A stretch of 64,000 bases of DNA, from contig NZ_VFMS01000001.1 in NCBI RefSeq assembly GCF_006715165.1, positions 2,170,001 to 2,234,000 of the forward strand. Direction: 5' to 3'. Source of the DNA: Arthrobacter sp. SLBN-122. GTDB lineage: Bacteria; Actinomycetota; Actinomycetes; Actinomycetales; Micrococcaceae. Shown here piece after piece: positions 1 through 64,000 of this stretch. A program made the position numbers and the translations under genes. How positions within the stretch are numbered: position 1 is the first letter of the stretch; every line of letters starts with the position of its first letter. Below the pieces are notes generated by a model, which was not told the DNA's origin, did not search any database, and was given only the letters and a program-made list of their open reading frames with translations.

Positions 1-1
1 C

Positions 2-598
2 TGCTGCAACGGCGGCGTGACCCTCCGGCTCCATCCGGAACTGGAAAACGGCTACGAGGTGATTCACAAGGCCACCTTCGATCCCGCTCCCGCCCTGCGT
101 GCGCTGCGTGAACGGCTGCCGTCCGCCAAGTACGCCCTTGAGGACGCCGACGGTAACTTCCTCTCCACCGAGCGGTTCCAGGATGCCAGCTTTGGCGTCG
201 AGGCAGTGGGTGTGGACTTCCACACCATGCTCGAAGCCACCGCCGTGCGCGTGGTGGTCTTCAGCACCGAAAACACGCCGGAGGAATTTACCGAGGCCAT
301 CAACCACGTGGGCCTGGCGGGAGTGACCTACTCCGTGGGCTGGACTGCCTGGCTGGATATCGCAGCCGCAGGAGTGACCAAGGCCAGCGCCCTGGAAAAC
401 CTCCGCGTCCGCCTTGGTTTTGAAGAGCACCTCACCGTAGCTGTTGGCGACGGCCGGAACGACATCGAGATGCTCACCTGGGCCGGCCGCGGGGTGGCCA
501 TGGGGCAGGCCCCGGCTGAGGTGGTCGCCGCGGCGGATGAGGTCACCCACTCAGTGCATGACGACGGCGCCGCCCACGTGCTGCGCAGCCTCCTCTAG
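2..598 (+). CDS. HAD-superfamily hydrolase, Cof type (5' truncated by window edge)
   Basis: This is the C-terminal part of a Cof-like phosphatase of the HAD superfamily, a cytoplasmic sugar- or nucleotide-phosphate phosphatase of unknown substrate. The frame is open to the window edge and begins CCNGGVTLRL, which resembles the N-G stretch that follows motif I in Cof proteins. The nucleophilic DxDxT is therefore missing because it lies upstream. Visible are the motif III lysine in GVTKASALENL and motif IV GDGRNDIEML, followed by the usual GVAMGQA and a C-terminal tail ending HVLRSLL. A GTG at 17 could act as a start but would remove motif I, so I treat the gene as continuing upstream. A long inverted repeat follows the stop. 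Confidence 0.85.
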   Translation, partial: CCNGGVTLRLHPELENGYEVIHKATFDPAPALRALRERLPSAKYALEDADGNFLSTERFQDASFGVEAVGVDFHTMLEATAVRVVVFSTENTPEEFTEAINHVGLAGVTYSVGWTAWLDIAAAGVTKASALENLRVRLGFEEHLTVAVGDGRNDIEMLTWAGRGVAMGQAPAEVVAAADEVTHSVHDDGAAHVLRSLL

Positions 599-611
599 AC
601 AACACTGCGCG

Positions 612-670
612 TTGCTCCATCAGATATGGCACCTAAACCCCGGTTTTGCCGACCATTGCTGATGGAGCAA
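612..670 (+). terminator. Long imperfect hairpin after the HAD gene
   Basis: TTGCTCCATCAG (612-623) pairs perfectly with CTGATGGAGCAA (659-670). Weaker inner pairing follows, including TGG/CCA and AAACC (635-639) with GGTTT (642-646). The hairpin begins 13 bases after the HAD stop and ends 43 bases before the next start. There is no clean U-tract, so termination is an inference; it could also be a dispersed palindromic repeat. Confidence 0.45.
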
Positions 671-713
671 GCGGGAATTCAGGGCCACCGGTCAGCCAAG
701 GCAGAATAGAGGC

Positions 714-1298
714 ATGACCCTTACGACGTTCGCCCTCGTCCGCCATGGCCAGACCGACTGGAATGCCGAGCGCCGGCTGCAGGGAGCTACGGATATCCCC
801 CTGAACGACGTCGGCCGCGGCCAGGCGAGGGACGCCGTCGCCGTCCTTGCCCCGTACGAATGGGACGCAATCGTCTCCTCGCCCCTGAGCCGTGCCGCAG
901 AAACCGCGGACCTGATTGCCGCGGGGCTGGGACTGTCTGTGTCCCGGCGCGTCCCTGAGCTCACGGAGCGCAGCTTCGGGCCGGCTGAAGGAATGCAGGC
1001 CGGTCCAGAGCTGGATGCACTCCGTATTCCCGGCGGATTCAAAGGCGCGGAAAGCGAAGAAGAGGCCGCCCACCGGGGCCTCGCCGCGCTGGAGGCACTG
1101 GCGGAGGAGTTCCGCGGCCAGCGGCTCCTGGTGGTCACCCACGGCACCCTGCTGCGCGTGAGCCTCAGCCGGGCCATCGGCCAGACCCTGTCAAGCGTGG
1201 ACAACGCCGTGCTCAACCTGGCGCACCATCACGCCATCGACGGCTGGAAGCTGGAGTACTTCAACGGCGAACCCGTCATGGCGGCCACCGGCAGCTAG
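714..1298 (+). CDS. Histidine phosphatase family protein (phosphoglycerate-mutase-like)
   Basis: A 194-residue cytoplasmic phosphatase of the histidine phosphatase (branch 1) superfamily; the substrate cannot be told from sequence. The phospho-accepting RHG motif is at residues 10-12 (LVRHGQTDWN). It is followed by PLNDVGRGQA, the second arginine in SSPLSRAAETA, the acidic residue in ELTERSFGPAEG and the second histidine in VVTHGTLLRVSL, so the catalytic set is complete. The length is normal for GpmB/CobC-like members. The ATG at 714 lies six bases after CAGAAT, a near-match to the TANNNT -10 hexamer, so the mRNA may be leaderless. It is transcribed towards the SatD-like gene. Confidence 0.88.
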   Translation: MTLTTFALVRHGQTDWNAERRLQGATDIPLNDVGRGQARDAVAVLAPYEWDAIVSSPLSRAAETADLIAAGLGLSVSRRVPELTERSFGPAEGMQAGPELDALRIPGGFKGAESEEEAAHRGLAALEALAEEFRGQRLLVVTHGTLLRVSLSRAIGQTLSSVDNAVLNLAHHHAIDGWKLEYFNGEPVMAATGS

Positions 1299-1319
1299 GC
1301 GGTCAGCCAAACAAGCCCC

Positions 1320-1349
1320 ACCCGAAGGCCGTAAAAGACGGCAAAGGGT
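1320..1349. terminator. Hairpin between convergent genes
   Basis: ACCC (1320-1323), GCCGT (1328-1332), loop AAAAG, ACGGC (1338-1342), GGGT (1346-1349) form an interrupted stem. It lies between the convergent histidine phosphatase and SatD-like genes, so it may act on both strands. No strong U-run is present. Confidence 0.5.
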
Positions 1350-1356
1350 CGCCGGG

Positions 1357-1956
1357 CTACCGGGCCGCGAGGATCAGCGCCAGCAGCCTGGCAGCTGCCG
1401 GCCGGGCCGCATGTTCCTCGTTCCACTGCGCCCGTGCCACGGCCTTGCTGACGGCCTGGGTGGTGATGCCCAGTTCCTGTGCCACCGCTTTTTGCTGCCC
1501 CCGGACGCCGGGAGTCAGCAGGTCCAGCACCCGCCATTCCGCCTCTGACCGGTCCCGCACAATATGGCCGAGCAACCGGAGGATGGCCTCGGCGTCGTGG
1601 GCAACATCCGCCAGCGGCCCCTCCACCGCGACCGGGACCCGCTCCTTGCTGCTGCGGAGCCGGTCCACCGCCCGACGGGCATAGACCAAACCATGGCCGG
1701 ACGCGTCCTTGATCTGGTTTGGTAGTGGCTCGTTCACTGGGCCCGCACCGATTCCCACGTACCAGTGCCCGCTGCGCAGCGCGATCAGGGCTGCATCCAC
1801 GGCCTGGTGCGGGCACTCGACGATGCCCTGGACTTCGTCCTCCACAGACCTGTCAAAATCCAGGCGCGCAGGGATGTGCCGCAATGCCTTGAGCAGTTGC
1901 GGGACCTGGTCGCCGTCGCGCCGGCTGTCCGTCTGGTTGATGGTCAATGTGAACAT
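1357..1956 (-). CDS. SatD-like protein with C-terminal helix-turn-helix
   Basis: A 199-residue protein. The N-terminal part (MFTLTINQTDSRRDGDQ... then HWYVGIGAGPV and VYARRAVDRLRSSK) recalls the SatD family, whose function is unknown. The C-terminal third (residues about 140-175, RSEAEWRVLDLL...KAVAQELGITTQAVSKAVARA) is a clear helix-turn-helix, so DNA binding and a regulatory role are likely. The family match is from memory and moderate; the HTH is seen directly. The ATG at 1956 is preceded by TAGTGT nine bases upstream and has no obvious Shine-Dalgarno. The neighbours give no functional clue. Confidence 0.6.
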   Translation of the reverse strand: MFTLTINQTDSRRDGDQVPQLLKALRHIPARLDFDRSVEDEVQGIVECPHQAVDAALIALRSGHWYVGIGAGPVNEPLPNQIKDASGHGLVYARRAVDRLRSSKERVPVAVEGPLADVAHDAEAILRLLGHIVRDRSEAEWRVLDLLTPGVRGQQKAVAQELGITTQAVSKAVARAQWNEEHAARPAAARLLALILAAR

Positions 1957-2037
1957 TCTGGGTCCACACTACCCGGAAGTAGGAATTGCGAAACGGCCGG
2001 TAATGCAGGGCCAAGCTGCCCCATTCCAGAAACGGGA

Positions 2038-2068
2038 GAGGGCCCGCGTCACGTGGACGCGGACCCTC
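2038..2068 (-). terminator. Hairpin downstream of the catalase gene
   Basis: GAGGG, one mismatch, CCGCGT (2038-2049) pairs with ACGCGG, mismatch, CCCTC (2057-2068) around a 7-base loop. Read on the minus strand it begins 35 bases after the catalase stop and is followed by a pyrimidine-rich tail. This is consistent with a factor-independent terminator for the catalase transcript. Confidence 0.55.
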
Positions 2069-2102
2069 AACCGTGATCCGGCAAATGGATAGGGACCGGG
2101 CG

Positions 2103-4331
2103 TCAGTTCTCCTGCCCAGCTGCCCCGGTTGCCGGGAAACGCGCCCAGGCGCGGTGGGCGGCGAGCAGCCCCGAGACGGCGGAGGTCACCGAAGCTGCGG
2201 AGTCTCCTGCAGCTATGCCCGCCGCGTCCTGCGGGATGCCTGCCGCGTCCAGGACAGCCGAACCCGAACCCCAGAAGCCAATAGCCTTGGCGTGACGGTA
2301 AGCCTCAGACAACATCAGGGCGACGCGTGGGTCCGCCACTTCACCCGGTTCCCCGGCCTTTGCGTCGCGCCCTGCGGTGGCGTCGGGTGCGGGCTGCCGT
2401 CCGCCGGCGACGAGCAGCGCGTCGAACTCCGTGGACCGTGCCGTGAGGAACGTGCGCTGCACTGTGAGCGAGAGCCCGTCTGCGGAAAGCGTGCCGCCCG
2501 CCGGCGCGATGACTAACGGGACCATGCCCTCGTCGTCGAGCGTTTTGCGCGCGGCCCCCACCTCGGCAAGGTCGCTGGAAGAGTCGGCGATGATGCCCAC
2601 CACGCGGCCCGCAACTGGCCACGTTTCGCCAACTTGGGACAGTGCCGGGCTGGGATCCTGGTCCGCCACCTGCTCGGTGGCCTCCGGCGCAGGCATTCCC
2701 AGGCCGGCGGCGACGGCGGCACAAAGCCGTGCGTCAATGTTGGCCAGGGCCTGGAGCTGGCGTTCGCGGACGGGCGTCTCGAAGCATTTGCCGAGTTCGA
2801 ACGTGTACGCCTGGATCACGTGGTCCTGTTCCACCGCGCTAAGGCTCCGGAAGAACAACCGGGCCTGGCTGTAGTGGTCATCAAAGGAGGCCGGGTTGCG
2901 CCGTTCCTTCACACTTTCGGCGACTGCCTGTGGCACGTCCACAAAAGCCCCCATGTCTTCTCCAGCCAGGAACGGGCACCCGCCGTCTAGGGAATTGGGC
3001 CGGTACGGGGCAACCCCCGCATGGTCCGCCGTCTGGTGCATGCCGTCCCGGAGCATATCGTTGACCGGGGCGTGCGGCCGGTTGATGGGAATCTGCGCGA
3101 AGTTGGGCCCGCCCAGGCGCGAGATCTGCGTGTCCAGGTAGGAAAACAGTCGGACCTGCAGCAAGGGATCGTTGGTGACGTCGATTCCCGGCACCAGGTG
3201 CCCCGGGTGGAAGGCCACCTGCTCGGTCTCGGCAAAGAAATTCGTTGGGTTGGCATTGAGGGTCATGAGCCCGATCGGCTGCACCGGCGCCAGTTCCTCA
3301 GGGACGAACTTGGTGGGGTCCAGGAGGTCGATGCCTTCGAACATCTGGTCTTCTGTGTCCGGAAAGGTCTGGATGCCCAGCTCCCATTCAGGGTAGGCGC
3401 CGGCCTCGATGGCGTCGGCAAGGTCGCGCCGGTGGAAGTCCGGGTCCATGCCGTTGATGATTTGGGCTTCTTCCCAGACCAGGGAGTGCACACCCTGTTT
3501 GGGCTTCCAGTGGAACTTCACCAGGGTGGTGTCGCCGGTGGCGTTGGTGAGCCGGAAAGTGTGGACGCCGAAGCCTTCCATGGTCCGGTAGGACCGGGGG
3601 ATGCCGCGGTCGGACATGTTCCACATGGTGTGGGCCTGCGCCTCGGTGTGCAGCGACACGAAGTCCCAGAAGGTGTCGTGGGCGCTTTGGGCCTGGGGAA
3701 TTTCCCGGTCCGGATGGGGCTTGGCCGCGTGGACAATGTCCGGGAACTTGATGCCGTCCTGGATGAAGAACACGGGAATGTTGTTCCCTACCAGGTCGTA
3801 GGTGCCCTCATCCGTGTAGAACTTGGTGGAGAACCCGCGGGTGTCCCTGACGGTGTCCGCGGATCCCCGGGAACCGAGCACGGTGGAGAACCGCACGAAC
3901 ACCGGAGTCTCAACATCCGGGGCCAGGAAGCCGGCGCGCGTGACCTTCGAGGCGCTGCCGTAGGAACGGAAGACACCGTGCGCTCCGGCGCCCCGGGCAT
4001 GGACAACGCGCTCCGGGATCCGCTCGTGGTCAAAGTGGGTGATCTTTTCGCGCAGGTGGTGGTCCTGCAGCAGGATGGGGCCGCGGGCGCCGGCCTTCAG
4101 GGAATGGTCAGTGTCCTGCAGCCGGAGCCCCTGGGCTGTGGTCAGGTACTGGCCGGACTGGGCGCGTGCCCCGGCCGGCGCCCCGGTGGGGCTTCCCGTG
4201 GGGGACACCGCCTCAGGACCGCGCTGGTCCGGTTTCGGCGGCAACGGCTCGCGCGGGGTGGTGGACTCTTCACGTGCCGGAGGTTCACTGGACGGAACCC
4301 CGGGAATCGCAACGTCGTCTTCGGCTGGCAT
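2103..4331 (-). CDS. katE: Large-subunit catalase (clade II, KatE/HPII type)
   Basis: A 742-residue haem catalase converting hydrogen peroxide to water and oxygen in the cytoplasm. The core has the catalytic histidine in [20 protein letters not shown] and the proximal haem tyrosine in RLFSYLDTQ, followed by [18 protein letters not shown]. From about residue 590 there is an extra DJ-1/class I glutamine-amidotransferase-like domain ([16 protein letters not shown] ... [10 protein letters not shown]). This domain and the length identify the large-subunit class. I place the start at ATG 4331, preceded by GGGGAG at good spacing. The same frame stays open another 1.8 kb upstream, but that part is antisense to phosphoketolase and has no catalase features. 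It is divergent from the phosphoketolase gene. Confidence 0.93.
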
Positions 4332-4523
4332 ATCTGGTCTCCCCGCAGTAGATTTTCCCAGCCCCGCCGAGCGGAAGCTAAGCTTGCTTACTGCCCTACA
4401 TGCCGCCCGCAGCGCTGCGGCAAGAGCGGGAATGCGCGACGGCGGGGCTTGCCTGCCTGCCCCTCCATCTGTTGCGATGGGGGAACGGCCGCCTGCAGCG
4501 GCACACCCGACGTGAGGATGGTT
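4332..4523. promoter_or_regulatory. Shared control region of katE and phosphoketolase
   Basis: This 192-base divergent intergenic region must contain both promoters. The clearest element is the perfect palindrome TAAGC-TT-GCTTA (4379-4390), about 50 bases from the katE start, a possible operator. I see no convincing -35/-10 pair on either strand. GTGAGG (4512-4517) is the Shine-Dalgarno for the phosphoketolase start. Confidence 0.35.
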
Positions 4524-6962
4524 ATGCCCGGCAGCGCTGGACACGATGAACGGCGGCAGGATGACACGCGGCAGGACGGGCTGGGGCAGGACGAACTCAG
4601 CCTCGTCGACAAATGGTGGCGGGCCGCGAACTATCTCTCGGTGGGACAGATCTACCTGCGGTCCAACCCGCTGCTGCGCGAACCGCTGCAGGCTGAGGAC
4701 ACCAAGTCCCGCCTGCTGGGGCACTGGGGCACCACGCCCGGACTCAACTTCGTCTACGCCCATTTGAACCGCGTGATCCGCCGCGACTCCCTGGAGATGC
4801 TCTTTGTTGCCGGTCCCGGCCATGGCGGTCCCGCCGTCGTCGCCAATGCCTGGCTGGAAGGAACGTACTCGGAAATCTACGGCCATGTGGGCAATGACGA
4901 GACCGGCCTGGCCGAACTGTTCCGGCAGTTCTCCTACCCCGGCGGGATCCCCAGCCATGCGGCCCCGGAAAGCCCCGGCTCCATCAGCGAAGGCGGCGAG
5001 CTGGGCTACTCCCTGGCCCACGCCTACGGCTCGGTGTTCGACAATCCGCAGCTGGTCACGGCTGTGGTGATCGGCGACGGTGAGGCCGAAACCGGGCCGC
5101 TGGCCGCCAGCTGGCACTCCCACAACTTCCTGGACCCCGCGGTGGACGGCGCCGTCCTGCCCATCCTGCACCTGAACGGCTACAAGATCGCCAACCCCAC
5201 CGTCCTGGCCCGGATGCCGCAGGACCAGCTGGAGCAGCTGCTGCGCGGGTACGGCCACGAGCCATACTTCGTCACGGTGACGGACCCGGACAACACGGAG
5301 CAGGCGCACCGTGACTTCGCCGCGGTCCTGGACCAGTGCCTGGCGGACATCAGGGCCATCCAGGACGCCCACCGGCAGGATGCATCCGGTGAAGAGTCCG
5401 GCGAGGACGCCACTCACCGCTGGCCCCTGATTGTCCTGCGCTCGCCCAAGGGCTGGACCGGGCCGCGCACCGTGGACGGGCTGCAGGTGGAAGGCACCTG
5501 GCGCGCCCACCAGGTGCCGCTTTCCGAGGTGCGCACCAACGGCGAGCACCTGAAGCAGCTTGAGGAGTGGCTGCAGTCCTACCGGCCGGAGGAGTTGTTC
5601 GACGGCGACGGCCGGCTCCGTCCCGACGTCGCCCAAGGAGCGCCCACCGGAGATTTCCGCATGAGCGCCACCCCGCATGCCAACGGCGGACTGCTGAGGC
5701 GCGCGCTGAAACTGCCCGCCTACCAGGACCACGCCGTCGAGGTTCCCAACGCCGGCATCGACCGGGTCAGCCCCATGATCACGCTCGGTTCCTGGATGCG
5801 GGACGTGATCGCGCAGAACATGGAGAACTTCCGGTTGTTCGGGCCGGATGAGACGGCGTCCAACCGGCTGCAGAGCGTCTACGAGGTCACCGACAAGGTG
5901 TGGCAGTACCGGATTGACGACGTCGATGAGCACCTGGCGCGCTCCGGCCGGGTCCTGGAGGTGCTCAGCGAGCACCTGTGCCAGGGCTGGCTCGAGGGGT
6001 ACCTCCTCACCGGCCGGCACGGGGTCTTCAACTGCTACGAGGCCTTTGTCCACATCGTCGACTCCATGTTCAACCAGCACGCCAAATGGCTGAAGGTTTC
6101 CCGCAAACTGCACTGGCGCCAGCCGGTGCCCTCGCTGAACTACCTTCTGTCATCGCACGTGTGGCAGCAGGACCACAACGGGTTCTCGCACCAGGACCCC
6201 GGCTTCATCGACCATGCGGTGAACAAGAAGGCCGAAGTCATCAGGGTGTACCTGCCGCCGGACGCCAATACCCTGCTGTCCGTCATGGAGCACTGCCTGG
6301 CCTCCACCGACTACGTGAACATCGTGGTCAGCGGCAAGCAGCCCTCGCCCACCTGGCTTGGCCCCGCCGACGCCGCCAACCATTGCCGCCGCGGCCTGGG
6401 GATCTGGACGTTTGCCGGCTCAGAGGTGCCCGGCGAGGAGCCCGACGTCGTGCTGGCCTGCGCCGGTGACGTGCCCACCGTGGAGACCGTGGCGGCCGCC
6501 GAACTGCTCCGCGAGGGCGCGCCCGGCCTCAAAGTCCGGGTGGTCAACGTGGTGGACCTGATGCGGCTGCAGGACGAAAGCGAGCACCCGCACGGCCTCC
6601 CTGCCCATGACTTTGACGGCATCTTCACCGCGGACAAGCCCGTTATCTTTGCGTACCACGGCTATCCCGCACTGATCCACCGGCTGGCGTACCGGCGCAC
6701 CAACCAGCAGGGCCTGCACGTGCACGGATACAAGGAGGAGGGGACCACCACCACGCCGTTCGATATGGCCATGCTCAACGGTATTGACCGCTTCACCCTG
6801 GCGATCGACGCGATCGACCGCGTGCCCGGTCTGGCGGAAAAGCACTCGCTGCTGCGCCAGGAACTGCAGGACCGCCGCAACCGCGCCCGCGAGCACACGC
6901 GCACCCACGGCGAGGACCCGGAGGAGATCCGGAACTGGAAGCTGGGGAACACTGCCGCTTAG
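4524..6962 (+). CDS. xfp: Phosphoketolase (xylulose-5-phosphate/fructose-6-phosphate)
   Basis: A thiamine-diphosphate enzyme of 812 residues, the usual family length. It cleaves xylulose 5-phosphate (and often fructose 6-phosphate) with inorganic phosphate to acetyl phosphate plus an aldose phosphate. Family landmarks are [17 protein letters not shown], the ThDP/Mg site [30 protein letters not shown], and the C-terminal [19 protein letters not shown]. Three in-frame starts lie close together (GTG 4512, ATG 4518, ATG 4524). I choose 4524 because GTGAGG sits six bases before it. The gene stands alone, divergent from katE and converging with the DUF429 gene eight bases away. Confidence 0.93.
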
Positions 6963-6970
6963 CCGCTCCG

Positions 6971-7723
6971 TTAGCCCGGGAGCCCGTCCAGCATGCAGGA
7001 CGGGAGGTGGATCCAGCCTTCGCTGCAGGCGGCTTTGGCCTGGGACTCGTCGGGCAAAAGCGTACGACGGCGGGCGGCGGCCCGGGCGGTGAGGGAGGCT
7101 ATGACGGCGTCGAACAGGTCGTCCGAACCGGCGAGGCTGTCCCGGTGTCCGGCCAGGTCCAGCCACGGCGCCTGCTCTTCGAGGGCTGCCAGCAGGAGGC
7201 CGAGGCGTTCGGCTTCGGGGACGCCCCGGCCCTTATAGCCGCGTCCGTTGAGGCCCCAGATTTTTAGTGACGCTGCCGGGTACACCTCGGCCAGGCGGCC
7301 GGAGCCGTCGCGCGGCTGCGGACCATGCAGCGCAGCAATCTTTGCCTGGATCACCGCGCAGCGCATGGCCGGGTGCGCCAGCCGGTCCGCTGAGACGCTC
7401 AGCGGGATCAGCCCGGTCCGGCGCGTGACGAACCGGTCGGTGTCGCGGTAGGCAAGGAGCCTGCGGCCGGCGATCCCGTCGTACTCCAGGACCGGTCCGG
7501 CGTCGAAGTCCAGGTGGCCGGTGAGGAACGGGATCAGCGCGTCGGGCCAGCCCACCGGACAGTCCACGCCGGTCATGTCGCAGGCGCCGAAGAGCTCCAC
7601 GATCTCCTGGTCAGTCACGTCTAGTGCCAGGTGGTCCAGCTGTGCGGAACCTTGGCCCCATTCGATGACCGCCGCAGCCGTCTTCTTGGTGGCCGCCGCC
7701 AGGTCCACGCCGAGGGTTTTCAC
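6971..7723 (-). CDS. DUF429 family protein (predicted RNase-H-fold nuclease)
   Basis: A 250-residue protein that opens MKTLGVDLAAATKKTAAAVIEW, the acidic first strand typical of DUF429 proteins, which are predicted to have an RNase H-like fold. Later landmarks are GVDCPVGWPDALIPFL, RRTDRFV-like arginine/aspartate stretches and DDLFDAVIASLTARAAA near the end, where a DAxxAA-like acidic helix is typical. No activity is established for the family as far as I know. The GTG start at 7723 is six bases after the stop of the esterase on the same strand, so the two are probably co-transcribed. Confidence 0.75.
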   Translation of the reverse strand: MKTLGVDLAAATKKTAAAVIEWGQGSAQLDHLALDVTDQEIVELFGACDMTGVDCPVGWPDALIPFLTGHLDFDAGPVLEYDGIAGRRLLAYRDTDRFVTRRTGLIPLSVSADRLAHPAMRCAVIQAKIAALHGPQPRDGSGRLAEVYPAASLKIWGLNGRGYKGRGVPEAERLGLLLAALEEQAPWLDLAGHRDSLAGSDDLFDAVIASLTARAAARRRTLLPDESQAKAACSEGWIHLPSCMLDGLPG

Positions 7724-7729
7724 GGCCTG

Positions 7730-9055
7730 TCAGGCCCGCCTGTAACGCAGTGCATCGTCAACAGCTCCCGCTTCACCGAGATCATCGCCGCGGGCGAAGC
7801 CGGCCCACAGGGCCCGCACTGACCGGCCCGTCATGTCCACGTCCTCCCAGCGGGCACCGTCAATCAGTCCCACGCCGTCCCAGGTCTTCCTGGTGCCGAG
7901 CAGCAGCGGCAGGTCCACCGTGTGCGCTGCGCCAAAGATGTTGCCGGGGGCGTGCCAGGTCAGGAGGTAGCGGTGGGCCTTTCCGCCCGCCTTGGCATGG
8001 CGCCGGGCGAACCGGCGGGTTGCCCGGCCGTACACGGTTTCGGTGACTACCCAGTCGATGGCGCGCACGGCGTGCGGCCCCACCACAGGGACCCCCGCCA
8101 GGCGCATCAGGTGCGGACTGCGGGGGAGGAACAGCCGGGCCTCCTCCGAGGTGTGGCCGATCAGCACCTCGATGGCGGGAGCCGTCCGGTCCCACGCCGC
8201 TTCGATATCGGATTCCGCCGGAAGGGGGCGGTGCCCGTACTGGGTGCCAAAGGGCATGGCGGCGAGCATGCCGAACTTTTTGGCCACCTGGGTGACCTGC
8301 TCCTCGAGCGCCACCACATCCATGGCCGGTGTCTGTTCGATGACGGATTCGGCCGCAATGCCCATGGCGTGGTTCATTTTGGCGCGCCCCCGGGTGATGC
8401 CGAGCGGTGCGCTCTGGATGATGGCACGCTGGAAAAGGGTGGGCGCCTCAGGAGTGGCCATCAGGTGGGCAATGGCATCTCCGCCGGCGGACTGGCCAAA
8501 CGCGGTGACCCGGCCGGGGTCCCCGCCAAAGGCTGCGATGTTCCGCTGCACCCACCGGAACGCCTCCAGCTGGTCCAAAAGTCCCAGGTTGCCGGGGCGC
8601 CCGCCCGGTGTTGCCAGGAACCCGAACAGCCCCAGCCGGTAGGTTACGGAGACCACGATGACGCGGTTCTCGGCCACCAGCCGGACGGGGTCGAAGATGG
8701 CCAGGTCGCCGGATCCGGTGGTGTAGGAGCCGCCGTGGATCCAGACCATGACGGGCAGCTTTTCGTCCGGGATGAGGTCGGCCGGCATGGTGATGGAGAG
8801 GTTCTGGCAGTCCTCGATGCCCGGAAGTTCCCCATATCGGGTGCCCAGGACGTCGTCGAGGAAGGGGACAGGCGCCTGCGGGCAGGCGGGTGAGGGGGAG
8901 GTGGCGGATAGTTCGGAGGTCCAGTCCGGGGCCGGTGAGGGAGGCTGGAACCGGGCAGCATTGGCATAGGGGATGCCGGTGGCGCGGATAACGTCGCCGT
9001 CCCGCCAGCCGGTGACTGGACCGCAGGGAGGATTAAACGAAGGCTCGGAAGTCAC
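7730..9055 (-). CDS. Carboxylesterase/lipase family protein (type B)
   Basis: A serine alpha/beta hydrolase of about 441 residues, type-B carboxylesterase family, acting on carboxylic esters of unknown identity. Visible are the oxyanion segment MVWIHGGSYTTGSG, the nucleophile elbow FGQSAGGDAIAHL and the family phrase RWVQRNIAAFGGDPGRVT. The frame is open to 9178, but the upstream part would translate a large intergenic hairpin. The GTG at 9055 (VTSEPSFNPPCG) is the better start. No signal peptide is seen. The C-terminal region contains HTVDLPLLLG, the likely catalytic histidine zone. It is first in a two-gene unit with the DUF429 gene. Confidence 0.85.
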   Translation of the reverse strand: MTSEPSFNPPCGPVTGWRDGDVIRATGIPYANAARFQPPSPAPDWTSELSATSPSPACPQAPVPFLDDVLGTRYGELPGIEDCQNLSITMPADLIPDEKLPVMVWIHGGSYTTGSGDLAIFDPVRLVAENRVIVVSVTYRLGLFGFLATPGGRPGNLGLLDQLEAFRWVQRNIAAFGGDPGRVTAFGQSAGGDAIAHLMATPEAPTLFQRAIIQSAPLGITRGRAKMNHAMGIAAESVIEQTPAMDVVALEEQVTQVAKKFGMLAAMPFGTQYGHRPLPAESDIEAAWDRTAPAIEVLIGHTSEEARLFLPRSPHLMRLAGVPVVGPHAVRAIDWVVTETVYGRATRRFARRHAKAGGKAHRYLLTWHAPGNIFGAAHTVDLPLLLGTRKTWDGVGLIDGARWEDVDMTGRSVRALWAGFARGDDLGEAGAVDDALRYRRA

Positions 9056-9096
9056 AGGCCAACGATTCCACAGATTCACCGTGGCCGGACAACAGA

Positions 9097-9160
9097 AATC
9101 CCCGCCTCCCGGACCTTTCCCCGGCGAATAACGCGGGGTTTGGTCCAGGAGGCGGGGATT
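9097..9160 (-). terminator. Strong hairpin downstream of ppa
   Basis: Arms of 19 bases (9097-9115 and 9142-9160) pair with a single G-T position, enclosing a second short stem (CCCCG / CGGGG). On the minus strand it lies about 70 bases after the ppa stop and is followed by ATTTCTGTTGT, a modest U-rich tail. It also separates ppa from the esterase gene on the same strand. Confidence 0.65.
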
Positions 9161-9232
9161 CTCGGTGGCTGGGCCCACGCCGTCAGGGTTCCCTGACCGA
9201 GCGGAGCGAGGTTAGGGGGACGGTGGGGAGGA

Positions 9233-9721
9233 TCAGTGGCCGGTGGGCACGTAACGCTTGATGGAGGCTTCCAGTTCGGCCTCGGCGGCGGCGCGGTCGC
9301 CCCAGCCCTCAGCCTTGACCCACTTGCCCGGTTCCAGGTCCTTGTAGCGGGTGAAGAAGTGCTCGATCTCCTTGATCAGGAATTCGTTGACGTCGCTGAC
9401 TTCCTGGATGTGGTCAAAGCGGGCATCCACCGGAACGCAGAGGATCTTGGCGTCTCCGCCGCCGTCGTCGGTCATGTTGAAGACGCCGATGGGGCGGGAC
9501 TCCACGATGACGCCGGGGTGCAGGTCGAAGTCCTGCAGGAGCACCAGTGCGTCCAGCGGGTCGCCGTCCTCGCCGAGGGTGTTTTCGAAGTACCCGTAGT
9601 GCGTGGGGTACTGCATGGAGGTGAAGAGGACGCGGTCCAGGCGGACGCGGCCGGTCTCGTGGTCAACTTCGTACTTGACGCGCGATCCCTTGGGGATCTC
9701 GATGGTGACGTCGTGCTTCAT
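9233..9721 (-). CDS. ppa: Inorganic diphosphatase
   Basis: A family I soluble pyrophosphatase of 162 residues, hydrolysing pyrophosphate to two phosphates and pulling biosynthetic reactions forward in the cytoplasm. It starts [18 protein letters not shown] and contains the metal-binding signature [11 protein letters not shown], preceded by [12 protein letters not shown] and followed by [10 protein letters not shown]. The length matches bacterial enzymes. The frame runs open upstream, but ATG 9721 has a GAGGAG Shine-Dalgarno at good spacing and matches the family N-terminus. It is divergent from dacB. Confidence 0.95.
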
Positions 9722-9876
9722 GGAATGCTCCTCGGCAATTGCAGGGGGTGCGCGGCACACTTGACGGGCCCACAAAAAAGAGTGTCGGTGCCGCCGACTA
9801 CTATTGAGGATATAGCGAGAGGCCCTGGAATCAGGAACTTGTGGGGATATTTCAGGACTTGAGGACCAGCACCAGC

Positions 9877-11385
9877 ATGACCAAAACAACCGGCCAGGAA
9901 CCGTTGCGCGCGCATCGCTCCGGGCCCCGCGGCGGCCTCGGCCGGGTGCCGGGGGAAGGGCCGAGCGGGCCTTGGCCGCTGGTCCTGGCGGCATTGCTCC
10001 TGCTCGTCCTCGCCGTCCCGGGAGCCGTGCTGGTGGCCCCCGGCTTCATCGGCCCCGACGCCCCTCAACCCAAACCGGCGCCCCCTGCCTGGCAGCAGGC
10101 CCCCGCCACCCTCTCCGCCCCGCAGGTTCTTGCCCCGCTTCAGGCGTCCGCCCCGGTGCCGCTCCAGGCAGCGGTGACGGCACAGGTGGAGCCTGCGTTA
10201 AAGGTCGACGGCGGCGGTACTTTCACCGGTATGGTGCAGGACGCACTCACGGGCCAGGTCCTCTTCGACCGGGGCGGGGCAGAAGGCCGGGTGCCGGCGT
10301 CGAACCTTAAGCTGCTGACGGCGGTGGCCGCGCTGCGCACACTGGGGCCGGACCACCGTTTTACCACCAAAGTTGTCCCCGGCACTGCCGCCGGGCAGGT
10401 GGTGCTGGTGGGCGGCGGCGACGTCCTCCTGGCGGCAGGAGAGTCGCAGCCGGAACAGGTTATGGGCCACGCCGGCCTTGCCACCCTTGCCGCCCTCACG
10501 GCGCAGGCCCTGCAGGCAGCGGGCACTACGGGAGATATCAAGGTCCTGGTGGATGACTCCCTCTTCACAGGGCCGGCGCTGAATCCCAACTGGCAGAGCG
10601 GCGACGTGGAAGCCGGCGAGATAGCCCCGCTGTACCCCCTGGCGCTCAACTCTGCGCGCTTTGATCCCGCCGTCACCACCGGCTCCCGGCCCCAGGATTC
10701 CGCCCGGGCGGCAGCGGAGGAGTTTGCAGCCCGGCTGCGTGCGGAAGGTGCCGGGGCGGGACTCACGGTGGCGGCCGGCGTCGAACGTTCACCCGGGGCT
10801 TCCCCGCCCAACGCCGCGGCCCTGGCGGCCGTTGAATCGGCCAGCGTGGCAGAGCAGGTAAACCTGATGCTGCAGGTATCGGACAACTACCTGGCCGAAA
10901 CCATGGGGCGGATGGCGGCTGTCGCCACCGGCCGGCCAGGGAGCAATGAGGGTGCCACGGCTGTGGTCTCCGCCGAGCTTGCCGCCGCCGGCATACCCAC
11001 CGCCGCGCTGAAGCTGGCGGATGTGTGCGGGCTGGCCATGGGCAACCAGGTTTCGGCCCGCCAGTTCACGGAGGTGGTGCGCGCCATCACCATCGGCGCC
11101 GATACCAGGCTTCGGGCTGCGCTGGACGGCTTTCCGGTGGGCGGACTCTCCGGAACCCTGGACGCCCGCTACGGGGATGCCACCACGTCGGGCGGAGCCG
11201 GCCTGGTCCGCGCCAAGACCGGGACACTGAACACCGTGCTCGCACTGAGCGGGTACGTTGTGGACGCCGACGGACGGCTCCTGGTCTTCTCCTTCATCGG
11301 CAATGGCCTCACGCCCGGCGCTGCCGGGAACAAGGAAGCCCTGGACCGTGCCGCCACGGCGCTGGCAGGCTGCGCCTGCCGCTAG
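9877..11385 (+). CDS. dacB: D-alanyl-D-alanine carboxypeptidase/endopeptidase (PBP4, DacB)
   Basis: A class C low-molecular-weight penicillin-binding protein that trims peptidoglycan stem peptides outside the membrane. A cytoplasmic N-tail is followed by a membrane segment (about residues 30-55, [21 protein letters not shown]) and a proline-rich linker. The three active-site motifs are SNLK, SDN ([11 protein letters not shown]) and KTG (RAKTGTLN). About 502 residues from ATG 9877; a GTG at 9841 in the same frame is an alternative, as neither has an ideal Shine-Dalgarno. TATAGC (9811-9816) may be its -10. The order dacB - metalloprotease - tilS - hpt is a familiar actinobacterial arrangement. 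Confidence 0.92.
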
Positions 11386-11401
11386 CCGGAGTTCCTCCGG
11401 C
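11364..11401 (+). terminator. Tandem stem-loops at the dacB stop codon
   Basis: GGCAGGC-TGC-GCCTGCC (11364-11380) is the last part of the coding sequence. GCCGGAG-TTC-CTCCGGC (11385-11401) begins on the last base of the stop codon. Both are perfect 7-bp stems. No U-tract follows, so their role as a terminator is inferred from position. Confidence 0.45.
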
Positions 11402-11424
11402 GGCGGGTACTCCTGCTGTTGGTG

Positions 11425-11535
11425 CTACCGGGGCTGGATGCCCAGCAGCCCAGCCATGACGACGGCGGCAAGCACGGACGCCCAGCCCTTGCGCGGGCCT
11501 GCGGTCAGGGGAGGAATGGGACGGTAGGGGATCAT
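11425..11535 (-). CDS. Candidate 36-residue membrane microprotein
   Basis: A short ORF of 36 residues beginning MIPYRPIPPLTAGPRKGWAS, with a hydrophobic stretch (VLAAVVMAGLLGI) close to the C-terminus and positive residues before it. What makes it credible is the start: a perfect AAGGAGG lies five bases upstream of ATG 11535, the strongest Shine-Dalgarno in this part of the window. It sits alone on the minus strand between dacB and the metalloprotease gene. I recognise no family. It could be a single-pass membrane peptide; it could also be chance. Confidence 0.45.
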   Translation of the reverse strand: MIPYRPIPPLTAGPRKGWASVLAAVVMAGLLGIQPR

Positions 11536-11679
11536 GACGGCCTCCTTCTTGGGGGGATTCTTCCTGTCCTTCGAGAATGCCGCTCCGGACTGGGACGCTG
11601 CTTTCGCCCTCCTGTGCGGCGGCTGTGGAAGTTCGCCGGTCAGCGAACTTAAGGACGATCCCCAGCCTGCTGTGTTCTG

Positions 11680-12819
11680 ATGGGAACCATGGAGTCCACT
11701 GCGCGCGAGTCCGCATCGACGTTGTCCCCAACAGCCCAGTCCCTGATCAACTGGGACCTTGCTGCTTCTGCCGCAGCGCGGCTGGCTCCCGCCGGGCCCG
11801 TGCTCGATGAAAAGGCCATCGGCGAGGCGGTGGACAGCCTTCGCAAGCTGGCGGATGCATCTGTTCCGCACGTCCACGAAATCACCGGGCTGGAGGCGGC
11901 GCGGGACCTGCGCGATTCCTCCGTGCTGGTGGTGGACCGGGCGTCCTGGGCCAAAGCCAACACCCAGAGCTTCGCGGTGATGCTCAAGCCTGCTATGCAG
12001 AAGATGCTGGACAGCCGCCGCGGAACCCTCAGCCCCGCCGCCGCCCAGGTCAGTGGCGCGCTCACCGGCAGCCAGTTGGGCGCCGTGCTTGCCTTCCTGT
12101 CCAGCAAGGTCCTGGGACAGTACGATCCCTTCGCGGCGCTGGCAGAAAACTCGTCCGCGCCCGCGGCCGGCAGGCTCCTGCTGGTGGCCCCCAATATCGT
12201 CTCGGTGGAGCGTGAACTCAACGTCACGCCGGAGGATTTCCGGCTCTGGGTCTGCCTGCACGAGCAAACCCACCGGGTCCAGTTCGCGGCGGCACCCTGG
12301 CTGCGGCACCACATGCTGGAACAGATCGATGAACTCAGCGGCCACCTCCTGGGCAACGTCGACACCCTGATGGAGCGCGCCACCGCCGCTGCCCGCTCCC
12401 TGAAGGACCGGTCCGCCACCGGCAATACGCCCGGCCGCGGCGCCATCCTGGACCTGCTGCAGGACCCTGAGGAAAAGGCTGCCATCTCGCACCTCACCGC
12501 CGTGATGAGCCTCCTCGAAGGGCACGCGAACGTGGTGATGGACGCCGTCGACGCCAGCATTGTCCCCTCCGTGAAGACCATCCGGCAGCGGTTCAACGAC
12601 CGCGGCAAGGACCGTGGGGTCATCGAAAAGTTCATCCGCAGCCTCCTGGGCCTGGACGCCAAGATGCGCCAGTACTCCGACGGCGCCCGCTTCGTCCGTG
12701 CCGTGGTGGAGGTGGCCGGGATGGAGGGCTTCAACAAGGTGTGGGAGTCGGTGGACCACCTGCCCACCGAGCCTGAGATCCACGACGCCAAGCTGTGGCT
12801 TGAGCGGATGGGGCTCTGA
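11680..12819 (+). CDS. Zinc-dependent metalloprotease, DUF2342 family
   Basis: A 379-residue protein of the actinobacterial DUF2342 family, annotated elsewhere as a putative hydrolase or 'F420 biosynthesis associated'. The HExxH zinc motif is visible as WVCLHEQTHRVQF, followed by a distal glutamate region EQIDELSGHLLG, so a metallopeptidase fold is likely, but the substrate is unknown. The ATG at 11680 is used, with ATG 11689 (MESTARES) as an alternative. It is directly followed by tilS (the next codon after its stop), so the two are translationally linked. The same pairing is common in actinobacteria. Confidence 0.85.
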   Translation: MGTMESTARESASTLSPTAQSLINWDLAASAAARLAPAGPVLDEKAIGEAVDSLRKLADASVPHVHEITGLEAARDLRDSSVLVVDRASWAKANTQSFAVMLKPAMQKMLDSRRGTLSPAAAQVSGALTGSQLGAVLAFLSSKVLGQYDPFAALAENSSAPAAGRLLLVAPNIVSVERELNVTPEDFRLWVCLHEQTHRVQFAAAPWLRHHMLEQIDELSGHLLGNVDTLMERATAAARSLKDRSATGNTPGRGAILDLLQDPEEKAAISHLTAVMSLLEGHANVVMDAVDASIVPSVKTIRQRFNDRGKDRGVIEKFIRSLLGLDAKMRQYSDGARFVRAVVEVAGMEGFNKVWESVDHLPTEPEIHDAKLWLERMGL

Positions 12820-14016
12820 TTGACAGACGCCCCCTTGTCCGGAATACCCGTGCCTGACCTCCCGTCCGCCGGCGCCGTGGGGATGCGCAGCGGACGACGC
12901 CGGCCCGGAAGGCTCGCACCCGTCGTCGGGACCGCGCGCAAAATGCTGCAAAACGCGCTGGCCGACGCCGGATACCCCCGCCACGTCCTGGTGGCGTGCA
13001 GCGGGGGGCCTGACTCGCTCGCACTCGCCGCCGTCGCCGCATACTTTGCCCGGCGCGGCCACGTGGACGGGCATCCGCTGACCGTGGGTGCCGTGGTGGT
13101 GGACCACCAGCTGCAGGAGGGATCCGCGGACGTTGCCGCACGCACTGCCGGGAGACTGGAGGAGCTGGGCCTGTCACCCGTGGAAATCCGCACGGTGACG
13201 GTGGCCGGTGCCGGCATGGGCCCCGAGGCCGCGGCACGCGAAGCCCGGCACGCGGCGCTCGAAGCGGCCGCTGAGGCCCAGGGCGCGGACGCCATCCTGC
13301 TGGGCCACACCCTTGACGACCAGGCGGAGCAGGTACTGCTGGGCCTTGCCCGGGGCTCCGGCTCCCGTTCCCTCGCGGGCATGCGGCCCGCCAGGGCTGG
13401 TGCCGGGAACAGTGTCCTCCTGCGCCCGTTCCTCGGCCTGCGCAGGGCGGACACCGAGGAGATCTGCGCAGTGGAGGAACTGGATCCGTGGCACGATCCC
13501 ACCAACACCGATCCCGCCTTCGCACGCTCGCGGACCCGGGTTGAAGTCCTTCCGCACCTCGAGGAAAACCTCGGTCCCGGCGTCGCCGAGTCCCTCGCCC
13601 GGACCGCCGCCATCCTGCAGCTGGACGCCGACTACCTGGAGGCTGTGGCGGAAAGCACGTTCGCATCCCTCGTGGAGCGGGACGGCGGCACGCTGGCCCT
13701 GCCGGAGGAGGCGTTGCGTGCCCTGGCCCCGGCCATCAGGTTCCGGGTGATCGCCAAGGCAGCGGCCGACGTCGGCGGGCAGCAGCCCAGCTACCAGCGC
13801 CTTTTGGCGGCGGAAGCGCTGCTGCGGCGGCAGGGTTCGGCCGGTCCCGTGGAGCTTCCCGGCGGCGTCAGCGTGTACCGGCTGTCCCTGGCGCAGCTGG
13901 AGGGATCGAACGCTGCGGGTGTGCCTGGGGCCAAGGGCGGCCCCGGTTCTGTTCCCCGCGAACCGGCACGCTGTGGGAAGCTAGTATTCCGGCCTCAAAA
14001 ACCGCCCGCAAAATAG
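12820..14016 (+). CDS. tilS: tRNA(Ile)-lysidine synthase
   Basis: The enzyme attaches lysine to C34 of the tRNA-Ile CAU anticodon, so that it reads AUA, using ATP. The PP-loop signature is VLVACSGGPDSLALAAV, followed by VVDHQLQEGSADVA, GHTLDDQAEQVLLGLARGSGSRSLAGM and the NTDPAFARSRTRVEVLPHL segment, all classical TilS features. The C-terminal part is short, as in actinobacteria. The start is uncertain. A TTG at 12820 abuts the previous stop; ATG 12882 is an internal alternative, and both precede the PP-loop. It is upstream of hpt. Confidence 0.9.
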   Translation: MTDAPLSGIPVPDLPSAGAVGMRSGRRRPGRLAPVVGTARKMLQNALADAGYPRHVLVACSGGPDSLALAAVAAYFARRGHVDGHPLTVGAVVVDHQLQEGSADVAARTAGRLEELGLSPVEIRTVTVAGAGMGPEAAAREARHAALEAAAEAQGADAILLGHTLDDQAEQVLLGLARGSGSRSLAGMRPARAGAGNSVLLRPFLGLRRADTEEICAVEELDPWHDPTNTDPAFARSRTRVEVLPHLEENLGPGVAESLARTAAILQLDADYLEAVAESTFASLVERDGGTLALPEEALRALAPAIRFRVIAKAAADVGGQQPSYQRLLAAEALLRRQGSAGPVELPGGVSVYRLSLAQLEGSNAAGVPGAKGGPGSVPREPARCGKLVFRPQKPPAK

Positions 14017-14046
14017 TCGCACCCCGCATCTAAACAGGAGCCATTG

Positions 14047-14598
14047 GTGGATTCAAACGACGTCCAGGCAGATCTCAAGCACGTTCTCTACACCAAGGAG
14101 CAGATCCAGCAGCGGATCAGCGAGCTCGCTGCGCAGATCGACAAGGACTACGAAGGGCGCGAGATCCTCCTTGTGGGTGTGCTGAAGGGCGCCGTGATGG
14201 TCATGGCCGACCTTGCCCGCGCACTCCACAGCCACATCTCCATGGACTGGATGGCCGTCTCCTCCTATGGTTCGGGAACCCAGTCCTCCGGTGTGGTGCG
14301 CATCCTGAAGGACCTGGACACCGACCTGATGGGCAAGGACGTCCTGATCGTTGAGGACATCATTGACTCCGGCCTTACCTTGTCCTGGCTGAAGACCAAC
14401 CTGGAATCCCGCGGCACCGCCTCGGTGGAGATCTGCACAGCGTTCCGGAAGCCCACCGCCGCCAAGGTGGAAATCGACGTCAAGTACGTGGGCTACGACA
14501 TCCCCAACGAATTCGTGGTGGGCTACGGCCTGGACTACGCCGAAAAGTACCGCAACCTTGATTTCGTGGGAACCCTGGCCCCGCACGTCTACGAGTAG
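14047..14598 (+). CDS. hpt: Hypoxanthine phosphoribosyltransferase
   Basis: A purine salvage enzyme of 183 residues, making IMP or GMP from hypoxanthine or guanine and PRPP. The PRPP-binding loop is VLIVEDIIDSGLTLSWL; other landmarks are LVGVLKGAVMVMADLARAL, SSYGSGTQSSG and the C-terminal DIPNEFVVGYGLDYAEKYRNL. GTG 14047 is chosen over TTG 14044 because AGGAG lies six bases before it. TAGTAT (13983-13988), inside the end of tilS, could be a -10 for an internal promoter. The tilS-hpt-ftsH neighbourhood is conserved in many bacteria. Confidence 0.95.
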   Translation: MDSNDVQADLKHVLYTKEQIQQRISELAAQIDKDYEGREILLVGVLKGAVMVMADLARALHSHISMDWMAVSSYGSGTQSSGVVRILKDLDTDLMGKDVLIVEDIIDSGLTLSWLKTNLESRGTASVEICTAFRKPTAAKVEIDVKYVGYDIPNEFVVGYGLDYAEKYRNLDFVGTLAPHVYE

Positions 14599-14821
14599 GC
14601 CGCGCGGCAGGCTCCGCCGCCGCCGTGCCCCGGCAAAACCCCGCCACGCAGGCAGCTCCTGCACTGTCCCGGCGCAGCTACGCCCACAGGGAACTTTTGC
14701 TTTTCGCTATGCGTGATGTACTCCGGACGGTGTATAGCTAGAAGCTGACGCAGCACCATCACGCGCGCAGACTACTCGCCGTGAAGCACTACCGGAAGGG
14801 ACGGGGCCAGCCCCCGAACAG

Positions 14822-16885
<2,064 letters not shown>

Positions 16886-16894
16886 GCTTTCCCT

Positions 16895-17536
16895 GTGACT
16901 TCTTTCGACGACGACGTTCCCGCCTACGCCGCACATCTGGCGGAGGACGGTTCCCACCATTCGAAACACGAAAAGGTGGACCGGCCGAGGATCGAGGCGG
17001 CCGTCCGTGAGATCCTCCTTGCCATCGGCGAGGACCCGGACCGCGGCGGCCTCCTCGACACCCCGAAAAGGGTGGCCAAGGCGTACGCCGAAATGTTTGC
17101 GGGACTGCACCGCGACCCCGCGGAGGTGCTGTCCACCACCTTTGACCTGGACCATGAGGAACTGGTCCTGGTCAAGGACATCCCGTTCTACTCCACGTGC
17201 GAGCACCACCTGGTGCCGTTCCACGGGGTGGCCCACGTTGGCTACATTCCCTCGCACGACGGCAAGGTCACCGGGCTGAGCAAGCTGGCCCGCCTGGTGG
17301 ACATCTACGCGCGCCGCCCGCAGGTGCAGGAGCGCCTCACCACTGAAATCGTCGAAGCGATGGTCCGCCACCTCAAACCCCGTGGCGCCATCGTGGTCGT
17401 TGAATGCGAACACATGTGCATGTCGATGCGCGGTATCCGCAAGCCCGGAGCGAAGACCGTCACCAGTGCGGTCCGCGGGCAGCTTCATGACCCGGCCACC
17501 CGTGCCGAAGCCATGAGCCTCATCCTCGGAAGGTAA
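16895..17536 (+). CDS. folE: GTP cyclohydrolase I
   Basis: First step of folate synthesis: GTP to 7,8-dihydroneopterin triphosphate. 213 residues, with the zinc and active-site segments [20 protein letters not shown] and [23 protein letters not shown], and the conserved cysteine in [15 protein letters not shown]. It starts at GTG 16895, exactly six bases after TAAGCT (16883-16888). It may therefore have its own leaderless transcript in addition to read-through from ftsH, whose stop is nine bases upstream. It is the first gene of the folate/pantothenate operon. Confidence 0.96.
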
Positions 17537-17545
17537 CAACAGACC

Positions 17546-18484
17546 ATGGATTCACTCGCTGCAGCCCCTGGAACGGGGCCCGCAACCTCCCCGCTGCCCA
17601 TCCTGCGCAAGCCGCGCCCGGCAGCGCGCTTCGCCGACCTGCCCACTGACCGCACCCTGGTCATGGGAATCCTGAACGTCACCCCGGACTCCTTCAGCGA
17701 CGGGGGAAAGCACGCCACCGCGGACACTGCCATCGCTGCCGGCCTGCGGATGTTCTACGCGGGCGCAGACATCATCGACGTTGGGGGCGAATCCACCCGC
17801 CCGGGAGCTGAGGATGTCACGCCGGACGAGGAACAGCGCCGCGTCCTGCCCGTGATCGAGGCCCTGGTCAAGGCAGGGGCACTGGTCAGCATCGACACCA
17901 CCCACGCCTCGACGGCTGCAGCAGCGGTAAAGGCCGGTGCAGCAATCATCAACGACATTTCCGGCCTGAGCATCGAGCCCGAAATGGCCGAGTTCGTGGC
18001 GGCCTCCAAAGTGCCGTACGTGCTCACCCACCGCCGCGGGGATGCCCGCACCATGAACTCGCTCGCCGAATACGCGGACGTAGCCGGAGAAGTGGTGGCG
18101 GAGCTGGCAGGAGTGCGGGACAAGCTGTACGCCGCCGGCGTCAGCCAGGAACAGATCATCATCGACCCGGGCCTGGGGTTTGCCAAGAACGACGCCCAGA
18201 ACTGGGAACTGCTGCAGAACCTGGACCAGCTGGACAGCCTGGGCCACAAGGTCCTGGTGGGCGCCTCCCGCAAACGTTTCCTCGGCACCCTGCTCACCGT
18301 GGCCGGCAAGGCCGCAGCCCCCGAAGAACGCGATGGTGCCACAGCGGCGATCACAGCCATCAGCGCCTACCGCGGGGCCTGGGCGGTCCGCGTGCACGAG
18401 GTCGGGTCCAGCCTTGACGCCGTCAAGGTGGCTGCACGCATGGCCGCAGCATCCACAGCACAAGCCGTACCCCAAAAACAATAG
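17546..18484 (+). CDS. folP: Dihydropteroate synthase
   Basis: The enzyme condenses 6-hydroxymethyl-dihydropterin pyrophosphate with p-aminobenzoate, the sulfonamide target. 312 residues including an N-terminal extension of about 35. Signatures are LVMGILNVTPDSFSDGG, DIIDVGGESTRPGAEDV, IDTTHASTAAAAVKAGAAIINDISG and IIIDPGLGFAKN. The ATG at 17546 follows folE by nine bases with AAGGTAAC nearby. It belongs to the folE-folP-folB-folK run. Confidence 0.96.
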   Translation: MDSLAAAPGTGPATSPLPILRKPRPAARFADLPTDRTLVMGILNVTPDSFSDGGKHATADTAIAAGLRMFYAGADIIDVGGESTRPGAEDVTPDEEQRRVLPVIEALVKAGALVSIDTTHASTAAAAVKAGAAIINDISGLSIEPEMAEFVAASKVPYVLTHRRGDARTMNSLAEYADVAGEVVAELAGVRDKLYAAGVSQEQIIIDPGLGFAKNDAQNWELLQNLDQLDSLGHKVLVGASRKRFLGTLLTVAGKAAAPEERDGATAAITAISAYRGAWAVRVHEVGSSLDAVKVAARMAAASTAQAVPQKQ

Positions 18485-18497
18485 GGCCGGGGGACCC

Positions 18498-18890
18498 ATG
18501 GACAGGATTACGCTGACCGGAGTGACGGCCGTGGGCCATCACGGCGTCTTCGATTTCGAACGCCGGGAGGGCCAGCCATTCGTCGTGGACGCAGTGCTCC
18601 ACCTGGACTTCACCGAAGCGGCGCAGTCCGACGACGTCCGGGACACCGCCCACTACGGCGAGGTGGCACAGCGTATTACCGAGTGGATCGCCGGTGAGCC
18701 CCTCAACCTCATCGAGGCACTGGCGGTGCGGATCGCCGACAGCCTCCTGTCCGAATTCAAGCTCCAGGCCGTGGACATCACGGTGCACAAACCACAGGCC
18801 CCCATCGAGGTCCCCTTCGGAGATGTGGCGGTCACTGTCCACAGGGAACAGGTCCCCGCAGGCTCCGCCATGTCCGGGGCACAGACGTGA
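18498..18890 (+). CDS. folB: Dihydroneopterin aldolase
   Basis: The enzyme cleaves dihydroneopterin to 6-hydroxymethyl-dihydropterin and glycolaldehyde. 130 residues beginning MDRITLTGVTAVGHHGVFDFER. It has the conserved FVVDAVLHLDFTEAAQSDDVRDTAHYGEVAQRI region (read in parts) with the YGEV motif, and KPQAPIEVPFGDVAV near the end. The ATG at 18498 is preceded by GGGGGA. It overlaps folK by four bases (GTGA), indicating translational coupling. Confidence 0.95.
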   Translation: MDRITLTGVTAVGHHGVFDFERREGQPFVVDAVLHLDFTEAAQSDDVRDTAHYGEVAQRITEWIAGEPLNLIEALAVRIADSLLSEFKLQAVDITVHKPQAPIEVPFGDVAVTVHREQVPAGSAMSGAQT

Positions 18891-19432
18891 CCGGGACCTA
18901 CACCAAAGCCGTGCTTGCCCTGGGCAGCAACCTTGGTGAACGGAACGAAACCCTGACGGAGGCCGTGGCCGACCTGGTGGACCCGCCGGAGGTCCGGCTC
19001 CTTGCCGTCTCACCCATCGTCCAGACCAAAGCCGTTGGCGGACCGCCCGGCCAGCCCGACTTCCTGAACATGGTCATCACGGTGGAAACCAGCCTGACCC
19101 CGCAGGAACTGCTTGAACACTGCCAGGCCGTGGAAAACAAGCACCACCGCGTCCGCGAAGTCCACTGGGGGCCGCGGACGCTCGACGTCGACATCATCAC
19201 CTACGGCGACGTCCGCAGCGATGATCCCACTCTGACTATTCCGCACCCGCGCGCCGCCTCGCGCGCTTTCGTTCTCTACCCCTGGTCGCTCATCGAACCC
19301 GCCGCCACGCTGGACGGTGAACGGATCAGCACCCTGGCAACTCGGGCTGCGGATTTCGGGGACCTTGCCCCGTTTGACGGGTTCGGCGACTTCGACGGCA
19401 TGCCCACGGCGGGAGCGGTGGAGGAGCGATGA
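18887..19432 (+). CDS. folK: 2-amino-4-hydroxy-6-hydroxymethyldihydropteridine diphosphokinase
   Basis: HPPK transfers pyrophosphate from ATP to 6-hydroxymethyl-dihydropterin, preparing the FolP substrate. 181 residues. Landmarks are AVLALGSNLGERNETL, the pterin loop VGGPPGQPDFLNMV, VREVHWGPRTLDVDIITYGD and LTIPHPRAASRAFVLYPW. The GTG start overlaps the folB stop and its own stop overlaps the next ATG (ATGA). All four late folate genes are thus contiguous. Confidence 0.95.
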   Translation: MTGTYTKAVLALGSNLGERNETLTEAVADLVDPPEVRLLAVSPIVQTKAVGGPPGQPDFLNMVITVETSLTPQELLEHCQAVENKHHRVREVHWGPRTLDVDIITYGDVRSDDPTLTIPHPRAASRAFVLYPWSLIEPAATLDGERISTLATRAADFGDLAPFDGFGDFDGMPTAGAVEER

Positions 19433-19977
19433 AGCCGATCAACCCGCTGCGCCTGCTGCTGATCTGCGTCATCCTTGCGGTGGCTGGGTGGTCGGCCACG
19501 GTTGTCACCAGCCGGTACAGCATGGCCACTCCGGTCCTGCCTGCTACGGCGCTTGCCACCATGGGCGTCATCGTCATCATCACGCTGATCCTGGGCATCC
19601 GGGTGCTGAGGTGGCGCAACAGCGTCAAACCCAACAGCACGGCCAGGAAAGCCGTGCTTGACCCCCTGCTGGCCGCGCGGACGTTGGTCCTGGCCCAGGC
19701 ATGCGCCTACGCCGGAACGGTTCTGCTGGGCTGGCACGTGGGCATCTTCCTGGACCAGTTGCGGATCTGGAGCCTGCGCAGCGACCAGGGCATCACCTGG
19801 CTGGCCCTGGCCATGGCCGGCGGCGGACTGGTGATGATCGTGGTGGGGCTCCTGGTGGAGCGGTTCTGCAAAATTCCCCCGGAGGACGGGGACACCACCA
19901 GCGCGGACGGGAAGAAGGGCCGCCCAGCCCGCGGGGAAGCCGCCGGGGAAGGCGAATATGCATACCGAGGCGATTGA
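19429..19977 (+). CDS. DUF3180 membrane protein
   Basis: A 182-residue integral membrane protein of the actinobacterial DUF3180 family, which typically follows folK. Four hydrophobic segments are visible (about 8-28, 32-55, 84-106, 119-142), with a charged C-terminal tail. No catalytic motif is evident and the function is unknown. It overlaps folK by four bases and the next gene by about 20, so it is part of the folate operon transcript. Confidence 0.85.
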   Translation: MKPINPLRLLLICVILAVAGWSATVVTSRYSMATPVLPATALATMGVIVIITLILGIRVLRWRNSVKPNSTARKAVLDPLLAARTLVLAQACAYAGTVLLGWHVGIFLDQLRIWSLRSDQGITWLALAMAGGGLVMIVVGLLVERFCKIPPEDGDTTSADGKKGRPARGEAAGEGEYAYRGD

Positions 19978-20470
19978 CCCGCCGGGTATCGCCTGGCAGC
20001 GGGTGTCGCCGAAATACATCACGGTCCGGCTGGTGGAATGGGCTGTGGCCAACCTTGTCACCGTATTGGTCCTGTCCGCTCCGCTCCTGCTTGTCCTCCT
20101 GGGCTGGTGGCGGTGGCCGCCGCTGTGGCTTGCCATCACCGTTCCAGCCGCCACGCTGCTGGCTGCCTTGTGGCGGCTGGTGCTTATCCCGCGGCAGGTC
20201 CGGGCCATCGGCTATGCCGAGCGCCACGACGACCTGCTGATCAGGGGCGGTATTTTCTTCCAGCGCACCATGGCCGTTCCCTATGGGCGGATGCAGTACG
20301 TGGACATTGCCGTTGGGCCCGTGGAACGCGCACTGGGTCTGTGCACCGTGAAGCTCCACACCGCGTCACCCGGCACGAACGCACGCATTCCCGGCCTGCC
20401 GGCGGCGGAAGGCGCGCGGCTCCGCGAACAGCTGGCCGCCCGCGGTGAAGCCAGGCTGGCAGGACTGTGA
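19958..20470 (+). CDS. PH domain-containing membrane protein (YdbS-like)
   Basis: 170 residues with two membrane segments (about 27-47 and 52-72) followed by a bacterial PH (bPH2/DUF304) domain carrying the typical GGIFFQRTMAVPYGRMQYVDIAVGPVERALGL core (quoted in part: VPYGRMQYVDI). The start at 19958 lies inside the end of the DUF3180 gene, with GGGGAAGG upstream. It is paired with the larger PH protein next door, like Bacillus YdbS/YdbT. The role is unknown; membrane or envelope association is inferred from topology. Confidence 0.85.
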   Translation: MHTEAIDPPGIAWQRVSPKYITVRLVEWAVANLVTVLVLSAPLLLVLLGWWRWPPLWLAITVPAATLLAALWRLVLIPRQVRAIGYAERHDDLLIRGGIFFQRTMAVPYGRMQYVDIAVGPVERALGLCTVKLHTASPGTNARIPGLPAAEGARLREQLAARGEARLAGL

Positions 20471-22176
20471 CCACTGACGGCCAGCTGCCCGGTCCGCCCG
20501 TGGTCCCGCCTGAGCTTCCGCCTGCGCCTCCAACTGCCCAGGGCAGCCCGGAAAGCAACAGAACGTCCGACGGCGAGTGGCTGCGGGTGCATCCTGCCTC
20601 ACCTTTCGTTCGCGGCTGGGTTGCCCTGGCCGCCATCACCTTCTTCTTTGGCCGGGACCTCTTCGAGCGGACGCTGCAGGGCCAGCCCGTGTTCGAGGAC
20701 GGCTTTGCCAGGCGCGCACCATGGCTCCTTGGCGGCGGCGCGGTGGTGCTGGCAGTGGCGGTGCTGGGGTTCGTCCTCACCTGGTACTTCACCAAGTACC
20801 AAGTGTCCGGCGGCTATGTCAGAGTCAACAGCGGGCTGATCTTCCGCCAGCACCGGCAGGCGCGGCTGGACCGGGTGCAGGCCATTGACATCGTGCAGCC
20901 CCTGCTGGCCCGGATCTTCGGCCTGGCGGAACTCAAATTCGAGGTAGCCGACGCCGGGGAATCAGCGGTGCGCTTGGCCTACCTGAAGATCGGGGAAGCC
21001 CGGCAGCTGCGTGCCACCATCCTGGCGCAGGCGTCCGGAGCATCCGCCGGTGCTGTTACAGGTGCCCACGTTGATTCCGCGGCAGGTGCCAGTTCCGGAA
21101 GCCCGGCAGGACCGGAGCGCCTTGCCCGGCCCGCACCCGAGGCGCCGGAAATCACTGTCCTGGCCGTGCCGCCGTCGCGCCTTCTCGGATCGCTGATCCT
21201 GAGCGAGCAAAGCGTCTTTATAGTGGTGGGCGGGATCGCCTCGGTGGTCCTGTCGGCGCTGACGGACAACCGCGCCTTCTACTTCTACCTGGTGCCCGCG
21301 GCCCTGGGCCTGGCCGCCGGCTACTGGAACTTCTTCAACAAGGGGTTCAACTTCACCGCAGCGGTTTCTCCCGACGGCATCCGGCTGCGGTACGGGCTCC
21401 TGGACACCCAGGCGCAGACGCTTCCACCAGGCCGGATCCAGGCGGTGAAGGTTGCCCAGCCTCCGCTGTGGCGGCCCTTCGGCTGGTACCGGATGCAGGT
21501 GAATGCGGCCGGCTACGGGGTTTCCGGCAACGCCGCCGAGGGCAACACTCGAACCACCCTCCTGCCGGTGGGAAAGCTGTCCGACGTCATGGCCATGCTT
21601 TCGCTGGTCCTGCCGGACCCGGGGACCAGCCAGCCCGAGCTGGTTTTTAGCGCCGGCCTTAACGGCAGGGATTCCGACGGCGGATTCGTCACCACGCCGC
21701 GACGGGCCCGCCTGATGGCACCCCTCGCGTGGCGCCGCAACGGGTTCACCGCAACTGACACGGCCCTGTTGATCCGCTCCGGGCGCTGGTGGCGGGAACT
21801 GGTGCTGGTTCCCCACCAGCGGACCCAGTCACTGGCATTGCAGCAGGGACCCCTGGCGCGCAGGTTCCGCGTGGCGGACCTGGTCCTCCATACGACGGCA
21901 GGGCCGGTGGCCCCCCGGCTGGCCCAGGCCGGGCTGGACGAAGCCCGGCAGCTCTTCGACGACCAATCGGCACGTGCCCGGCTGGCGCGGAAGCGGCAAA
22001 CCACCGAACAATGGTTGCGGCAGGTTGTTCCGGCGGTCGCGCCCACGCCGATGGGTGCCCTGCAACTGCCCGGCTCCGCAGTGTCTGACGCGCCGGTGCC
22101 TGAGGTGCCGGCCCGTGGGGATGGAACCGGCGATGCACGAGACCATTACCAACAGGAAGGCCAGCAGCATGGCTAA
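20467..22176 (+). CDS. PH domain-containing membrane protein (YdbT-like)
   Basis: 569 residues. A proline-rich N-terminus is followed by two membrane segments (about 48-65 and 78-99), a first bPH2 domain (GLIFRQHRQARLDRVQAIDI), and a variable Ala/Gly/Ser linker. Then come two more membrane segments (about 240-280), a second PH domain (RYGLLDTQAQTLPPGRIQAV) and a third PH-like copy (LIRSGRWWRELVLVPHQRTQSLALQQGPLARRF). This multi-PH layout matches YdbT. The GTG start overlaps the preceding stop (GTGA). YdbS and YdbT in Bacillus are linked to bacteriocin resistance, but no function is shown here. Confidence 0.85.
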   Translation: MTTDGQLPGPPVVPPELPPAPPTAQGSPESNRTSDGEWLRVHPASPFVRGWVALAAITFFFGRDLFERTLQGQPVFEDGFARRAPWLLGGGAVVLAVAVLGFVLTWYFTKYQVSGGYVRVNSGLIFRQHRQARLDRVQAIDIVQPLLARIFGLAELKFEVADAGESAVRLAYLKIGEARQLRATILAQASGASAGAVTGAHVDSAAGASSGSPAGPERLARPAPEAPEITVLAVPPSRLLGSLILSEQSVFIVVGGIASVVLSALTDNRAFYFYLVPAALGLAAGYWNFFNKGFNFTAAVSPDGIRLRYGLLDTQAQTLPPGRIQAVKVAQPPLWRPFGWYRMQVNAAGYGVSGNAAEGNTRTTLLPVGKLSDVMAMLSLVLPDPGTSQPELVFSAGLNGRDSDGGFVTTPRRARLMAPLAWRRNGFTATDTALLIRSGRWWRELVLVPHQRTQSLALQQGPLARRFRVADLVLHTTAGPVAPRLAQAGLDEARQLFDDQSARARLARKRQTTEQWLRQVVPAVAPTPMGALQLPGSAVSDAPVPEVPARGDGTGDARDHYQQEGQQHG

Positions 22177-23062
22177 GCCCGGACGCCTCGGCGTCGGAAT
22201 CATCGGTGCCGGCAAGGTGGGAGCCGTGCTGGGCGCTGCTTTGCGCGCTGCCGAGCACGCCGTCGTCGGGGTGTCAGCCGTGTCCGACGCAAGCCGCGAA
22301 CGGGCTGAAACACTGCTGCCCGGCGTGCCCGTCCTGGAAGTGCAGGACATTGTCGAGCGGTCGGAGCTGGTGTTGCTGGCCGTGCCGGATGACGCCCTGC
22401 CTGGCCTGGTGGGCGGGCTGGCGAAGCTGGGGGCATGGCAGCCCGGCCAGCTCGTGGCGCACACCTCAGGGCGGTTCGGGGTGGGCGTGCTGCATCCCGT
22501 GCGCGCTGCCGGGGCCGTTCCCCTGGCGCTGCACCCGGCCATGACGTTCACCGGCATGAGCCTGGACCTCACCCGGCTGCTGGACTGCACCTTCGGGGTC
22601 ACGGCGGATGCCGCCATGCTGCCCATCGCCCAGGCGCTGGTGGTGGAGATGGGGGCGGAACCCGTTGCCATCGCCGAGGCCGACAGGACGCTTTACCACG
22701 CAGCCCTGGCACACGGCTCCAACCACCTGGTGACCCTGGTGGCGCAGGCGTCGCAGCTCCTGCGTGAGGTTGGGGTGGAGGCGCCCGAACGAATGCTTGG
22801 TCCGCTGCTGCGCGCCACCCTGGAGAACGCGCTGGCCTCGGGGGAATCGGCGCTGACTGGCCCGGTGGCCCGCGGGGACGTGGGGACGGTCGGTGCCCAT
22901 GCCGAGGCTTTGCGGGAGTTCGACGGCGGCAGGCATGGCGATGTGCTCGAGGCGTACCTTGCGATGGCCCGGGCCACTGCCCTGCGGGCAGAAGGGCGGG
23001 GACTGCTGAAACCTGACCAGCTGAAGGGGCTGCACGAGGCCCTCGATCCGAAGGAGGACTGA
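22169..23062 (+). CDS. Rossmann-fold DUF2520 domain protein
   Basis: 297 residues resembling NADP-dependent oxidoreductases of the ketopantoate reductase type. The N-terminal dinucleotide motif is GVGIIGAGKVGAVLGAAL, followed by the LLAVPDDALPGLVGGLAKLG and LHPAMTFTGM segments typical of DUF2520 proteins. Its place directly before panC suggests a role linked to pantothenate synthesis, perhaps ketopantoate reduction, but this is inference. ATG 22169 has AGGAAGG nine bases upstream; an earlier in-frame ATG (MHETITNRK) is possible. It overlaps the end of the PH gene by eight bases. Confidence 0.85.
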   Translation: MAKPGRLGVGIIGAGKVGAVLGAALRAAEHAVVGVSAVSDASRERAETLLPGVPVLEVQDIVERSELVLLAVPDDALPGLVGGLAKLGAWQPGQLVAHTSGRFGVGVLHPVRAAGAVPLALHPAMTFTGMSLDLTRLLDCTFGVTADAAMLPIAQALVVEMGAEPVAIAEADRTLYHAALAHGSNHLVTLVAQASQLLREVGVEAPERMLGPLLRATLENALASGESALTGPVARGDVGTVGAHAEALREFDGGRHGDVLEAYLAMARATALRAEGRGLLKPDQLKGLHEALDPKED

Positions 23063-23992
23063 ATGTCCATTCAACTCGTCAAAACCGTTCTCGAACTGCA
23101 CGCGGAAAGCGCCAGGCTCCTTGGCGCCAGGCGCGGTACATCGCAGGGCCTGGTGCCCACCATGGGGGCACTCCACGAAGGCCATGCCGCACTGGCGCGC
23201 ACCGCCGTCGAGCACAACGACGTTGTGGTGGCCAGCATCTTCGTTAACCCCCTGCAGTTCGGCGACGCCGTGGACCTGGACCGCTACCCCAGGACGCTGG
23301 ACGCCGATCTTGCGCTGCTGGAGGAGCAGGGCGTCGATCTGGTGTTTGCGCCGTCAGTGGAGGAGGTCTACCCCGGCGGGGAGCCCCTGGTGCGGGTGAC
23401 GTCCGGCCGGCTCGGCGAAAAGTGGGAAGGTGCATCCCGGCCCGGACACTTCGACGGCGCCCTGACCGTTGTGGCAAAACTGCTCCATTACGGCATGCCG
23501 GCCGCAGGTCTTCCTGCCGGTTCCGCCGATGACGCTTTCCAGGCCGGCGGCCTGGCCGCGTACCGGGCCTACTTCGGGCAGAAGGACGCGCAGCAGTTGG
23601 CCCTGGTCCGGCGGATGGTTGGCGATCTGAACTTTCCGGTCGAGATCGTCGGCGTGCCCACGGTCAGGGCAGAGGACGGGCTGGCGTTGTCCAGCCGGAA
23701 CCGCTTCCTGTCCGACGCCGAGCGGGACGCCGCGCTGGTCCTCTCCCGGGCGCTGCGGCTGCTGGAGGAGCGGGCAAATGCCCACGAGCCGCTGGACCTG
23801 GACTCCGCGCTGGCACTGGTTGAGTCCCAACCCCTGGTTGAACTGGACTACTTCGAAGTGGTGGATCCGGAAACACTTGAACCGCTGGCTGAGAACTGCC
23901 GGGAGACTCCTTTCCGCGGCGATGCCCTGGCGCTTATCGCCGCCAAGGTTGGCCCGGTGCGGCTGATCGACAACATGCCGCTCAGTTCCTGA
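23063..23992 (+). CDS. panC: Pantothenate synthetase
   Basis: The enzyme joins pantoate and beta-alanine with ATP to give pantothenate. 309 residues. The HIGH-like motif is in [14 protein letters not shown]; other landmarks are [43 protein letters not shown] and [13 protein letters not shown] 23063 follows the DUF2520 stop at once and has a perfect AAGGAGG. A roughly 20-residue Ala/Gly insert ([20 protein letters not shown]) follows the KLL segment. It is the last gene of the folate/pantothenate operon. panB and panD are not in the window. Confidence 0.95.
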
Positions 23993-24061
23993 CTTTCGCT
24001 ACTCCCAGGTTTCCTGATTCTTCCCGGCTGCCCGGGGGAGGGTCTACGGGTAGGACGGAAG

Positions 24062-24328
24062 TTAGAGGTCCAGCCCGTCCTCGCTGGCCACCAGCTGCTC
24101 CAGGAGTGCCTTTTCGGGGCGGCCCGGGTTGCGCGCCACGCATTGACGAAGCCGTGCCCTGGACAGTTCTTCGGCCGGATCCGTGCTCGAAAGTTGTTGG
24201 TCGATAATCTCCTGGGCCTGCCATCGAAGCGATTCAATGGCGAACTGGCGGATCTCCTCAGGAGTGTCACTGGGAATCCACGGCTCGGGAACCGGGGGCA
24301 CGCTTTGGACCAACCGCTCTACTGTCAT
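24062..24328 (-). CDS. Small hypothetical protein (88 aa) with an LRV-like motif
   Basis: 88 residues beginning MTVERLVQSVPPVPEPWIPS and ending LEQLVASEDGLDL. The C-terminal part (CVARNPGRPEKALLEQLVASED) resembles one unit of a variant leucine-rich repeat (xxARNPxxPxxxLxxLxxDxx), but a single unit is weak evidence. The start is well supported: AAGGAGG lies five bases before ATG 24328. It converges with panC and is divergent from the TetR remnant 14 bases away. No function is assigned. Confidence 0.65.
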   Translation of the reverse strand: MTVERLVQSVPPVPEPWIPSDTPEEIRQFAIESLRWQAQEIIDQQLSSTDPAEELSRARLRQCVARNPGRPEKALLEQLVASEDGLDL

Positions 24329-24342
24329 AGTGGCCTCCTTGC

Positions 24343-24714
24343 ATGAAGCCGCAGTGGCCGGGGAAGGCCCGGAGCCGCGGCCGCACCTCCATTGAGCAGT
24401 TACTGGCAATTTTCGACGTCTTCGGCGACTGGTTCCAACAGGACGATTTCGAAGGCAGTCCCTTTATCAATGTCTTGCTGGAGATGGGTCCGTCCCACCC
24501 CTGGGGCCAGGCGAGCATCGACTATCTGGCCAAGGTCCGCGGGCACGTCCGAGGGTTGGCGGAAGAAGCCGGCTTGGTGCGCCCGGAGGAATTTTCGCGC
24601 TCCTGGCACATCCTGATGAAAGGCTCCATTATTTCCGCCACTGAGGGAGACCTGCAGGCGGCCAAGCGCGCCCAGCAAATGGCGCGCTGGCTCATCGAGC
24701 ACCACAGGGCATAG
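24343..24714 (+). pseudogene. TetR-family regulator remnant lacking the DNA-binding domain
   Basis: An open frame of 123 codons whose product matches only the ligand-binding C-terminal half of a TetR regulator. LLAIFDVFGDWFQ, FEGSPFINVLLEMGPSHP and SRSWHILMKGSIISATEGD, then a final helix AKRAQQMARWLIEHH, are typical of the YcdC/TetR C-terminal domain. The expected N-terminal helix-turn-helix (about 50-60 residues) is absent. Upstream lies the divergent small gene. I read this as the 3' end of a regulator cut off by a deletion or rearrangement. It could in principle be translated from ATG 24343, which has no good Shine-Dalgarno. Confidence 0.7.
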
Positions 24715-24756
24715 TGCGGCGGTTGCTTCACCTCGCGATTGCTAACCCCGCAGGAG

Positions 24757-26466
24757 CTACACCCCGGCACCAACCGAGCCCGGGAACAGCGCAAACGGCA
24801 TCCTGTAGAAGTCAGCCCAGAGCGGGTCCTCGGGTGAGAGGTCGTTGAGGTCTATGAGTTTGTCGTCGTCCGGTTCCCACTGCGGGAGGTCTTCCGGGCT
24901 GGGATCTACACCCTGGGTTACGGCGGGCATCGGAAAAAGTCCCGCCGGCCAGTGGGTTGGTTCGGGGTCTGGGTGTTCGGGTTTGTAGTGGCGGCCGGTG
25001 GGTGAGGTCCAGCCGGGTGGTTCGTTGTCGGTTGCGGGGTCCGGGATCCATGGCCGGGTGTGTTTGAGCCGGTGATGTTTCGGGCAGAGCTGGGCCAGGT
25101 TGCTGGTGCCCGTGGTGCCGCCGTGTTCCCAGGCAGTGAGGTGGTCGGTGTCGTTGTCCGGGGTGCGGTTGCTGCAGCCAGGGAAGCTGCATTTCCCGTC
25201 CCGCATGCGAATCCATTGTTTGATGGTTTCGGGTAGCCGGTAGCGGGTGCGGCCGATCTCCAAGGGGGCCCCGTCGCGGGGGTCGACCAGGACCCGGTAG
25301 AACGAGTCCGCCCCGTCCGCGACGAGTTTGCGGGCCAGGGATGCCGGGATGGGGCCGTGGCCGTCCAGTTCTGCGGGTTCGTCGGTGATGCCGAGCAGGG
25401 CGCACACCGGCACCATGACCAGGACATCCGCACGCGGGGTGAGGACCTTCCCGATCTCACCGGTGCTTCCGTTAGCCTGGGCTGCCTCGTTGGTGCTGCT
25501 TGCGCCGAGGAGGAGTGATGCTGCGATGTCGGGGCGGAGTTGGGTGAGGGTGCGGGGTTCGTCGGGGACTTGGAGGCCGCGGGCGGTGGCGGTGGTGCGG
25601 TTCCAGATCGCCGAAGCGGTGTGCCCGGGGAGGTGGAGGGAGATCCAGGCCCTGCCGTCGCGGTCCGGGGTGTATTCCATCCGCCGGTCCGCAACACCTT
25701 TCGCGTGGCGCTTCTGCAGGCTTTCGGGGTGGTGGCGTTCGCGGCAGGAACGGACTTTGACCCGGAACCGGGAGGGAATGAGTTCGCCGGGTGCGGCGCC
25801 GCGGGCCGGCTTCGGGGCATCGGGGTCGAAGAAGTGCGCCACCAGGGCGGCGGCACCGTCCGGGGTGAGCCCCTCGGTCTCGTCGGCAACAATTCTCGCG
25901 TGCTGCCATGACAGGTCCCCGGCAGACAAGGCTGCAAGGACGGGCGGCAGGGAACACACCTGCCGGAACTGTTCCACGAATGCCCCGGCAGCGCCGAAAC
26001 TGATGGTCAGGACCCCGGCGATTTCCTCCACCGCTGGCATCTCCGCGTAGGTGCGTTCACGCACGGGCGCGTCGGGGGCGAGCAGCGCATGCTGGATCTC
26101 AACGACCTCGGCAACATCACGGGCTTTCACTGCAGCGAGCTGCGCCTCCAGCCGCTTCACCGCTTCCAGTCGTTCCAGCCGGAGCTCATACCGCCGCTGC
26201 AAAACGTCCACACCAGCCCCAATACCCAGCCCGGCAGCCAGGAAAGCATCCTCAGCGGCCAGCGCATCAAGGGCAGCAACAGAGGAGTGGACCCCTTCCA
26301 AAACCACCCCGCCACCGCTGCTGATTTCCATACGGACATCATCCAACGAGGCACTGACATTCGAAGCGGCCAGCCAAACCTGCCCCAGCCAAGCGTCTGC
26401 CCAGGCGCCTCCAGCTGCGCAGCCGCGTGCCGTCGTCGTGCTTGAAGCTCCCTGCAAACCTCCCAC
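24757..26466 (-). CDS. DUF222 / HNH endonuclease signature protein (13E12-like)
   Basis: A 569-residue protein with an N-terminal DUF222 domain and a C-terminal HNH motif (CSFPGC ... DTDHLTAWEHGG ... LCPKHHRLKH), the architecture of the multi-copy 13E12 repeat family in actinobacteria. The HNH cysteines and histidines are intact, so nuclease activity is possible, but none has been established for most members. The GTG at 26466 gives the longest form; ATG 26331 (MEISSGGGVV) is an alternative. Families of this type often differ in copy number between strains, in keeping with the accessory nature of this region. Confidence 0.85.
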   Translation of the reverse strand: MGGLQGASSTTTARGCAAGGAWADAWLGQVWLAASNVSASLDDVRMEISSGGGVVLEGVHSSVAALDALAAEDAFLAAGLGIGAGVDVLQRRYELRLERLEAVKRLEAQLAAVKARDVAEVVEIQHALLAPDAPVRERTYAEMPAVEEIAGVLTISFGAAGAFVEQFRQVCSLPPVLAALSAGDLSWQHARIVADETEGLTPDGAAALVAHFFDPDAPKPARGAAPGELIPSRFRVKVRSCRERHHPESLQKRHAKGVADRRMEYTPDRDGRAWISLHLPGHTASAIWNRTTATARGLQVPDEPRTLTQLRPDIAASLLLGASSTNEAAQANGSTGEIGKVLTPRADVLVMVPVCALLGITDEPAELDGHGPIPASLARKLVADGADSFYRVLVDPRDGAPLEIGRTRYRLPETIKQWIRMRDGKCSFPGCSNRTPDNDTDHLTAWEHGGTTGTSNLAQLCPKHHRLKHTRPWIPDPATDNEPPGWTSPTGRHYKPEHPDPEPTHWPAGLFPMPAVTQGVDPSPEDLPQWEPDDDKLIDLNDLSPEDPLWADFYRMPFALFPGSVGAGV

Positions 26467-26510
26467 CCGCCTTATCCAAAAAGAGCAACACAGGGGCAGT
26501 AATAGTCAGC

Positions 26511-26546
26511 TTGCTTATTACTTTCAGCTTTCCTAGGCTGGAAAGC
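26511..26546 (+). promoter_or_regulatory. Promoter with palindromic operator before the PfpI gene
   Basis: TTGCTT (26511-26516), a 17-base spacer and TAGGCT (26534-26539) form a good sigma-70-like promoter about 80 bases before the PfpI-family start. The -10 is embedded in a perfect 7-bp inverted repeat, GCTTTCC (26527-26533) and GGAAAGC (26540-26546). A repressor bound there would block polymerase. Which regulator binds is unknown. Confidence 0.6.
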
Positions 26547-26617
26547 GTCAGGCAATCAACTCTCGAAGCGGGACCCCGCGCGCCAAGAGCGCGCAACCGC
26601 AAGCATGAGGAGGAACA

Positions 26618-27184
26618 ATGTCAGAGCACAGCATCGCAGGCAAGAAGGTGGCATTCCTGCTGACTGACGGAGTGGAGCAGGTGGAGCTCACCAGCCCCTG
26701 GCAGGCCGTGAAAGATGCCGGCGGTGAACCCACCCTCGTGGCACCCAAGAGCGGCAAGCTGCAGGGCTACAACGGCACGGAAAAGGGCGACACCTTCGAC
26801 GTCGACCTCACGGTGGCTGAAGCAAATGCCTCGGACTTTGACGCCCTGGTCCTTCCCGGCGGCGTCGTCAACGCGGACCACCTGCGCGTGGACAAGGATG
26901 CCCAGAGTTTCACCCGCAGTTTCTTTGAACAGCACAAGCCGGTGGCCTCCATCTGCCATGGCCCGTGGCTGCTGATCGAGGCTGGAGTCATCAGGGGCCG
27001 CAACGTCACCTCCTACTTCACTTTGGAAACAGACCTGAAGAACGCCGGCGCCAACTGGACGGACCAGGAAGTGGTGGTGGACCAGGGCCTGGTCACCAGC
27101 CGCAACCCGGATGACCTCCCGGCCTTCAACGAAAAGTTGGTGGAAGAGATCTCCGAAGGGGAGCACGCGGGCCAGACCGCCTGA
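26618..27184 (+). CDS. DJ-1/PfpI family protein (type 1 glutamine amidotransferase-like)
   Basis: 188 residues of the DJ-1/PfpI superfamily, close in layout to Bacillus general stress protein 18 (YfkM). It has GKKVAFLLTDGVEQVELT at the start, FDALVLPGGVVNADHLR, and the nucleophile-elbow cysteine in ASICHGPWLLIEAG. Members are stress-linked glyoxalase/deglycase- or chaperone-like proteins; the substrate here is unknown. AGGAGGAA precedes ATG 26618. The promoter upstream carries a palindromic operator. The DHA2 pump follows after a 121-base structured leader and may be co-transcribed. Confidence 0.88.
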   Translation: MSEHSIAGKKVAFLLTDGVEQVELTSPWQAVKDAGGEPTLVAPKSGKLQGYNGTEKGDTFDVDLTVAEANASDFDALVLPGGVVNADHLRVDKDAQSFTRSFFEQHKPVASICHGPWLLIEAGVIRGRNVTSYFTLETDLKNAGANWTDQEVVVDQGLVTSRNPDDLPAFNEKLVEEISEGEHAGQTA

Positions 27185-27190
27185 CCCCTA

Positions 27191-27305
27191 GTGTTCCCTC
27201 AGGGTTGAAAAACCCGTATGGAGGAATTACTCCAGCGGGTAGAGTGTTTGCATCTGCAGCGGCGCCGGCCGTGCATCATTCACAAAAACCCTTGAGGGAA
27301 CACCC
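27191..27305 (+). promoter_or_regulatory. Structured leader sequestering the Shine-Dalgarno of the DHA2 pump
   Basis: GTGTTCCCTCAGGGTT (27191-27206) is complementary to AACCCTTGAGGGAACAC (27287-27303), with one bulged base. The second arm contains GAGGGA, the only Shine-Dalgarno for the ATG at 27306. Inside the enclosed region lie a hairpin (ACCCG / CGGGT with TGGAG / CTCCA, 27212-27240) and a GC-rich stem (GCA-CGGC / GCCG-TGC, about 27256-27273). GGGTT (27202-27206) can instead pair with AACCC (27211-27215) around a short A-rich loop, which would free the SD. The layout is that of a translational switch or cis-regulatory RNA. The ligand or trigger is unknown. Confidence 0.6.
27218..27295 (+). 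CDS. Candidate 25-codon leader peptide upstream of the efflux pump
   Basis: An upstream ORF starting at ATG 27218 (MEELLQRVECLHLQRRRP, then seven more residues) with its TGA at 27293-27295, inside the arm that pairs with the leader's 5' end and directly on the pump's SD. The RRRP stretch fits the R/K-x-R/K type of motif at which macrolide-bound ribosomes stall in known resistance leader peptides. No good Shine-Dalgarno precedes it, so translation is uncertain. Confidence 0.3.
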   Translation: MEELLQRVECLHLQRRRPCIIHKNP

Positions 27306-28787
27306 ATGTCTACCGAGACCTCGCCCAACTCCAGCGGCCCGTCCGTCCAAGCGCCCGGACGGGACGCCCGGTCCGCCGCACCGGAGAAGATGTCCCGGGA
27401 GTCCGTGACCATCATCAGCACGCTGCTGGTGGCGACGTTCGTGGTGATCCTCAACGAGACCATCATGAACGTCGCCCTGCAGCGGCTCATGGTGGACCTC
27501 CGTGTGGACGCTCCCACGGTCCAGTGGCTGTCCACGGGGTTCATGCTCACCATGGCCGTCGTCATCCCCACCACGGGCTTCATCCTGCAAAGCCTGTCCA
27601 CGCGCGCCGTCTTCATGCTTGCCATGGGCCTGTTCGCCGGCGGAACAGCCCTTGCCGCGGTGGCGCCGGGGTTCGAAGTCCTGCTGCTGGCGCGCATTGT
27701 CCAGGCGGGCGGCACCGCCATCATGCTGCCGCTGCTGATGACCACCATCCTCACCCTGGTCCCGCTGGCCAAGCGCGGCGCCGTCATGGGCAACGTCAGC
27801 ATCGCCATTTCGGTGGCCCCGGCCATGGGTCCCACGGTCTCCGGCCTGATCCTGGAGCATTTCACTTGGCGCTTTATGTTCGTCTTCGTGCTGCCGGTGG
27901 CCCTCGTGGCGCTGGCCATTGGGGCGAAATACCTCACCAACGTGGGCGAGCCTGAAAAGGCACGGCTGGATGCATTGTCCGTCATCCTCACGGTCCCCGC
28001 ATTTGGTGGCCTGGTCTACGGGCTGAGCCAGATCGGCGGCGGCCATGGTGGCCAGGCCGGTCCCAGTGCCGGGGCCATCGCAGCCCTGGTCATCGGCGTC
28101 GCAGCCCTGACAGTTTTCGTCCTCCGCCAGGTCCGGCTCCAGAAGGCAGCCGCGCCCTTGCTGGACCTGCGCGCCTTCAAGCTCCGGATGTTCACCGTCT
28201 CGGTCCTGCTGATGGTAGTGGCCATGATGGCCCTGTTCGGCGGCGTCATCCTGCTGCCGCTTTACCTCCAGGAAGTCCGTGGCCTGGGCTCGCTCGAAAC
28301 CGGTCTTGCACTGCTTCCCGGCGGCCTGGCCATGGGCCTGCTGGGCCCGGTCATCGGCCGCGCGTTCGACAAGGTGGGTCCGCTGCCGCTCACCATCACC
28401 GGATCCATCCTGATGGTGGTGGCCCTCTGGCAGTTTTCAATGCTCGACGCCGGCACCCCGGTGTGGTGGATCGTGACCTTGCATGTGGGGCTGAGTTTTG
28501 GCCTGGCGCTGCTGTTCACGCCCGCCTTCACCACCGGCCTGAACCCGCTTCCGCCGCACCTCTACTCGCACGGGTCAGCGATCATGAGCACCACCCAGCA
28601 GGTGGCCGGCGCCGCGGGAACGGCACTCCTGGTGTCCATCTTCGCTGTGGTGAGCGCCGCCTCGGGACTCGTCGCCGGGATGAGCGCAGCCTTCCTGACG
28701 GCTACCGTCATAGCCCTTGCCGCCGTCGTACTTTCCGCGATGATGCGCAAGACCGAAGGTGCCGGCGCGGGCCACGGCGCGCACTGA
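27306..28787 (+). CDS. DHA2-family MFS drug:proton antiporter
   Basis: 493 residues with about 14 hydrophobic segments, as in the EmrB/QacA (DHA2) group of proton-driven multidrug exporters in the cytoplasmic membrane. Motif A-like and antiporter motif C regions are visible (TTGFILQSLSTRAVFM; AISVAPAMGPTVSGLILEHFTWRFMF), with MNVALQRLMVDLRV in TM1. The N-terminus is a Ser/Pro-rich cytoplasmic tail. ATG 27306 has GAGGGA six bases upstream, which is buried in the leader's terminal stem. The substrate is unknown. It converges with an alpha/beta hydrolase gene. Confidence 0.9.
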   Translation: MSTETSPNSSGPSVQAPGRDARSAAPEKMSRESVTIISTLLVATFVVILNETIMNVALQRLMVDLRVDAPTVQWLSTGFMLTMAVVIPTTGFILQSLSTRAVFMLAMGLFAGGTALAAVAPGFEVLLLARIVQAGGTAIMLPLLMTTILTLVPLAKRGAVMGNVSIAISVAPAMGPTVSGLILEHFTWRFMFVFVLPVALVALAIGAKYLTNVGEPEKARLDALSVILTVPAFGGLVYGLSQIGGGHGGQAGPSAGAIAALVIGVAALTVFVLRQVRLQKAAAPLLDLRAFKLRMFTVSVLLMVVAMMALFGGVILLPLYLQEVRGLGSLETGLALLPGGLAMGLLGPVIGRAFDKVGPLPLTITGSILMVVALWQFSMLDAGTPVWWIVTLHVGLSFGLALLFTPAFTTGLNPLPPHLYSHGSAIMSTTQQVAGAAGTALLVSIFAVVSAASGLVAGMSAAFLTATVIALAAVVLSAMMRKTEGAGAGHGAH

Positions 28788-28810
28788 CCCAACTACTTAC
28801 TGGGGGTCAG
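28784..28810. terminator. Hairpin overlapping two convergent stop codons
   Basis: CTGACCC (28784-28790) pairs with GGGTCAG (28804-28810) around 13 bases. The arms contain the stop codons of the DHA2 pump and of the opposing hydrolase. This is a compact symmetrical element suited to ending both transcripts, although it lacks a U-tract. Confidence 0.45.
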
Positions 28811-29643
28811 CCGGCGAAGAACTCGCTCAGTTCCTTGATCAGCCTGTCCGGAGCCTTGATGGCGCCGTCGTGGCCGAGGCCGGGCAGGATGGTGTAGCTG
28901 GAGCCGGAAAGCACGTCGTGGATCTGGCCGCAGGCGATGCCGAAGTAGGCGGGGCTCTTTTCGCCCACCACAATCAGGGTCTCCAGGGGAAGCGCCTGGA
29001 ACGGCTCGGCGGGCATGTCGGCGGCAATGATGGCTTTGATTTCGCGGACGCCGGTGCGCATCAGCTCGCGCTGCTGCTTTCCTTCGGTGGTTCCGGCCGT
29101 CAGCTTGTTGGCCAGGGTCAGCATGGACAGCGGCATGCGCGATGAGAAGGAACCGCCGGCTTCAAGGCCCCGCTGGATCACGGCGAGGGCGCGGTCATGG
29201 TCTCCAGCGGCGATGGCGCGCTCGTACTCCGCGATCCAGTCGGCCGTGACGCTGCCGTTCACGGAGACGGCGGGGTCGTAGACGGCGAGCCGTTCCACCG
29301 GCAGTGTCCGGGCCGCGTGCAGGGCCACGGCGCCGCCGAAGCTGTGCCCAAACACATCGGTGCTGGAGGTGTGCTTCATGACCGTATCCAGGTCGCGGAT
29401 GTCCACGTCCAGGGTGTAATCGTCGGGCTGCGGGGACGAGGATCCGCGCCCGCGCCGGTTGAAGGTGTGCACCGGGCGGCCCAGGGCGGCGCTCAGTTTC
29501 TGGGCGAACTTGGTGTAATCCGCAGCCGTCACCATGGAAGGCGGCACAACCACCACGCCCGAGCCCGCAGAAGCAAGGTCAGCGCCGGTGGAGAAGAGCT
29601 CCACAGTGCCGCCGTCGGGGGTCCTGATGTTCTCTCGCGTCAT
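28807..29643 (-). CDS. Alpha/beta hydrolase (copy 1 of a paralogous pair)
   Basis: 278 residues of the alpha/beta hydrolase fold: FNRRGRGSSSPQPDDYTLDVDIRDL, nucleophile elbow VFGHSFGGAVALHAA, an acidic residue region LIVVGEKSPAYFG and a C-terminal histidine in LPGLGHDGAI. The substrate is unknown. The ATG at 29643 lies exactly six bases after TAGGCT (minus strand), predicting a leaderless mRNA. It is clearly related to the hydrolase at 39271-40185 (shared ERLAVYDPAV / DKLAVYDAAV, DRRGRGNSSEQPADYS). The two bracket the nitrogen operon. Confidence 0.85.
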   Translation of the reverse strand: MTRENIRTPDGGTVELFSTGADLASAGSGVVVVPPSMVTAADYTKFAQKLSAALGRPVHTFNRRGRGSSSPQPDDYTLDVDIRDLDTVMKHTSSTDVFGHSFGGAVALHAARTLPVERLAVYDPAVSVNGSVTADWIAEYERAIAAGDHDRALAVIQRGLEAGGSFSSRMPLSMLTLANKLTAGTTEGKQQRELMRTGVREIKAIIAADMPAEPFQALPLETLIVVGEKSPAYFGIACGQIHDVLSGSSYTILPGLGHDGAIKAPDRLIKELSEFFAG

Positions 29644-29703
29644 GCTCCGAGCCTAGCCGAGCAAGCCCGGGTGGGGCATCCCGGCGGCCGGAGGCACGCA
29701 GGG

Positions 29704-30375
29704 TCACGCCAAGCGGTTGATGAGGGCCTGGCTCGCCGCGCGGATGGCCGGCAGCCCGTCCCCGAGCCCGCACAGGATCAGCCCGGCGTCGGCAGCCTGC
29801 ATGGCGGAATCGGTACCGGCGGCGCCGTCCGCGCGGAGGTAGATCAGGGATTCCACCAGCCGGAAGGTGAAGTCGCCGCCGTCCGGTCCGCCCGGCGCGG
29901 CTGACGTCCCCGCGCCCAGTTCCCCGTACAGCCGCCTGAGCTCCTGGCGGTGGTTGTGGAACCTGGCGAAGCGGGTGCTCCTGACCTCGGGCAGGTGGTA
30001 CAGCACGCCAAGGTTCCACCGCGCGCTGCACAGCTGGGTGCCGTCATAAAGCCCGACGGCGTGAAGGCGGCTTCCAGCCGGAGTTTCGGTTTCCGGGTCA
30101 TCAGTGGGCAGCGCGGACACGGCACGTGCGAACCTCAGCCCGCCGGACACCGTCCCCTCAAGCAGGTCCTCGAGGATATCGTCCTTCGTTTTGAAGTGGT
30201 GGTACAGGGAGGACTGCCGGATGCCCACGGCGTCCGCGATGGACCGCGTGGAGGTGCTGGCGAAGCCCTGGGTGGTGAACAGCTCCGCGGCGGCGTCGAG
30301 GATTTCGTCGCGGGCGGTGGCGCCCGGCCGCGAGGGCTGCTGGTGGCGGGGGCGGCCCGGTCCGGCGGAAGTCAC
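29704..30375 (-). CDS. amtR: AmtR-like TetR-family regulator
   Basis: 223 residues starting at GTG 30375 (VTSAGPGRPRHQQPSRPG). The helix-turn-helix region (REILDA-like ARDEILDAAAELFTTQGF, then TSTRSIADAVGIRQSSLYHHF) closely follows the pattern I remember for Corynebacterium AmtR. So does the core phrase WNLGVLYHLPEVRSTRFARFH. AmtR is the TetR-type nitrogen repressor; in Mycobacterium smegmatis an AmtR controls a permease/urea-amidolyase operon. Here it is divergent from just such an operon, which supports the call. Binding of the target operators and any GlnK partner are inference. Confidence 0.78.
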   Translation of the reverse strand: MTSAGPGRPRHQQPSRPGATARDEILDAAAELFTTQGFASTSTRSIADAVGIRQSSLYHHFKTKDDILEDLLEGTVSGGLRFARAVSALPTDDPETETPAGSRLHAVGLYDGTQLCSARWNLGVLYHLPEVRSTRFARFHNHRQELRRLYGELGAGTSAAPGGPDGGDFTFRLVESLIYLRADGAAGTDSAMQAADAGLILCGLGDGLPAIRAASQALINRLA

Positions 30376-30604
30376 GGCCCCATTCTTGCACTGCCGGGTG
30401 CGCCGAAAACGACCGCCGGGCATTGTGAGGCGACGGAAATCTGCCCGAAACAAGATGTCTATCCGCCTTTTACAGAGGTGAAACTGTTTGGGGACATCCC
30501 GCTGGAAAACTATCAAGTGACCGGTAATCAGCAGCCTTCGGCCGAGCGCTGCAGTACCGGGAGGCTTCGCCCCCAAGATCCCTTTCCAGTTCCGGAGATT
30601 CCCG
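30376..30604 (+). promoter_or_regulatory. Divergent control region of amtR and the urea/guanidine operon
   Basis: TTGGGG (30488-30493), 17 bases, TATCAA (30511-30516) is the best operon promoter. CTATC occurs at 30510-30514 over this -10 and at 30459-30463, resembling AmtR half-sites. An array of five-base boxes spaced by six lies upstream: GTGAG/GAAAT (30425-30440) and TTTAC/GAAAC (30469-30484), 44 bases apart, similar to GlnR boxes. At the predicted mRNA 5' end, CCGGTA (30521-30526) and GCAGC pair with GCTGC and TACCGG (30555-30560), followed by a smaller GGG-GGC/GCC-CCC hairpin. I do not see the conserved cores of guanidine riboswitch classes I-III. Confidence 0.5.
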
Positions 30605-32107
30605 ATGACATCCACCGTTCTCCCCACCGTCCACCAGGACGATGCAGACCTGACGTCCCTTGGCTACCAGCCCACCCTCCACCGAAAGCTCGGCCGCTAC
30701 GCTTCCTTTGCCGCCGGCTTCTCGTTCGTTTCCATCCTCACCACCATCTTCCAGCTCTTCGCGTTCGGCTACTCGTTCGCCGGGCCCGCGTTCTTCTGGA
30801 CCTGGCCGGTGGTCCTGGTGGGCCAGCTGCTGGTGGCCCTGAACTTCGCCGAACTCGCCGCCCGCTACCCCCTGTCCGGTGCCGTGTACCAGTGGGCGCG
30901 GCGCGTCGGCGGGGAAGGCGTGGGCTGGTTCGCCGGCTGGTTCATGGCAATCGCCCAGGTGGTCACCGCAGCCGCAGCCGCCATCGCCCTGCAGGTGGTC
31001 CTGCCCCAGCTCTGGGACGGGTTCCAGGTGGTGGGCGGCGACCCCGCCCTCAACACGGTGACCGGTGCTTCCAACGCCGTGGTCCTGGGCGCCGTCCTGC
31101 TGGTGGCCACCACCATCATCAACTCCCTGGGCGTGAAACTCATGGCCCACGTCAACTCCGTCGGAGTTACCTGCGAGATCGTGGGCGTCGCGGCCGTGAT
31201 CCTGGCGCTCATCAGCGCCGCCCAGCGCGGCCCGGACGTGGTGGCGGACACCACCGTGCTGCAGGGATCGGACCTCGGTGCCGTGGGAGCCTTCCTGGTC
31301 TCGGGGCTGATGGCCGCGTACGTCATGGTGGGCTTCAACTCCGCCGGCGAACTGTCCGAGGAAACCAAGGACCCGCGCCGCACCGCCCCCCGGACCATCC
31401 TCTCCGCCCTGCTCATCTCCGGCGTCGGCGGTGCGCTGATGATCATCACCGCCCTGATGGCGGCCCCGAGCCTCGACGACGGCCGCCTGGCCACCGAAGG
31501 CCTGCCGTACGTCCTCACAGCGGTCCTGGGCACCTTCTGGGGCAAGGTCCTGCTGGTGGACGTGGCCATCGCCATCTTCGTCTGCACCCTGGCGATCCAG
31601 ACTGCCGGTTCCCGCCTGGTCTTCTCCATGGCCCGCGACGGCAAGCTCCCGGCGTCGGCCCTGCTCTCCTCCGTTCACCCCACCCGCGGCACGCCCATGT
31701 GGCCCTCCATCGTGATCGGGGCCCTTGCAGTTGGAGTGCTGGCCATCAACGTAGGCAACGCCGCCCTGTTCACCACCCTGTGCAGCGTCTGCATCGTGAT
31801 GGTCTACCTTGCCTACCTCCTGGTCACCGTCCCGCAGTTGCTCAACCGGCTCCGCGGCGACTGGGACAGGGTGGGGCAGACCATGCCGGCAGGCCTCTTC
31901 TCCCTGGGCCGCTGGGGCCTTCCGGTCAACGTCCTGGCCGTCCTTTACGGCGGCGTGATGGTCGTCAACCTGGCATGGCCCCGGCCCGAGGTGTACGACC
32001 CCTCCGGCGAGAACGGCCTCCTGCTGTGGTCCGCGCCCCTGATGGTCACCGCCGTGCTGCTCCTGGGCCTCTGGGTCAGGAGCCGGAACCTGGCCGCCAA
32101 GGCCTGA
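30605..32107 (+). CDS. APC-superfamily permease of the urea/guanidine operon
   Basis: 500 residues with about 12 hydrophobic segments and the amino acid/polyamine/organocation (APC) pattern near TM1-2 (FAFGYSFAGPAFFWTW; LNFAELAARYPLSGAVYQW). The family includes GABA, ethanolamine and amino acid importers. The gene heads an operon with two DUF1989 proteins, the carboxylase and allophanate hydrolase, so import of a nitrogen compound such as guanidine or urea is inferred. The ATG at 30605 follows GGAGATTCCCG. The same gene order with an APC permease first is known from other actinobacteria. Confidence 0.88.
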   Translation: MTSTVLPTVHQDDADLTSLGYQPTLHRKLGRYASFAAGFSFVSILTTIFQLFAFGYSFAGPAFFWTWPVVLVGQLLVALNFAELAARYPLSGAVYQWARRVGGEGVGWFAGWFMAIAQVVTAAAAAIALQVVLPQLWDGFQVVGGDPALNTVTGASNAVVLGAVLLVATTIINSLGVKLMAHVNSVGVTCEIVGVAAVILALISAAQRGPDVVADTTVLQGSDLGAVGAFLVSGLMAAYVMVGFNSAGELSEETKDPRRTAPRTILSALLISGVGGALMIITALMAAPSLDDGRLATEGLPYVLTAVLGTFWGKVLLVDVAIAIFVCTLAIQTAGSRLVFSMARDGKLPASALLSSVHPTRGTPMWPSIVIGALAVGVLAINVGNAALFTTLCSVCIVMVYLAYLLVTVPQLLNRLRGDWDRVGQTMPAGLFSLGRWGLPVNVLAVLYGGVMVVNLAWPRPEVYDPSGENGLLLWSAPLMVTAVLLLGLWVRSRNLAAKA

Positions 32108-32177
32108 TACGCGCCGTCCTTACTCAATAGCAGACCCAACAGCTTCCAGAAGAACCCCAAAGACCTACAGGACTGAC

Positions 32178-33053
32178 ATGACACAGACCATCGAAACGCC
32201 AATCACGGGCACCGCCACCACAGCCGGCGCCCGCGCCCACGCCAGGGAACAGCACGGCAAAACCGCGGAGACCATGCGCCACGTGCCGGCAGCTTCCGCA
32301 CCGGCCCACCTTCTGGCCGGAATGCCCGACGGCGCGTCCCCCACATGGGCCGAATCCCTCGCCTTTGGCCGCTACACCACCATGTCCCTGGCCCGCGGCA
32401 CCCGGATCCGGCTCACGGACACCGCCGGCGACGCCTGCGTGCACACCCTCCTGTACCGCGCCGGCGCCAGTCACGAACGCCTCAACGTGGCCGACACCGT
32501 CAAGGTCCCCTGGCAGGCATACCCCGGCGCGGGCCACCCGCTGCTGTCCGACGCCGGGCGCCTGATGGCAACCATCGTCGCCGATACGTCCTCCCGGCAC
32601 GACGCACTGACCGGCGCCACCACCCTCGCCGGCAACACCACAAAGTACGGCGCCGGAACCGTCCACAGCGCCGCACCGGCGGCACGCGAACTGCTCACCC
32701 TGGCCGCCCTCAAGAACGGCCTGGGCACCCGGGACGTGGCGCCGTCGCTCTCCTTCTTCAAGGGCATCACCGTGAACCCGGCCGGGAGCATCACCTTCAC
32801 CGGCAGCGCCGGACCGGGTGCCGCCGTCGAACTCCTGCTCCAGATGGACGCGGTACTGGTCCTGGCCAACACCGCCCACCCGCTGGACCCGCGCGCTGAC
32901 TTCACCGGGACGGCCGTCGACATCCTCGCCTGGCACGCGCCGCAGGACCTCGCCGCACTGGAAGCCGGCAGCGTGGCCGGACCATTGGCCCCGGAACACC
33001 TGCAGGCCCTCCGCAACACCGAACACGACCTCGCCGCTAGGAACGCCCGATGA
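32178..33053 (+). CDS. DUF1989 protein, urea carboxylase-associated protein 1 (UAAP1)
   Basis: 291 residues with the DUF1989 fold typical of urea carboxylase-associated proteins: ARGTRIRLTDTAGDACVHTLLYRA, CSRHDALTG-like DTSSRHDALTGATT and SFFKGITVNPAGSITF. UAAP pairs have been shown in other bacteria to form a carboxyguanidine deiminase (CgdAB) rather than a urea enzyme. Which subunit this is I cannot tell. AGGA precedes ATG 32178. It overlaps the next gene by four bases (ATGA), consistent with two subunits of one enzyme made together. Confidence 0.85.
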   Translation: MTQTIETPITGTATTAGARAHAREQHGKTAETMRHVPAASAPAHLLAGMPDGASPTWAESLAFGRYTTMSLARGTRIRLTDTAGDACVHTLLYRAGASHERLNVADTVKVPWQAYPGAGHPLLSDAGRLMATIVADTSSRHDALTGATTLAGNTTKYGAGTVHSAAPAARELLTLAALKNGLGTRDVAPSLSFFKGITVNPAGSITFTGSAGPGAAVELLLQMDAVLVLANTAHPLDPRADFTGTAVDILAWHAPQDLAALEAGSVAGPLAPEHLQALRNTEHDLAARNAR

Positions 33054-33727
33054 ACACTGCAATCGATACCAGGTCAACCCCTGACGCAGCCGACACTGCC
33101 CTCGCTTCCGGCGCCGTGGTCCTTGACGAATTCGTTGAAGCCCGCGGCCCCTGGTCCGCAGTGGTGGCAGCCGGCGACGTGCTGACCATCGTGGACCTGG
33201 AAGGCAACCAGGCGGTGGACTGCCTGCTCTACGCCGCGGCCGACACCGCCGTCCGCTACTCGGCGGCGGCCACCATCGCCGCACAGCAGTCAATCGTCCT
33301 CACCACCGGTTCGGTCCTCCGGGCAGACAGCGGCGCGCCGCTGATGACCGTCGTGGCGGACGAAGTGGGCGTGCACGACACCATCGGCGGCGCCTGCTCC
33401 CAGGAATCCAATACCCTCCGCTACGGCCAGCACACCCGCGAACAGCACGCCTGCGTGGAGAACTTCCTGATCGAGGGTTCCCGCTGGGGCCTGGGCAAGC
33501 GGGACCTGGTGTCCAACATCAACTGGTTCATGAACGTCCCCGTGGACCCGGACGGCGCCCTGGGCATCGTGGACGGCCTGTCCGCCCCCGGAAAACGCGT
33601 GGCACTGAAGGCCGAGGTAGACACCCTGGTGCTCGTCTCCAACTGCCCGCAGATCAACAACCCGTGCAACGGCTTCAATCCCACACCCGTCCGCATGATC
33701 GTCACCCGGCCGGAGGCTGCACTGTGA
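33050..33727 (+). CDS. DUF1989 protein, urea carboxylase-associated protein 2 (UAAP2)
   Basis: 225 residues, second DUF1989 member: GDVLTIVDLEGNQAVDCLLYAA, HDTIGGACSQESNTLRYG with the conserved CSxExN-type metal/active region, NINWFMNVPVDPDGALGIVDG and SNCPQINNPCNGFNPTPVRMIV at the C-terminus. It is a homologue of the preceding gene and presumably its partner subunit. It is coupled on both sides by four-base overlaps (ATGA and GTGA), so its dosage is tied to its neighbours. Confidence 0.87.
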   Translation: MNTAIDTRSTPDAADTALASGAVVLDEFVEARGPWSAVVAAGDVLTIVDLEGNQAVDCLLYAAADTAVRYSAAATIAAQQSIVLTTGSVLRADSGAPLMTVVADEVGVHDTIGGACSQESNTLRYGQHTREQHACVENFLIEGSRWGLGKRDLVSNINWFMNVPVDPDGALGIVDGLSAPGKRVALKAEVDTLVLVSNCPQINNPCNGFNPTPVRMIVTRPEAAL

Positions 33728-36700
33728 ACACCCCAAACCTTTTCGACACCCTCCTGATCGCCAACCGCGGTGAGATCGCCTGCCGCATCATCGAATCCGC
33801 CCGCAAGCTGGGGCTCCGGACCGTCGCCGTCTTCTCGGAGGCGGACCGCGGCGCCAAGCACGTTCGGCTCGCCGACGAAGCCGTGCTGCTGGGGCCCGCG
33901 CCGGCCAAGGAGTCCTACCTCCGGGTGGACGCAATCCTTGCCGCCGCCAAGGAAACCGGCGCGGGCGCCATCCACCCCGGCTACGGTTTCCTATCCGAGG
34001 ACGCAGCCTTCGCCGAGGCTGTGGAGGCAGCCGGACTGGTGTTCGTGGGCCCCACTGCCGAGCAGTTGCGCATCTTCGGCACCAAGCACACAGCGCGCGA
34101 CGCCGCCCGGGCGGCCGGGGTGCCCATGATCTCCGGTTCCGGGCTGCTTGAGGACGTGGACGCCGCCGTCGCGGCCTCCGCCACGATCGGCTTCCCGCTG
34201 ATGCTCAAGGCCACCGGCGGGGGCGGCGGAATCGGCATGACGGTCTGCCGCTTCGAGGCCGAACTGGTGGAAAGCTTCCCCCGGGTGGCGCGCCTGGCCG
34301 GTGCCAGCTTCGGCACCGCAGGGGTTTTCGCCGAGCGTTACGTGGAGAACGCGCGGCACGTGGAGGTACAGATCTTCGGCGACGGCGAAGGCCGGGTGGT
34401 CAGCCTGGGCGACCGGGATTGCTCCCTGCAGCGCCGCCACCAGAAAGTCCTCGAGGAAGCACCCGCCCCGGACCTGCCGGCAGAGCTGCGGGAGGAACTG
34501 CACCGCAGCTCGCGCGCCCTCTGCGCGTCCCTTAACTACCGCTCCGCCGGCACCGTGGAGTTCGTCTATGACTCCGCCCGCAAGGAGGCCTCCTTCCTGG
34601 AAGTCAACGCCCGGCTCCAGGTGGAGCACCCGGTCACCGAGGCCGTGACCGGCGTGGACCTGGTGGAATGGATGCTCCGCCTGGCTCAGGGCGGCAGCGA
34701 AGCCCGGGCAGTCCTGGCAGACGTTCCGGACGCATTGCCGGTGGCCGGGCACGCCGTGGAAGCCCGCGTCTACGCCGAAGACCCTGCGCGCGGGTTCCAG
34801 CCCAGCGCCGGAACCGTCACCAACGCCGCCTACCCCACGGCAGCAGAAGCCCGCGTGGACGCCTGGGTGGAAACCGGCACTGACGTCTCCACCAACTACG
34901 ATCCGCTCCTGGGCAAGGTCATCACCTCCGGCACAAGCCGCACCGACGCCTTCGACCGGCTCGCCGCAGCCCTGGAAAACACCCGGATCGACGGGATCGA
35001 GACCAACTTGGGGCTGTTCCGCGCCGTGAGCGGCATGGACGTGGTCCGCGCGGTCCAGCACTCCACCAGCACCCTGGACAATGTGGGGGACCCGGAGCCG
35101 CGCATCACGGTGGGCCGCCCCGGCCTGCAGACCAGTGTGCAGGACTGGCCGGGCCGCACCGGCCTCTGGCAGATCGGTGTCCCGCCGAGCGGCCCCATGG
35201 ACGACCTCTCCTTCCGGCTTGGCAACACCGCCCTTGGCAACCCCGAAGGCGCGCCGGGGCTCGAGTTCACCATGACCGGACCCAGCCTGATTTTCACGCA
35301 CGCCACCACGGTTTGCGTCACCGGCGCGAAAGTCACGGTGACGGTTGACGGAACAGAGGTGCCCGCCTGGACCCCAGTGACTGTCCCGGCAGGGGGAAGG
35401 CTCGACGTGGGCACGGCTTCCGGCAAGGGCCTGCGCGGCTACATCCTGTTCCAGGGCGGCCTGGACATTCCCAAGTACCTGGGCAGCGCCTCCACCTTCA
35501 CCTTGGGCCAGTTCGGCGGCCACGCCGGCCGGGTGCTGCGTGCGGGGGACGTGCTGCGCGCTGTCCGGCAGGCCGCAGGGCAGGAAGTACCCACGGCAGC
35601 CGTCCCCCTCGACAGCCGTCCCGCCCTCACCACAACTTGGGAGCTGGCTGTGGCCGAGGGCCCGCACGGCGCCCCGGAGTTCTTCCAGCGCGAGGATATC
35701 GAGGAGCTGTACAGCGCAGAGTACGAGGTCCACTTCAACTCCGCCCGCACCGGCGTGCGCCTCATCGGCCCCAAACCGCGCTGGGCACGGACCGACGGCG
35801 GCGAAGCAGGCCTGCACCCCTCCAACATCCACGACACCGCCTACTCGGTGGGTGCCCTGGACTTCACCGGCGACACCCCCATCCTGCTCGGCCCGGACGG
35901 ACCCAGCCTGGGCGGCTTCGTTTGCCCCGTCACCGTGGTGACGGCCGAACGCTGGAAGCTCGGCCAGCTGCGCCCCGGGGACAAGGTCCGGTTCGTGCCC
36001 ATCAAAGCCGGCCAGGCGCCGTCGGCCAAGGACCTGGGACCCGGCCGCCAGCTGGTCCTCCCGAGCGACGCTGATTGGTCGTCAAGCCCGTCTGTGGCAG
36101 CCACGGCGACCAACCGCGGCTTCCGCGGCGATGGCGACGACGGCGTGCTGGGCCGGGTGCCGGAAGGTTCCGGCCGGCCCGCGGTCACCTACCGCCGCTC
36201 CGGCGACGACAACCTGCTGGTGGAATACGGCGAGATGGTGCTGGACCTTGGTCTGCGCGCCCGGGTGCACGCCCTGCACCAGCACATCGAGCAGCTCCGC
36301 GTGCCAGGCGTCGTTGACCTCACCCCGGGAATCCGGTCGCTGCAGATCAAGGTGGACCCATCGGTCCTGTCCACCACCAGGCTGCTCGACCTGGTCCAGG
36401 AAGTCGAGGCCGCGCTGCCCGCCAGTTCCGAACTGGTGGTTCCCAGCCGCACCGTCCGGCTGCCGCTGTCCTGGGACGATCCCGCCACCCGCGAGGCGAT
36501 CGAACGCTACATGGCCGGTGTCCGTGATGATGCCCCCTGGTGCCCCTGGAACATCGAGTTCATCCGCCGGATCAACGGCCTGGACTCGGTCAACGACGTC
36601 TTCGACACCGTCTTTAACGCCGAATACCTGGTGCTGGGGCTGGGGGATGTCTACCTGGGCGCGCCGGTGGCCACCCCGCTGGACCCCCGCCACCGCCTGG

Positions 36701-37449
36701 TCACCACCAAGTACAACCCGGCCCGCACCTGGACACCGGAGAACGCCGTGGGAATCGGCGGCGCCTACATGTGCATCTACGGCATGGAAGGTCCCGGTGG
36801 CTACCAGTTCGTGGGCCGCACCACCCAGGTGTGGTCGCGCTACGCGGACTCGGCCCCGTTCGAGCCCGGTTCACCCTGGCTGCTGCGCTTCTTCGACCGG
36901 ATCTCCTGGTACCCGGTCAGCCCGGAGGAACTCCTGGACCTGCGCGCCGACATGGCTGCCGGGCGTGGCCGGGGCGTCGAGATCGAGGAAGGCACCTTCT
37001 CGCTTGCCGAGCACGAAAAGTTCCTGGCGGAGAACAGCGGGTCCATCGAGGCATTCCGGGAAAAGCAGGGAGCCGCCTTCGCCGTCGAGCGGCAGGCATG
37101 GGCCGACGCCGGCGAGTTCGACCGCGCGGACGCGCTGGCCGCCGTCGTCACTCCCGTAGTGGATGACGTGGAGGTCCCTGAGGGCGGCTCGCTCGTTTCG
37201 GCGCCCTTCGCGGCGAGCGTCTGGAAGGTGGACGTGGCGGCCGGGGACCGGGTGGTGAAAGGCCAGCCGCTGGTATCGCTGGAGGCAATGAAGATGGAAA
37301 CGGTCCTGGAAGCTCCCTGCGACGGCGTGGTGCTCCGCGTCCTGCCGGCGGCCGGGGGCCAGGTAGTGGCGGGCGAGGCAGTGGTGGTGCTTGGCGCAGC
37401 CGGACCTGCAGGGCTGGAAGAGCTGGAACTGGAAGAGGCAGCAGTATGA
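33724..37449 (+). CDS. Urea (more likely guanidine) carboxylase, biotin-dependent
   Basis: A 1241-residue single-chain carboxylase that uses ATP, bicarbonate and biotin to carboxylate urea or guanidine. Domains in order are: biotin carboxylase (1 to about 450; [38 protein letters not shown]); KipA-like half of the carboxyltransferase (about 460-770; [20 protein letters not shown]); KipI-like half (about 820-1040; [20 protein letters not shown]); and biotinyl domain with EAMKMET (lysine about 1190). The GTG at 33724 overlaps the UAAP2 stop. It is linked to two UAAP genes and allophanate hydrolase rather than fused to it, as in bacterial guanidine pathways. Confidence 0.92.
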
Positions 37450-39293
37450 GCGCGGCAAGCAGTGGCAAGGCAACCGGGCGCGTAAAGGCGGCGCTCGCGG
37501 CACTGGAAACAGTGGACCGGCCGGAAATCTGGATCACGCTCCGCAGCGGGGAAGACCTCCTGGCCGAGGCGGCGTCCATCGATGCCGCCCTGGGGGCCGG
37601 CGCGGACCTTCCGCTGGCCGGGCTGCTGCTGGCCGTCAAGAACAACGTTGACGTGGCAGGCATCCCCACCACGGCCGCGTGCCCGGGCTTTGCCTACACA
37701 CCGGACAAGGATGCCGAAGCGGTGGCCCGGCTCCGCGCCGCCGGCGCCCTGGTCCTGGGTGCCAGCAACCTGGACCAGTTCGCCACCGGACTGGTGGGGA
37801 CGCGCAGCCCCTACGGCGCCGTCCGCGACTCGCGCCGGCCCGAGTACATCTCCGGCGGATCCAGTTCCGGCTCCGCGGTGGCCGTGGCGCTGGGGCTGGT
37901 GGACATCGCGATCGGTACGGACACGGCAGGCTCCGGCCGTGTTCCGGCCGGGCTGCAGGGCATCGTGGGCATCAAGGCAACCCTGAACGTCGTCTCCACA
38001 GCCGGGGTGGTTCCCGCCTGCAGGTCCTGGGACGCGGTCACCATCTTTGCCCGGCACCTGTCCACCGCCGAGCTCGCCATGGGCGTCATGGCAGGCAACT
38101 CCCGGGAGTGGCCGGCGGACATCCGTTTGGCTGCACCGGAACGGCCCCGGGTGGCCTATCCGGTCAGCCTGCCCGCGTTGCCTGATGCTTGGGCCGCCGA
38201 ATTCCACCGCAACGTGGACCGGCTTCAGTCCCTGGGTGTGGAGGTGGAAGCCATTGAATTCGGTGCCTTCCTCGAAGCCGCCCGGCTGCTGTACGACGGT
38301 GGGCTGGTAGCCGAGCGCTACGCCGCCGTGGGCAGCTTCCTCGAAGAGTACGACGCCGGCACGGCTGGCCAGGCGGGCATCGACCCCACCGTGGAACGCA
38401 TCATCCGCGCGGCCGGGACAGTGCCCGCGCACCGGTACGTCAACGACACCGCCAAGCTGGAAGCACTGAAGCAAAAGGCGATGGCGCAGCTCGAAGGGTT
38501 CGACGCCCTGCTGATCCCCACCACGCCGTTCCACCCCACCCTGGCCGAGGTGGCTGCGGATCCGGTGGGGGTGAATTCGCTGATGGGCACCTACACCAAC
38601 TTCTGCAACCTGTTCGATCTCTGCGCCGTGGCAGTGCCGGCCGGCGAAGTGGACGGCGCCCAGTTCGGGCTGACGGTGGTGGGCAGGACCTTCGATGATG
38701 CCGTGGCGGCGGATATCGCCCGCCGCCTGGAGGTCACCCCGGAAGCTCCCGCCCTTTTCGCTCCCGGGGCGGCAGCTGAGGTTGACGGCAACGGTGCCCA
38801 ACCGTCGTCGTCCGTGCCATGGCCGCTGGCAGCCGGTGCAACGGCCGTGCCGCTGGTGGTGGTGGGTGCGCACCGAAAGGGCCAGCCGCTGGCGCCGCAG
38901 CTCGAAGTCCTCGGCGCCGCCTGGGTTGGCCCGGTCCGGACCGCGGCCCGCTACCGCATGGTGGCGCTGGACACCGTGCCGCCCAAGCCAGGGGTGTACC
39001 GGTCCGAGGACGGCGCGGAACTGGTGGGGGAGAAGTGGCTGCTGTCGCCGGCGGCCCTGGGGACGTTCCTGGCCTCCCTCCCCGAACCCATGCTGCTGGG
39101 ATCCGTGCGGATGTCAGACGGCTCCACCGCCGTCGGGTTCGCCTGTGATGCCGTTGCCGCCGCGGGCGGTGAGGACATCACCGCCTGGGGTGACTGGCTG
39201 GCGGACCGGAGCGTGGAGCCGAAGCCCCGGACGGTGTGGCGGGACTTGGGGGAGGCCGCCCTGGCGGGGTTCAGCCGCGGGGAGCGCGGATAG
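37446..39293 (+). CDS. atzF: Allophanate hydrolase
   Basis: 615 residues, splitting allophanate to ammonia and carbon dioxide, the last step of the carboxylase pathway. The amidase-signature domain has the catalytic lysine in LAVKNNVDVAG (about 64) and the Ser-cisSer-Ser region GGSSSGSAVAVALGLVDIA with GTDTAGSGRVPAG. A C-terminal domain (from about 475, VPLVVVGAHRKGQPLAPQLE) is typical of full-length AtzF. The start overlaps the carboxylase stop (ATGA). The end overlaps the convergent hydrolase gene by 23 bases. Confidence 0.93.
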   Translation: MSAASSGKATGRVKAALAALETVDRPEIWITLRSGEDLLAEAASIDAALGAGADLPLAGLLLAVKNNVDVAGIPTTAACPGFAYTPDKDAEAVARLRAAGALVLGASNLDQFATGLVGTRSPYGAVRDSRRPEYISGGSSSGSAVAVALGLVDIAIGTDTAGSGRVPAGLQGIVGIKATLNVVSTAGVVPACRSWDAVTIFARHLSTAELAMGVMAGNSREWPADIRLAAPERPRVAYPVSLPALPDAWAAEFHRNVDRLQSLGVEVEAIEFGAFLEAARLLYDGGLVAERYAAVGSFLEEYDAGTAGQAGIDPTVERIIRAAGTVPAHRYVNDTAKLEALKQKAMAQLEGFDALLIPTTPFHPTLAEVAADPVGVNSLMGTYTNFCNLFDLCAVAVPAGEVDGAQFGLTVVGRTFDDAVAADIARRLEVTPEAPALFAPGAAAEVDGNGAQPSSSVPWPLAAGATAVPLVVVGAHRKGQPLAPQLEVLGAAWVGPVRTAARYRMVALDTVPPKPGVYRSEDGAELVGEKWLLSPAALGTFLASLPEPMLLGSVRMSDGSTAVGFACDAVAAAGGEDITAWGDWLADRSVEPKPRTVWRDLGEAALAGFSRGERG

Positions 39294-40185
39294 CGTCAGC
39301 TGCATCCGGGCGGGACTCCCCGTCCTGACGTTCTTCCGTGAAGTACGCCGCGATGTCCGCCACCAGTTCCTTTACCGCTGCCGGGATGGAGCCGTGGAAG
39401 CACTTGGGGGAGAGCAGGTAGGTGCTGCCCGGAACTGCCTGGTGCAGCCGCTGGGCTGTTTCCTTGTAGTAGGCAGGACTCTTGCCGCCGGCCATGAAAT
39501 GGGTGTTTGCAGGCAGCACGCTGAAGTCCCGGGCATGGTCCTTCTCGTCGTAGGCCGCGCGCAGTTCGCCCACCCCGCTGGGCATGACCTGGCGGAACAT
39601 TTTGTTGATCCTGGTCCTGGACAACACGGCCATCAGGCCGGCCAGGACGGGTTCGGGGATCCTGGCCATGGTTGAGCCCGGGCTGGTGGCCTTCTTCATG
39701 TGCGCCAGCGCATGGCCCACCCTGCCCTGGTTCACGGCATCCTCGAATCCGTCCAGCCAGGCGGTGTCGATGCTGCCGTCGATGTTCACCGCCGCGTCAT
39801 ACACCGCCAGCTTGTCCGGGACAAAGGCGGTTCCGGTGAACTCCTGCACCGCATTCAGGGCCACCGCTCCGCCAAGGCTGTGGCCCAAAATGTTCCGGGC
39901 GCCGGTGGCGCGCAGGACCGTCCGGACATCCTCGATTTCGGTGGCCATGGAGTAGTCCGCCGGTTGTTCGGACGAGTTTCCCCGGCCCCGCCGGTCATAG
40001 ACGTCTACCGCCCAGCCGTCCCCCAGGCCCTTCGCCAGGGCAATCGAGAACGGGCGGTAGATCAACGCCGTCAGGAACGCGCCGCCAATCAGCAGCACCC
40101 GCCGGTCGCCGGGCGCCTCTTCGGTGCCGTAACTGTACAAAGCCAGCCTGCCGCCGTCGTGCGTTGGAAGTACGCGTTCTTTCAC
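39271..40185 (-). CDS. Alpha/beta hydrolase (copy 2 of a paralogous pair)
   Basis: 304 residues, related along its length to the hydrolase at 28807-29643: DVYDRRGRGNSSEQPADYS, nucleophile elbow ILGHSLGGAVALNA, DKLAVYDAAVNIDGS, and a C-terminal LLSPKCFHGSIP histidine. The GTG start at 40185 is exactly six bases after TAGGAT on the minus strand (40197-40192), predicting a leaderless transcript as for its paralogue. Its 3' end overlaps atzF by 23 bases in the opposite direction. The substrate is unknown. Confidence 0.85.
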   Translation of the reverse strand: MKERVLPTHDGGRLALYSYGTEEAPGDRRVLLIGGAFLTALIYRPFSIALAKGLGDGWAVDVYDRRGRGNSSEQPADYSMATEIEDVRTVLRATGARNILGHSLGGAVALNAVQEFTGTAFVPDKLAVYDAAVNIDGSIDTAWLDGFEDAVNQGRVGHALAHMKKATSPGSTMARIPEPVLAGLMAVLSRTRINKMFRQVMPSGVGELRAAYDEKDHARDFSVLPANTHFMAGGKSPAYYKETAQRLHQAVPGSTYLLSPKCFHGSIPAAVKELVADIAAYFTEERQDGESRPDAADAIRAPRG

Positions 40186-40245
40186 CAGCCCATCCTAGGG
40201 TGCACACCTGCGCGGCAACTGGGAGCCCGGGTACCCAATGCCCGG

Positions 40246-40251
40246 TAAACT
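40246..40251 (+). promoter_or_regulatory. Putative lysS -10 element (leaderless)
   Basis: TAAACT lies eight bases before the lysS GTG, placing the expected transcription start at or next to the start codon. No Shine-Dalgarno is visible before that GTG. No convincing -35 is present. Confidence 0.45.
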
Positions 40252-40259
40252 TGTGGATT

Positions 40260-41792
40260 GTGACTTCCCAAAACACCCCCTCGCCCAAGAACGCCCCTGA
40301 GCCCGTCGATGCCAGCGAGCAGATGCGGATCCGGATGGAAAAGCGCGCCAAACTCCTGGAGCGCGGCGCTGAGGCGTACCCGGTGGGTGTGGAGCGGACG
40401 CACTCGCTCGCCGAGATCCGGGAAAAGTACGCCCACCTCGAGGCGGACGATACCACCGGCGACACCGTGGGCGTTACCGGCCGCGTCGTCTTTATCCGCA
40501 ATACCGGCAAGCTCTGCTTCGCCACGCTGCAGGAAGGCGGCACCGACGGGAAGGCCACCCGCCTGCAGGCCATGCTGAGCCTGGCCAACGTCGGTGAGGA
40601 AGCGCTCGCCGACTGGAAGGCACTGGTTGACCTCGGTGACCACGTGTTCATCAAGGGCGAGGTCATCTCCTCCCGCCGCGGAGAGCTGTCCATCATGGCA
40701 GATTCCTGGTCCATGGCCTCCAAGGCACTGCGCCCGCTGCCGGTCCTGCACGCGGACCTGAACGAGGAAACCCGCGTCCGCCAGCGCTACGTTGACCTGA
40801 TGGTCCGTGACGAGGCCCGCGAAATGGTCTACACCCGCGCCGCCATCACCCGCTCCATCCGCGAAACGCTGTTCCGGCACCGCTACGTGGAAGTGGAAAC
40901 CCCCATCCTGAACCTGGTCCACGGCGGTGCACTTGCCCGCCCGTTCGAGACCCACATGAACGCCTTCGACCAGAAGATGACCCTGCGCATCGCCACCGAG
41001 CTGTACCTCAAGCGCGCCGTGGTGGGCGGGATCGACCGCGTGTACGACATGGGGCGCGTGTTCCGCAACGAGGGCGTGGACTCCACCCACAGCCCCGAAT
41101 TCACCACCCTTGAGTGCTACGAGGCCTGGGCGGACCAGTTCGTCATGGCCGAGCGGATAAAGGAAATCATCCTCGACGCCGCCGACGCCGTGGGTGCCGG
41201 CCGTGTCCTGCAGACCGAGGCCGGCGAGATCAACCTCGACGGCGAGTGGGCATGGCTGGCCGTCTACCCCGGACTTTCCGACGCCGTTGGGCAGGAAATC
41301 ACGCCGGACACGCCCGCTGAGGTGCTTCGCGGGATCGCGGAAAAGCACGACGTCAAGGTGGACCCCAAATGGGACGCCGAGAAGCTGGCTGTTGAGCTGT
41401 TCGGCGAGATTGTCGAACCAACCCTGCTGAACCCCACCTTCGTCTACGACTACCCGCCGTCTGCCCAGCCGCTGGCCCGCCCGCACCGCGAGGACGGCCG
41501 GCTGATCGAGGCCTGGGATCTGATTATCGGCGGCATGGAACGCGGCACCGCCTTCTCCGAGCTGATCGACCCCGTCATCCAGCGCGAACGGCTTACCGAG
41601 CAGTCCCTGCACGCGGCCGCCGGTGACGTGGAGGCCATGCAGCTCGACGAGGACTTCCTGCGCGCCCTTGAATACGGTGCCCCGCCCATGGGCGGCATCG
41701 GCCTGGGCATCGACCGGCTGGTCATGCTCTTCACGGGCGCCGGCATCCGCGAGACCATCCTGTTCCCCCTGCTGAAGCCCGAAGGGCACTGA
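40260..41792 (+). CDS. lysS: Lysine--tRNA ligase (class II)
   Basis: 510 residues charging tRNA-Lys. An N-terminal OB-fold anticodon domain (VGVTGRVVFIRNTGKLCFATLQ) is followed by the class II core: RQRYVDLMVRDEAREM, motif 2 area FRNEGVDSTHSPEFTTLECYEAW, and motif 3 GIGLGIDRLVMLFTGAGIRE, ending LFPLLKPEGH. The frame continues upstream, but GTG 40260 (VTSQNTPSPKN) fits the family and sits just after TAAACT. A 58-residue membrane protein gene begins two bases after its stop. Confidence 0.96.
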   Translation: MTSQNTPSPKNAPEPVDASEQMRIRMEKRAKLLERGAEAYPVGVERTHSLAEIREKYAHLEADDTTGDTVGVTGRVVFIRNTGKLCFATLQEGGTDGKATRLQAMLSLANVGEEALADWKALVDLGDHVFIKGEVISSRRGELSIMADSWSMASKALRPLPVLHADLNEETRVRQRYVDLMVRDEAREMVYTRAAITRSIRETLFRHRYVEVETPILNLVHGGALARPFETHMNAFDQKMTLRIATELYLKRAVVGGIDRVYDMGRVFRNEGVDSTHSPEFTTLECYEAWADQFVMAERIKEIILDAADAVGAGRVLQTEAGEINLDGEWAWLAVYPGLSDAVGQEITPDTPAEVLRGIAEKHDVKVDPKWDAEKLAVELFGEIVEPTLLNPTFVYDYPPSAQPLARPHREDGRLIEAWDLIIGGMERGTAFSELIDPVIQRERLTEQSLHAAAGDVEAMQLDEDFLRALEYGAPPMGGIGLGIDRLVMLFTGAGIRETILFPLLKPEGH

Positions 41793-41794
41793 TC

Positions 41795-41971
41795 ATGGAA
41801 TACGTGGCAGTTATTCTTCCCTCGTTGGTGGTGGGCCTGCTGTTCTGGTTCGCCATGAAGGCAATTTTTAACGCGGACAAGGCCGAGCGGCAGGCGGAGG
41901 CCCGCGCGCAGGCCGAAGCCGATTCCCTCCCGGCGCAGCCAGCGGACCGTCCCGGCCCGGAATCCAAATAG
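41795..41971 (+). CDS. Small single-pass membrane protein (58 aa) behind lysS
   Basis: 58 residues beginning MEYVAVILPSLVVGLLFWFA, with one N-terminal membrane segment (about 4-20) followed by a highly charged, Ala/Glu-rich helix (ADKAERQAEARAQAEADSL) and a Pro-rich tail. GAAGGG within the end of lysS is eight bases before the ATG. With the two-base gap this makes translational coupling to lysS likely. The form resembles small membrane-anchored helical proteins. I do not recognise a named family. Confidence 0.7.
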   Translation: MEYVAVILPSLVVGLLFWFAMKAIFNADKAERQAEARAQAEADSLPAQPADRPGPESK

Positions 41972-42020
41972 ATAAAACCCCCTTCTTTCCGGATTTATCC
42001 CCAAGGAACCAATAGGCGCT

Positions 42021-42050
42021 TTGACGCGTTGCCAAGATAAGAGTCATAAT
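42021..42050 (+). promoter_or_regulatory. lsr2 promoter
   Basis: TTGACG (42021-42026), an 18-base spacer and CATAAT (42045-42050) form the best consensus-like sigma-70 promoter in the window, followed by an AT-rich run. The expected transcript start is near 42057, giving a leader of about 45 bases with GAGGAAG before the lsr2 ATG. Confidence 0.65.
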
Positions 42051-42100
42051 TTTTTTGGGAAACATCCTGCTTTTCTGAAAACCCAAGAGGAAGACCTTTA

Positions 42101-42433
42101 ATGGCACAGAAAGTAAACATCATCCTCGTTGATGATCTGGATGGGGGATCCGCAGACGAGAATGTTAAGTTCGGCCTCGATGGGGTCAACTACGAGATTG
42201 ACCTGTCGGCAGGCAATGCCGCTGAACTTCGGTCTTCACTGGAGAGGTTCATTAACGCTGCACGCAAGGCATCCGGTGGCCGCAGCACCCAGAGGGCGAA
42301 GGCTCCAACGGGAGGCCGCAGCCACGATTCGGCACAAATCCGGCAATGGGCCCGGGATAACGGCTACACCGTTAACAGTCGGGGCCGAATTCAGGCCGAA
42401 ATCCAGGAGGCCTACCAAAAGGCAAATTCCTAG
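42101..42433 (+). CDS. lsr2: Lsr2 nucleoid-associated protein
   Basis: 110 residues. Lsr2 is the actinobacterial H-NS-like protein that coats AT-rich DNA and silences foreign genes. The N-terminal dimerisation domain (MAQKVNIILVDDLDGGSADE, then VNYEIDLSAGNAAELR) is followed by a basic linker rich in Arg/Lys/Gly. The C-terminal DNA-binding domain reads IRQWARDNGYTVNSRGRIQ, whose RGR is the AT-hook-like minor-groove contact. It has its own promoter and a strong terminator. The lysS-lsr2-clpC order is common in actinobacteria. Confidence 0.96.
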   Translation: MAQKVNIILVDDLDGGSADENVKFGLDGVNYEIDLSAGNAAELRSSLERFINAARKASGGRSTQRAKAPTGGRSHDSAQIRQWARDNGYTVNSRGRIQAEIQEAYQKANS

Positions 42434-42453
42434 GACTGCCTTTAGCTTCACGG

Positions 42454-42491
42454 AAACCCCGCTTACCGCCGCCAGGCGGGGCGGGGTTTTT
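42454..42491 (+). terminator. lsr2 factor-independent terminator
   Basis: AAACCCCGC (42454-42462) pairs with GCGGGGTTT, running into a U-run ending at 42491, with an inner GCC/GGC pairing. A classical intrinsic terminator 20 bases after the lsr2 stop. Confidence 0.88.
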
Positions 42492-42778
42492 CAATTCCCG
42501 GCATAAGCCTGCTATGGAGCGGCAGGCCGGGCGGCCCAATTGGCCAAAATAAGGAGGTGCTCTAAGCGCACAGCGCCGTCGATATTTCGCGGCAGTGGAC
42601 AGCCGGGGATGCCGGTTCCAGCCGAAGGCTGCTTTCATCCGGGCCCTGTTCACGGTGCCGCAACCCACCGCTGTCCTGATTCCCGCAAGGGCACGGGTTT
42701 CCCCTGTGGCGAACACGCTCCACAACTCAGGAGCGGCCACGTAGCATCAAAGTACGTCGTAGCTAGGAGTGTGGCGAA
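42492..42778 (+). promoter_or_regulatory. Intergenic region upstream of clpC
   Basis: 287 bases with no credible gene. It must carry the clpC promoter. The only clear symmetrical element is CGCTCC (42716-42721) and GGAGCG (42730-42735), eight bases apart, about 45 bases before the start. I do not see a good match to the ClgR or CtsR operators. AGGAG nine bases before ATG 42779 is the Shine-Dalgarno. Confidence 0.4.
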
Positions 42779-45271
42779 ATGTTTGAGCGATTTACGGACC
42801 GTGCCCGTCGCGTAGTTGTGCTTGCCCAAGAAGAGGCACGCATGCTGAACCACAATTACATCGGTACCGAACACATCCTCTTGGGTCTGATCCATGAGGG
42901 TGAGGGCGTTGCCGCCAAAGCTCTTGAGTCCTTGAGCATTTCGCTCGACGGCGTTCGCGAGCAGGTGCAGGAGATCATCGGGCAGGGCCAGCAGGCCCCC
43001 TCCGGCCACATCCCCTTCACCCCACGCGCCAAGAAGGTGCTGGAGCTCTCGCTGCGCGAAGCCCTGCAGCTGGGCCACAACTACATCGGCACGGAGCACA
43101 TCCTGCTCGGCCTCATCCGCGAGGGTGAGGGCGTTGCCGCCCAGGTTCTGGTCAAGCTCGGCGCGGACCTCAACCGGGTCCGCCAGCAGGTCATCCAGCT
43201 CCTCTCCGGCTACCAGGGCAAGGAAACCACCGGCGCAGGCGTTGGCGGCGGACAGCCCGAAGGCGCACCCGCCGGTTCCGTGGTCCTGGACCAGTTCGGC
43301 CGCAACCTGACCCAGGCTGCGCGCGAGAACAAGCTGGACCCGGTCATCGGACGCGAGCAGGAAATGGAACGCGTCATGCAGGTCCTTTCCCGCCGCACCA
43401 AGAACAACCCCGTCCTCATCGGTGAGCCCGGCGTCGGCAAGACCGCCGTCGTCGAAGGCCTGGCCCAGGCAATCGTGCGCGGCGACGTCCCGGAGACCAT
43501 CCGCGACAAGCAGCTGTACACACTGGACCTCGGTTCCCTCGTGGCAGGCTCCCGCTACCGCGGTGACTTCGAAGAGCGCCTGAAGAAGGTCCTCAAGGAG
43601 ATCCGCACCCGTGGCGACATCATCCTGTTCATCGATGAGATCCACACGCTTGTGGGTGCCGGTGCCGCCGAGGGCGCCATCGACGCAGCCTCGATCCTGA
43701 AGCCCATGCTGGCCCGCGGCGAGCTGCAGACCATTGGTGCCACCACACTGGACGAGTACCGCAAGCACATTGAGAAGGACGCCGCCCTGGAGCGCCGCTT
43801 CCAGCCGATCCAGGTCAAGGAACCCTCGGTGGCACACGCCATCGAGATCCTCAAGGGCCTGCGCGACCGGTACGAGGCACACCACCGCGTCACCATCACC
43901 GACGGCGCCCTGGCCTCCGCTGCAAGCCTGGCCGAGCGCTACATCTCGGACCGCTTCCTGCCGGACAAGGCGATCGACCTGATCGACGAAGCCGGTGCCC
44001 GGCTGCGCATCCGCCGCATGACCGCTCCGCCGGAGCTCAAGGCCATGGACGAGCGCATCGCCAAGCTGAAGATGGAGAAGGAATCCGCCATCGACGCGCA
44101 GGACTTCGAAGGCGCCGCTTCGCTCCGCGACAAGGAACAGAAGATGATTTCCGAGCGCGCGGAGAAGGAACGCCACTGGAAGTCCGGCGGCATGGACGAC
44201 ATCTCTGAGGTGGATGAGGATCTCATCGCCGAGGTGCTGGCCAACTCCACCGGCATCCCCGTCTTCAAGCTGACCGAGGAAGAATCCTCGCGGCTGCTTA
44301 AGATGGAGGACGAACTGCACAAGCGCGTGGTGGGCCAGGACGAGGCCATCAAGGCACTCTCGCAGGCCATCCGCCGCACCCGTGCAGGGCTCAAGGACCC
44401 CAAGCGCCCCGGTGGCTCGTTCATCTTCGCCGGCCCCACCGGCGTCGGCAAGACCGAGCTCGCCAAGGCACTCGCGGAGTTCCTGTTCGGTGAAGAGGAC
44501 GCCCTCATCACGCTGGACATGTCCGAGTACTCCGAGAAGCACACCGTCTCGCGGCTCTTCGGTGCCCCTCCGGGCTATGTTGGCTACGAAGAGGGTGGCC
44601 AGCTGACCGAGAAGGTCCGCCGGCGTCCGTTCTCCGTGGTGCTGTTCGACGAAGTGGAAAAGGCCCACGCGGACCTCTTCAACTCGCTGCTGCAGATCCT
44701 GGAAGACGGCCGCCTGACCGACTCCCAGGGCCGCGTGGTGGACTTCAAGAACACCGTCATCATCATGACTACCAACCTGGGTACCCGGGACATCTCCAAG
44801 AGCGTTGCCACCGGCTTCCAGTCCGGCACCGACACGCAGACCGGCTACAACCGCATGCGTGCCCGTGTCACCGAGGAGCTCAAGCAGCACTTCCGCCCGG
44901 AGTTCCTGAACCGTGTTGACGACGTCGTGGTGTTCCCGCAGCTGACGCAGGACGAGATCATCGAGATCGTGGACCTGTTCGTCACCCGCCTGGAGAAGCG
45001 CCTCAAGGACAAGGACATGGGCATCGAGCTCACCAAGGCCGCCAAGGTGCTCCTGGCAACCCGCGGCTACGATCCCGCTATGGGTGCCCGGCCGCTGCGC
45101 CGCACCATCCAGCGCGAGATCGAGGACCAGCTCTCCGAGAAGATCCTCTTCGGCGAGATCCACCCCGGCGACATCGTCGTAGTGGATGTCGAAGGCGAAG
45201 GCGACGACGCGAAGTTCACTTTCGCCGGCAACGCCAAGCCGCGCATCCCGGAAATCGCCCCGAGCGTCTAG
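42779..45271 (+). CDS. clpC: ATP-dependent Clp protease ATP-binding subunit ClpC
   Basis: An 830-residue class I Clp/Hsp100 unfoldase that feeds substrates to ClpP. Two N-terminal Clp repeats are present ([20 protein letters not shown]; then [16 protein letters not shown]). The first AAA domain has Walker A GEPGVGKT and [16 protein letters not shown] middle UVR-like segment ([18 protein letters not shown]) follows, then a second AAA domain with GPTGVGKT and LFDEVEKAH, and a C-terminal D2-small domain. The length and middle domain distinguish it from ClpA/ClpB. The gene is monocistronic, ended by a strong hairpin. Confidence 0.97.
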
Positions 45272-45282
45272 TCTCCACAGCC

Positions 45283-45318
45283 AAAGCCCCGCCCCTCCGC
45301 AAGGAGCGGCGGGGCTTT
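45283..45318 (+). terminator. clpC factor-independent terminator
   Basis: AAAGCCCCGCC (45283-45293) pairs with GGCGGGGCTTT (45308-45318), with an inner CTCC/GGAG stem and a GCAA loop. It lies 12 bases after the clpC stop. Confidence 0.88.
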
Positions 45319-45383
45319 CGCTTTGCCCTCCGTCCCGTCAAAGCGTTGGCATCCGCGCCCACGGTCACCCCGCTGCGGCACCG

Positions 45384-45547
45384 GAGCCATTTGCCGCTTG
45401 CTGCTCCTCCGTCGCTTTGACGCAAGCTACACAAATGACCCCGGCCCCTCCGCTTCACGCGAAGCGAGCCCCGCGCGGGTGGCGGCGGTCAGGCATTTGT
45501 GTAGGCGCCGTCAAAGCGAGGAACGAGCAGGCGCCGGCAAATGGCTC
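45384..45547. repeat. Long imperfect palindromic element between clpC and the S9 peptidase
   Basis: Two arms of about 57-61 bases (45384-45440 and 45487-45547) are imperfect reverse complements. Shared blocks are GAGCCATTTGCCG / CGGCAAATGGCTC, TCGCTTTGACG / CGTCAAAGCGA and CTACACAAATG / CATTTGTGTAG, all in the mirrored order. The 46-base centre contains its own hairpin, CGCTTC-ACGC-GAAGCG (45451-45466). GTCAAAGCG also occurs just outside the left arm, near 45337. The gap from 45272 to 45668 otherwise holds the clpC terminator and the peptidase promoter region, and no gene. A MITE-like or REP/BIME-like mobile palindrome is the best reading. Confidence 0.6.
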
Positions 45548-45668
45548 GGCCGACGGCACCAACCCGGCCCCGCACCCCTCGGCCCACGAAGCGACAGCTG
45601 CGCCGCCATCGTTCCGCCGGTAGTGAAGTGGTTGTGACGGGCAGCACAAACCGTGTTGAATCGGGGGC

Positions 45669-47792
45669 ATGTCTAACTTGGAACCGGCGATCCCGGATGA
45701 GCAACCACAGACCCCATTCCACGACCTCGACCACTACCTGTCCATCCCGCGGGTAAGCGGCCTGGCCCTGAGCCCTGACGGTTCTCGGCTGGTCACTACT
45801 GTCAGCACCCTGAACGGCAAGGGCACCGAGTTTGCCACCGCGCTGTGGGAGCTTGACCCGGCCGGGCAGAAGCACGCACGGCGCATTACCCGCAGCGCCA
45901 AGGGCGAGGCCGGCGCAGCGTTCGCCGCCAACGGCGACGTCTACTTCACATCCGCGCGTCCGGACCCCGACAGCCCCGACGAAGAGCCGGTGAACGCACT
46001 GTGGCTGCTTCCGGCCGACGGCGGGGAAGCCCGCGTGGTCCTCAGCCGGCCCGGCGGCGTCAGCAAAGTGTTTACGGCCAGGGACGCCGATGCCGCGTTT
46101 GTGACGGCCGAGGTACTTGCAGGGTCAGCAGACGAGGAGGACGACGCCGAGCGGCGCAAGGCGCGCAAGGACAGGAAGGTCTCGACCATCCTGCACAGCG
46201 AATACCCGGTCCGCTACTGGGACGCGGACCTGGGCCCGGGCCAGCCGCGGATCTTTGCGGTGGAGGAGGGGGAGGACAAGGGGCCGGACAAGCCGGGAAC
46301 CGTTGATGCCACCGCTCCTTTGCTCCTGCGCAACCTGACACCTGATGCCGGGCCGCGGCTGCGGGAAGCGGAGGCGGTGGTCAGTCCTGACGGCAAGACG
46401 ATCTACAGCAGCTACACCAAGCCATTGGCCAAAGCGGACAGCCGCTCCATCCTGGTGGCGGTGGATGTTGCATCCGGCGGCATGAAAGTGCTGGTGGACC
46501 AGGAGGGAATGAGTTACTTCCCGGGCCCCGTCAGTCCGGACGGCCGCAGCCTGGTGGTGGTCAGCGAAAGCGACTCCACCCCGCAGCAGGCCCCCGAAAT
46601 CAAAATGCACCTGCTGGACGTCTCCGGCGCTGCCGCCGGCGAAGCCGCGGGCCTGCAGCCACTGGCCCACGACTGGGACCGCTGGCCCAAGCCCGCAGGG
46701 TGGTTCCCGGACGGCTCCGCCATCCTCGTCACAGCGGACGACGACGGCGCGTCGCCGGTCTTCCGGGTCAGCGTTCCGTCGGCTGCCGCTGAGGTGGGCG
46801 TCACCCGGGTGACGCAGGACGCTGCGGCCTACGCCGACGTCGTTATTTCACCTGAGGGGCGACACGCGTATGCCCTGCGCAGCTCCTATGAATTTCCTGC
46901 CGAAGCTGTACGGATCGACCTGTCCACGGGGGAAACCACGCGCCTGCCTGCTCCGGCTGAACGCCCGGACTGCCCGGGGCGCCTGGAACGCATCGCCGCA
47001 ACCGCGGCCGACGGGTCCCGGGTGCCCGCCTACCTGGCGCTGCCGGAGGGTGCCTCCGCGGATAACCCGGCCCCGCTGCTCCTGTGGATCCACGGCGGTC
47101 CGCTGGGATCCTGGAACGCCTGGACGTGGCGCTGGAACCCGTGGCTTCTGACGGCCAGGGGATACGCGGTGCTGCTGCCGGATCCTGCCTTGTCCACCGG
47201 CTACGGCCAGTCGTACATTCAGCGGGGCTGGGGCTCGTGGGGGAAAGCGCCGTTCACCGATTTGATGGCCGTAACTGATGCGGCCGTGGAGCGGGCGGAC
47301 ATCGACGAGTCCCGGACTGCGGCGATGGGCGGTTCCTTTGGCGGCTATATGGCCAACTGGGTGGCAGGCAACACGGACCGGTTCAAGGCGGTGGTCACCC
47401 ATGCCAGCCTGTGGGCCCTTGACCAGTTCGGGCCCACCACGGACGCCTCCCAGTACTGGCTGAAGGAAATGACCGCGGAGATGGCGCTTGAGAACTCGCC
47501 ACACCTTCATGCGGAGAACATCAGCACGCCCATGCTGGTAATCCACGGCGACAAGGACTACAGGGTGCCCATTGGCGAGGGCCTGCGGCTCTGGTACGAA
47601 CTGCTGTCCAAGTCCCGGCTCGCGGCGGACCAGGATGGGCAGACGCCCCACCGGTTCCTGTACTTCCCGGACGAAAACCACTGGGTCCTCCAACCGCAGC
47701 ACGCCAAGGTCTGGTACCGGGTGGTGGAGTGGTTCCTGGCAAAGAATGTCCTGGGCAAGGACATTGAACTACCCGCTGAACTCGGACTGTAG
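45669..47792 (+). CDS. S9 family serine peptidase (prolyl oligopeptidase type)
   Basis: 707 residues. The N-terminal half is a WD40/beta-propeller-like region (SGLALSPDGSRLVTTVSTL; FPGPVSPDGRSLVVVSESD). The C-terminal half is an alpha/beta hydrolase with LLLWIHGGPLGSWNAWTWRWNP, nucleophile elbow AMGGSFGGYMANWVAG, acid MLVIHGDKDYRVPIGEG and histidine FPDENHWVLQ. This fits acylaminoacyl-peptidase/dipeptidyl-peptidase members of family S9. No signal peptide is seen, so it is probably cytoplasmic and trims oligopeptides. ATG 45669 is preceded by TTGAAT seven bases upstream. It stands alone. Confidence 0.92.
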   Translation: MSNLEPAIPDEQPQTPFHDLDHYLSIPRVSGLALSPDGSRLVTTVSTLNGKGTEFATALWELDPAGQKHARRITRSAKGEAGAAFAANGDVYFTSARPDPDSPDEEPVNALWLLPADGGEARVVLSRPGGVSKVFTARDADAAFVTAEVLAGSADEEDDAERRKARKDRKVSTILHSEYPVRYWDADLGPGQPRIFAVEEGEDKGPDKPGTVDATAPLLLRNLTPDAGPRLREAEAVVSPDGKTIYSSYTKPLAKADSRSILVAVDVASGGMKVLVDQEGMSYFPGPVSPDGRSLVVVSESDSTPQQAPEIKMHLLDVSGAAAGEAAGLQPLAHDWDRWPKPAGWFPDGSAILVTADDDGASPVFRVSVPSAAAEVGVTRVTQDAAAYADVVISPEGRHAYALRSSYEFPAEAVRIDLSTGETTRLPAPAERPDCPGRLERIAATAADGSRVPAYLALPEGASADNPAPLLLWIHGGPLGSWNAWTWRWNPWLLTARGYAVLLPDPALSTGYGQSYIQRGWGSWGKAPFTDLMAVTDAAVERADIDESRTAAMGGSFGGYMANWVAGNTDRFKAVVTHASLWALDQFGPTTDASQYWLKEMTAEMALENSPHLHAENISTPMLVIHGDKDYRVPIGEGLRLWYELLSKSRLAADQDGQTPHRFLYFPDENHWVLQPQHAKVWYRVVEWFLAKNVLGKDIELPAELGL

Positions 47793-47896
47793 CTGGCTGG
47801 CTTCGCGCCGTCGGCCGAGGCAAATGACGCCGGTACCGGAACGCCCCAACCCCGTCCGTAACCAGCAGCAGCCGTTGTGCCTCGTAGGATGGCTGT

Positions 47897-48406
47897 GTGA
47901 CCGACTCCTTCCACATCCGCCCAGCACGCACCAGCGACGTCCCCGCCATCAAGAAACTGGTAGCGCCCCTGGCAGAGGAGCGCATCCTGATGGCAAAGGA
48001 GACGGTGGCGTACTACGAAAGCCTGCAGGAGTTCCGTATTGCCGAGTCCAGCGACGGCGAGATGATCGGCTGCGGCGCCCTCCACGTGATGTGGGAGGAC
48101 CTCGCGGAAATCCGCACCCTTGCATCTTCCGGTGAATGGCGCGGCAAGGGGGTGGGGCACGTCCTGGTGGAAAGCCTGCTGGAGGAGGCCCGTGCCCTTG
48201 GGGTTGCCAGGGTCTTCTGCCTCACGTTCGAGGTGGACTTCTTCAAGCGCCACGGCTTCGAGGTGATGGCGGACCAGTCGGCGGTGGACCCGGAAGTGTA
48301 CTCGGAGCTGCTGCGCTCCCATGACGAAGGCGTGGCCGAATTCCTGGACCTCGCACGCGTCAAGCCCAACACCCTGGGCAACACCCGGATGATCCGCACC
48401 CTCTAA
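47897..48406 (+). CDS. argA: Amino-acid N-acetyltransferase (short ArgA-type GNAT)
   Basis: 169 residues of the GNAT fold. IRPARTSDVPAIKKLVAPLAEERILMAKE at the start and GSWRGKG-like EWRGKGVGHVLVESLLEEAR for acetyl-CoA binding match the stand-alone actinobacterial N-acetylglutamate synthases (as in Mycobacterium tuberculosis Rv2747), which feed arginine synthesis. RVFCLTFEVDFFKRHGFEVM is typical of that group. The GTG start is exactly six bases after TAGGAT (47885-47890), predicting a leaderless mRNA. No other arg genes are nearby, as usual for this enzyme. Confidence 0.85.
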   Translation: MTDSFHIRPARTSDVPAIKKLVAPLAEERILMAKETVAYYESLQEFRIAESSDGEMIGCGALHVMWEDLAEIRTLASSGEWRGKGVGHVLVESLLEEARALGVARVFCLTFEVDFFKRHGFEVMADQSAVDPEVYSELLRSHDEGVAEFLDLARVKPNTLGNTRMIRTL

Positions 48407-48496
48407 GTCCCTGCGCAGCTGCTCTGCGCACTCCCATCTTGTTTTACTCGATTTGATGGATAAACTGTTGACGGCCGATATGTGGGGGGCCTCAGG

Positions 48497-48526
48497 AAAG
48501 GGACAGTCATTGGGGGCTGTCCCTTT
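48497..48526 (+). terminator. Hairpin between argA and the dha operon
   Basis: AAAGGGACAG (48497-48506) and CTGTCCCTTT (48517-48526) form a perfect 10-bp stem with a 10-base loop, about 90 bases after the acetyltransferase stop. The remaining intergenic sequence up to 48655 holds TAGGGT near 48610, a possible -10 for dhaK. Confidence 0.65.
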
Positions 48527-48655
48527 GCTGCGTCCGGGGGCGGCGGGCCAGGGGAGCGGCCGGCAAACCGGGGCAGAAGGAATCTACCGCCACCTGCGAT
48601 GACGGTAGTAGGGTCGAAAAACACATCCTTCAGGAGCACAGCCAGGAGCAACGCC

Positions 48656-49657
48656 GTGAAGAAACTCATCAATGATCCAAAATCCGTTGTCCAGGAAGCT
48701 GTCCAGGGCTTTGGCCTGGCCCACGCCGGACTGGTCGCGGTCAGTGAAGACCCCATCTACATCACGCGCAAGGACGCGCCGGTGGCAGGCAAGGTGGGGC
48801 TGGTTTCCGGTGGCGGCAGCGGCCACGAGCCGCTGCATGCCGGCTACGTCGGGCAGGGAATGCTCGACGCCGCGGTGCCGGGGGCGGTGTTCACCTCACC
48901 GACGCCGGACCAGATCCTTCCCGCCACCCTGGCAGTCAACTCAGGTGCCGGCGTCGTCCATATCGTCAAGAACTACACCGGCGACGTCCTGAACTTCGAG
49001 ACAGCAGCGGAACTGGCCGAGGCAGAGGGCGTGAGCGTCCGCACCGTGCTGGTCAATGACGACGTCGCGGTGGAGGACTCCCTCTACACGGCCGGCCGCC
49101 GCGGGGTGGGCGGCACTGTGCTGGTGGAGAAGATCGCGGGGGCAGCGGCGGAGCGCGGTGACGACCTGGACTCGGTCGCTGCCATCGGCGAACGGGTCAA
49201 CGCCAATGTCAGGACCATGGGCGTGGCCCTGTCCGCCTGCACCGTTCCGCACGCTGGCACGCCGAGTTTCGACCTGGCCGAGGATGAAATCGAGATCGGC
49301 ATTGGGATCCATGGCGAGCCGGGCAGGCACCGCATTCCGATGGAGAGCGCGGACGGCATCACCAACCGCCTGCTGGAACCGGTCCTGGCGGATTTGAAGA
49401 TCAGCTCCGGGGACAAGGTGCTGCTGTTCGTCAACGGCATGGGCGGCACCCCGTTGAGCGAGCTGTACATCGTGTACCGGCGGGCCGTGCAGGTGCTCGC
49501 CGACGCAGGTGCCGCAGTGGAGCGGTCGCTGGTGGGCAACTACATCACGGCGCTGGAGATGCAGGGGTGCTCCATATCGGTCCTCCGGCTCGACGACGAG
49601 CTCACCGAGCTGTGGGACGCACCGGTCCACACCGCCGCGCTGCGCTGGGGCGTGTGA
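48656..49657 (+). CDS. dhaK: Dihydroxyacetone kinase subunit DhaK
   Basis: 333 residues; binds dihydroxyacetone covalently through a histidine and passes phosphate from DhaL. It starts [19 protein letters not shown] (from GTG 48656, AGGAG seven bases upstream). It has [48 protein letters not shown] and the hemiaminal histidine region [15 protein letters not shown]. It overlaps dhaL by four bases (GTGA). It is the first gene of a PTS-linked dhaKLM operon. Confidence 0.95.
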
Positions 49658-50292
49658 CTGTGGTCCTGGACGTCAACTGGGCCGTAAAATGGCTGACCCT
49701 TTGCGCACAGGCCATGGCTGAACACCGTGTCGAGCTGATCGAACTGGACCGTGCCATCGGGGACTCGGACCACGGCGAAAACATGGACCGCGGCTTCCAG
49801 GCCGTCCTGGCGAAGCTCGGTGAAGCCACGCCGGAGACCCCCGGCGCGGCCCTGAAGATGACCGCCATGACGCTGATGTCCAAAGTAGGGGGTGCCGCCG
49901 GGCCCCTTTACGGCACGGCGTTCCTTCGCGCCGCCACTGCCCTGGGTGATGCCGCTGAGATCGATCCGGGAGCCTGGGCCGGTGCCCTGGCCGCGGCCAG
50001 GGACGGGATCGTGGCGCGAGGGAAGGCGGAGCCGGGCGACAAGACGATGGTGGATGCGTGGACGCCGGCGGTGGATGCTGCGCGAGCCGCTGCGGACGGG
50101 GACGGCACGGACGTCCTGAGTGTCCTGGTGGCAGCCGCGGAGGCTGCCGAAGCCGGGGCGGTGGCCACCGATCCGCTCATCGCACGGAAAGGCCGGGCCA
50201 GCTATCTTGGCGAACGAAGTGCCGGTCACCGGGATCCCGGAGCTGTCTCCAGTGCCTTGATCCTGCGCGCTGCCGTTGGGGCAGCTGCGTGA
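49654..50292 (+). CDS. dhaL: Dihydroxyacetone kinase subunit DhaL
   Basis: 212 residues; carries ADP as a bound cofactor that is rephosphorylated by DhaM, and phosphorylates DHA on DhaK. Metal-binding aspartates are in [20 protein letters not shown]; phosphate loops are [23 protein letters not shown] and [34 protein letters not shown] closes the barrel. GTG 49654 overlaps dhaK; the stop overlaps dhaM. Confidence 0.95.
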
Positions 50293-51035
50293 CCGTAAGC
50301 ATCGTGGTGGTCTCCCACAGCGAAAAAATTGCCGACGGCGCCGTGGAGCTTGCCGCGCAAATGGCGCCCGACGTGATGATCCTGGCCGCCGGCGGCACCG
50401 ACGACGGCAGGATCGGCACGAGCCTGGAGAAGGTCCTTGCCGCCCTTGAACGGGCCGGCGGACAGACGGGCGGGGACCAGGCCGGCACAGACCAGGCTGC
50501 CGCGAAGCCCGGCGGGAACGGCACCGTGGTCCTGACGGACCTCGGGTCGGCGGTGATGACGGCCGAATCGGCGCTGGAGTTCCTGGCGAATCCCGCCGGC
50601 GTACTTCTCGCCGATGCCCCCCTGGTGGAAGGCCTGGTGGCGGCTGCCGTGGCCGCGCAGGGCGGAGCTGATGTCCAGGCGGTCCGGGAGGCGGCCGAGG
50701 CGGCGGCTGGCCCGCCCCGCCAGCCGGAACCCGGGCGCACGGAAGGAAGGGACGCGGGACCTGTCAGCAGCGCCTCACCCGATTGCACCGGCGATTTCGA
50801 GCTGGTTAACCAGGCCGGGATGCACGCCCGTCCTGCCGCGAAAGTGGCAGGAGGACTGGCGTCCCTTGATGCCGAGGTCACCATCAATGGGGTGGACGGC
50901 GCGTCCATGACGGGGCTGATGACCCTCGGCGCGGGCAAGGGCACTGTGCTGCACGTGGAAGCCTGGGGCGCGGATGCGGAACGTGCAGTGGAGTACGTCG
51001 GCGGGCTGGTGCAGGCGGGCTTCGGCGAGCCCTAA
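50289..51035 (+). CDS. dhaM: PTS-dependent DHA phosphotransferase DhaM with fused HPr domain
   Basis: 248 residues. The N-terminal EIIA-Man-like domain ([25 protein letters not shown], histidine in SHSE region; GTVVLTDLGSAVMTAESAL) accepts phosphate. An Ala/Gly/Pro-rich linker of about 35 residues follows. The C-terminal HPr domain (about 165-248) has the phospho-histidine in NQAGMHARPAAKVAGG and VDGASMTGLMTLGAG. The E. coli form also carries a partial Enzyme I domain; that is missing here, so this version depends on a general Enzyme I encoded elsewhere. Confidence 0.93.
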   Translation: MTVSIVVVSHSEKIADGAVELAAQMAPDVMILAAGGTDDGRIGTSLEKVLAALERAGGQTGGDQAGTDQAAAKPGGNGTVVLTDLGSAVMTAESALEFLANPAGVLLADAPLVEGLVAAAVAAQGGADVQAVREAAEAAAGPPRQPEPGRTEGRDAGPVSSASPDCTGDFELVNQAGMHARPAAKVAGGLASLDAEVTINGVDGASMTGLMTLGAGKGTVLHVEAWGADAERAVEYVGGLVQAGFGEP

Positions 51036-51071
51036 GCCTCGTGGCGCACTCCTGCGAATAAGCTCGATGCC

Positions 51072-51245
51072 ATGGAACGGCCGCTTGCAGAGAACTCCCA
51101 GGAAATCGAAGTGCTGGACGGCCAAATCTCCGTAGACGAACTGCTGGCCGAACTCGGCTTCAACTGGAGCGCTGAACCCGTGGGCGGCGATGAGGAACCC
51201 GGAACCACCGGGGGCGAAACCTTCACCCAGCCGGCGCTGTTCTAG
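51072..51245 (+). CDS. Small acidic hypothetical protein (57 aa)
   Basis: 57 residues starting MERPLAENSQEIEVLDGQIS and continuing VDELLAELGFNWSAEP, with a Gly/Glu/Thr-rich C-terminus ending FTQPALF. It is very acidic and has no membrane segment. ATG 51072 lies seven bases after TAAGCT, so a leaderless transcript is likely; no Shine-Dalgarno is seen. It sits 36 bases downstream of dhaM on the same strand and converges with a lipoprotein gene. I recognise no family. Confidence 0.5.
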   Translation: MERPLAENSQEIEVLDGQISVDELLAELGFNWSAEPVGGDEEPGTTGGETFTQPALF

Positions 51246-51258
51246 CCCACTCCCAATG

Positions 51259-51759
51259 TCAAGGCCGGGCTTGTTGGTGCAGCCCGGCGTCGTCCAAAAT
51301 CACCGACGCTGACAGGACCCTCCCGCACTGCTCACCGAAGGGGTACGCCGCCTGCGGCCGGAATTCCAGGCTGCGAACCGGGAGAGCAGTTCCGTCCGGG
51401 GCGGTGGAGGAAACGGTCACGGCCAGAGGTGATTCGCTCAGGGCGTCCAGCATCAGCACGCCAACTTTGGTGCCGTCCGGCGAGGCAGTGGCCGAACAGG
51501 CGCCTTCCGGGTTGCACCCCGAATCCACCGAAGTACTGCCCAGGCGGAGCTCGACGTCGGCCTCCTTGCAGGTGCCGTCCTGGCAGGCCCGTACGTGCAG
51601 CGACTCCACCTTCGGCGCATAACCGGCGTTAACGGTCACGGAGACAGCGGTGGCCTGCGCGATAGCCGGGCAGGCGCTCCCGGGGGAATCGCAGGCGGAT
51701 ACAAAGGCGGACAGGAGCGCCGCCGTCGATAACACCAGGAGCCGCCCGGGCTTGTGCAT
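51259..51759 (-). CDS. Putative lipoprotein
   Basis: 166 residues with an N-terminal signal (MHKPGRLLVLSTAALLSAF) and a lipobox-like VSAC, placing the lipidated cysteine near residue 23. The mature part has several cysteines (CPAIAQ, RACQDGTCKEAD, CNPEGACSATA, EQCGRV), suggesting disulphides, and a beta-rich character. No enzymatic motif is seen. The ATG at 51759 is exactly six bases after TAGCCT (minus strand), another leaderless candidate. Function unknown. Confidence 0.7.
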   Translation of the reverse strand: MHKPGRLLVLSTAALLSAFVSACDSPGSACPAIAQATAVSVTVNAGYAPKVESLHVRACQDGTCKEADVELRLGSTSVDSGCNPEGACSATASPDGTKVGVLMLDALSESPLAVTVSSTAPDGTALPVRSLEFRPQAAYPFGEQCGRVLSASVILDDAGLHQQARP

Positions 51760-51834
51760 GCCTTCAGGCTACGTCGGGTGGGCGCGCAGCGGGCCGGCGG
51801 GCGCCAATTGGAGGCAGCATTGTTATGCCCCGCC

Positions 51835-52266
51835 CTAACCCATCGGGAAGATACTGATGAACCAGAACAGTGCCAGGGCAAAGACCGCGAAAAACGCAAT
51901 CAGGCAGCCGGCGGCGGTGCGCGGCTCTGAGGAAACCTGGAGGGATTCATTGGGGTTCTGCGGGTTGTATGACACCTCGATCAGCGACCCCGGCACCGGC
52001 TGTTCCACCCCGGAGATCTCGGATTTCCCCATGAAAAGGGTGCCCTGCGGATCGGTGAACTGGTAGGTGGGGTAGTGGCGGAGGTTCCGGTTGGAGCCGC
52101 CAACGCCGCTGGTCCAGCCGGTGGTGCTCCCGGTGACGGTCGCCTGGACCTTGGGCCAGGCCGCCATCATCCGTTCCCGGCGCCTGGTCCTGCGGACTGC
52201 ACGGACCAGCGAAAGAATCACGGCGGCAACGAACAAGGCCCACACGATGTACAAGATGATTTTCAT
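51835..52266 (-). CDS. DUF3592 membrane protein
   Basis: 143 residues with membrane segments at both ends (about 3-22 and 119-140) and a basic stretch RAVRRTRRRERM. Between them is an extracytoplasmic or cytoplasmic beta domain with the DUF3592 pattern: WPKVQATVTGS, HYPTYQFTDPQG, PGSLIEVSYNPQNPNES. Function unknown. GGGGAAGCC just before ATG 52266 is its Shine-Dalgarno region. It lies between the lipoprotein and mutY genes, all on the minus strand. Confidence 0.8.
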   Translation of the reverse strand: MKIILYIVWALFVAAVILSLVRAVRRTRRRERMMAAWPKVQATVTGSTTGWTSGVGGSNRNLRHYPTYQFTDPQGTLFMGKSEISGVEQPVPGSLIEVSYNPQNPNESLQVSSEPRTAAGCLIAFFAVFALALFWFISIFPMG

Positions 52267-52338
52267 GGCTTCCCCCGGTTCCGGTCACCAAGAAGTATGC
52301 CACTCCCGGCATGTGCCCGTGCCCGTGCCAGAGGCGGG

Positions 52339-53259
52339 TCAGGCGGGGAGCCGGTAGCCGCCGTCGTGCATCTCCGCCAGGCCGTCCGCCAGCAGCCCCG
52401 CCAGTGCCCGCTCAAGCTGCTCAGGGGCGGTGTTGAGCCGGTGCAGCGCCGCAAGGGGCACGCCGATTCCTTCGGGTGCATAACCAAGATCGGCGGGCTC
52501 GCGCTGGAACATGTCCGGCGGCACGGGGGTTTCGGCCAGCCGCAGCACGGCCAGCACGGCGCCGCGGACCTGGCGGTCTGTGCCGTGCCACGCCTGGCCC
52601 TTGGGAACGTACGACGGCGGGGGCTCACCCGCAGCGAGCCAGGCGCAGGAGCCCTGCACCGGGCAGGCAGCGCACTTGGGGGCCCGTGCCGTGCACACCA
52701 GCGCCCCCAGTTCCATGACCGCAGCGTTCCAGCGCACGGAGGTTTCGTCGTCGTCCGGCAACAGGGCGGCGGCCAGCCGCATCTCCGCCGCGGTCAGCGT
52801 GGGGGCGGGAAGCGCGACGCCGGAGACCAGGCGGGCGTGCACCCGCCGGATGTTGGTGTCCACCACAGTTTCGCGCCGGCCGTACGCGAAGGCGGCCACC
52901 GCCGCGGCCGTGTAGCTGCCCACCCCGGGCAAGGCCAGCAGCTCCGTGTAGGTATCCGGGACCTTGCCGGCGTGGTCCTGGACAATGGCGGTGGCTGCGG
53001 CATGCAGCCGGAGGGCCCGACGGGGGTACCCGAGCCGTCCCCACGAACGGACCGCTTCGCCTGCCGGTTCGCCCGCCAGGCCGGCCGGTGTGGGCCAGCG
53101 CTTGAGCCATTCGTGCCAGACGGGGAGGACCCGGACCACCGGGGTTTGCTGCAGCATGATTTCGCTGACCAGCACGCCCCAGGGGGAGCAGTGGGGTTCG
53201 CGCCAGGGCAGGTCGCGGGCGATTCCGGCGAACCAGGAGTTGATCCGGTGGTGGAGCAT
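52339..53259 (-). CDS. mutY: A/G-specific adenine DNA glycosylase
   Basis: 306 residues removing adenine mispaired with 8-oxoguanine. Catalytic glutamate is in WGVLVSEIMLQQTPV; the helix-hairpin-helix is LPGVGSYTAAAVAAFAYG followed by the catalytic aspartate VVDTNIRRV; and the [4Fe-4S] cysteines are C-x6-C-x2-C-x5-C in CTARAPKCAACPVQGSC. The C-terminal NUDIX-like lesion-recognition domain of E. coli MutY is largely absent; only about 75 residues follow the cluster. This is the short form I would expect in actinobacteria. ATG 53259 is the only in-frame start before an upstream open but start-less stretch. Confidence 0.92.
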   Translation of the reverse strand: MLHHRINSWFAGIARDLPWREPHCSPWGVLVSEIMLQQTPVVRVLPVWHEWLKRWPTPAGLAGEPAGEAVRSWGRLGYPRRALRLHAAATAIVQDHAGKVPDTYTELLALPGVGSYTAAAVAAFAYGRRETVVDTNIRRVHARLVSGVALPAPTLTAAEMRLAAALLPDDDETSVRWNAAVMELGALVCTARAPKCAACPVQGSCAWLAAGEPPPSYVPKGQAWHGTDRQVRGAVLAVLRLAETPVPPDMFQREPADLGYAPEGIGVPLAALHRLNTAPEQLERALAGLLADGLAEMHDGGYRLPA

Positions 53260-53450
53260 CTCAAGGTCTGCAGGGCCCGGGGGAGTGACCGCGGCGGCGG
53301 TGGAGGTTTGAGTGTCGATGCCACATACCTTAGTTGATGGGTTCAGGCGCGCTGAAAACCGGGTGTGGCCACTGCGGTGTGACCAGTGCGATCCGGGCGG
53401 CGGCGGCGTGGTGGCAGTGCAGAACCGGCGTCGTTCCCTAGCCTAGGAGG

Positions 53451-54161
53451 ATGGGCAGGCAAGGCGATTCACCAGCACGCGGCACGGCATCCGGTTCCAG
53501 CAGCGTCCGGAAGCCCAGCCCTGCTGTGTACCGCCGCCGTCGCCTGGTTGTCGGCGCTGCGCTGCTGCTGGTACTTGCGCTTGTGGTCAGCGGTTTCGCC
53601 CTTGCCGGTGCCTTCAAGGGGGGTTCGCAGCAGGCGTCCTCCACGCAGCCTTCTCCAGGGGGCACAGCCGCCCCGTCCGCCTCCGCAACTCCGTCTGCTG
53701 CCGCCACCCCTTCCGCCTCAGCGTCGGCACCCGCGTCCGCTGCGCCGTCGCCCACTGCCTCTGCAACCCCTTCCTGCAACCAGAACCAGGTGACTGTTTC
53801 AGCGTCCACTGACAAGCCCGCTTACGGGCCGGGAGAAAACCCGATGCTGACACTGAAGGTGACCAATGGCGGCAGCGTTCCCTGTGAAGTCAACATCGGA
53901 ACCTCGCAAATGGAATTCCTGGTGACCAGCGGCTCCGACCGGATCTTCTCTTCAAAGGACTGCCAGGCGTCCAGCGAGGACCTGGTGAAGGTGATTGCGC
54001 CCGGCGCCAGCGAAACCGCGAACTTCCCGTGGAACCGGAACCGCAGTGCCGAGGGCTGCAAGGCGGTGGCTGCAGCGCCTGGCGGCGGTGGCGCGTACTA
54101 CATCTTCACCGCCAAGCTGGGTTCACGTGCCAGCCCCAAGGCTGTCTTCCAGCTGAACTGA
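53451..54161 (+). CDS. Membrane-anchored exported protein, function unknown
   Basis: 236 residues. A basic N-terminus is followed by a membrane segment (about 32-54, LVVGAALLLVLALVVSGFAL) and a 45-residue Ser/Ala/Thr/Pro linker of low complexity. The extracytoplasmic domain (about 110-236) resembles DUF4232/immunoglobulin-like modules (VSASTDKPAYGPGENPMLTL; CEVNIGTSQMEFLVTSGSD). ATG 53451 has AGGAGG directly before it and also lies six bases after TAGCCT, so it may use either initiation mode. Low-complexity linkers of this type often span peptidoglycan. It converges with disA across a large palindrome. Confidence 0.7.
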   Translation: MGRQGDSPARGTASGSSSVRKPSPAVYRRRRLVVGAALLLVLALVVSGFALAGAFKGGSQQASSTQPSPGGTAAPSASATPSAAATPSASASAPASAAPSPTASATPSCNQNQVTVSASTDKPAYGPGENPMLTLKVTNGGSVPCEVNIGTSQMEFLVTSGSDRIFSSKDCQASSEDLVKVIAPGASETANFPWNRNRSAEGCKAVAAAPGGGGAYYIFTAKLGSRASPKAVFQLN

Positions 54162-54172
54162 CCCCCAACCGC

Positions 54173-54234
54173 CATCCATCGCTGAGTAACTGCCGTTTTC
54201 GGGGCTGAAAACGACATCTGCTCAGCAATCGATG
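54173..54234. terminator. 28-bp-arm palindrome between convergent genes
   Basis: Arms 54173-54200 and 54207-54234 around a 6-base loop are reverse complements at most positions (CGTTTTC/GAAAACG next to the loop, then GCTGAG/CTCAGC, then CATC/GATG at the tips). It lies between the exported-protein gene and disA, well placed to end both transcripts. The inner TTTT/AAAA pair gives a short U-run only within the stem. Confidence 0.55.
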
Positions 54235-54304
54235 AGGGGGAGGGGCGGGGGTTGCTTGATATGGGGGAAGCCTATGGGGTACGCGGGGAGGGTTTGAATC
54301 CGGT

Positions 54305-55381
54305 TTAGAGGAAACGGTCCAGGAGGCTTGCCTCGGCCATCCGGCTAAGCCCCTCACGCACCGTCCGGGCGCGCTGGTCACCGATGCCGTCAACGGTCAT
54401 GAGGTCGTCGATGGTGGCGGCCATCAGGAACTGCAGGCCGCCGAAGTGGTCCACCAGCCGGTCTGCCACGGCCTTGGGGACTGCCTTCAGGCCGGACAGC
54501 AGCCGGTAGCCACGGGGCTGCACCACGGCATCCAGGTTTACTTCGCCGCCCGCAAATCCCACGATTGACGAAATCTTGCCGAGGTCGATCAGTTCCGTTG
54601 GTCCCAGGCTGACGAGTTCATTGACGGCCTTTTCGATGTCCTCCGCGGACGCATCGGGGCTGGCGTAGTCGCGGATGATCACGTCACTGCCCGGGCCGCG
54701 GCCCACGGTGAGCTCGTCCAGCTGGAGCGAGAGGAGCCGGCCGTCGTCGCCCAGTTCCAAAACGTACTGCGAGATTTCCTCCGAAATGCGGCGGACCATT
54801 TCCTGGCGCTGCAGGGTGACCGCCACGTCGCGCACGGTCACCATCGCCTCGATTTCCAGGGCCGAGAGCGAACTGGTGACCTGGTCCAGGCGGGCCACGT
54901 AGCGCTCCAGGGTGGCAAGGGCCTGGTTGGCGCGGGCCAGGACGTTCTCGGATCCCTCCAGGACGTGCCGCAACCCGTTCACGTACAGGGCGATGATCTG
55001 CATGGACTGGCTCACGGAGATGACGGGGACCCCGGTCTGCTTGGCCACCCGCTCCGCCGTGCGGTGGCGGGTGCCGGACTCCTGCGTCTCGATGCTTGAG
55101 TCCGGGACCAGCTGGACGGCGGCGCGCAGGATGTTGCCCGCGTCCTTGTCGCAGATGATGGCGCCGTCCATCTTGGCCAGTTCGCGCAGGCGGGTGGGCG
55201 AGAATTCGATGCCGATATCGAATCCGCCGGAGCAGATGGAATCGATGGTGCGGTCGGAACCCAGGACGATCAGAGCGCCGGTGCGTCCGCGGAGGATCCG
55301 TTCCAGGCCGTCGCGGAGCGGCGTTCCGGGTGCAACCCTGCCCAGAGTGGCCCTCAGCGATTCTTCGGGGCTCCGCGCCAT
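54305..55381 (-). CDS. disA: DNA integrity scanning diadenylate cyclase DisA
   Basis: 358 residues, making cyclic di-AMP from two ATP while scanning DNA for branched structures. The DAC domain (1 to about 150) has the DGA motif in AKMDGAIICDKDAGNILRAA and the RHRTAE motif in ESGTRHRTAERVA. A helical linker follows (LATLERYVARLDQVTSSLSALE). The C-terminal helix-hairpin-helix domain has LMTVDGIGDQRARTVREGL. The length is standard. radA, often adjacent, is not present here; mutY lies about 1 kb downstream instead. Confidence 0.95.
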   Translation of the reverse strand: MARSPEESLRATLGRVAPGTPLRDGLERILRGRTGALIVLGSDRTIDSICSGGFDIGIEFSPTRLRELAKMDGAIICDKDAGNILRAAVQLVPDSSIETQESGTRHRTAERVAKQTGVPVISVSQSMQIIALYVNGLRHVLEGSENVLARANQALATLERYVARLDQVTSSLSALEIEAMVTVRDVAVTLQRQEMVRRISEEISQYVLELGDDGRLLSLQLDELTVGRGPGSDVIIRDYASPDASAEDIEKAVNELVSLGPTELIDLGKISSIVGFAGGEVNLDAVVQPRGYRLLSGLKAVPKAVADRLVDHFGGLQFLMAATIDDLMTVDGIGDQRARTVREGLSRMAEASLLDRFL

Positions 55382-55628
55382 AGGTGTTTCCCTTCAAAGG
55401 TGCGGACCGCCACCCGCAGGAATGCCGGCGTCCGCAGTTGGCCGGCAGGATCAAAAAGTGCACTGATTCCCGCAAGCTCAATGATAGGGGCAAGAATTCC
55501 AACTTCCGCACGGTAAAGCCCCAAAGTGCCCCATTAGGGGGTGTCCGGCCCGGCCCGAAAAGCGGCTTTTGAACGGCTGAGCCGGCGCGTACTTTCGACC
55601 CGTTTGATGCCTGGCTCTGAGGTGTTGA

Positions 55629-56129
55629 TCAGACGGACGGTCCCAGGGGCGTGACGGTTTTGGTGCTGCTGTCCCACAGCCGCGCTCCTGTGCAACGGCC
55701 CTCGAGGCGCAGGTCCAGCAGATCCAGCGCAGTTCCGAGTTGATGACCGGGAATCCGCCGGGAGATGGTGACGTGCGGCGTCCAGGCCCCCGGACAGGTC
55801 TGCGCCAGCGCCCCTGACAAGCCCTGGTGCAGGAGGCGGTGCAGGTCCAGCAGGGGTACGGTCAACAGAACCGACCGGGCAAGGACATATTTTCCGGTAC
55901 CGGCGGGAAAGACAATCGCCCCGGAGAAGGTGACCTCCATGGGCAACGCTTCCCAGGGCCCTTCGTGCGCGGCAACCAGGTCCGCGCCGGCGGCAAGCGT
56001 GATGTGGGGGCTGTTGCTGGCGGAAGTATGGGGGGCCAGGCTGGGGAGGCCCGCTGCTGCGAGCCGCGCCCAGTCGGCCCTGACGAGTGAATCTGTGGCC
56101 TCGTCAAAGACCAACTCGATGCTGCGCAT
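55629..56129 (-). CDS. 2'-5' RNA ligase family protein (2H phosphoesterase)
   Basis: 166 residues with the two HxT/S motifs of the 2H superfamily (SPHITLAAG about residue 42 and TPHVTISRR about 120), so a cyclic-phosphodiesterase/RNA-processing activity is likely; the substrate is unknown. I choose ATG 56129 (MRSIELVFDEATDS) because it lies six bases after CATGAT, a near -10. GTG 56135 two codons earlier is also possible. It is on the same strand as disA but 247 bases upstream, a gap holding the disA promoter and no gene. Confidence 0.8.
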   Translation of the reverse strand: MRSIELVFDEATDSLVRADWARLAAAGLPSLAPHTSASNSPHITLAAGADLVAAHEGPWEALPMEVTFSGAIVFPAGTGKYVLARSVLLTVPLLDLHRLLHQGLSGALAQTCPGAWTPHVTISRRIPGHQLGTALDLLDLRLEGRCTGARLWDSSTKTVTPLGPSV

Positions 56130-56244
56130 GAACACATCATGCCGTTACCCGCGGCCCCTACATGCCAACCAGTACCCGCTGGCCATACTCGTGGACCAGT
56201 CTGCGCAGGTGAACGCCTGCCGGATGTTGCCCCGACCCGGGGCG

Positions 56245-56496
56245 TCAGCGCTTCAGGTCCCTGAGCATCCGTTCCAGATCCCTGCTGACTTTCGAAAGCG
56301 ATGCGGCCCTGAGTGCCCTGTGCTCATCCGCTGTCTGCACCCCACGCTTCCGTGAGGGGCCGGAAGGAAGGGCCGACGCCGGCGCCTGGGTTGGGGCGCC
56401 AAGGCCCGCCGCGGCATTGGTGGGCACGTTCGTTGCCAGGTTGGTGGCCAGGGGATCGAAGAAGAGGTTGCCGGTGAAAGTGGCGCCATGCATCAT
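56245..56496 (-). CDS. Small hypothetical protein (83 aa)
   Basis: 83 residues beginning MMHGATFTGNLFFDPLATNL, with a small-residue middle (Ala/Pro/Thr) and a basic C-terminal helix (ALRAASLSKVSRDLERMLRD). No membrane segment or known motif. The start is supported by TAGCTT exactly six bases upstream of ATG 56496, the pattern seen for other leaderless genes in the window. There is no Shine-Dalgarno. Moderate confidence that it is expressed. Confidence 0.5.
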   Translation of the reverse strand: MMHGATFTGNLFFDPLATNLATNVPTNAAAGLGAPTQAPASALPSGPSRKRGVQTADEHRALRAASLSKVSRDLERMLRDLKR

Positions 56497-56691
56497 GCGC
56501 CAAAGCTAACCGGCCCGCATTTCACTGCTTTGAACGCCCGGTTTCGCCCGCGTTAAGCCGGGCCGGTCCCGTTTGCAGCCCTGCGATAAACTTGTACTTT
56601 GGCCGTTTGCCAATCACATTCCCCGCCCTCGAGTCGCAGCGCAGTACCCGAAAGGCCCCTGGGCAGCCACAACCGCAGCGAAGGTAACACC

Positions 56692-58305
56692 GTGTCCCAA
56701 GATGTCCTGACCCCCGCCCGGATCTCCGGTATTCACAAAGAGGCCGGCCGCCGCAGGACCTTTGCTGTCATCTCGCACCCGGACGCCGGCAAGTCCACGC
56801 TCACCGAGGCCCTGGCCCTGCATGCAAGGGTCATTGGCACCGCCGGCGCTTCCAGCGGCAAGGCCAACCGCAAGGAAACCGTCTCCGACTGGATGCAGAT
56901 GGAAAAAGACCGCGGCATCTCCATCAGCTCAGCCGCGCTTCAGTTCTCCTACCGCGACACCGTCATCAACCTCCTGGACACCCCTGGCCACGCTGACTTC
57001 TCCGAGGACACCTACCGGGTGCTCGCCGCCGTCGACTGCGCCGTGATGCTGGTGGATGCCGCCAAGGGCCTGGAAACCCAGACCATGAAGCTGTTCGAGG
57101 TCTGCAAGCAGCGCAACCTGCCCATCATCACCGTGATCAACAAGTGGGACCGTCCCGGCCTGGACGCATTGGCCCTGATGGACGAAATCACCGAACGCAC
57201 CGGCCTGCAGCCCATGCCGCTGACCTGGGCTGTTGGGATATCCGGGGACTTCCGCGGCGTCTGGGACCTCCGCAACGACCGCTTCGCAAGGTTCCAGCGC
57301 AACAACGCAGGCGCCCAGATCGCCATCACCGAGTACTTCACCCCTGAGGAAGCCGCGGAAAGCCAGGGCAGCAACTGGTCCGACGCCGTGGACGAGGCCG
57401 GCCTGGTGATCGAGTCCAACCTGGAGTTCGACGTCGACGCCTTCCACGCCGGCAAGGCCACCCCCATCCTGTTCAGCTCCGCCGCACTGAACTTCGGCGT
57501 CAAGGAACTGCTGGACGCGCTGGTGGACTTCGCGCCGCCGGCCGCGCCCCGCCCCGACGTGGAGGGCAACCCGCGGCCCGTGGAATCGCCGTTCTCCGGC
57601 TTCGTCTTCAAGGTCCAGGCCGGCATGAACAAGGCCCACCGCGACCATGTGGCCTTCATCCGCGTCTGCTCCGGCGTGTTCGAGCGCGGCATGGTGGTCA
57701 CCCAGACCCGCACCGGCAAGTCCTTCGCCACCAAGTACGCGCAGCAGGTGTTCGGCCGCGAACGCGAGGTCATCGACGAGGCCTACCCCGGTGACGTCGT
57801 CGGGCTGGTGAACGCGTCCTCCCTGCGTGTGGGGGACAGCCTGTTCCTTGAGGACCCCGTGGAATACCCGGCCATCCCGCTGTTCGCCCCCGAACACTTC
57901 CAGGTGGCGCGCTCCAAGGACCCCAGCAAGTTCAAGCAGTTCCGCCGCGGCATCGAACAGCTGGAACACGAGGGCGTCATCCAGGTGCTCCGCTCCGACG
58001 TCCGCGGTGACCAGGCGCCGGTGCTTGCCGCCGTCGGGCCCATGCAGTTCGAGGTGGTGGAGGACCGCATGGCGCATGACTTCAGCGCACCCATGCGGCT
58101 GGAACGCCTGCCCTACTCGCTGGCCAGGATTTCGACGGCGGACGCCATGCCTGCGCTGGCCAACGTCATCGGCGCGGAGGTGCTGTTGCGCTCCGACGGC
58201 GAATACCTCGCCCTGTTCAACGACGTTTGGGCGCTGCGCCGGATCGAGAAGAACCACCCGGACCTGACCCTCGTGCCCATCGGCACGCACAACCCCGCAA
58301 AGTAG
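56692..58305 (+). CDS. prfC: Peptide chain release factor 3
   Basis: 537 residues; a translational GTPase that recycles RF1/RF2 from the ribosome. G1 is SHPDAGKSTLTEAL, G3 DTPGHADFSEDTYRVL, G4 VINKWDRPG. The RF3-specific SSGKANRKETVSDWMQMEKD and RRGIEQLEHEGVIQVL segments are present. The GTG at 56692 with AAGG upstream is chosen over starts further up. TAAACT (56587-56592) is a likely -10, giving a leader of about 90 bases. It is followed six bases later by fabF. Confidence 0.95.
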   Translation: MSQDVLTPARISGIHKEAGRRRTFAVISHPDAGKSTLTEALALHARVIGTAGASSGKANRKETVSDWMQMEKDRGISISSAALQFSYRDTVINLLDTPGHADFSEDTYRVLAAVDCAVMLVDAAKGLETQTMKLFEVCKQRNLPIITVINKWDRPGLDALALMDEITERTGLQPMPLTWAVGISGDFRGVWDLRNDRFARFQRNNAGAQIAITEYFTPEEAAESQGSNWSDAVDEAGLVIESNLEFDVDAFHAGKATPILFSSAALNFGVKELLDALVDFAPPAAPRPDVEGNPRPVESPFSGFVFKVQAGMNKAHRDHVAFIRVCSGVFERGMVVTQTRTGKSFATKYAQQVFGREREVIDEAYPGDVVGLVNASSLRVGDSLFLEDPVEYPAIPLFAPEHFQVARSKDPSKFKQFRRGIEQLEHEGVIQVLRSDVRGDQAPVLAAVGPMQFEVVEDRMAHDFSAPMRLERLPYSLARISTADAMPALANVIGAEVLLRSDGEYLALFNDVWALRRIEKNHPDLTLVPIGTHNPAK

Positions 58306-58311
58306 GGCCTC

Positions 58312-59541
58312 ATGGCTGAAATCCAACCCCGCGCACTGGTCACCGGTGTGGGCACCATCAACCCCCTGGGTTCCAACGCCAAGGAAACCTGGGAGGCCCT
58401 GCTTGACGGGCGTTCCGGGATTGCGGCGTTGGAGCAGGACTGGTCGGAACAGCTGCCCGTGAGGATCGCCGGGCAGGTCACGGCTGACCTCTCGGAGCAC
58501 CTCAGCACCCGCGAGATGAAGCGGATGGACCGGTGCGGGCAGTTCGCGCTGATTGCGGCACGGGAGGCGTGGGCACAGGCCGGCGCCCCGGAGGTGGACC
58601 CGGAACGGTTCGCCGTGGTGATCGGTTCCGCATATGGCGGCCTGGGTTCCACCCTTGAGCAGGACCGCGTGCTGGGACAGTCCGGCCCCCGCAAGGTCTC
58701 GCCGCATACCCTTACCCGGCTCATGGTCAACGGCCCGGCCGCGTGGGTGTCCATGGACCTGGGTGCCCGTGGCGGCGCCCGGACCCCCGTCAGCGCCTGC
58801 GCCTCCGGGGCTGAGGCGATTGTCCAGGCAGCCGAGATGATCCGCTCCGGTGCTGCCGACGTCGTGATTGCCGGCGGTGTGGACGCCTCCGTGAATGACC
58901 TGGTGATCAGCGGCTTTTCGCAGATCCGCGCCCTGTCCACCCGCGCCGGCGACCCGCAGCTTGCCTCGCGGCCGTTCGACGGCGGCCGGGACGGCTTTGT
59001 GCTCGCGGAGGGCGCCGGGGTGGTGGTGCTGGAGAGCGAGGAGCACGCCCGTGCCCGGGGCGCCGCCGTGCTTGGGGCCGTTGCCGGGGGAGCCGTAACC
59101 TCCGACGCAAACGACATTGTGGCCGCGGATCCCGCCATGCAGCGGCGGGTCATGCAGAAGGCCCTGGATTCGGCGGGCATGCAGCCGGCCGACATCGGAT
59201 TCGTCCACGCGCACGCCACCTCCACTCCCGTGGGGGACCGGCTGGAAGGGCAGTCCATCAACGCGGTCTTCGGCAGCGACGTACCGGTCACTTCGACCAA
59301 GGGGCATACCGGACACCTGCTGGGCGGCGCCGGCGCCCTGGCCGCCGTCGTGGTGGTTGAAGCCCTGCGGACCGGCATGGTGCCGGGGACGCTGAACGTG
59401 GAGGCGCTGGACCCGGAAGTAGACCTTAACGTCCTCACCGAAGGCGCCCACCAGCTTCCCGCGGGTTACGCCCCGGCCGGGCTGGTGAACGCCTTCGGTT
59501 TTGGTGGCCACAGCGTGGCTTTGGTGATCACGGGCGCCTGA
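58312..59541 (+). CDS. fabF: Beta-ketoacyl-ACP synthase II
   Basis: 409 residues, the elongating condensing enzyme of fatty acid synthesis. The Cys-His-His triad is visible: SACASGAEAIVQAAEM, FVHAHATSTPVGD and KGHTGHLLGGAG; GYAPAGLVNAFGFGGHSVALV closes the fold. It sits six bases after prfC and is probably co-transcribed. There is no fabD, acpP or fabH nearby, so this may be an additional or specialised KAS rather than the one in the main fab operon. Confidence 0.9.
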   Translation: MAEIQPRALVTGVGTINPLGSNAKETWEALLDGRSGIAALEQDWSEQLPVRIAGQVTADLSEHLSTREMKRMDRCGQFALIAAREAWAQAGAPEVDPERFAVVIGSAYGGLGSTLEQDRVLGQSGPRKVSPHTLTRLMVNGPAAWVSMDLGARGGARTPVSACASGAEAIVQAAEMIRSGAADVVIAGGVDASVNDLVISGFSQIRALSTRAGDPQLASRPFDGGRDGFVLAEGAGVVVLESEEHARARGAAVLGAVAGGAVTSDANDIVAADPAMQRRVMQKALDSAGMQPADIGFVHAHATSTPVGDRLEGQSINAVFGSDVPVTSTKGHTGHLLGGAGALAAVVVVEALRTGMVPGTLNVEALDPEVDLNVLTEGAHQLPAGYAPAGLVNAFGFGGHSVALVITGA

Positions 59542-59553
59542 CTCCAGCCAAAA

Positions 59554-59607
59554 CGCCGGAACGTACCGGGACGCCGTAACGTTGCAGCGTCCGGCACCGT
59601 TCCGGCG
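59554..59607. terminator. Palindrome between convergent fabF and gudP genes
   Basis: CGCCGGAACG (59554-59563) pairs perfectly with CGTTCCGGCG (59598-59607). Inside, CCGGGACGC pairs with GCGTCCGG with one bulge, leaving a 12-base loop. It lies 13 bases after the fabF stop and 21 before the opposing stop. Confidence 0.6.
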
Positions 59608-59627
59608 ACTCGGAGGTCAGGGGAACG

Positions 59628-60977
59628 TCAGGCGCGGCTGGGAACCGCAGCCTCCACGGCCTCGTCCGCTGCCTTCCCGGCCGGTTCTGCAGTGCAGCGC
59701 TCCCTGAGGAAGTAGACCAGGCCGGCCGCCACAGCCGAAGCAGCAGCCAGTGCGAAGAGGCCCGGGATGACGCTTCCGGTCTGCTCCTTGATGATGCCGA
59801 AGCCGAACGGTGCCACGAAACCGCCCAAGTTGCCCAGCGAGTTGATGATGGCGATGGCCGGCGCAAGGACCACCGGATGCAGGCCGGACTGCGGGATGGT
59901 CCAGAACAGCGGGGACGCGCTCTTGAACCCCATGGCTGCGATGGCCAGGAAGACCAGCGCCAGTACCGGGGAGGCAACGGCCGCAGCGTAGGTGCCGGCG
60001 GCGGCCACCAGGAGCGCAACCACCAGCAGCGGCTTCTTTGACCTCGCCTTGTCCTGCATCTTGGCCGCGAAATACATCGCGAATACTGCACAGATCCAGG
60101 GGATGGAGGACAGGAAGCCTGCGGAGAGGTCGGTGGTGCCCGGGATCCGCTTGACGATGCCCGGCAGCCAGAAGGTGTTGGCGTAGATGGACAGCTGGAT
60201 GGCGAAATAGATGCCGCACAGAAGCAGGATCTGCGGGTTCAGAAGCATCTTCCAGCGGTTGACCTTTCCGTTTTCCGACTTGGTGTGCTCTGCGTCCTCG
60301 GCATCGATGGCCCTGGACAGCGCATCCTTTTCCGCGGGGGAGAGCCACCTGGCATCCGCGATCTTCGCGTCGAGCAGGAAGAACACGGTGATGCCCACCA
60401 GGACGGAAAGGATGCCCTCGAAACCGAAGAGCCATTGCCAGCCGCGCAGGCCCAGGCTTCCGTTCAGGCTCAGCAGCAAGCCGGCGATGGGGCCGGAGAT
60501 TGCCGCAGCCACGGAGGACCCTGCGATGAAGGCTGCTGTCGCCTTCCCCCGCTGGCCGGCCGGTACCCAGCGGGCGAAGTAGAAGATGACCGCCGGGAAG
60601 AAACCGGCCTCAGCGGCGCCCAGCAGGAACCGCAGGACGTAGAACATGGTTTCGTTCTGCACGAACGCCATGAGGAACGACACGATGCCCCAGCTGACCA
60701 TGATCCTGGTCAGCCAGACCTTGGCGCCGTACTTTTCCATCATCACGTTGCTGGGGAGCTCGAAAATGGCGTAGGCGATGAAGAACAGGCCGGCGCCGAA
60801 ACCGTAGGCGGCGGCGCCGATGCCCACGTCAGCCTGGAGATGGTCCTGGGCATAGCCGATGTTGGACCGGTTCAGCTGGTTGCAGACCAGCATGACCAGC
60901 ATGACCGGGAGCACGCGCTTGAAGAACTTCCTGGTGGCAGATGCCAGGTCCAGGACGGCGTTGTCCACAGACTTCAT
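59628..60977 (-). CDS. gudP: MFS transporter, glucarate/galactarate-type (ACS family)
   Basis: 449 residues with about 12 membrane segments, anion:cation symporter branch of the MFS (VMLVCNQLNRSNIGYAQDHL at TM1; LRFLLGAAEAGFFPAVIFYFARWVP at TM4-5, the hallmark of GudP/tartrate-type carriers). ATG 60977 (MKSVDNAVLDLASATRKFF) has AAGGAAAC upstream; the longer open frame above it is non-coding. Placed 64 bases after glucarate dehydratase on the same strand, it is the likely importer for D-glucarate or a related aldarate. Confidence 0.88.
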   Translation of the reverse strand: MKSVDNAVLDLASATRKFFKRVLPVMLVMLVCNQLNRSNIGYAQDHLQADVGIGAAAYGFGAGLFFIAYAIFELPSNVMMEKYGAKVWLTRIMVSWGIVSFLMAFVQNETMFYVLRFLLGAAEAGFFPAVIFYFARWVPAGQRGKATAAFIAGSSVAAAISGPIAGLLLSLNGSLGLRGWQWLFGFEGILSVLVGITVFFLLDAKIADARWLSPAEKDALSRAIDAEDAEHTKSENGKVNRWKMLLNPQILLLCGIYFAIQLSIYANTFWLPGIVKRIPGTTDLSAGFLSSIPWICAVFAMYFAAKMQDKARSKKPLLVVALLVAAAGTYAAAVASPVLALVFLAIAAMGFKSASPLFWTIPQSGLHPVVLAPAIAIINSLGNLGGFVAPFGFGIIKEQTGSVIPGLFALAAASAVAAGLVYFLRERCTAEPAGKAADEAVEAAVPSRA

Positions 60978-61041
60978 TGAATGTTTCCTTGGGGTGGGGA
61001 CAGGCAAGGCGGGGGCCTTGCAGAAATTTACCGGATTGCCG

Positions 61042-62370
61042 TTACCTGACCAGGCAGGGCCGCTTGGGGTCGAACGACCAGCCGTCGATGTAGTACTGCA
61101 TGCCGATGCTGTCATCCCGGGCGTCCAGACCATGCTCGAGGTACAGCTGGTGGGCTTTGTCCAGGGCGTCCCGGTCCAGTTCGATGCCCAGGCCGGGAGC
61201 GGCGGGGACCTCGATGGCGCCGTCCTTGATCTGCAGCGGTTCCTTGGTGAGGCCCTGGCCGTCCTGCCAGATCCAGTGCGTATCCAGCGCCGTGATTTCG
61301 CCGGGTGCGGCTGCGCCGGTGTGGGTGAACATGGCCAGCGAGATGTCGAAGTGGTTGTTGGAGTGCGAGCCCCAGGTGAGGCCGAACTCGTTGCACAGCT
61401 GCGCCACCCGGACGGAGCCGTGCATGGTCCAGAAGTGCGGATCAGCCAGCGGGATGTCCACGGCGTTGCTGCGGACGGCGTGGGACATCTCGCGCCAGTC
61501 AGTGGCGATCATGTTGGTGGCGGTCTTCAGCCCGGTGGCGCGGCGGAACTCGGCCATCACCTCGCGGCCGGAGAAGCGGCCTTCGGCGCCGCAGGGGTCC
61601 TCTGCGTACGCCACGACGCCCTGCATGCGCTTGCCCAGCCGGATCGCTTCCTGCAGGAGCCAGCCGCCGTTGGGGTCGAGGGTGACCCGGGCGTCCGGGA
61701 AACGCTTGGCGAGGGCGGTGACCACGTCCACTTCGTCGTCGCCGGACAGCACGCCGCCCTTGAGTTTGAAGTCGGAGAAGCCATAGCGTTCCTGCGCGGC
61801 TTCGGCGAGGGCGACGACGGCTTCCGGAGTCATTGCCTCCCGGCGCCGGAGCTTTTCCCAGCGGTCCGACGGCGATTCCTCCACGAGGTACGGCAGGTCC
61901 GTTCGCGCGTGGTCGCCGATGAAGAACAGGTACCCGAGCATGGGCACCGAGGTGCGCTGCTGCCCGTCGCCGAGCAGTTCGGCAACGGGAACGCCGAGGA
62001 ACTGCCCGTGGAGGTCCAGCAGGGCGGATTCGATGGCGGTGACCGCGTGGACGGTGGTGCGCAGGTCAAACGTCTGCAGGCCGCGTCCGCCGGCGTCCCG
62101 GTCGGCGAATCCGGCGGCGATTTCCCGCAGCAGCGACCGGTACCGTGCCACGGGCCTGCCCTTGATCAGGGCCCCGGCTTCCTCGATGGTGGTGCGGATC
62201 TTTTCGCCGCCGGGAACTTCACCAAGCCCGGTGCGGCCCTCGGAATCGGTGATGATGGCAACGTTCCGGGTGAAGAACGGGCCATGGGCGCCGCTGAGGT
62301 TCATCAGCATGCTGTCGTGGCCGGCCACCGGTACGACTTCGATGGCTGCAATGGTGGGCTGGTTGCTCAT
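61042..62370 (-). CDS. gudD: Glucarate dehydratase
   Basis: 442 residues of the enolase superfamily, removing water from D-glucarate (and usually L-idarate) to give 5-dehydro-4-deoxy-D-glucarate. Landmarks are [13 protein letters not shown] at the capping domain, the KxK-type catalytic lysine in [11 protein letters not shown], metal ligands in VTLDPNGGW and [22 protein letters not shown], and the catalytic histidine in [11 protein letters not shown]. The length matches the family. ATG overlaps the stop of the aldehyde dehydrogenase (ATGA). Confidence 0.93.
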
Positions 62371-63971
62371 GCGTTGATCTCTGCTTTCTCGGCGGCGGAA
62401 ACCACTTCGCCGTCAATCCGCCGGTTCAGGTGCCAGGGGTTGCTGTCCTGGAGGGCTGCCGGAAGCAGTTCCTGGGGAAGGTTCTGGTAGGCGACGGGCC
62501 GCAGGAAGCGGTTGATGGCGAGGGTTCCCACGGAGGTGGTGCGGGAGTCGGAGGTGGCGGGGAACGGGCCGCCGTGGACCATGGCGTGGCCAACCTCGAC
62601 GCCGGTGGGCCAGCCGTTGACGATGATGCGGCCCACCCTCTGCTCAAGGGCCGGGACCAGGGGTGCCGCCGTCGGGTAGTCCTTTTCGGTGAGCTGGAGC
62701 GACGCGGTGAGCTGGCCTTCGAGCCGTGCAATGGCTTCGAGGAGCTCGTCTGTGCTGCCGTAGCGGATCACCAGGGACGCGGCGCCGAAGATTTCCTCGT
62801 GCAGGACGTGATTGGCGGTGAATTCGCTGACCCCCGTACCGAAGATGGTGGGCGCCGGAGCGTTTTCGGTGGGGCCGGGGGTGCCTTGGCCGATCAGTTC
62901 GACACCGGCGGCGGAGCCGAGGTTGGCGGTTCCGGTGTTCCAGGAGTTGGCGATTCCTTCGGTGAGCATGGTCTGCCCGGGGCAGGCGGCGATGGCACGT
63001 CCGACGGCGGCCGCAAGTTTGTCTCCCAGTTCGCCTTCGGGGGCGAACAGCAGGCCCGGCGAGGTGCAGAGCTGGCCGGAGCTTCCGGTGACCGAGGTGA
63101 CGTACTGCCGGGCGAGGGCGTCGATGTCGCCTTCAAGGGCGCCTTCGAACACGAAGACAGGGTTGAGGGAGGACATTTCGGCGTAGACCGGGATGGGTTC
63201 GGGGCGGGCGGCTGCAGTCTTCATCAGCGCGATGCCGGCAGCCTGGGAGCCGGTGAAGCCAACGGCCTTGATGGCGGGGTCGGCCACGAGGGCCTGGCCG
63301 ATGCTGGAACCGGGCCCGTAGATCAGGGAGAACACGCCTGCGTGCAGTCCGTGGTCCTTGACGGCTTTGGTGACCGCCTGCCCCACAAGCTCACTGGTGC
63401 CGGGGTGGGCGTTGTGGGCCTTGAAGACGACGGGGCAGCCGGCGGCGAGGGCCGACGCGGTGTCTCCGCCCGCCGTCGAAAAGGCCAGCGGGAAGTTGCT
63501 CGCGCCGAACACGGCGACGGGGCCGAGGGGGATCTGGCGCTGCCGGATGTCGGCGCGGGGCAGCGGGGCCCGGCTGGGGAGGGCGGGGTCAATGCGGACA
63601 CCGCGGAAGTCGCCTTGGCGCACCACCTGGGCGAAGAGGCGCAGCTGCCCGGTGGTGCGGGCGCGTTCGCCTTGGAGCCGGGCGGCGGGGAGCCCGGTTT
63701 CCTGGCCGGCGCGGATGACGAGTTCGTCGCCGATGGCCTCGATGTTGTCCGCGATCGCTTCCAGGAAGGAGGCATGCGTGTCTGGATCGAGGGTGCTGAA
63801 GGACGGGAAGGCCTCAGCCGCCGCGGAGGTGGCCGCTTTCAGCTGTTCCTCAGTGATCAGGGAGTAGGCCGGCTCCAATGCCTGGTTGGTGGCCGGGTTG
63901 AAGCCGTTGGTGGTCTTGCCTTCGCCCGCGGTGGGCCGGCCGGCGATGAGGGAATGTCCGTTAAGGGTCAT
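62367..63971 (-). CDS. Alpha-ketoglutaric semialdehyde dehydrogenase (NADP+)
   Basis: 534 residues of the aldehyde dehydrogenase superfamily; oxidises 2,5-dioxovalerate (alpha-ketoglutaric semialdehyde) to 2-oxoglutarate. It has [20 protein letters not shown], cofactor-site [13 protein letters not shown], catalytic glutamate [11 protein letters not shown] and nucleophile [11 protein letters not shown]. With glucarate dehydratase it covers the first and last steps of the aldarate route. The dehydratase making the semialdehyde (KdgD) is not in the window and is likely just upstream on the minus strand. ATG 63971 is 29 bases from the window edge. Confidence 0.92.
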
Positions 63972-64000
63972 GGTTGGCTCCTGTGTCTGCAGTGACGGCT

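What the first reader, a model, noticed from the sequence alone, without database searches (positions are those of the whole stretch)
27191..27305. Possible new cis-regulatory RNA or leader-peptide switch controlling a DHA2 multidrug pump
The leader of the pump has 16/17-base complementary ends (27191-27206 and 27287-27303), and the 3' arm contains the only Shine-Dalgarno. Two internal stems are present. A competing hairpin uses part of the 5' arm (GGGTT 27202-27206 with AACCC 27211-27215), so two exclusive states, SD hidden or SD free, are drawn directly by the sequence. Actinobacterial RNA motifs upstream of multidrug transporters have been described (for example MDR-NUDIX); I cannot say whether this one belongs to any of them.
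Basis: partly seen in the sequence, partly recalled or inferred. Interest (0 to 1): 0.75.

Follow-up and report, generated by a model that had tools for sequence, protein, structure and literature searches.

The report
Stress promoter nested inside RBS-hiding hairpin
The supposed drug-pump riboswitch is better read as a promoter for a stress sigma factor lying inside a long RNA hairpin, so that messages running in from the gene upstream probably cannot make the pump while messages started by the stress promoter can.

Summary
The two long complementary arms (27191-27206 / 27287-27303) and the hidden Shine-Dalgarno are real (fold z -5.7). The riboswitch reading is not supported. Between the arms lies GGAAT-N18-GTT (27223-27248), the published SigR/SigH (thiol-oxidative stress) promoter motif. 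It precedes 146 of 148 pump orthologues read in the genus; the other two are near-matches. In 81 aligned leaders the only invariant columns are GGAAT, GTT, one C, one G and the TG of the start codon. The genome has SigH and RsrA; the motif also precedes sigH and one of two thioredoxin reductase genes. mRNA from this promoter would start downstream of the 5' arm and cannot form the long stem. Of 50 loci with a 5' arm, 49 have pfpI directly upstream; 97 loci without adjacent pfpI lack the arm. The stem would hide the SD only in read-through mRNA (mean unpaired 0.02 versus 0.40; window locus 0.11 versus 0.50). Best explanation: insulation from read-through, as in phage T4 gene e and I-TevI. Shown: motif, conservation, predicted pairing. 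Inferred: start site, read-through, repression. New variant of a known kind.

The parts
26618..27184 (+). pfpI (DJ-1/PfpI family) gene directly upstream and co-directional; presumed source of read-through mRNA
   Evidence: Pfam DJ-1_PfpI 6.9e-54; TIGR01382 over cut-off; the simple terminator scan found none between it and the pump
27191..27206 (+). 5' arm of the long stem (P1), between the pfpI stop codon and the promoter; would be absent from mRNA started at the promoter
   Evidence: sequence; fold; an arm in 50 of 61 leader-found loci, L059 a variant
27223..27227 (+). -35 element GGAAT of SigR/SigH-type promoter
   Evidence: invariant in 81 of 81 aligned leaders (in 20 of these the motif was used to place the promoter); only GGAAT-N18-GTT in the 64-kb window, both strands
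27228..27245 (+). 18-base promoter spacer, ending in a TAGAGT hexamer that may also serve sigma-A (inference)
   Evidence: spacing 18 in 81 of 81
27246..27248 (+). -10 element GTT
   Evidence: invariant in 81 of 81 (same caveat)
27254..27256 (+). predicted transcription start (about 6-8 nt after GTT; inferred, not measured)
   Evidence: inference from recalled spacing of SigR/SigH promoters
27255..27275 (+). 5'-UTR hairpin (P3) of the promoter's own mRNA
   Evidence: 96.0% of cells paired, 50 sequences; fold; in more distant relatives a hairpin seems to stay in place with other pairs (read)
27287..27303 (+). 3' arm of P1, holding the Shine-Dalgarno GAGGGA
   Evidence: a similar SD region is present in some relatives without a 5' arm (read)
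27306..28787 (+). DHA2-type MFS efflux pump (EmrB/LmrB-like)
   Evidence: MFS_1 4.6e-42; TIGR00711 322.5 bits over the cut-off of 230.2

Best explanation
The pump is transcribed from its own SigR/SigH-type (thiol-oxidative stress) promoter, GGAAT-N18-GTT, at 27223-27248. The long stem is not a ligand sensor. Its 5' arm lies upstream of that promoter, so mRNA started there lacks the arm, has a freer Shine-Dalgarno and is translated. mRNA that runs in from pfpI carries both arms, folds into the long stem and hides the Shine-Dalgarno. The pump is thereby made only when its stress promoter fires, although no terminator is seen between it and pfpI. Shown here: motif, its conservation, SigH/RsrA in the genome, predicted pairing and its association with pfpI. 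Inferred: the start site, read-through from pfpI, and the repression.
For: Promoter: exact GGAAT-N18-GTT before 146 of 148 pump loci in the genus: 61 of 61 found by leader DNA, 20 of 20 taken from genomes without a leader match, G088, 64 of 66 further ones. The other two read GGAAC-N18-GTT (G110) and GGAAT-N17-GTT (G141), read. Two paralogues in G027 (56% and 53% identical) lack it. Spacing control: N18 in 81 of 81; other spacings 0-1 loci per group except N9 in 5 of 20 of group C; in the last 400 nt of the 66, N18 in 64, next N9 in 8 and N27 in 6. Own genome: SigH 382.9 bits and RsrA 94.4 bits, over cut-off; motif before sigH and one of two thioredoxin reductase genes over cut-off (L163, not L164); GGGAAT-N18-GTT 22 versus 6 for the reversed control. 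Published: SigR motif GGAATN18GTT (PMC2375139, passages); C. glutamicum SigH GGAAt-N18-19-GTT (PMC10012870, passages); cg1288, an MFS multidrug efflux permease, listed with 3.94 among genes changed in an rshA deletion (PMC3489674, passages). Insulation: SD unpaired, mean of 50 arm-bearing loci, 0.40 in own mRNA, 0.017 in read-through (46 of 50 under 0.10), 0.33 with shuffled upstream DNA; window locus 0.50, 0.11, 0.41; armless loci 0.47/0.40/0.38 (11) and 0.42/0.35/0.36 (20), 0.43/0.34/0.34 (64). Arm with pfpI directly upstream 49 of 50 versus 0 of 11; arm pattern within 150 nt of the promoter 0 of 97 in armless groups. pfpI elsewhere: 0 of 20 with the arm pattern in 200 nt. Arms 97.0% paired in 50 sequences, slid versions 37-61%.
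Against: No transcript data: start site, read-through and repression are not shown. Covariation in P1 is thin (3 pairs, 4 cells changed on both sides, 1 of 500 shuffles as high; the covariation score of the -1 slide, 0.044, exceeds the 0.042 observed). On the pump tree the arm needs about 3 changes, much of it one gain and one loss, so 49 of 50 is not 49 independent events; and a segment between pfpI and the promoter would go when that junction is broken anyway. In most other loci the co-directional gene upstream is panC and no hiding arm is predicted, so read-through alone does not demand one. L059 has a variant arm but no pfpI and little predicted effect (0.09 versus 0.17 shuffled, 0.15 own); L061 has a co-directional TetR-like gene upstream and no arm. 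After one of the 20 distant pfpI genes (L109) a look-alike one base shorter, GTTCCCCAGG, follows the stop (read). In 8 of 50 arm-bearing loci the upstream-SD duplex is not better than all but 5 of 200 shuffles. Outside the genus only 7 of 25 loci have GGAA[TC]-N17-19-GTT in the scanned upstream DNA (L138 has almost none to scan).
Confidence: 0.66

Rival explanations
1. A riboswitch or other sensing RNA: the three-way junction closed by P1 binds a drug or metabolite and opens or closes the SD.
For: Strong fold; SD in the 3' arm; conserved loops between the arms; pump gene downstream; hairpin 2 pairs better than its slid versions (75% versus 32-54%) and has more cells changed on both sides than any of 500 shuffles.
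Against: No Rfam match. The most conserved bases form a promoter motif with fixed spacing that persists in 97 pump loci lacking the arm, 95 exactly. Hairpin 2 is unpaired in a quarter of cells and its 5' side varies. The competing hairpin is in 5 of 50. P1 is too stable for easy opening (inference).
Confidence: 0.08
2. The two arms are inverted copies of a DNA operator flanking the promoter, bound by an unknown repressor; the complementarity is DNA symmetry, not RNA pairing.
For: CCCTNAGGG is itself nearly palindromic; arms flank the promoter.
Against: Arm start to ATG varies 111-121 in 49 loci, about one helical turn, though 24 of 49 are 117-118. The 3' arm is the SD region and similar SD regions exist in relatives without a 5' arm (read). 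No regulator gene was seen to travel with the arm, but only the immediate neighbours were read.
Confidence: 0.12
3. The long stem is a processing or stability element of the pfpI mRNA (for example an RNase III site that cuts pfpI away from the pump), not a translation block.
For: Arm coincides with pfpI directly upstream; a 13-16 bp duplex would suit double-strand cleavage (recalled).
Against: Nothing here tests it; the arm pattern is absent after 20 of 20 pfpI genes elsewhere (L109 has a look-alike), so pfpI alone does not need it.
Confidence: 0.12
4. A translated leader peptide controls the pump by ribosome stalling.
For: A 25-codon ORF from 27218 ends with a stop codon that overlaps the SD (read).
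Against: The ATG is present in 7 of 50 relatives (read); frames and stops in this stretch differ between relatives (read); the start would lie upstream of the predicted mRNA 5' end.
Confidence: 0.02

Closest known systems
Phage T4 gene e (lysozyme) and I-TevI/I-TevII/I-TevIII, segB, Aeh1 mobE: RBS hidden only in upstream-initiated transcripts (PMC3014915 and PMC2988022, passages read)
   Same: SD held in a helix in transcripts from upstream promoters; a second, condition-specific promoter lies so that its mRNA lacks the 5' part of the helix and is translated.
   Different: Here the promoter is of ECF sigma (SigR/SigH) type in a bacterial chromosome, the arms are about 80 bases apart with the whole promoter inside, and the upstream gene is pfpI. 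Effect not measured.
SigR (Streptomyces) / SigH (Corynebacterium) regulon promoters (PMC2375139, PMC10012870; passages)
   Same: GGAAT-N18-GTT, same spacing; SigH and RsrA present; motif also before sigH and a thioredoxin reductase gene.
   Different: Nested inside a read-through-blocking hairpin in the pfpI-linked loci.
C. glutamicum cg1288, MFS multidrug efflux permease changed in an rshA deletion (PMC3489674, passages)
   Same: MFS drug pump under SigH influence.
   Different: Orthology with this pump not tested; no hairpin known to me.
MDR-NUDIX and other Rfam cis-regulatory RNAs
   Different: No Rfam match on either strand of the window at gathering score, none on the + strand of 27100-27400 up to E 10; that MDR-NUDIX is among the 4227 families was not checked by name.

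Membership tests
SigR/SigH-dependent promoter | GGAAT-N18(-19)-GTT | tested here: met
   27223-27248; 146 of 148 genus pump loci exact, two near-matches
SigR/SigH-dependent promoter | Cognate sigma and anti-sigma in the genome | tested here: met
   TIGR02947 382.9 bits, TIGR03988 94.4 bits, both over cut-off
SigR/SigH-dependent promoter | Same motif before known regulon genes of this genome | tested here: met
   sigH and one of two thioredoxin reductase genes over cut-off (L163 yes, L164 no)
SigR/SigH-dependent promoter | Transcription starts there and depends on SigH | not testable with these tools
   needs 5'-end mapping and a sigH mutant
T4 gene e / I-TevI-type insulation of the RBS | SD sequestered in transcripts from upstream | tested here: met
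   as a prediction only: SD unpaired 0.017 versus 0.33 shuffled, mean of 50; window locus 0.11 versus 0.41
T4 gene e / I-TevI-type insulation of the RBS | Second promoter whose mRNA lacks the 5' part of the structure | tested here: inconclusive
   promoter motif lies 3' of the 5' arm; the start site is inferred
T4 gene e / I-TevI-type insulation of the RBS | Long transcript made but poorly translated | not testable with these tools
   no RNA or reporter data
Known Rfam cis-regulatory RNA | Match to a covariance model | tested here: not met
   0 at gathering score in 64 kb; two weak - strand matches only, E 1.3 and 5.1
Riboswitch | Conserved mutually exclusive structures | tested here: not met
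   the proposed competing hairpin is in 5 of 50
Riboswitch | Ligand binding | not testable with these tools
   needs in-line probing or SHAPE
Leader-peptide attenuator | Conserved small ORF in the leader | tested here: not met
   ATG in 7 of 50 (read)

The most novel reading that the evidence does not exclude
A chromosomal gene evolved a T4-like read-through insulator: when pfpI came to lie upstream of a SigH-dependent pump, a 5' arm complementary to the pump's existing ribosome-binding site arose between pfpI and the stress promoter, so that translation is licensed only by the sigma factor that starts the mRNA; it was lost again where pfpI was replaced by another neighbour.
Probability: 0.5. 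Interest if true: 0.6.

Novelty: new variant of a known kind. Interest (0 to 1): 0.45.

Why it matters
It would show that bacteria, like phage T4, can tie translation to the choice of promoter: the same coding sequence is readable or silent depending on which sigma factor started the message. It also warns that a strong, conserved leader fold may contain a promoter, so that much of the fold is never in the gene's own mRNA; riboswitch searches in GC-rich actinobacteria could be misled. It would place a DHA2 pump of Arthrobacter and Pseudarthrobacter in the thiol-oxidative stress response.

Tried and rejected
Riboswitch or known RNA family: Rfam scans empty. Leader peptide: ATG and frame not conserved. 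A tRNA D-arm resemblance of CTCC..GGTAGAG, noticed while reading, was dropped once the motif looked like a promoter; the ACTC/GAGT dyad in the spacer was not counted. DNA operator arms: not excluded, judged less likely. Internal hairpin 2: 75.3% of cells paired; pair types no more than in shuffles (431 of 500 as high) but more cells changed on both sides (0 of 500 as high); kept as unproven. The gapless inverted-repeat scan missed P1 because of its bulge. Rows dropped: L062 (chance hit) from all counts; L060 from the tree (pump frame 15 aa); 2 of 66 loci without exact N18; the tree holds 20 of the 87 loci of groups B-less panC type (the 66 and G088 were not added). Two of 150 genus genomes (G091, G131) had no pump at E <= 1e-200 and were not read. 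In group C the motif itself placed the promoter (20 loci), so invariance there is partly by construction; the spacing control addresses this. Literature: 9 searches were answered; none of the listed papers was seen to describe this leader or a SigH regulon of Arthrobacter, but lists were capped (10 of 29, 8 of 60) and subscription journals are mostly outside that library. Of papers I saw only listings, abstracts' beginnings and the passages named in the report.

Full report
What was claimed and whether it is there. The finding describes complementary ends at 27191-27206 and 27287-27303, the second holding the pump's only Shine-Dalgarno. Both are there, complementary over 16 bases with one bulge, and the stretch folds far better than shuffles (z -5.69, 0 of 200). 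The pump is a DHA2-type MFS protein (TIGR00711 over cut-off); directly upstream and co-directional lies pfpI, with no terminator-like site found between them by a simple scan. No Rfam family matches.

Relatives. The leader DNA was found in 62 of 150 genomes of the genus; 61 are real and sit before the pump start, one (L062) is a chance match. The named records nearest to the pump, among 80 listed, are Arthrobacter and Pseudarthrobacter. Fifty of the 61 have a 5' arm (group A; L059 a variant), 11 do not (group B). The pump is in 147 of 150 genomes at E <= 1e-200.

The middle is a promoter motif. The best conserved stretch reads GGAAT-N18-GTT, at 27223-27248 the only such site in the window. This is the published SigR motif GGAATN18GTT (PMC2375139, passages) and the SigH motif of C. 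glutamicum (PMC10012870, passages). Of the 88 genomes without a leader match, the 20 listed were taken and 20 of 20 pump orthologues have the motif, while two paralogues in G027 do not; 64 of 66 further ones do, as does G088. With the 61, that is 146 of 148; the remaining two read GGAAC-N18-GTT and GGAAT-N17-GTT. In 81 aligned leaders the invariant columns are GGAAT, GTT, one C, one G and the TG of the start. Spacing 18 occurs in 81 of 81; other spacings from 8 to 30 in 0-1 loci per group, except spacing 9 in 5 of 20 group C loci. The genome has SigH and RsrA above their cut-offs; the motif precedes sigH and one of two thioredoxin reductase genes over the cut-off (L163 yes, L164 no); GGGAAT-N18-GTT occurs 22 times against 6 for the reversed control, some inside long open frames, others before proteins that I read as FMN reductase-like or SDR-like. 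In C. glutamicum an MFS efflux permease is listed among genes changed in the rshA deletion (PMC3489674, passages). In other genera of the family the motif was found in the scanned upstream DNA of 7 of 25 loci, so the link is secure only within the genus.

What the arms do. An mRNA started at this promoter begins near 27254 (inferred), downstream of the 5' arm. The computed unpaired probability of the SD region is 0.40 on average in such an mRNA, 0.017 in read-through mRNA (46 of 50 under 0.10), and 0.33 when the upstream DNA is shuffled (50 group A loci; for the window locus 0.50, 0.11 and 0.41). The upstream DNA pairs with the SD region as well as or better than all but 5 of 200 shuffles in 42 of 50 loci. 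Group B (11 loci) and panC-linked loci (20 and 64) show no such effect on average: 0.40 versus 0.38, 0.35 versus 0.36, 0.34 versus 0.34. Single exceptions under 0.10 are L125, L127, L202 and L176; in none of these four is the upstream-SD duplex itself outstanding against shuffles (12 of 200, 9 of 200, 31 of 100, 97 of 100 as good).

The arm and pfpI. pfpI lies directly upstream in 49 of 50 group A loci and in none of 11 group B loci, where the neighbour is a divergent LysR gene (L053 confirmed by Pfam; L050, L054, L055, L058 by my reading), a divergent beta-lactamase-like gene (L056 confirmed; L046, L051, L057, L060 by reading) or in L061 a co-directional TetR-like gene (its relative in L046 confirmed). 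At least 3 of the 11 group B genomes still have pfpI elsewhere. The arm pattern is absent within 150 nt upstream of the promoter in 97 of 97 loci of group B, group C and the further 66; the same pattern misses 2 of the 50 group A arms (L013, L052), so it is not perfect. Twenty pfpI genes elsewhere carry no arm in the 200 nt after them; L109 has a look-alike one base shorter. The 5' arm is conserved at 0.92 or more over 11 positions, its neighbours at 0.29-0.96. Pairs: 97.0% of cells, 37-61% when slid; three pairs have changes on both sides (1 of 500 shuffles as high) but the covariation score (0.042) is exceeded by a -1 slide (0.044).

History. The pump tree holds 80 loci (50 A, 10 B, 20 C). 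Group B is one clade (99/90) drawn inside group A next to L038 and L049 (fork 92/76), and A (without L059) plus B stand apart from the 20 C loci (fork 97/87). The simplest history is panC-pump first, then pfpI plus arm, then loss of that junction and the arm in one clade; L059 lies with the C loci and is unexplained. A CTCCCTGAGGGAA-like SD side already exists in many panC-linked loci (read), so the 5' arm looks like the newer partner.

Mechanism and rivals. The anatomy matches phage T4 gene e and I-TevI, where upstream-initiated transcripts hide the RBS and a later promoter makes mRNA without the 5' part of the helix; for gene e the block is given as 100-fold (PMC3014915; PMC2988022; passages). 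I prefer translational insulation of a SigH-driven pump from pfpI read-through. Against a sensing RNA: the most conserved bases are promoter bases, hairpin 2 is unpaired in a quarter of cells, the competing hairpin is in 5 of 50. A pair of DNA operators or an RNase site cannot be excluded. No transcript was measured.

Verdict. Observation confirmed; riboswitch reading not supported; SD hiding supported as a prediction for read-through mRNA; the promoter motif is the main new fact.

Noticed in passing
L112-L131 and L167-L232, upstream of the pump: In panC-linked loci TGAC lies exactly 17 bases before the hexamer that abuts GTT (9 of 20 and 36 of 64; 0 at spacings 15, 16, 18, 19), and that hexamer is TAnnnT in 15 of 20 and 49 of 64: a sigma-A-like promoter may overlap the SigH-type one. 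In the arm-bearing loci only the TAGAGT/TAGAAT half is kept (50 of 50).
   Followed up: partly
L125, L127, L202: Three panC-linked loci have a different upstream stretch (AAGGTTTG) complementary to the stretch before their own SD; predicted SD unpaired 0.00-0.02 in read-through, though the duplex energy is not outstanding against shuffles. Possibly an independent insulator.
   Followed up: partly
window 24361-24711: Only the C-terminal part (residues 98-214) of a TetR-family protein of L046 (Pfam TetR_N) is matched here, between panC and pfpI; it looks like a remnant.
   Followed up: partly
window 9097-9160: Inverted repeat with arms of about 19 bases, perhaps a terminator.
   Followed up: no
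window 24757-26466, - strand: DUF222/HNH endonuclease gene between panC and pfpI, in the stretch where the panC-pump order of relatives is broken.
   Followed up: no
L037: The pfpI gene matches in pieces around a long proline/glycine-coding simple repeat; an insertion or an assembly fault.
   Followed up: no
L060: The pump reading frame from the conserved start is only 15 aa long; its genome G029 gave no pump match at E <= 1e-200.
   Followed up: no
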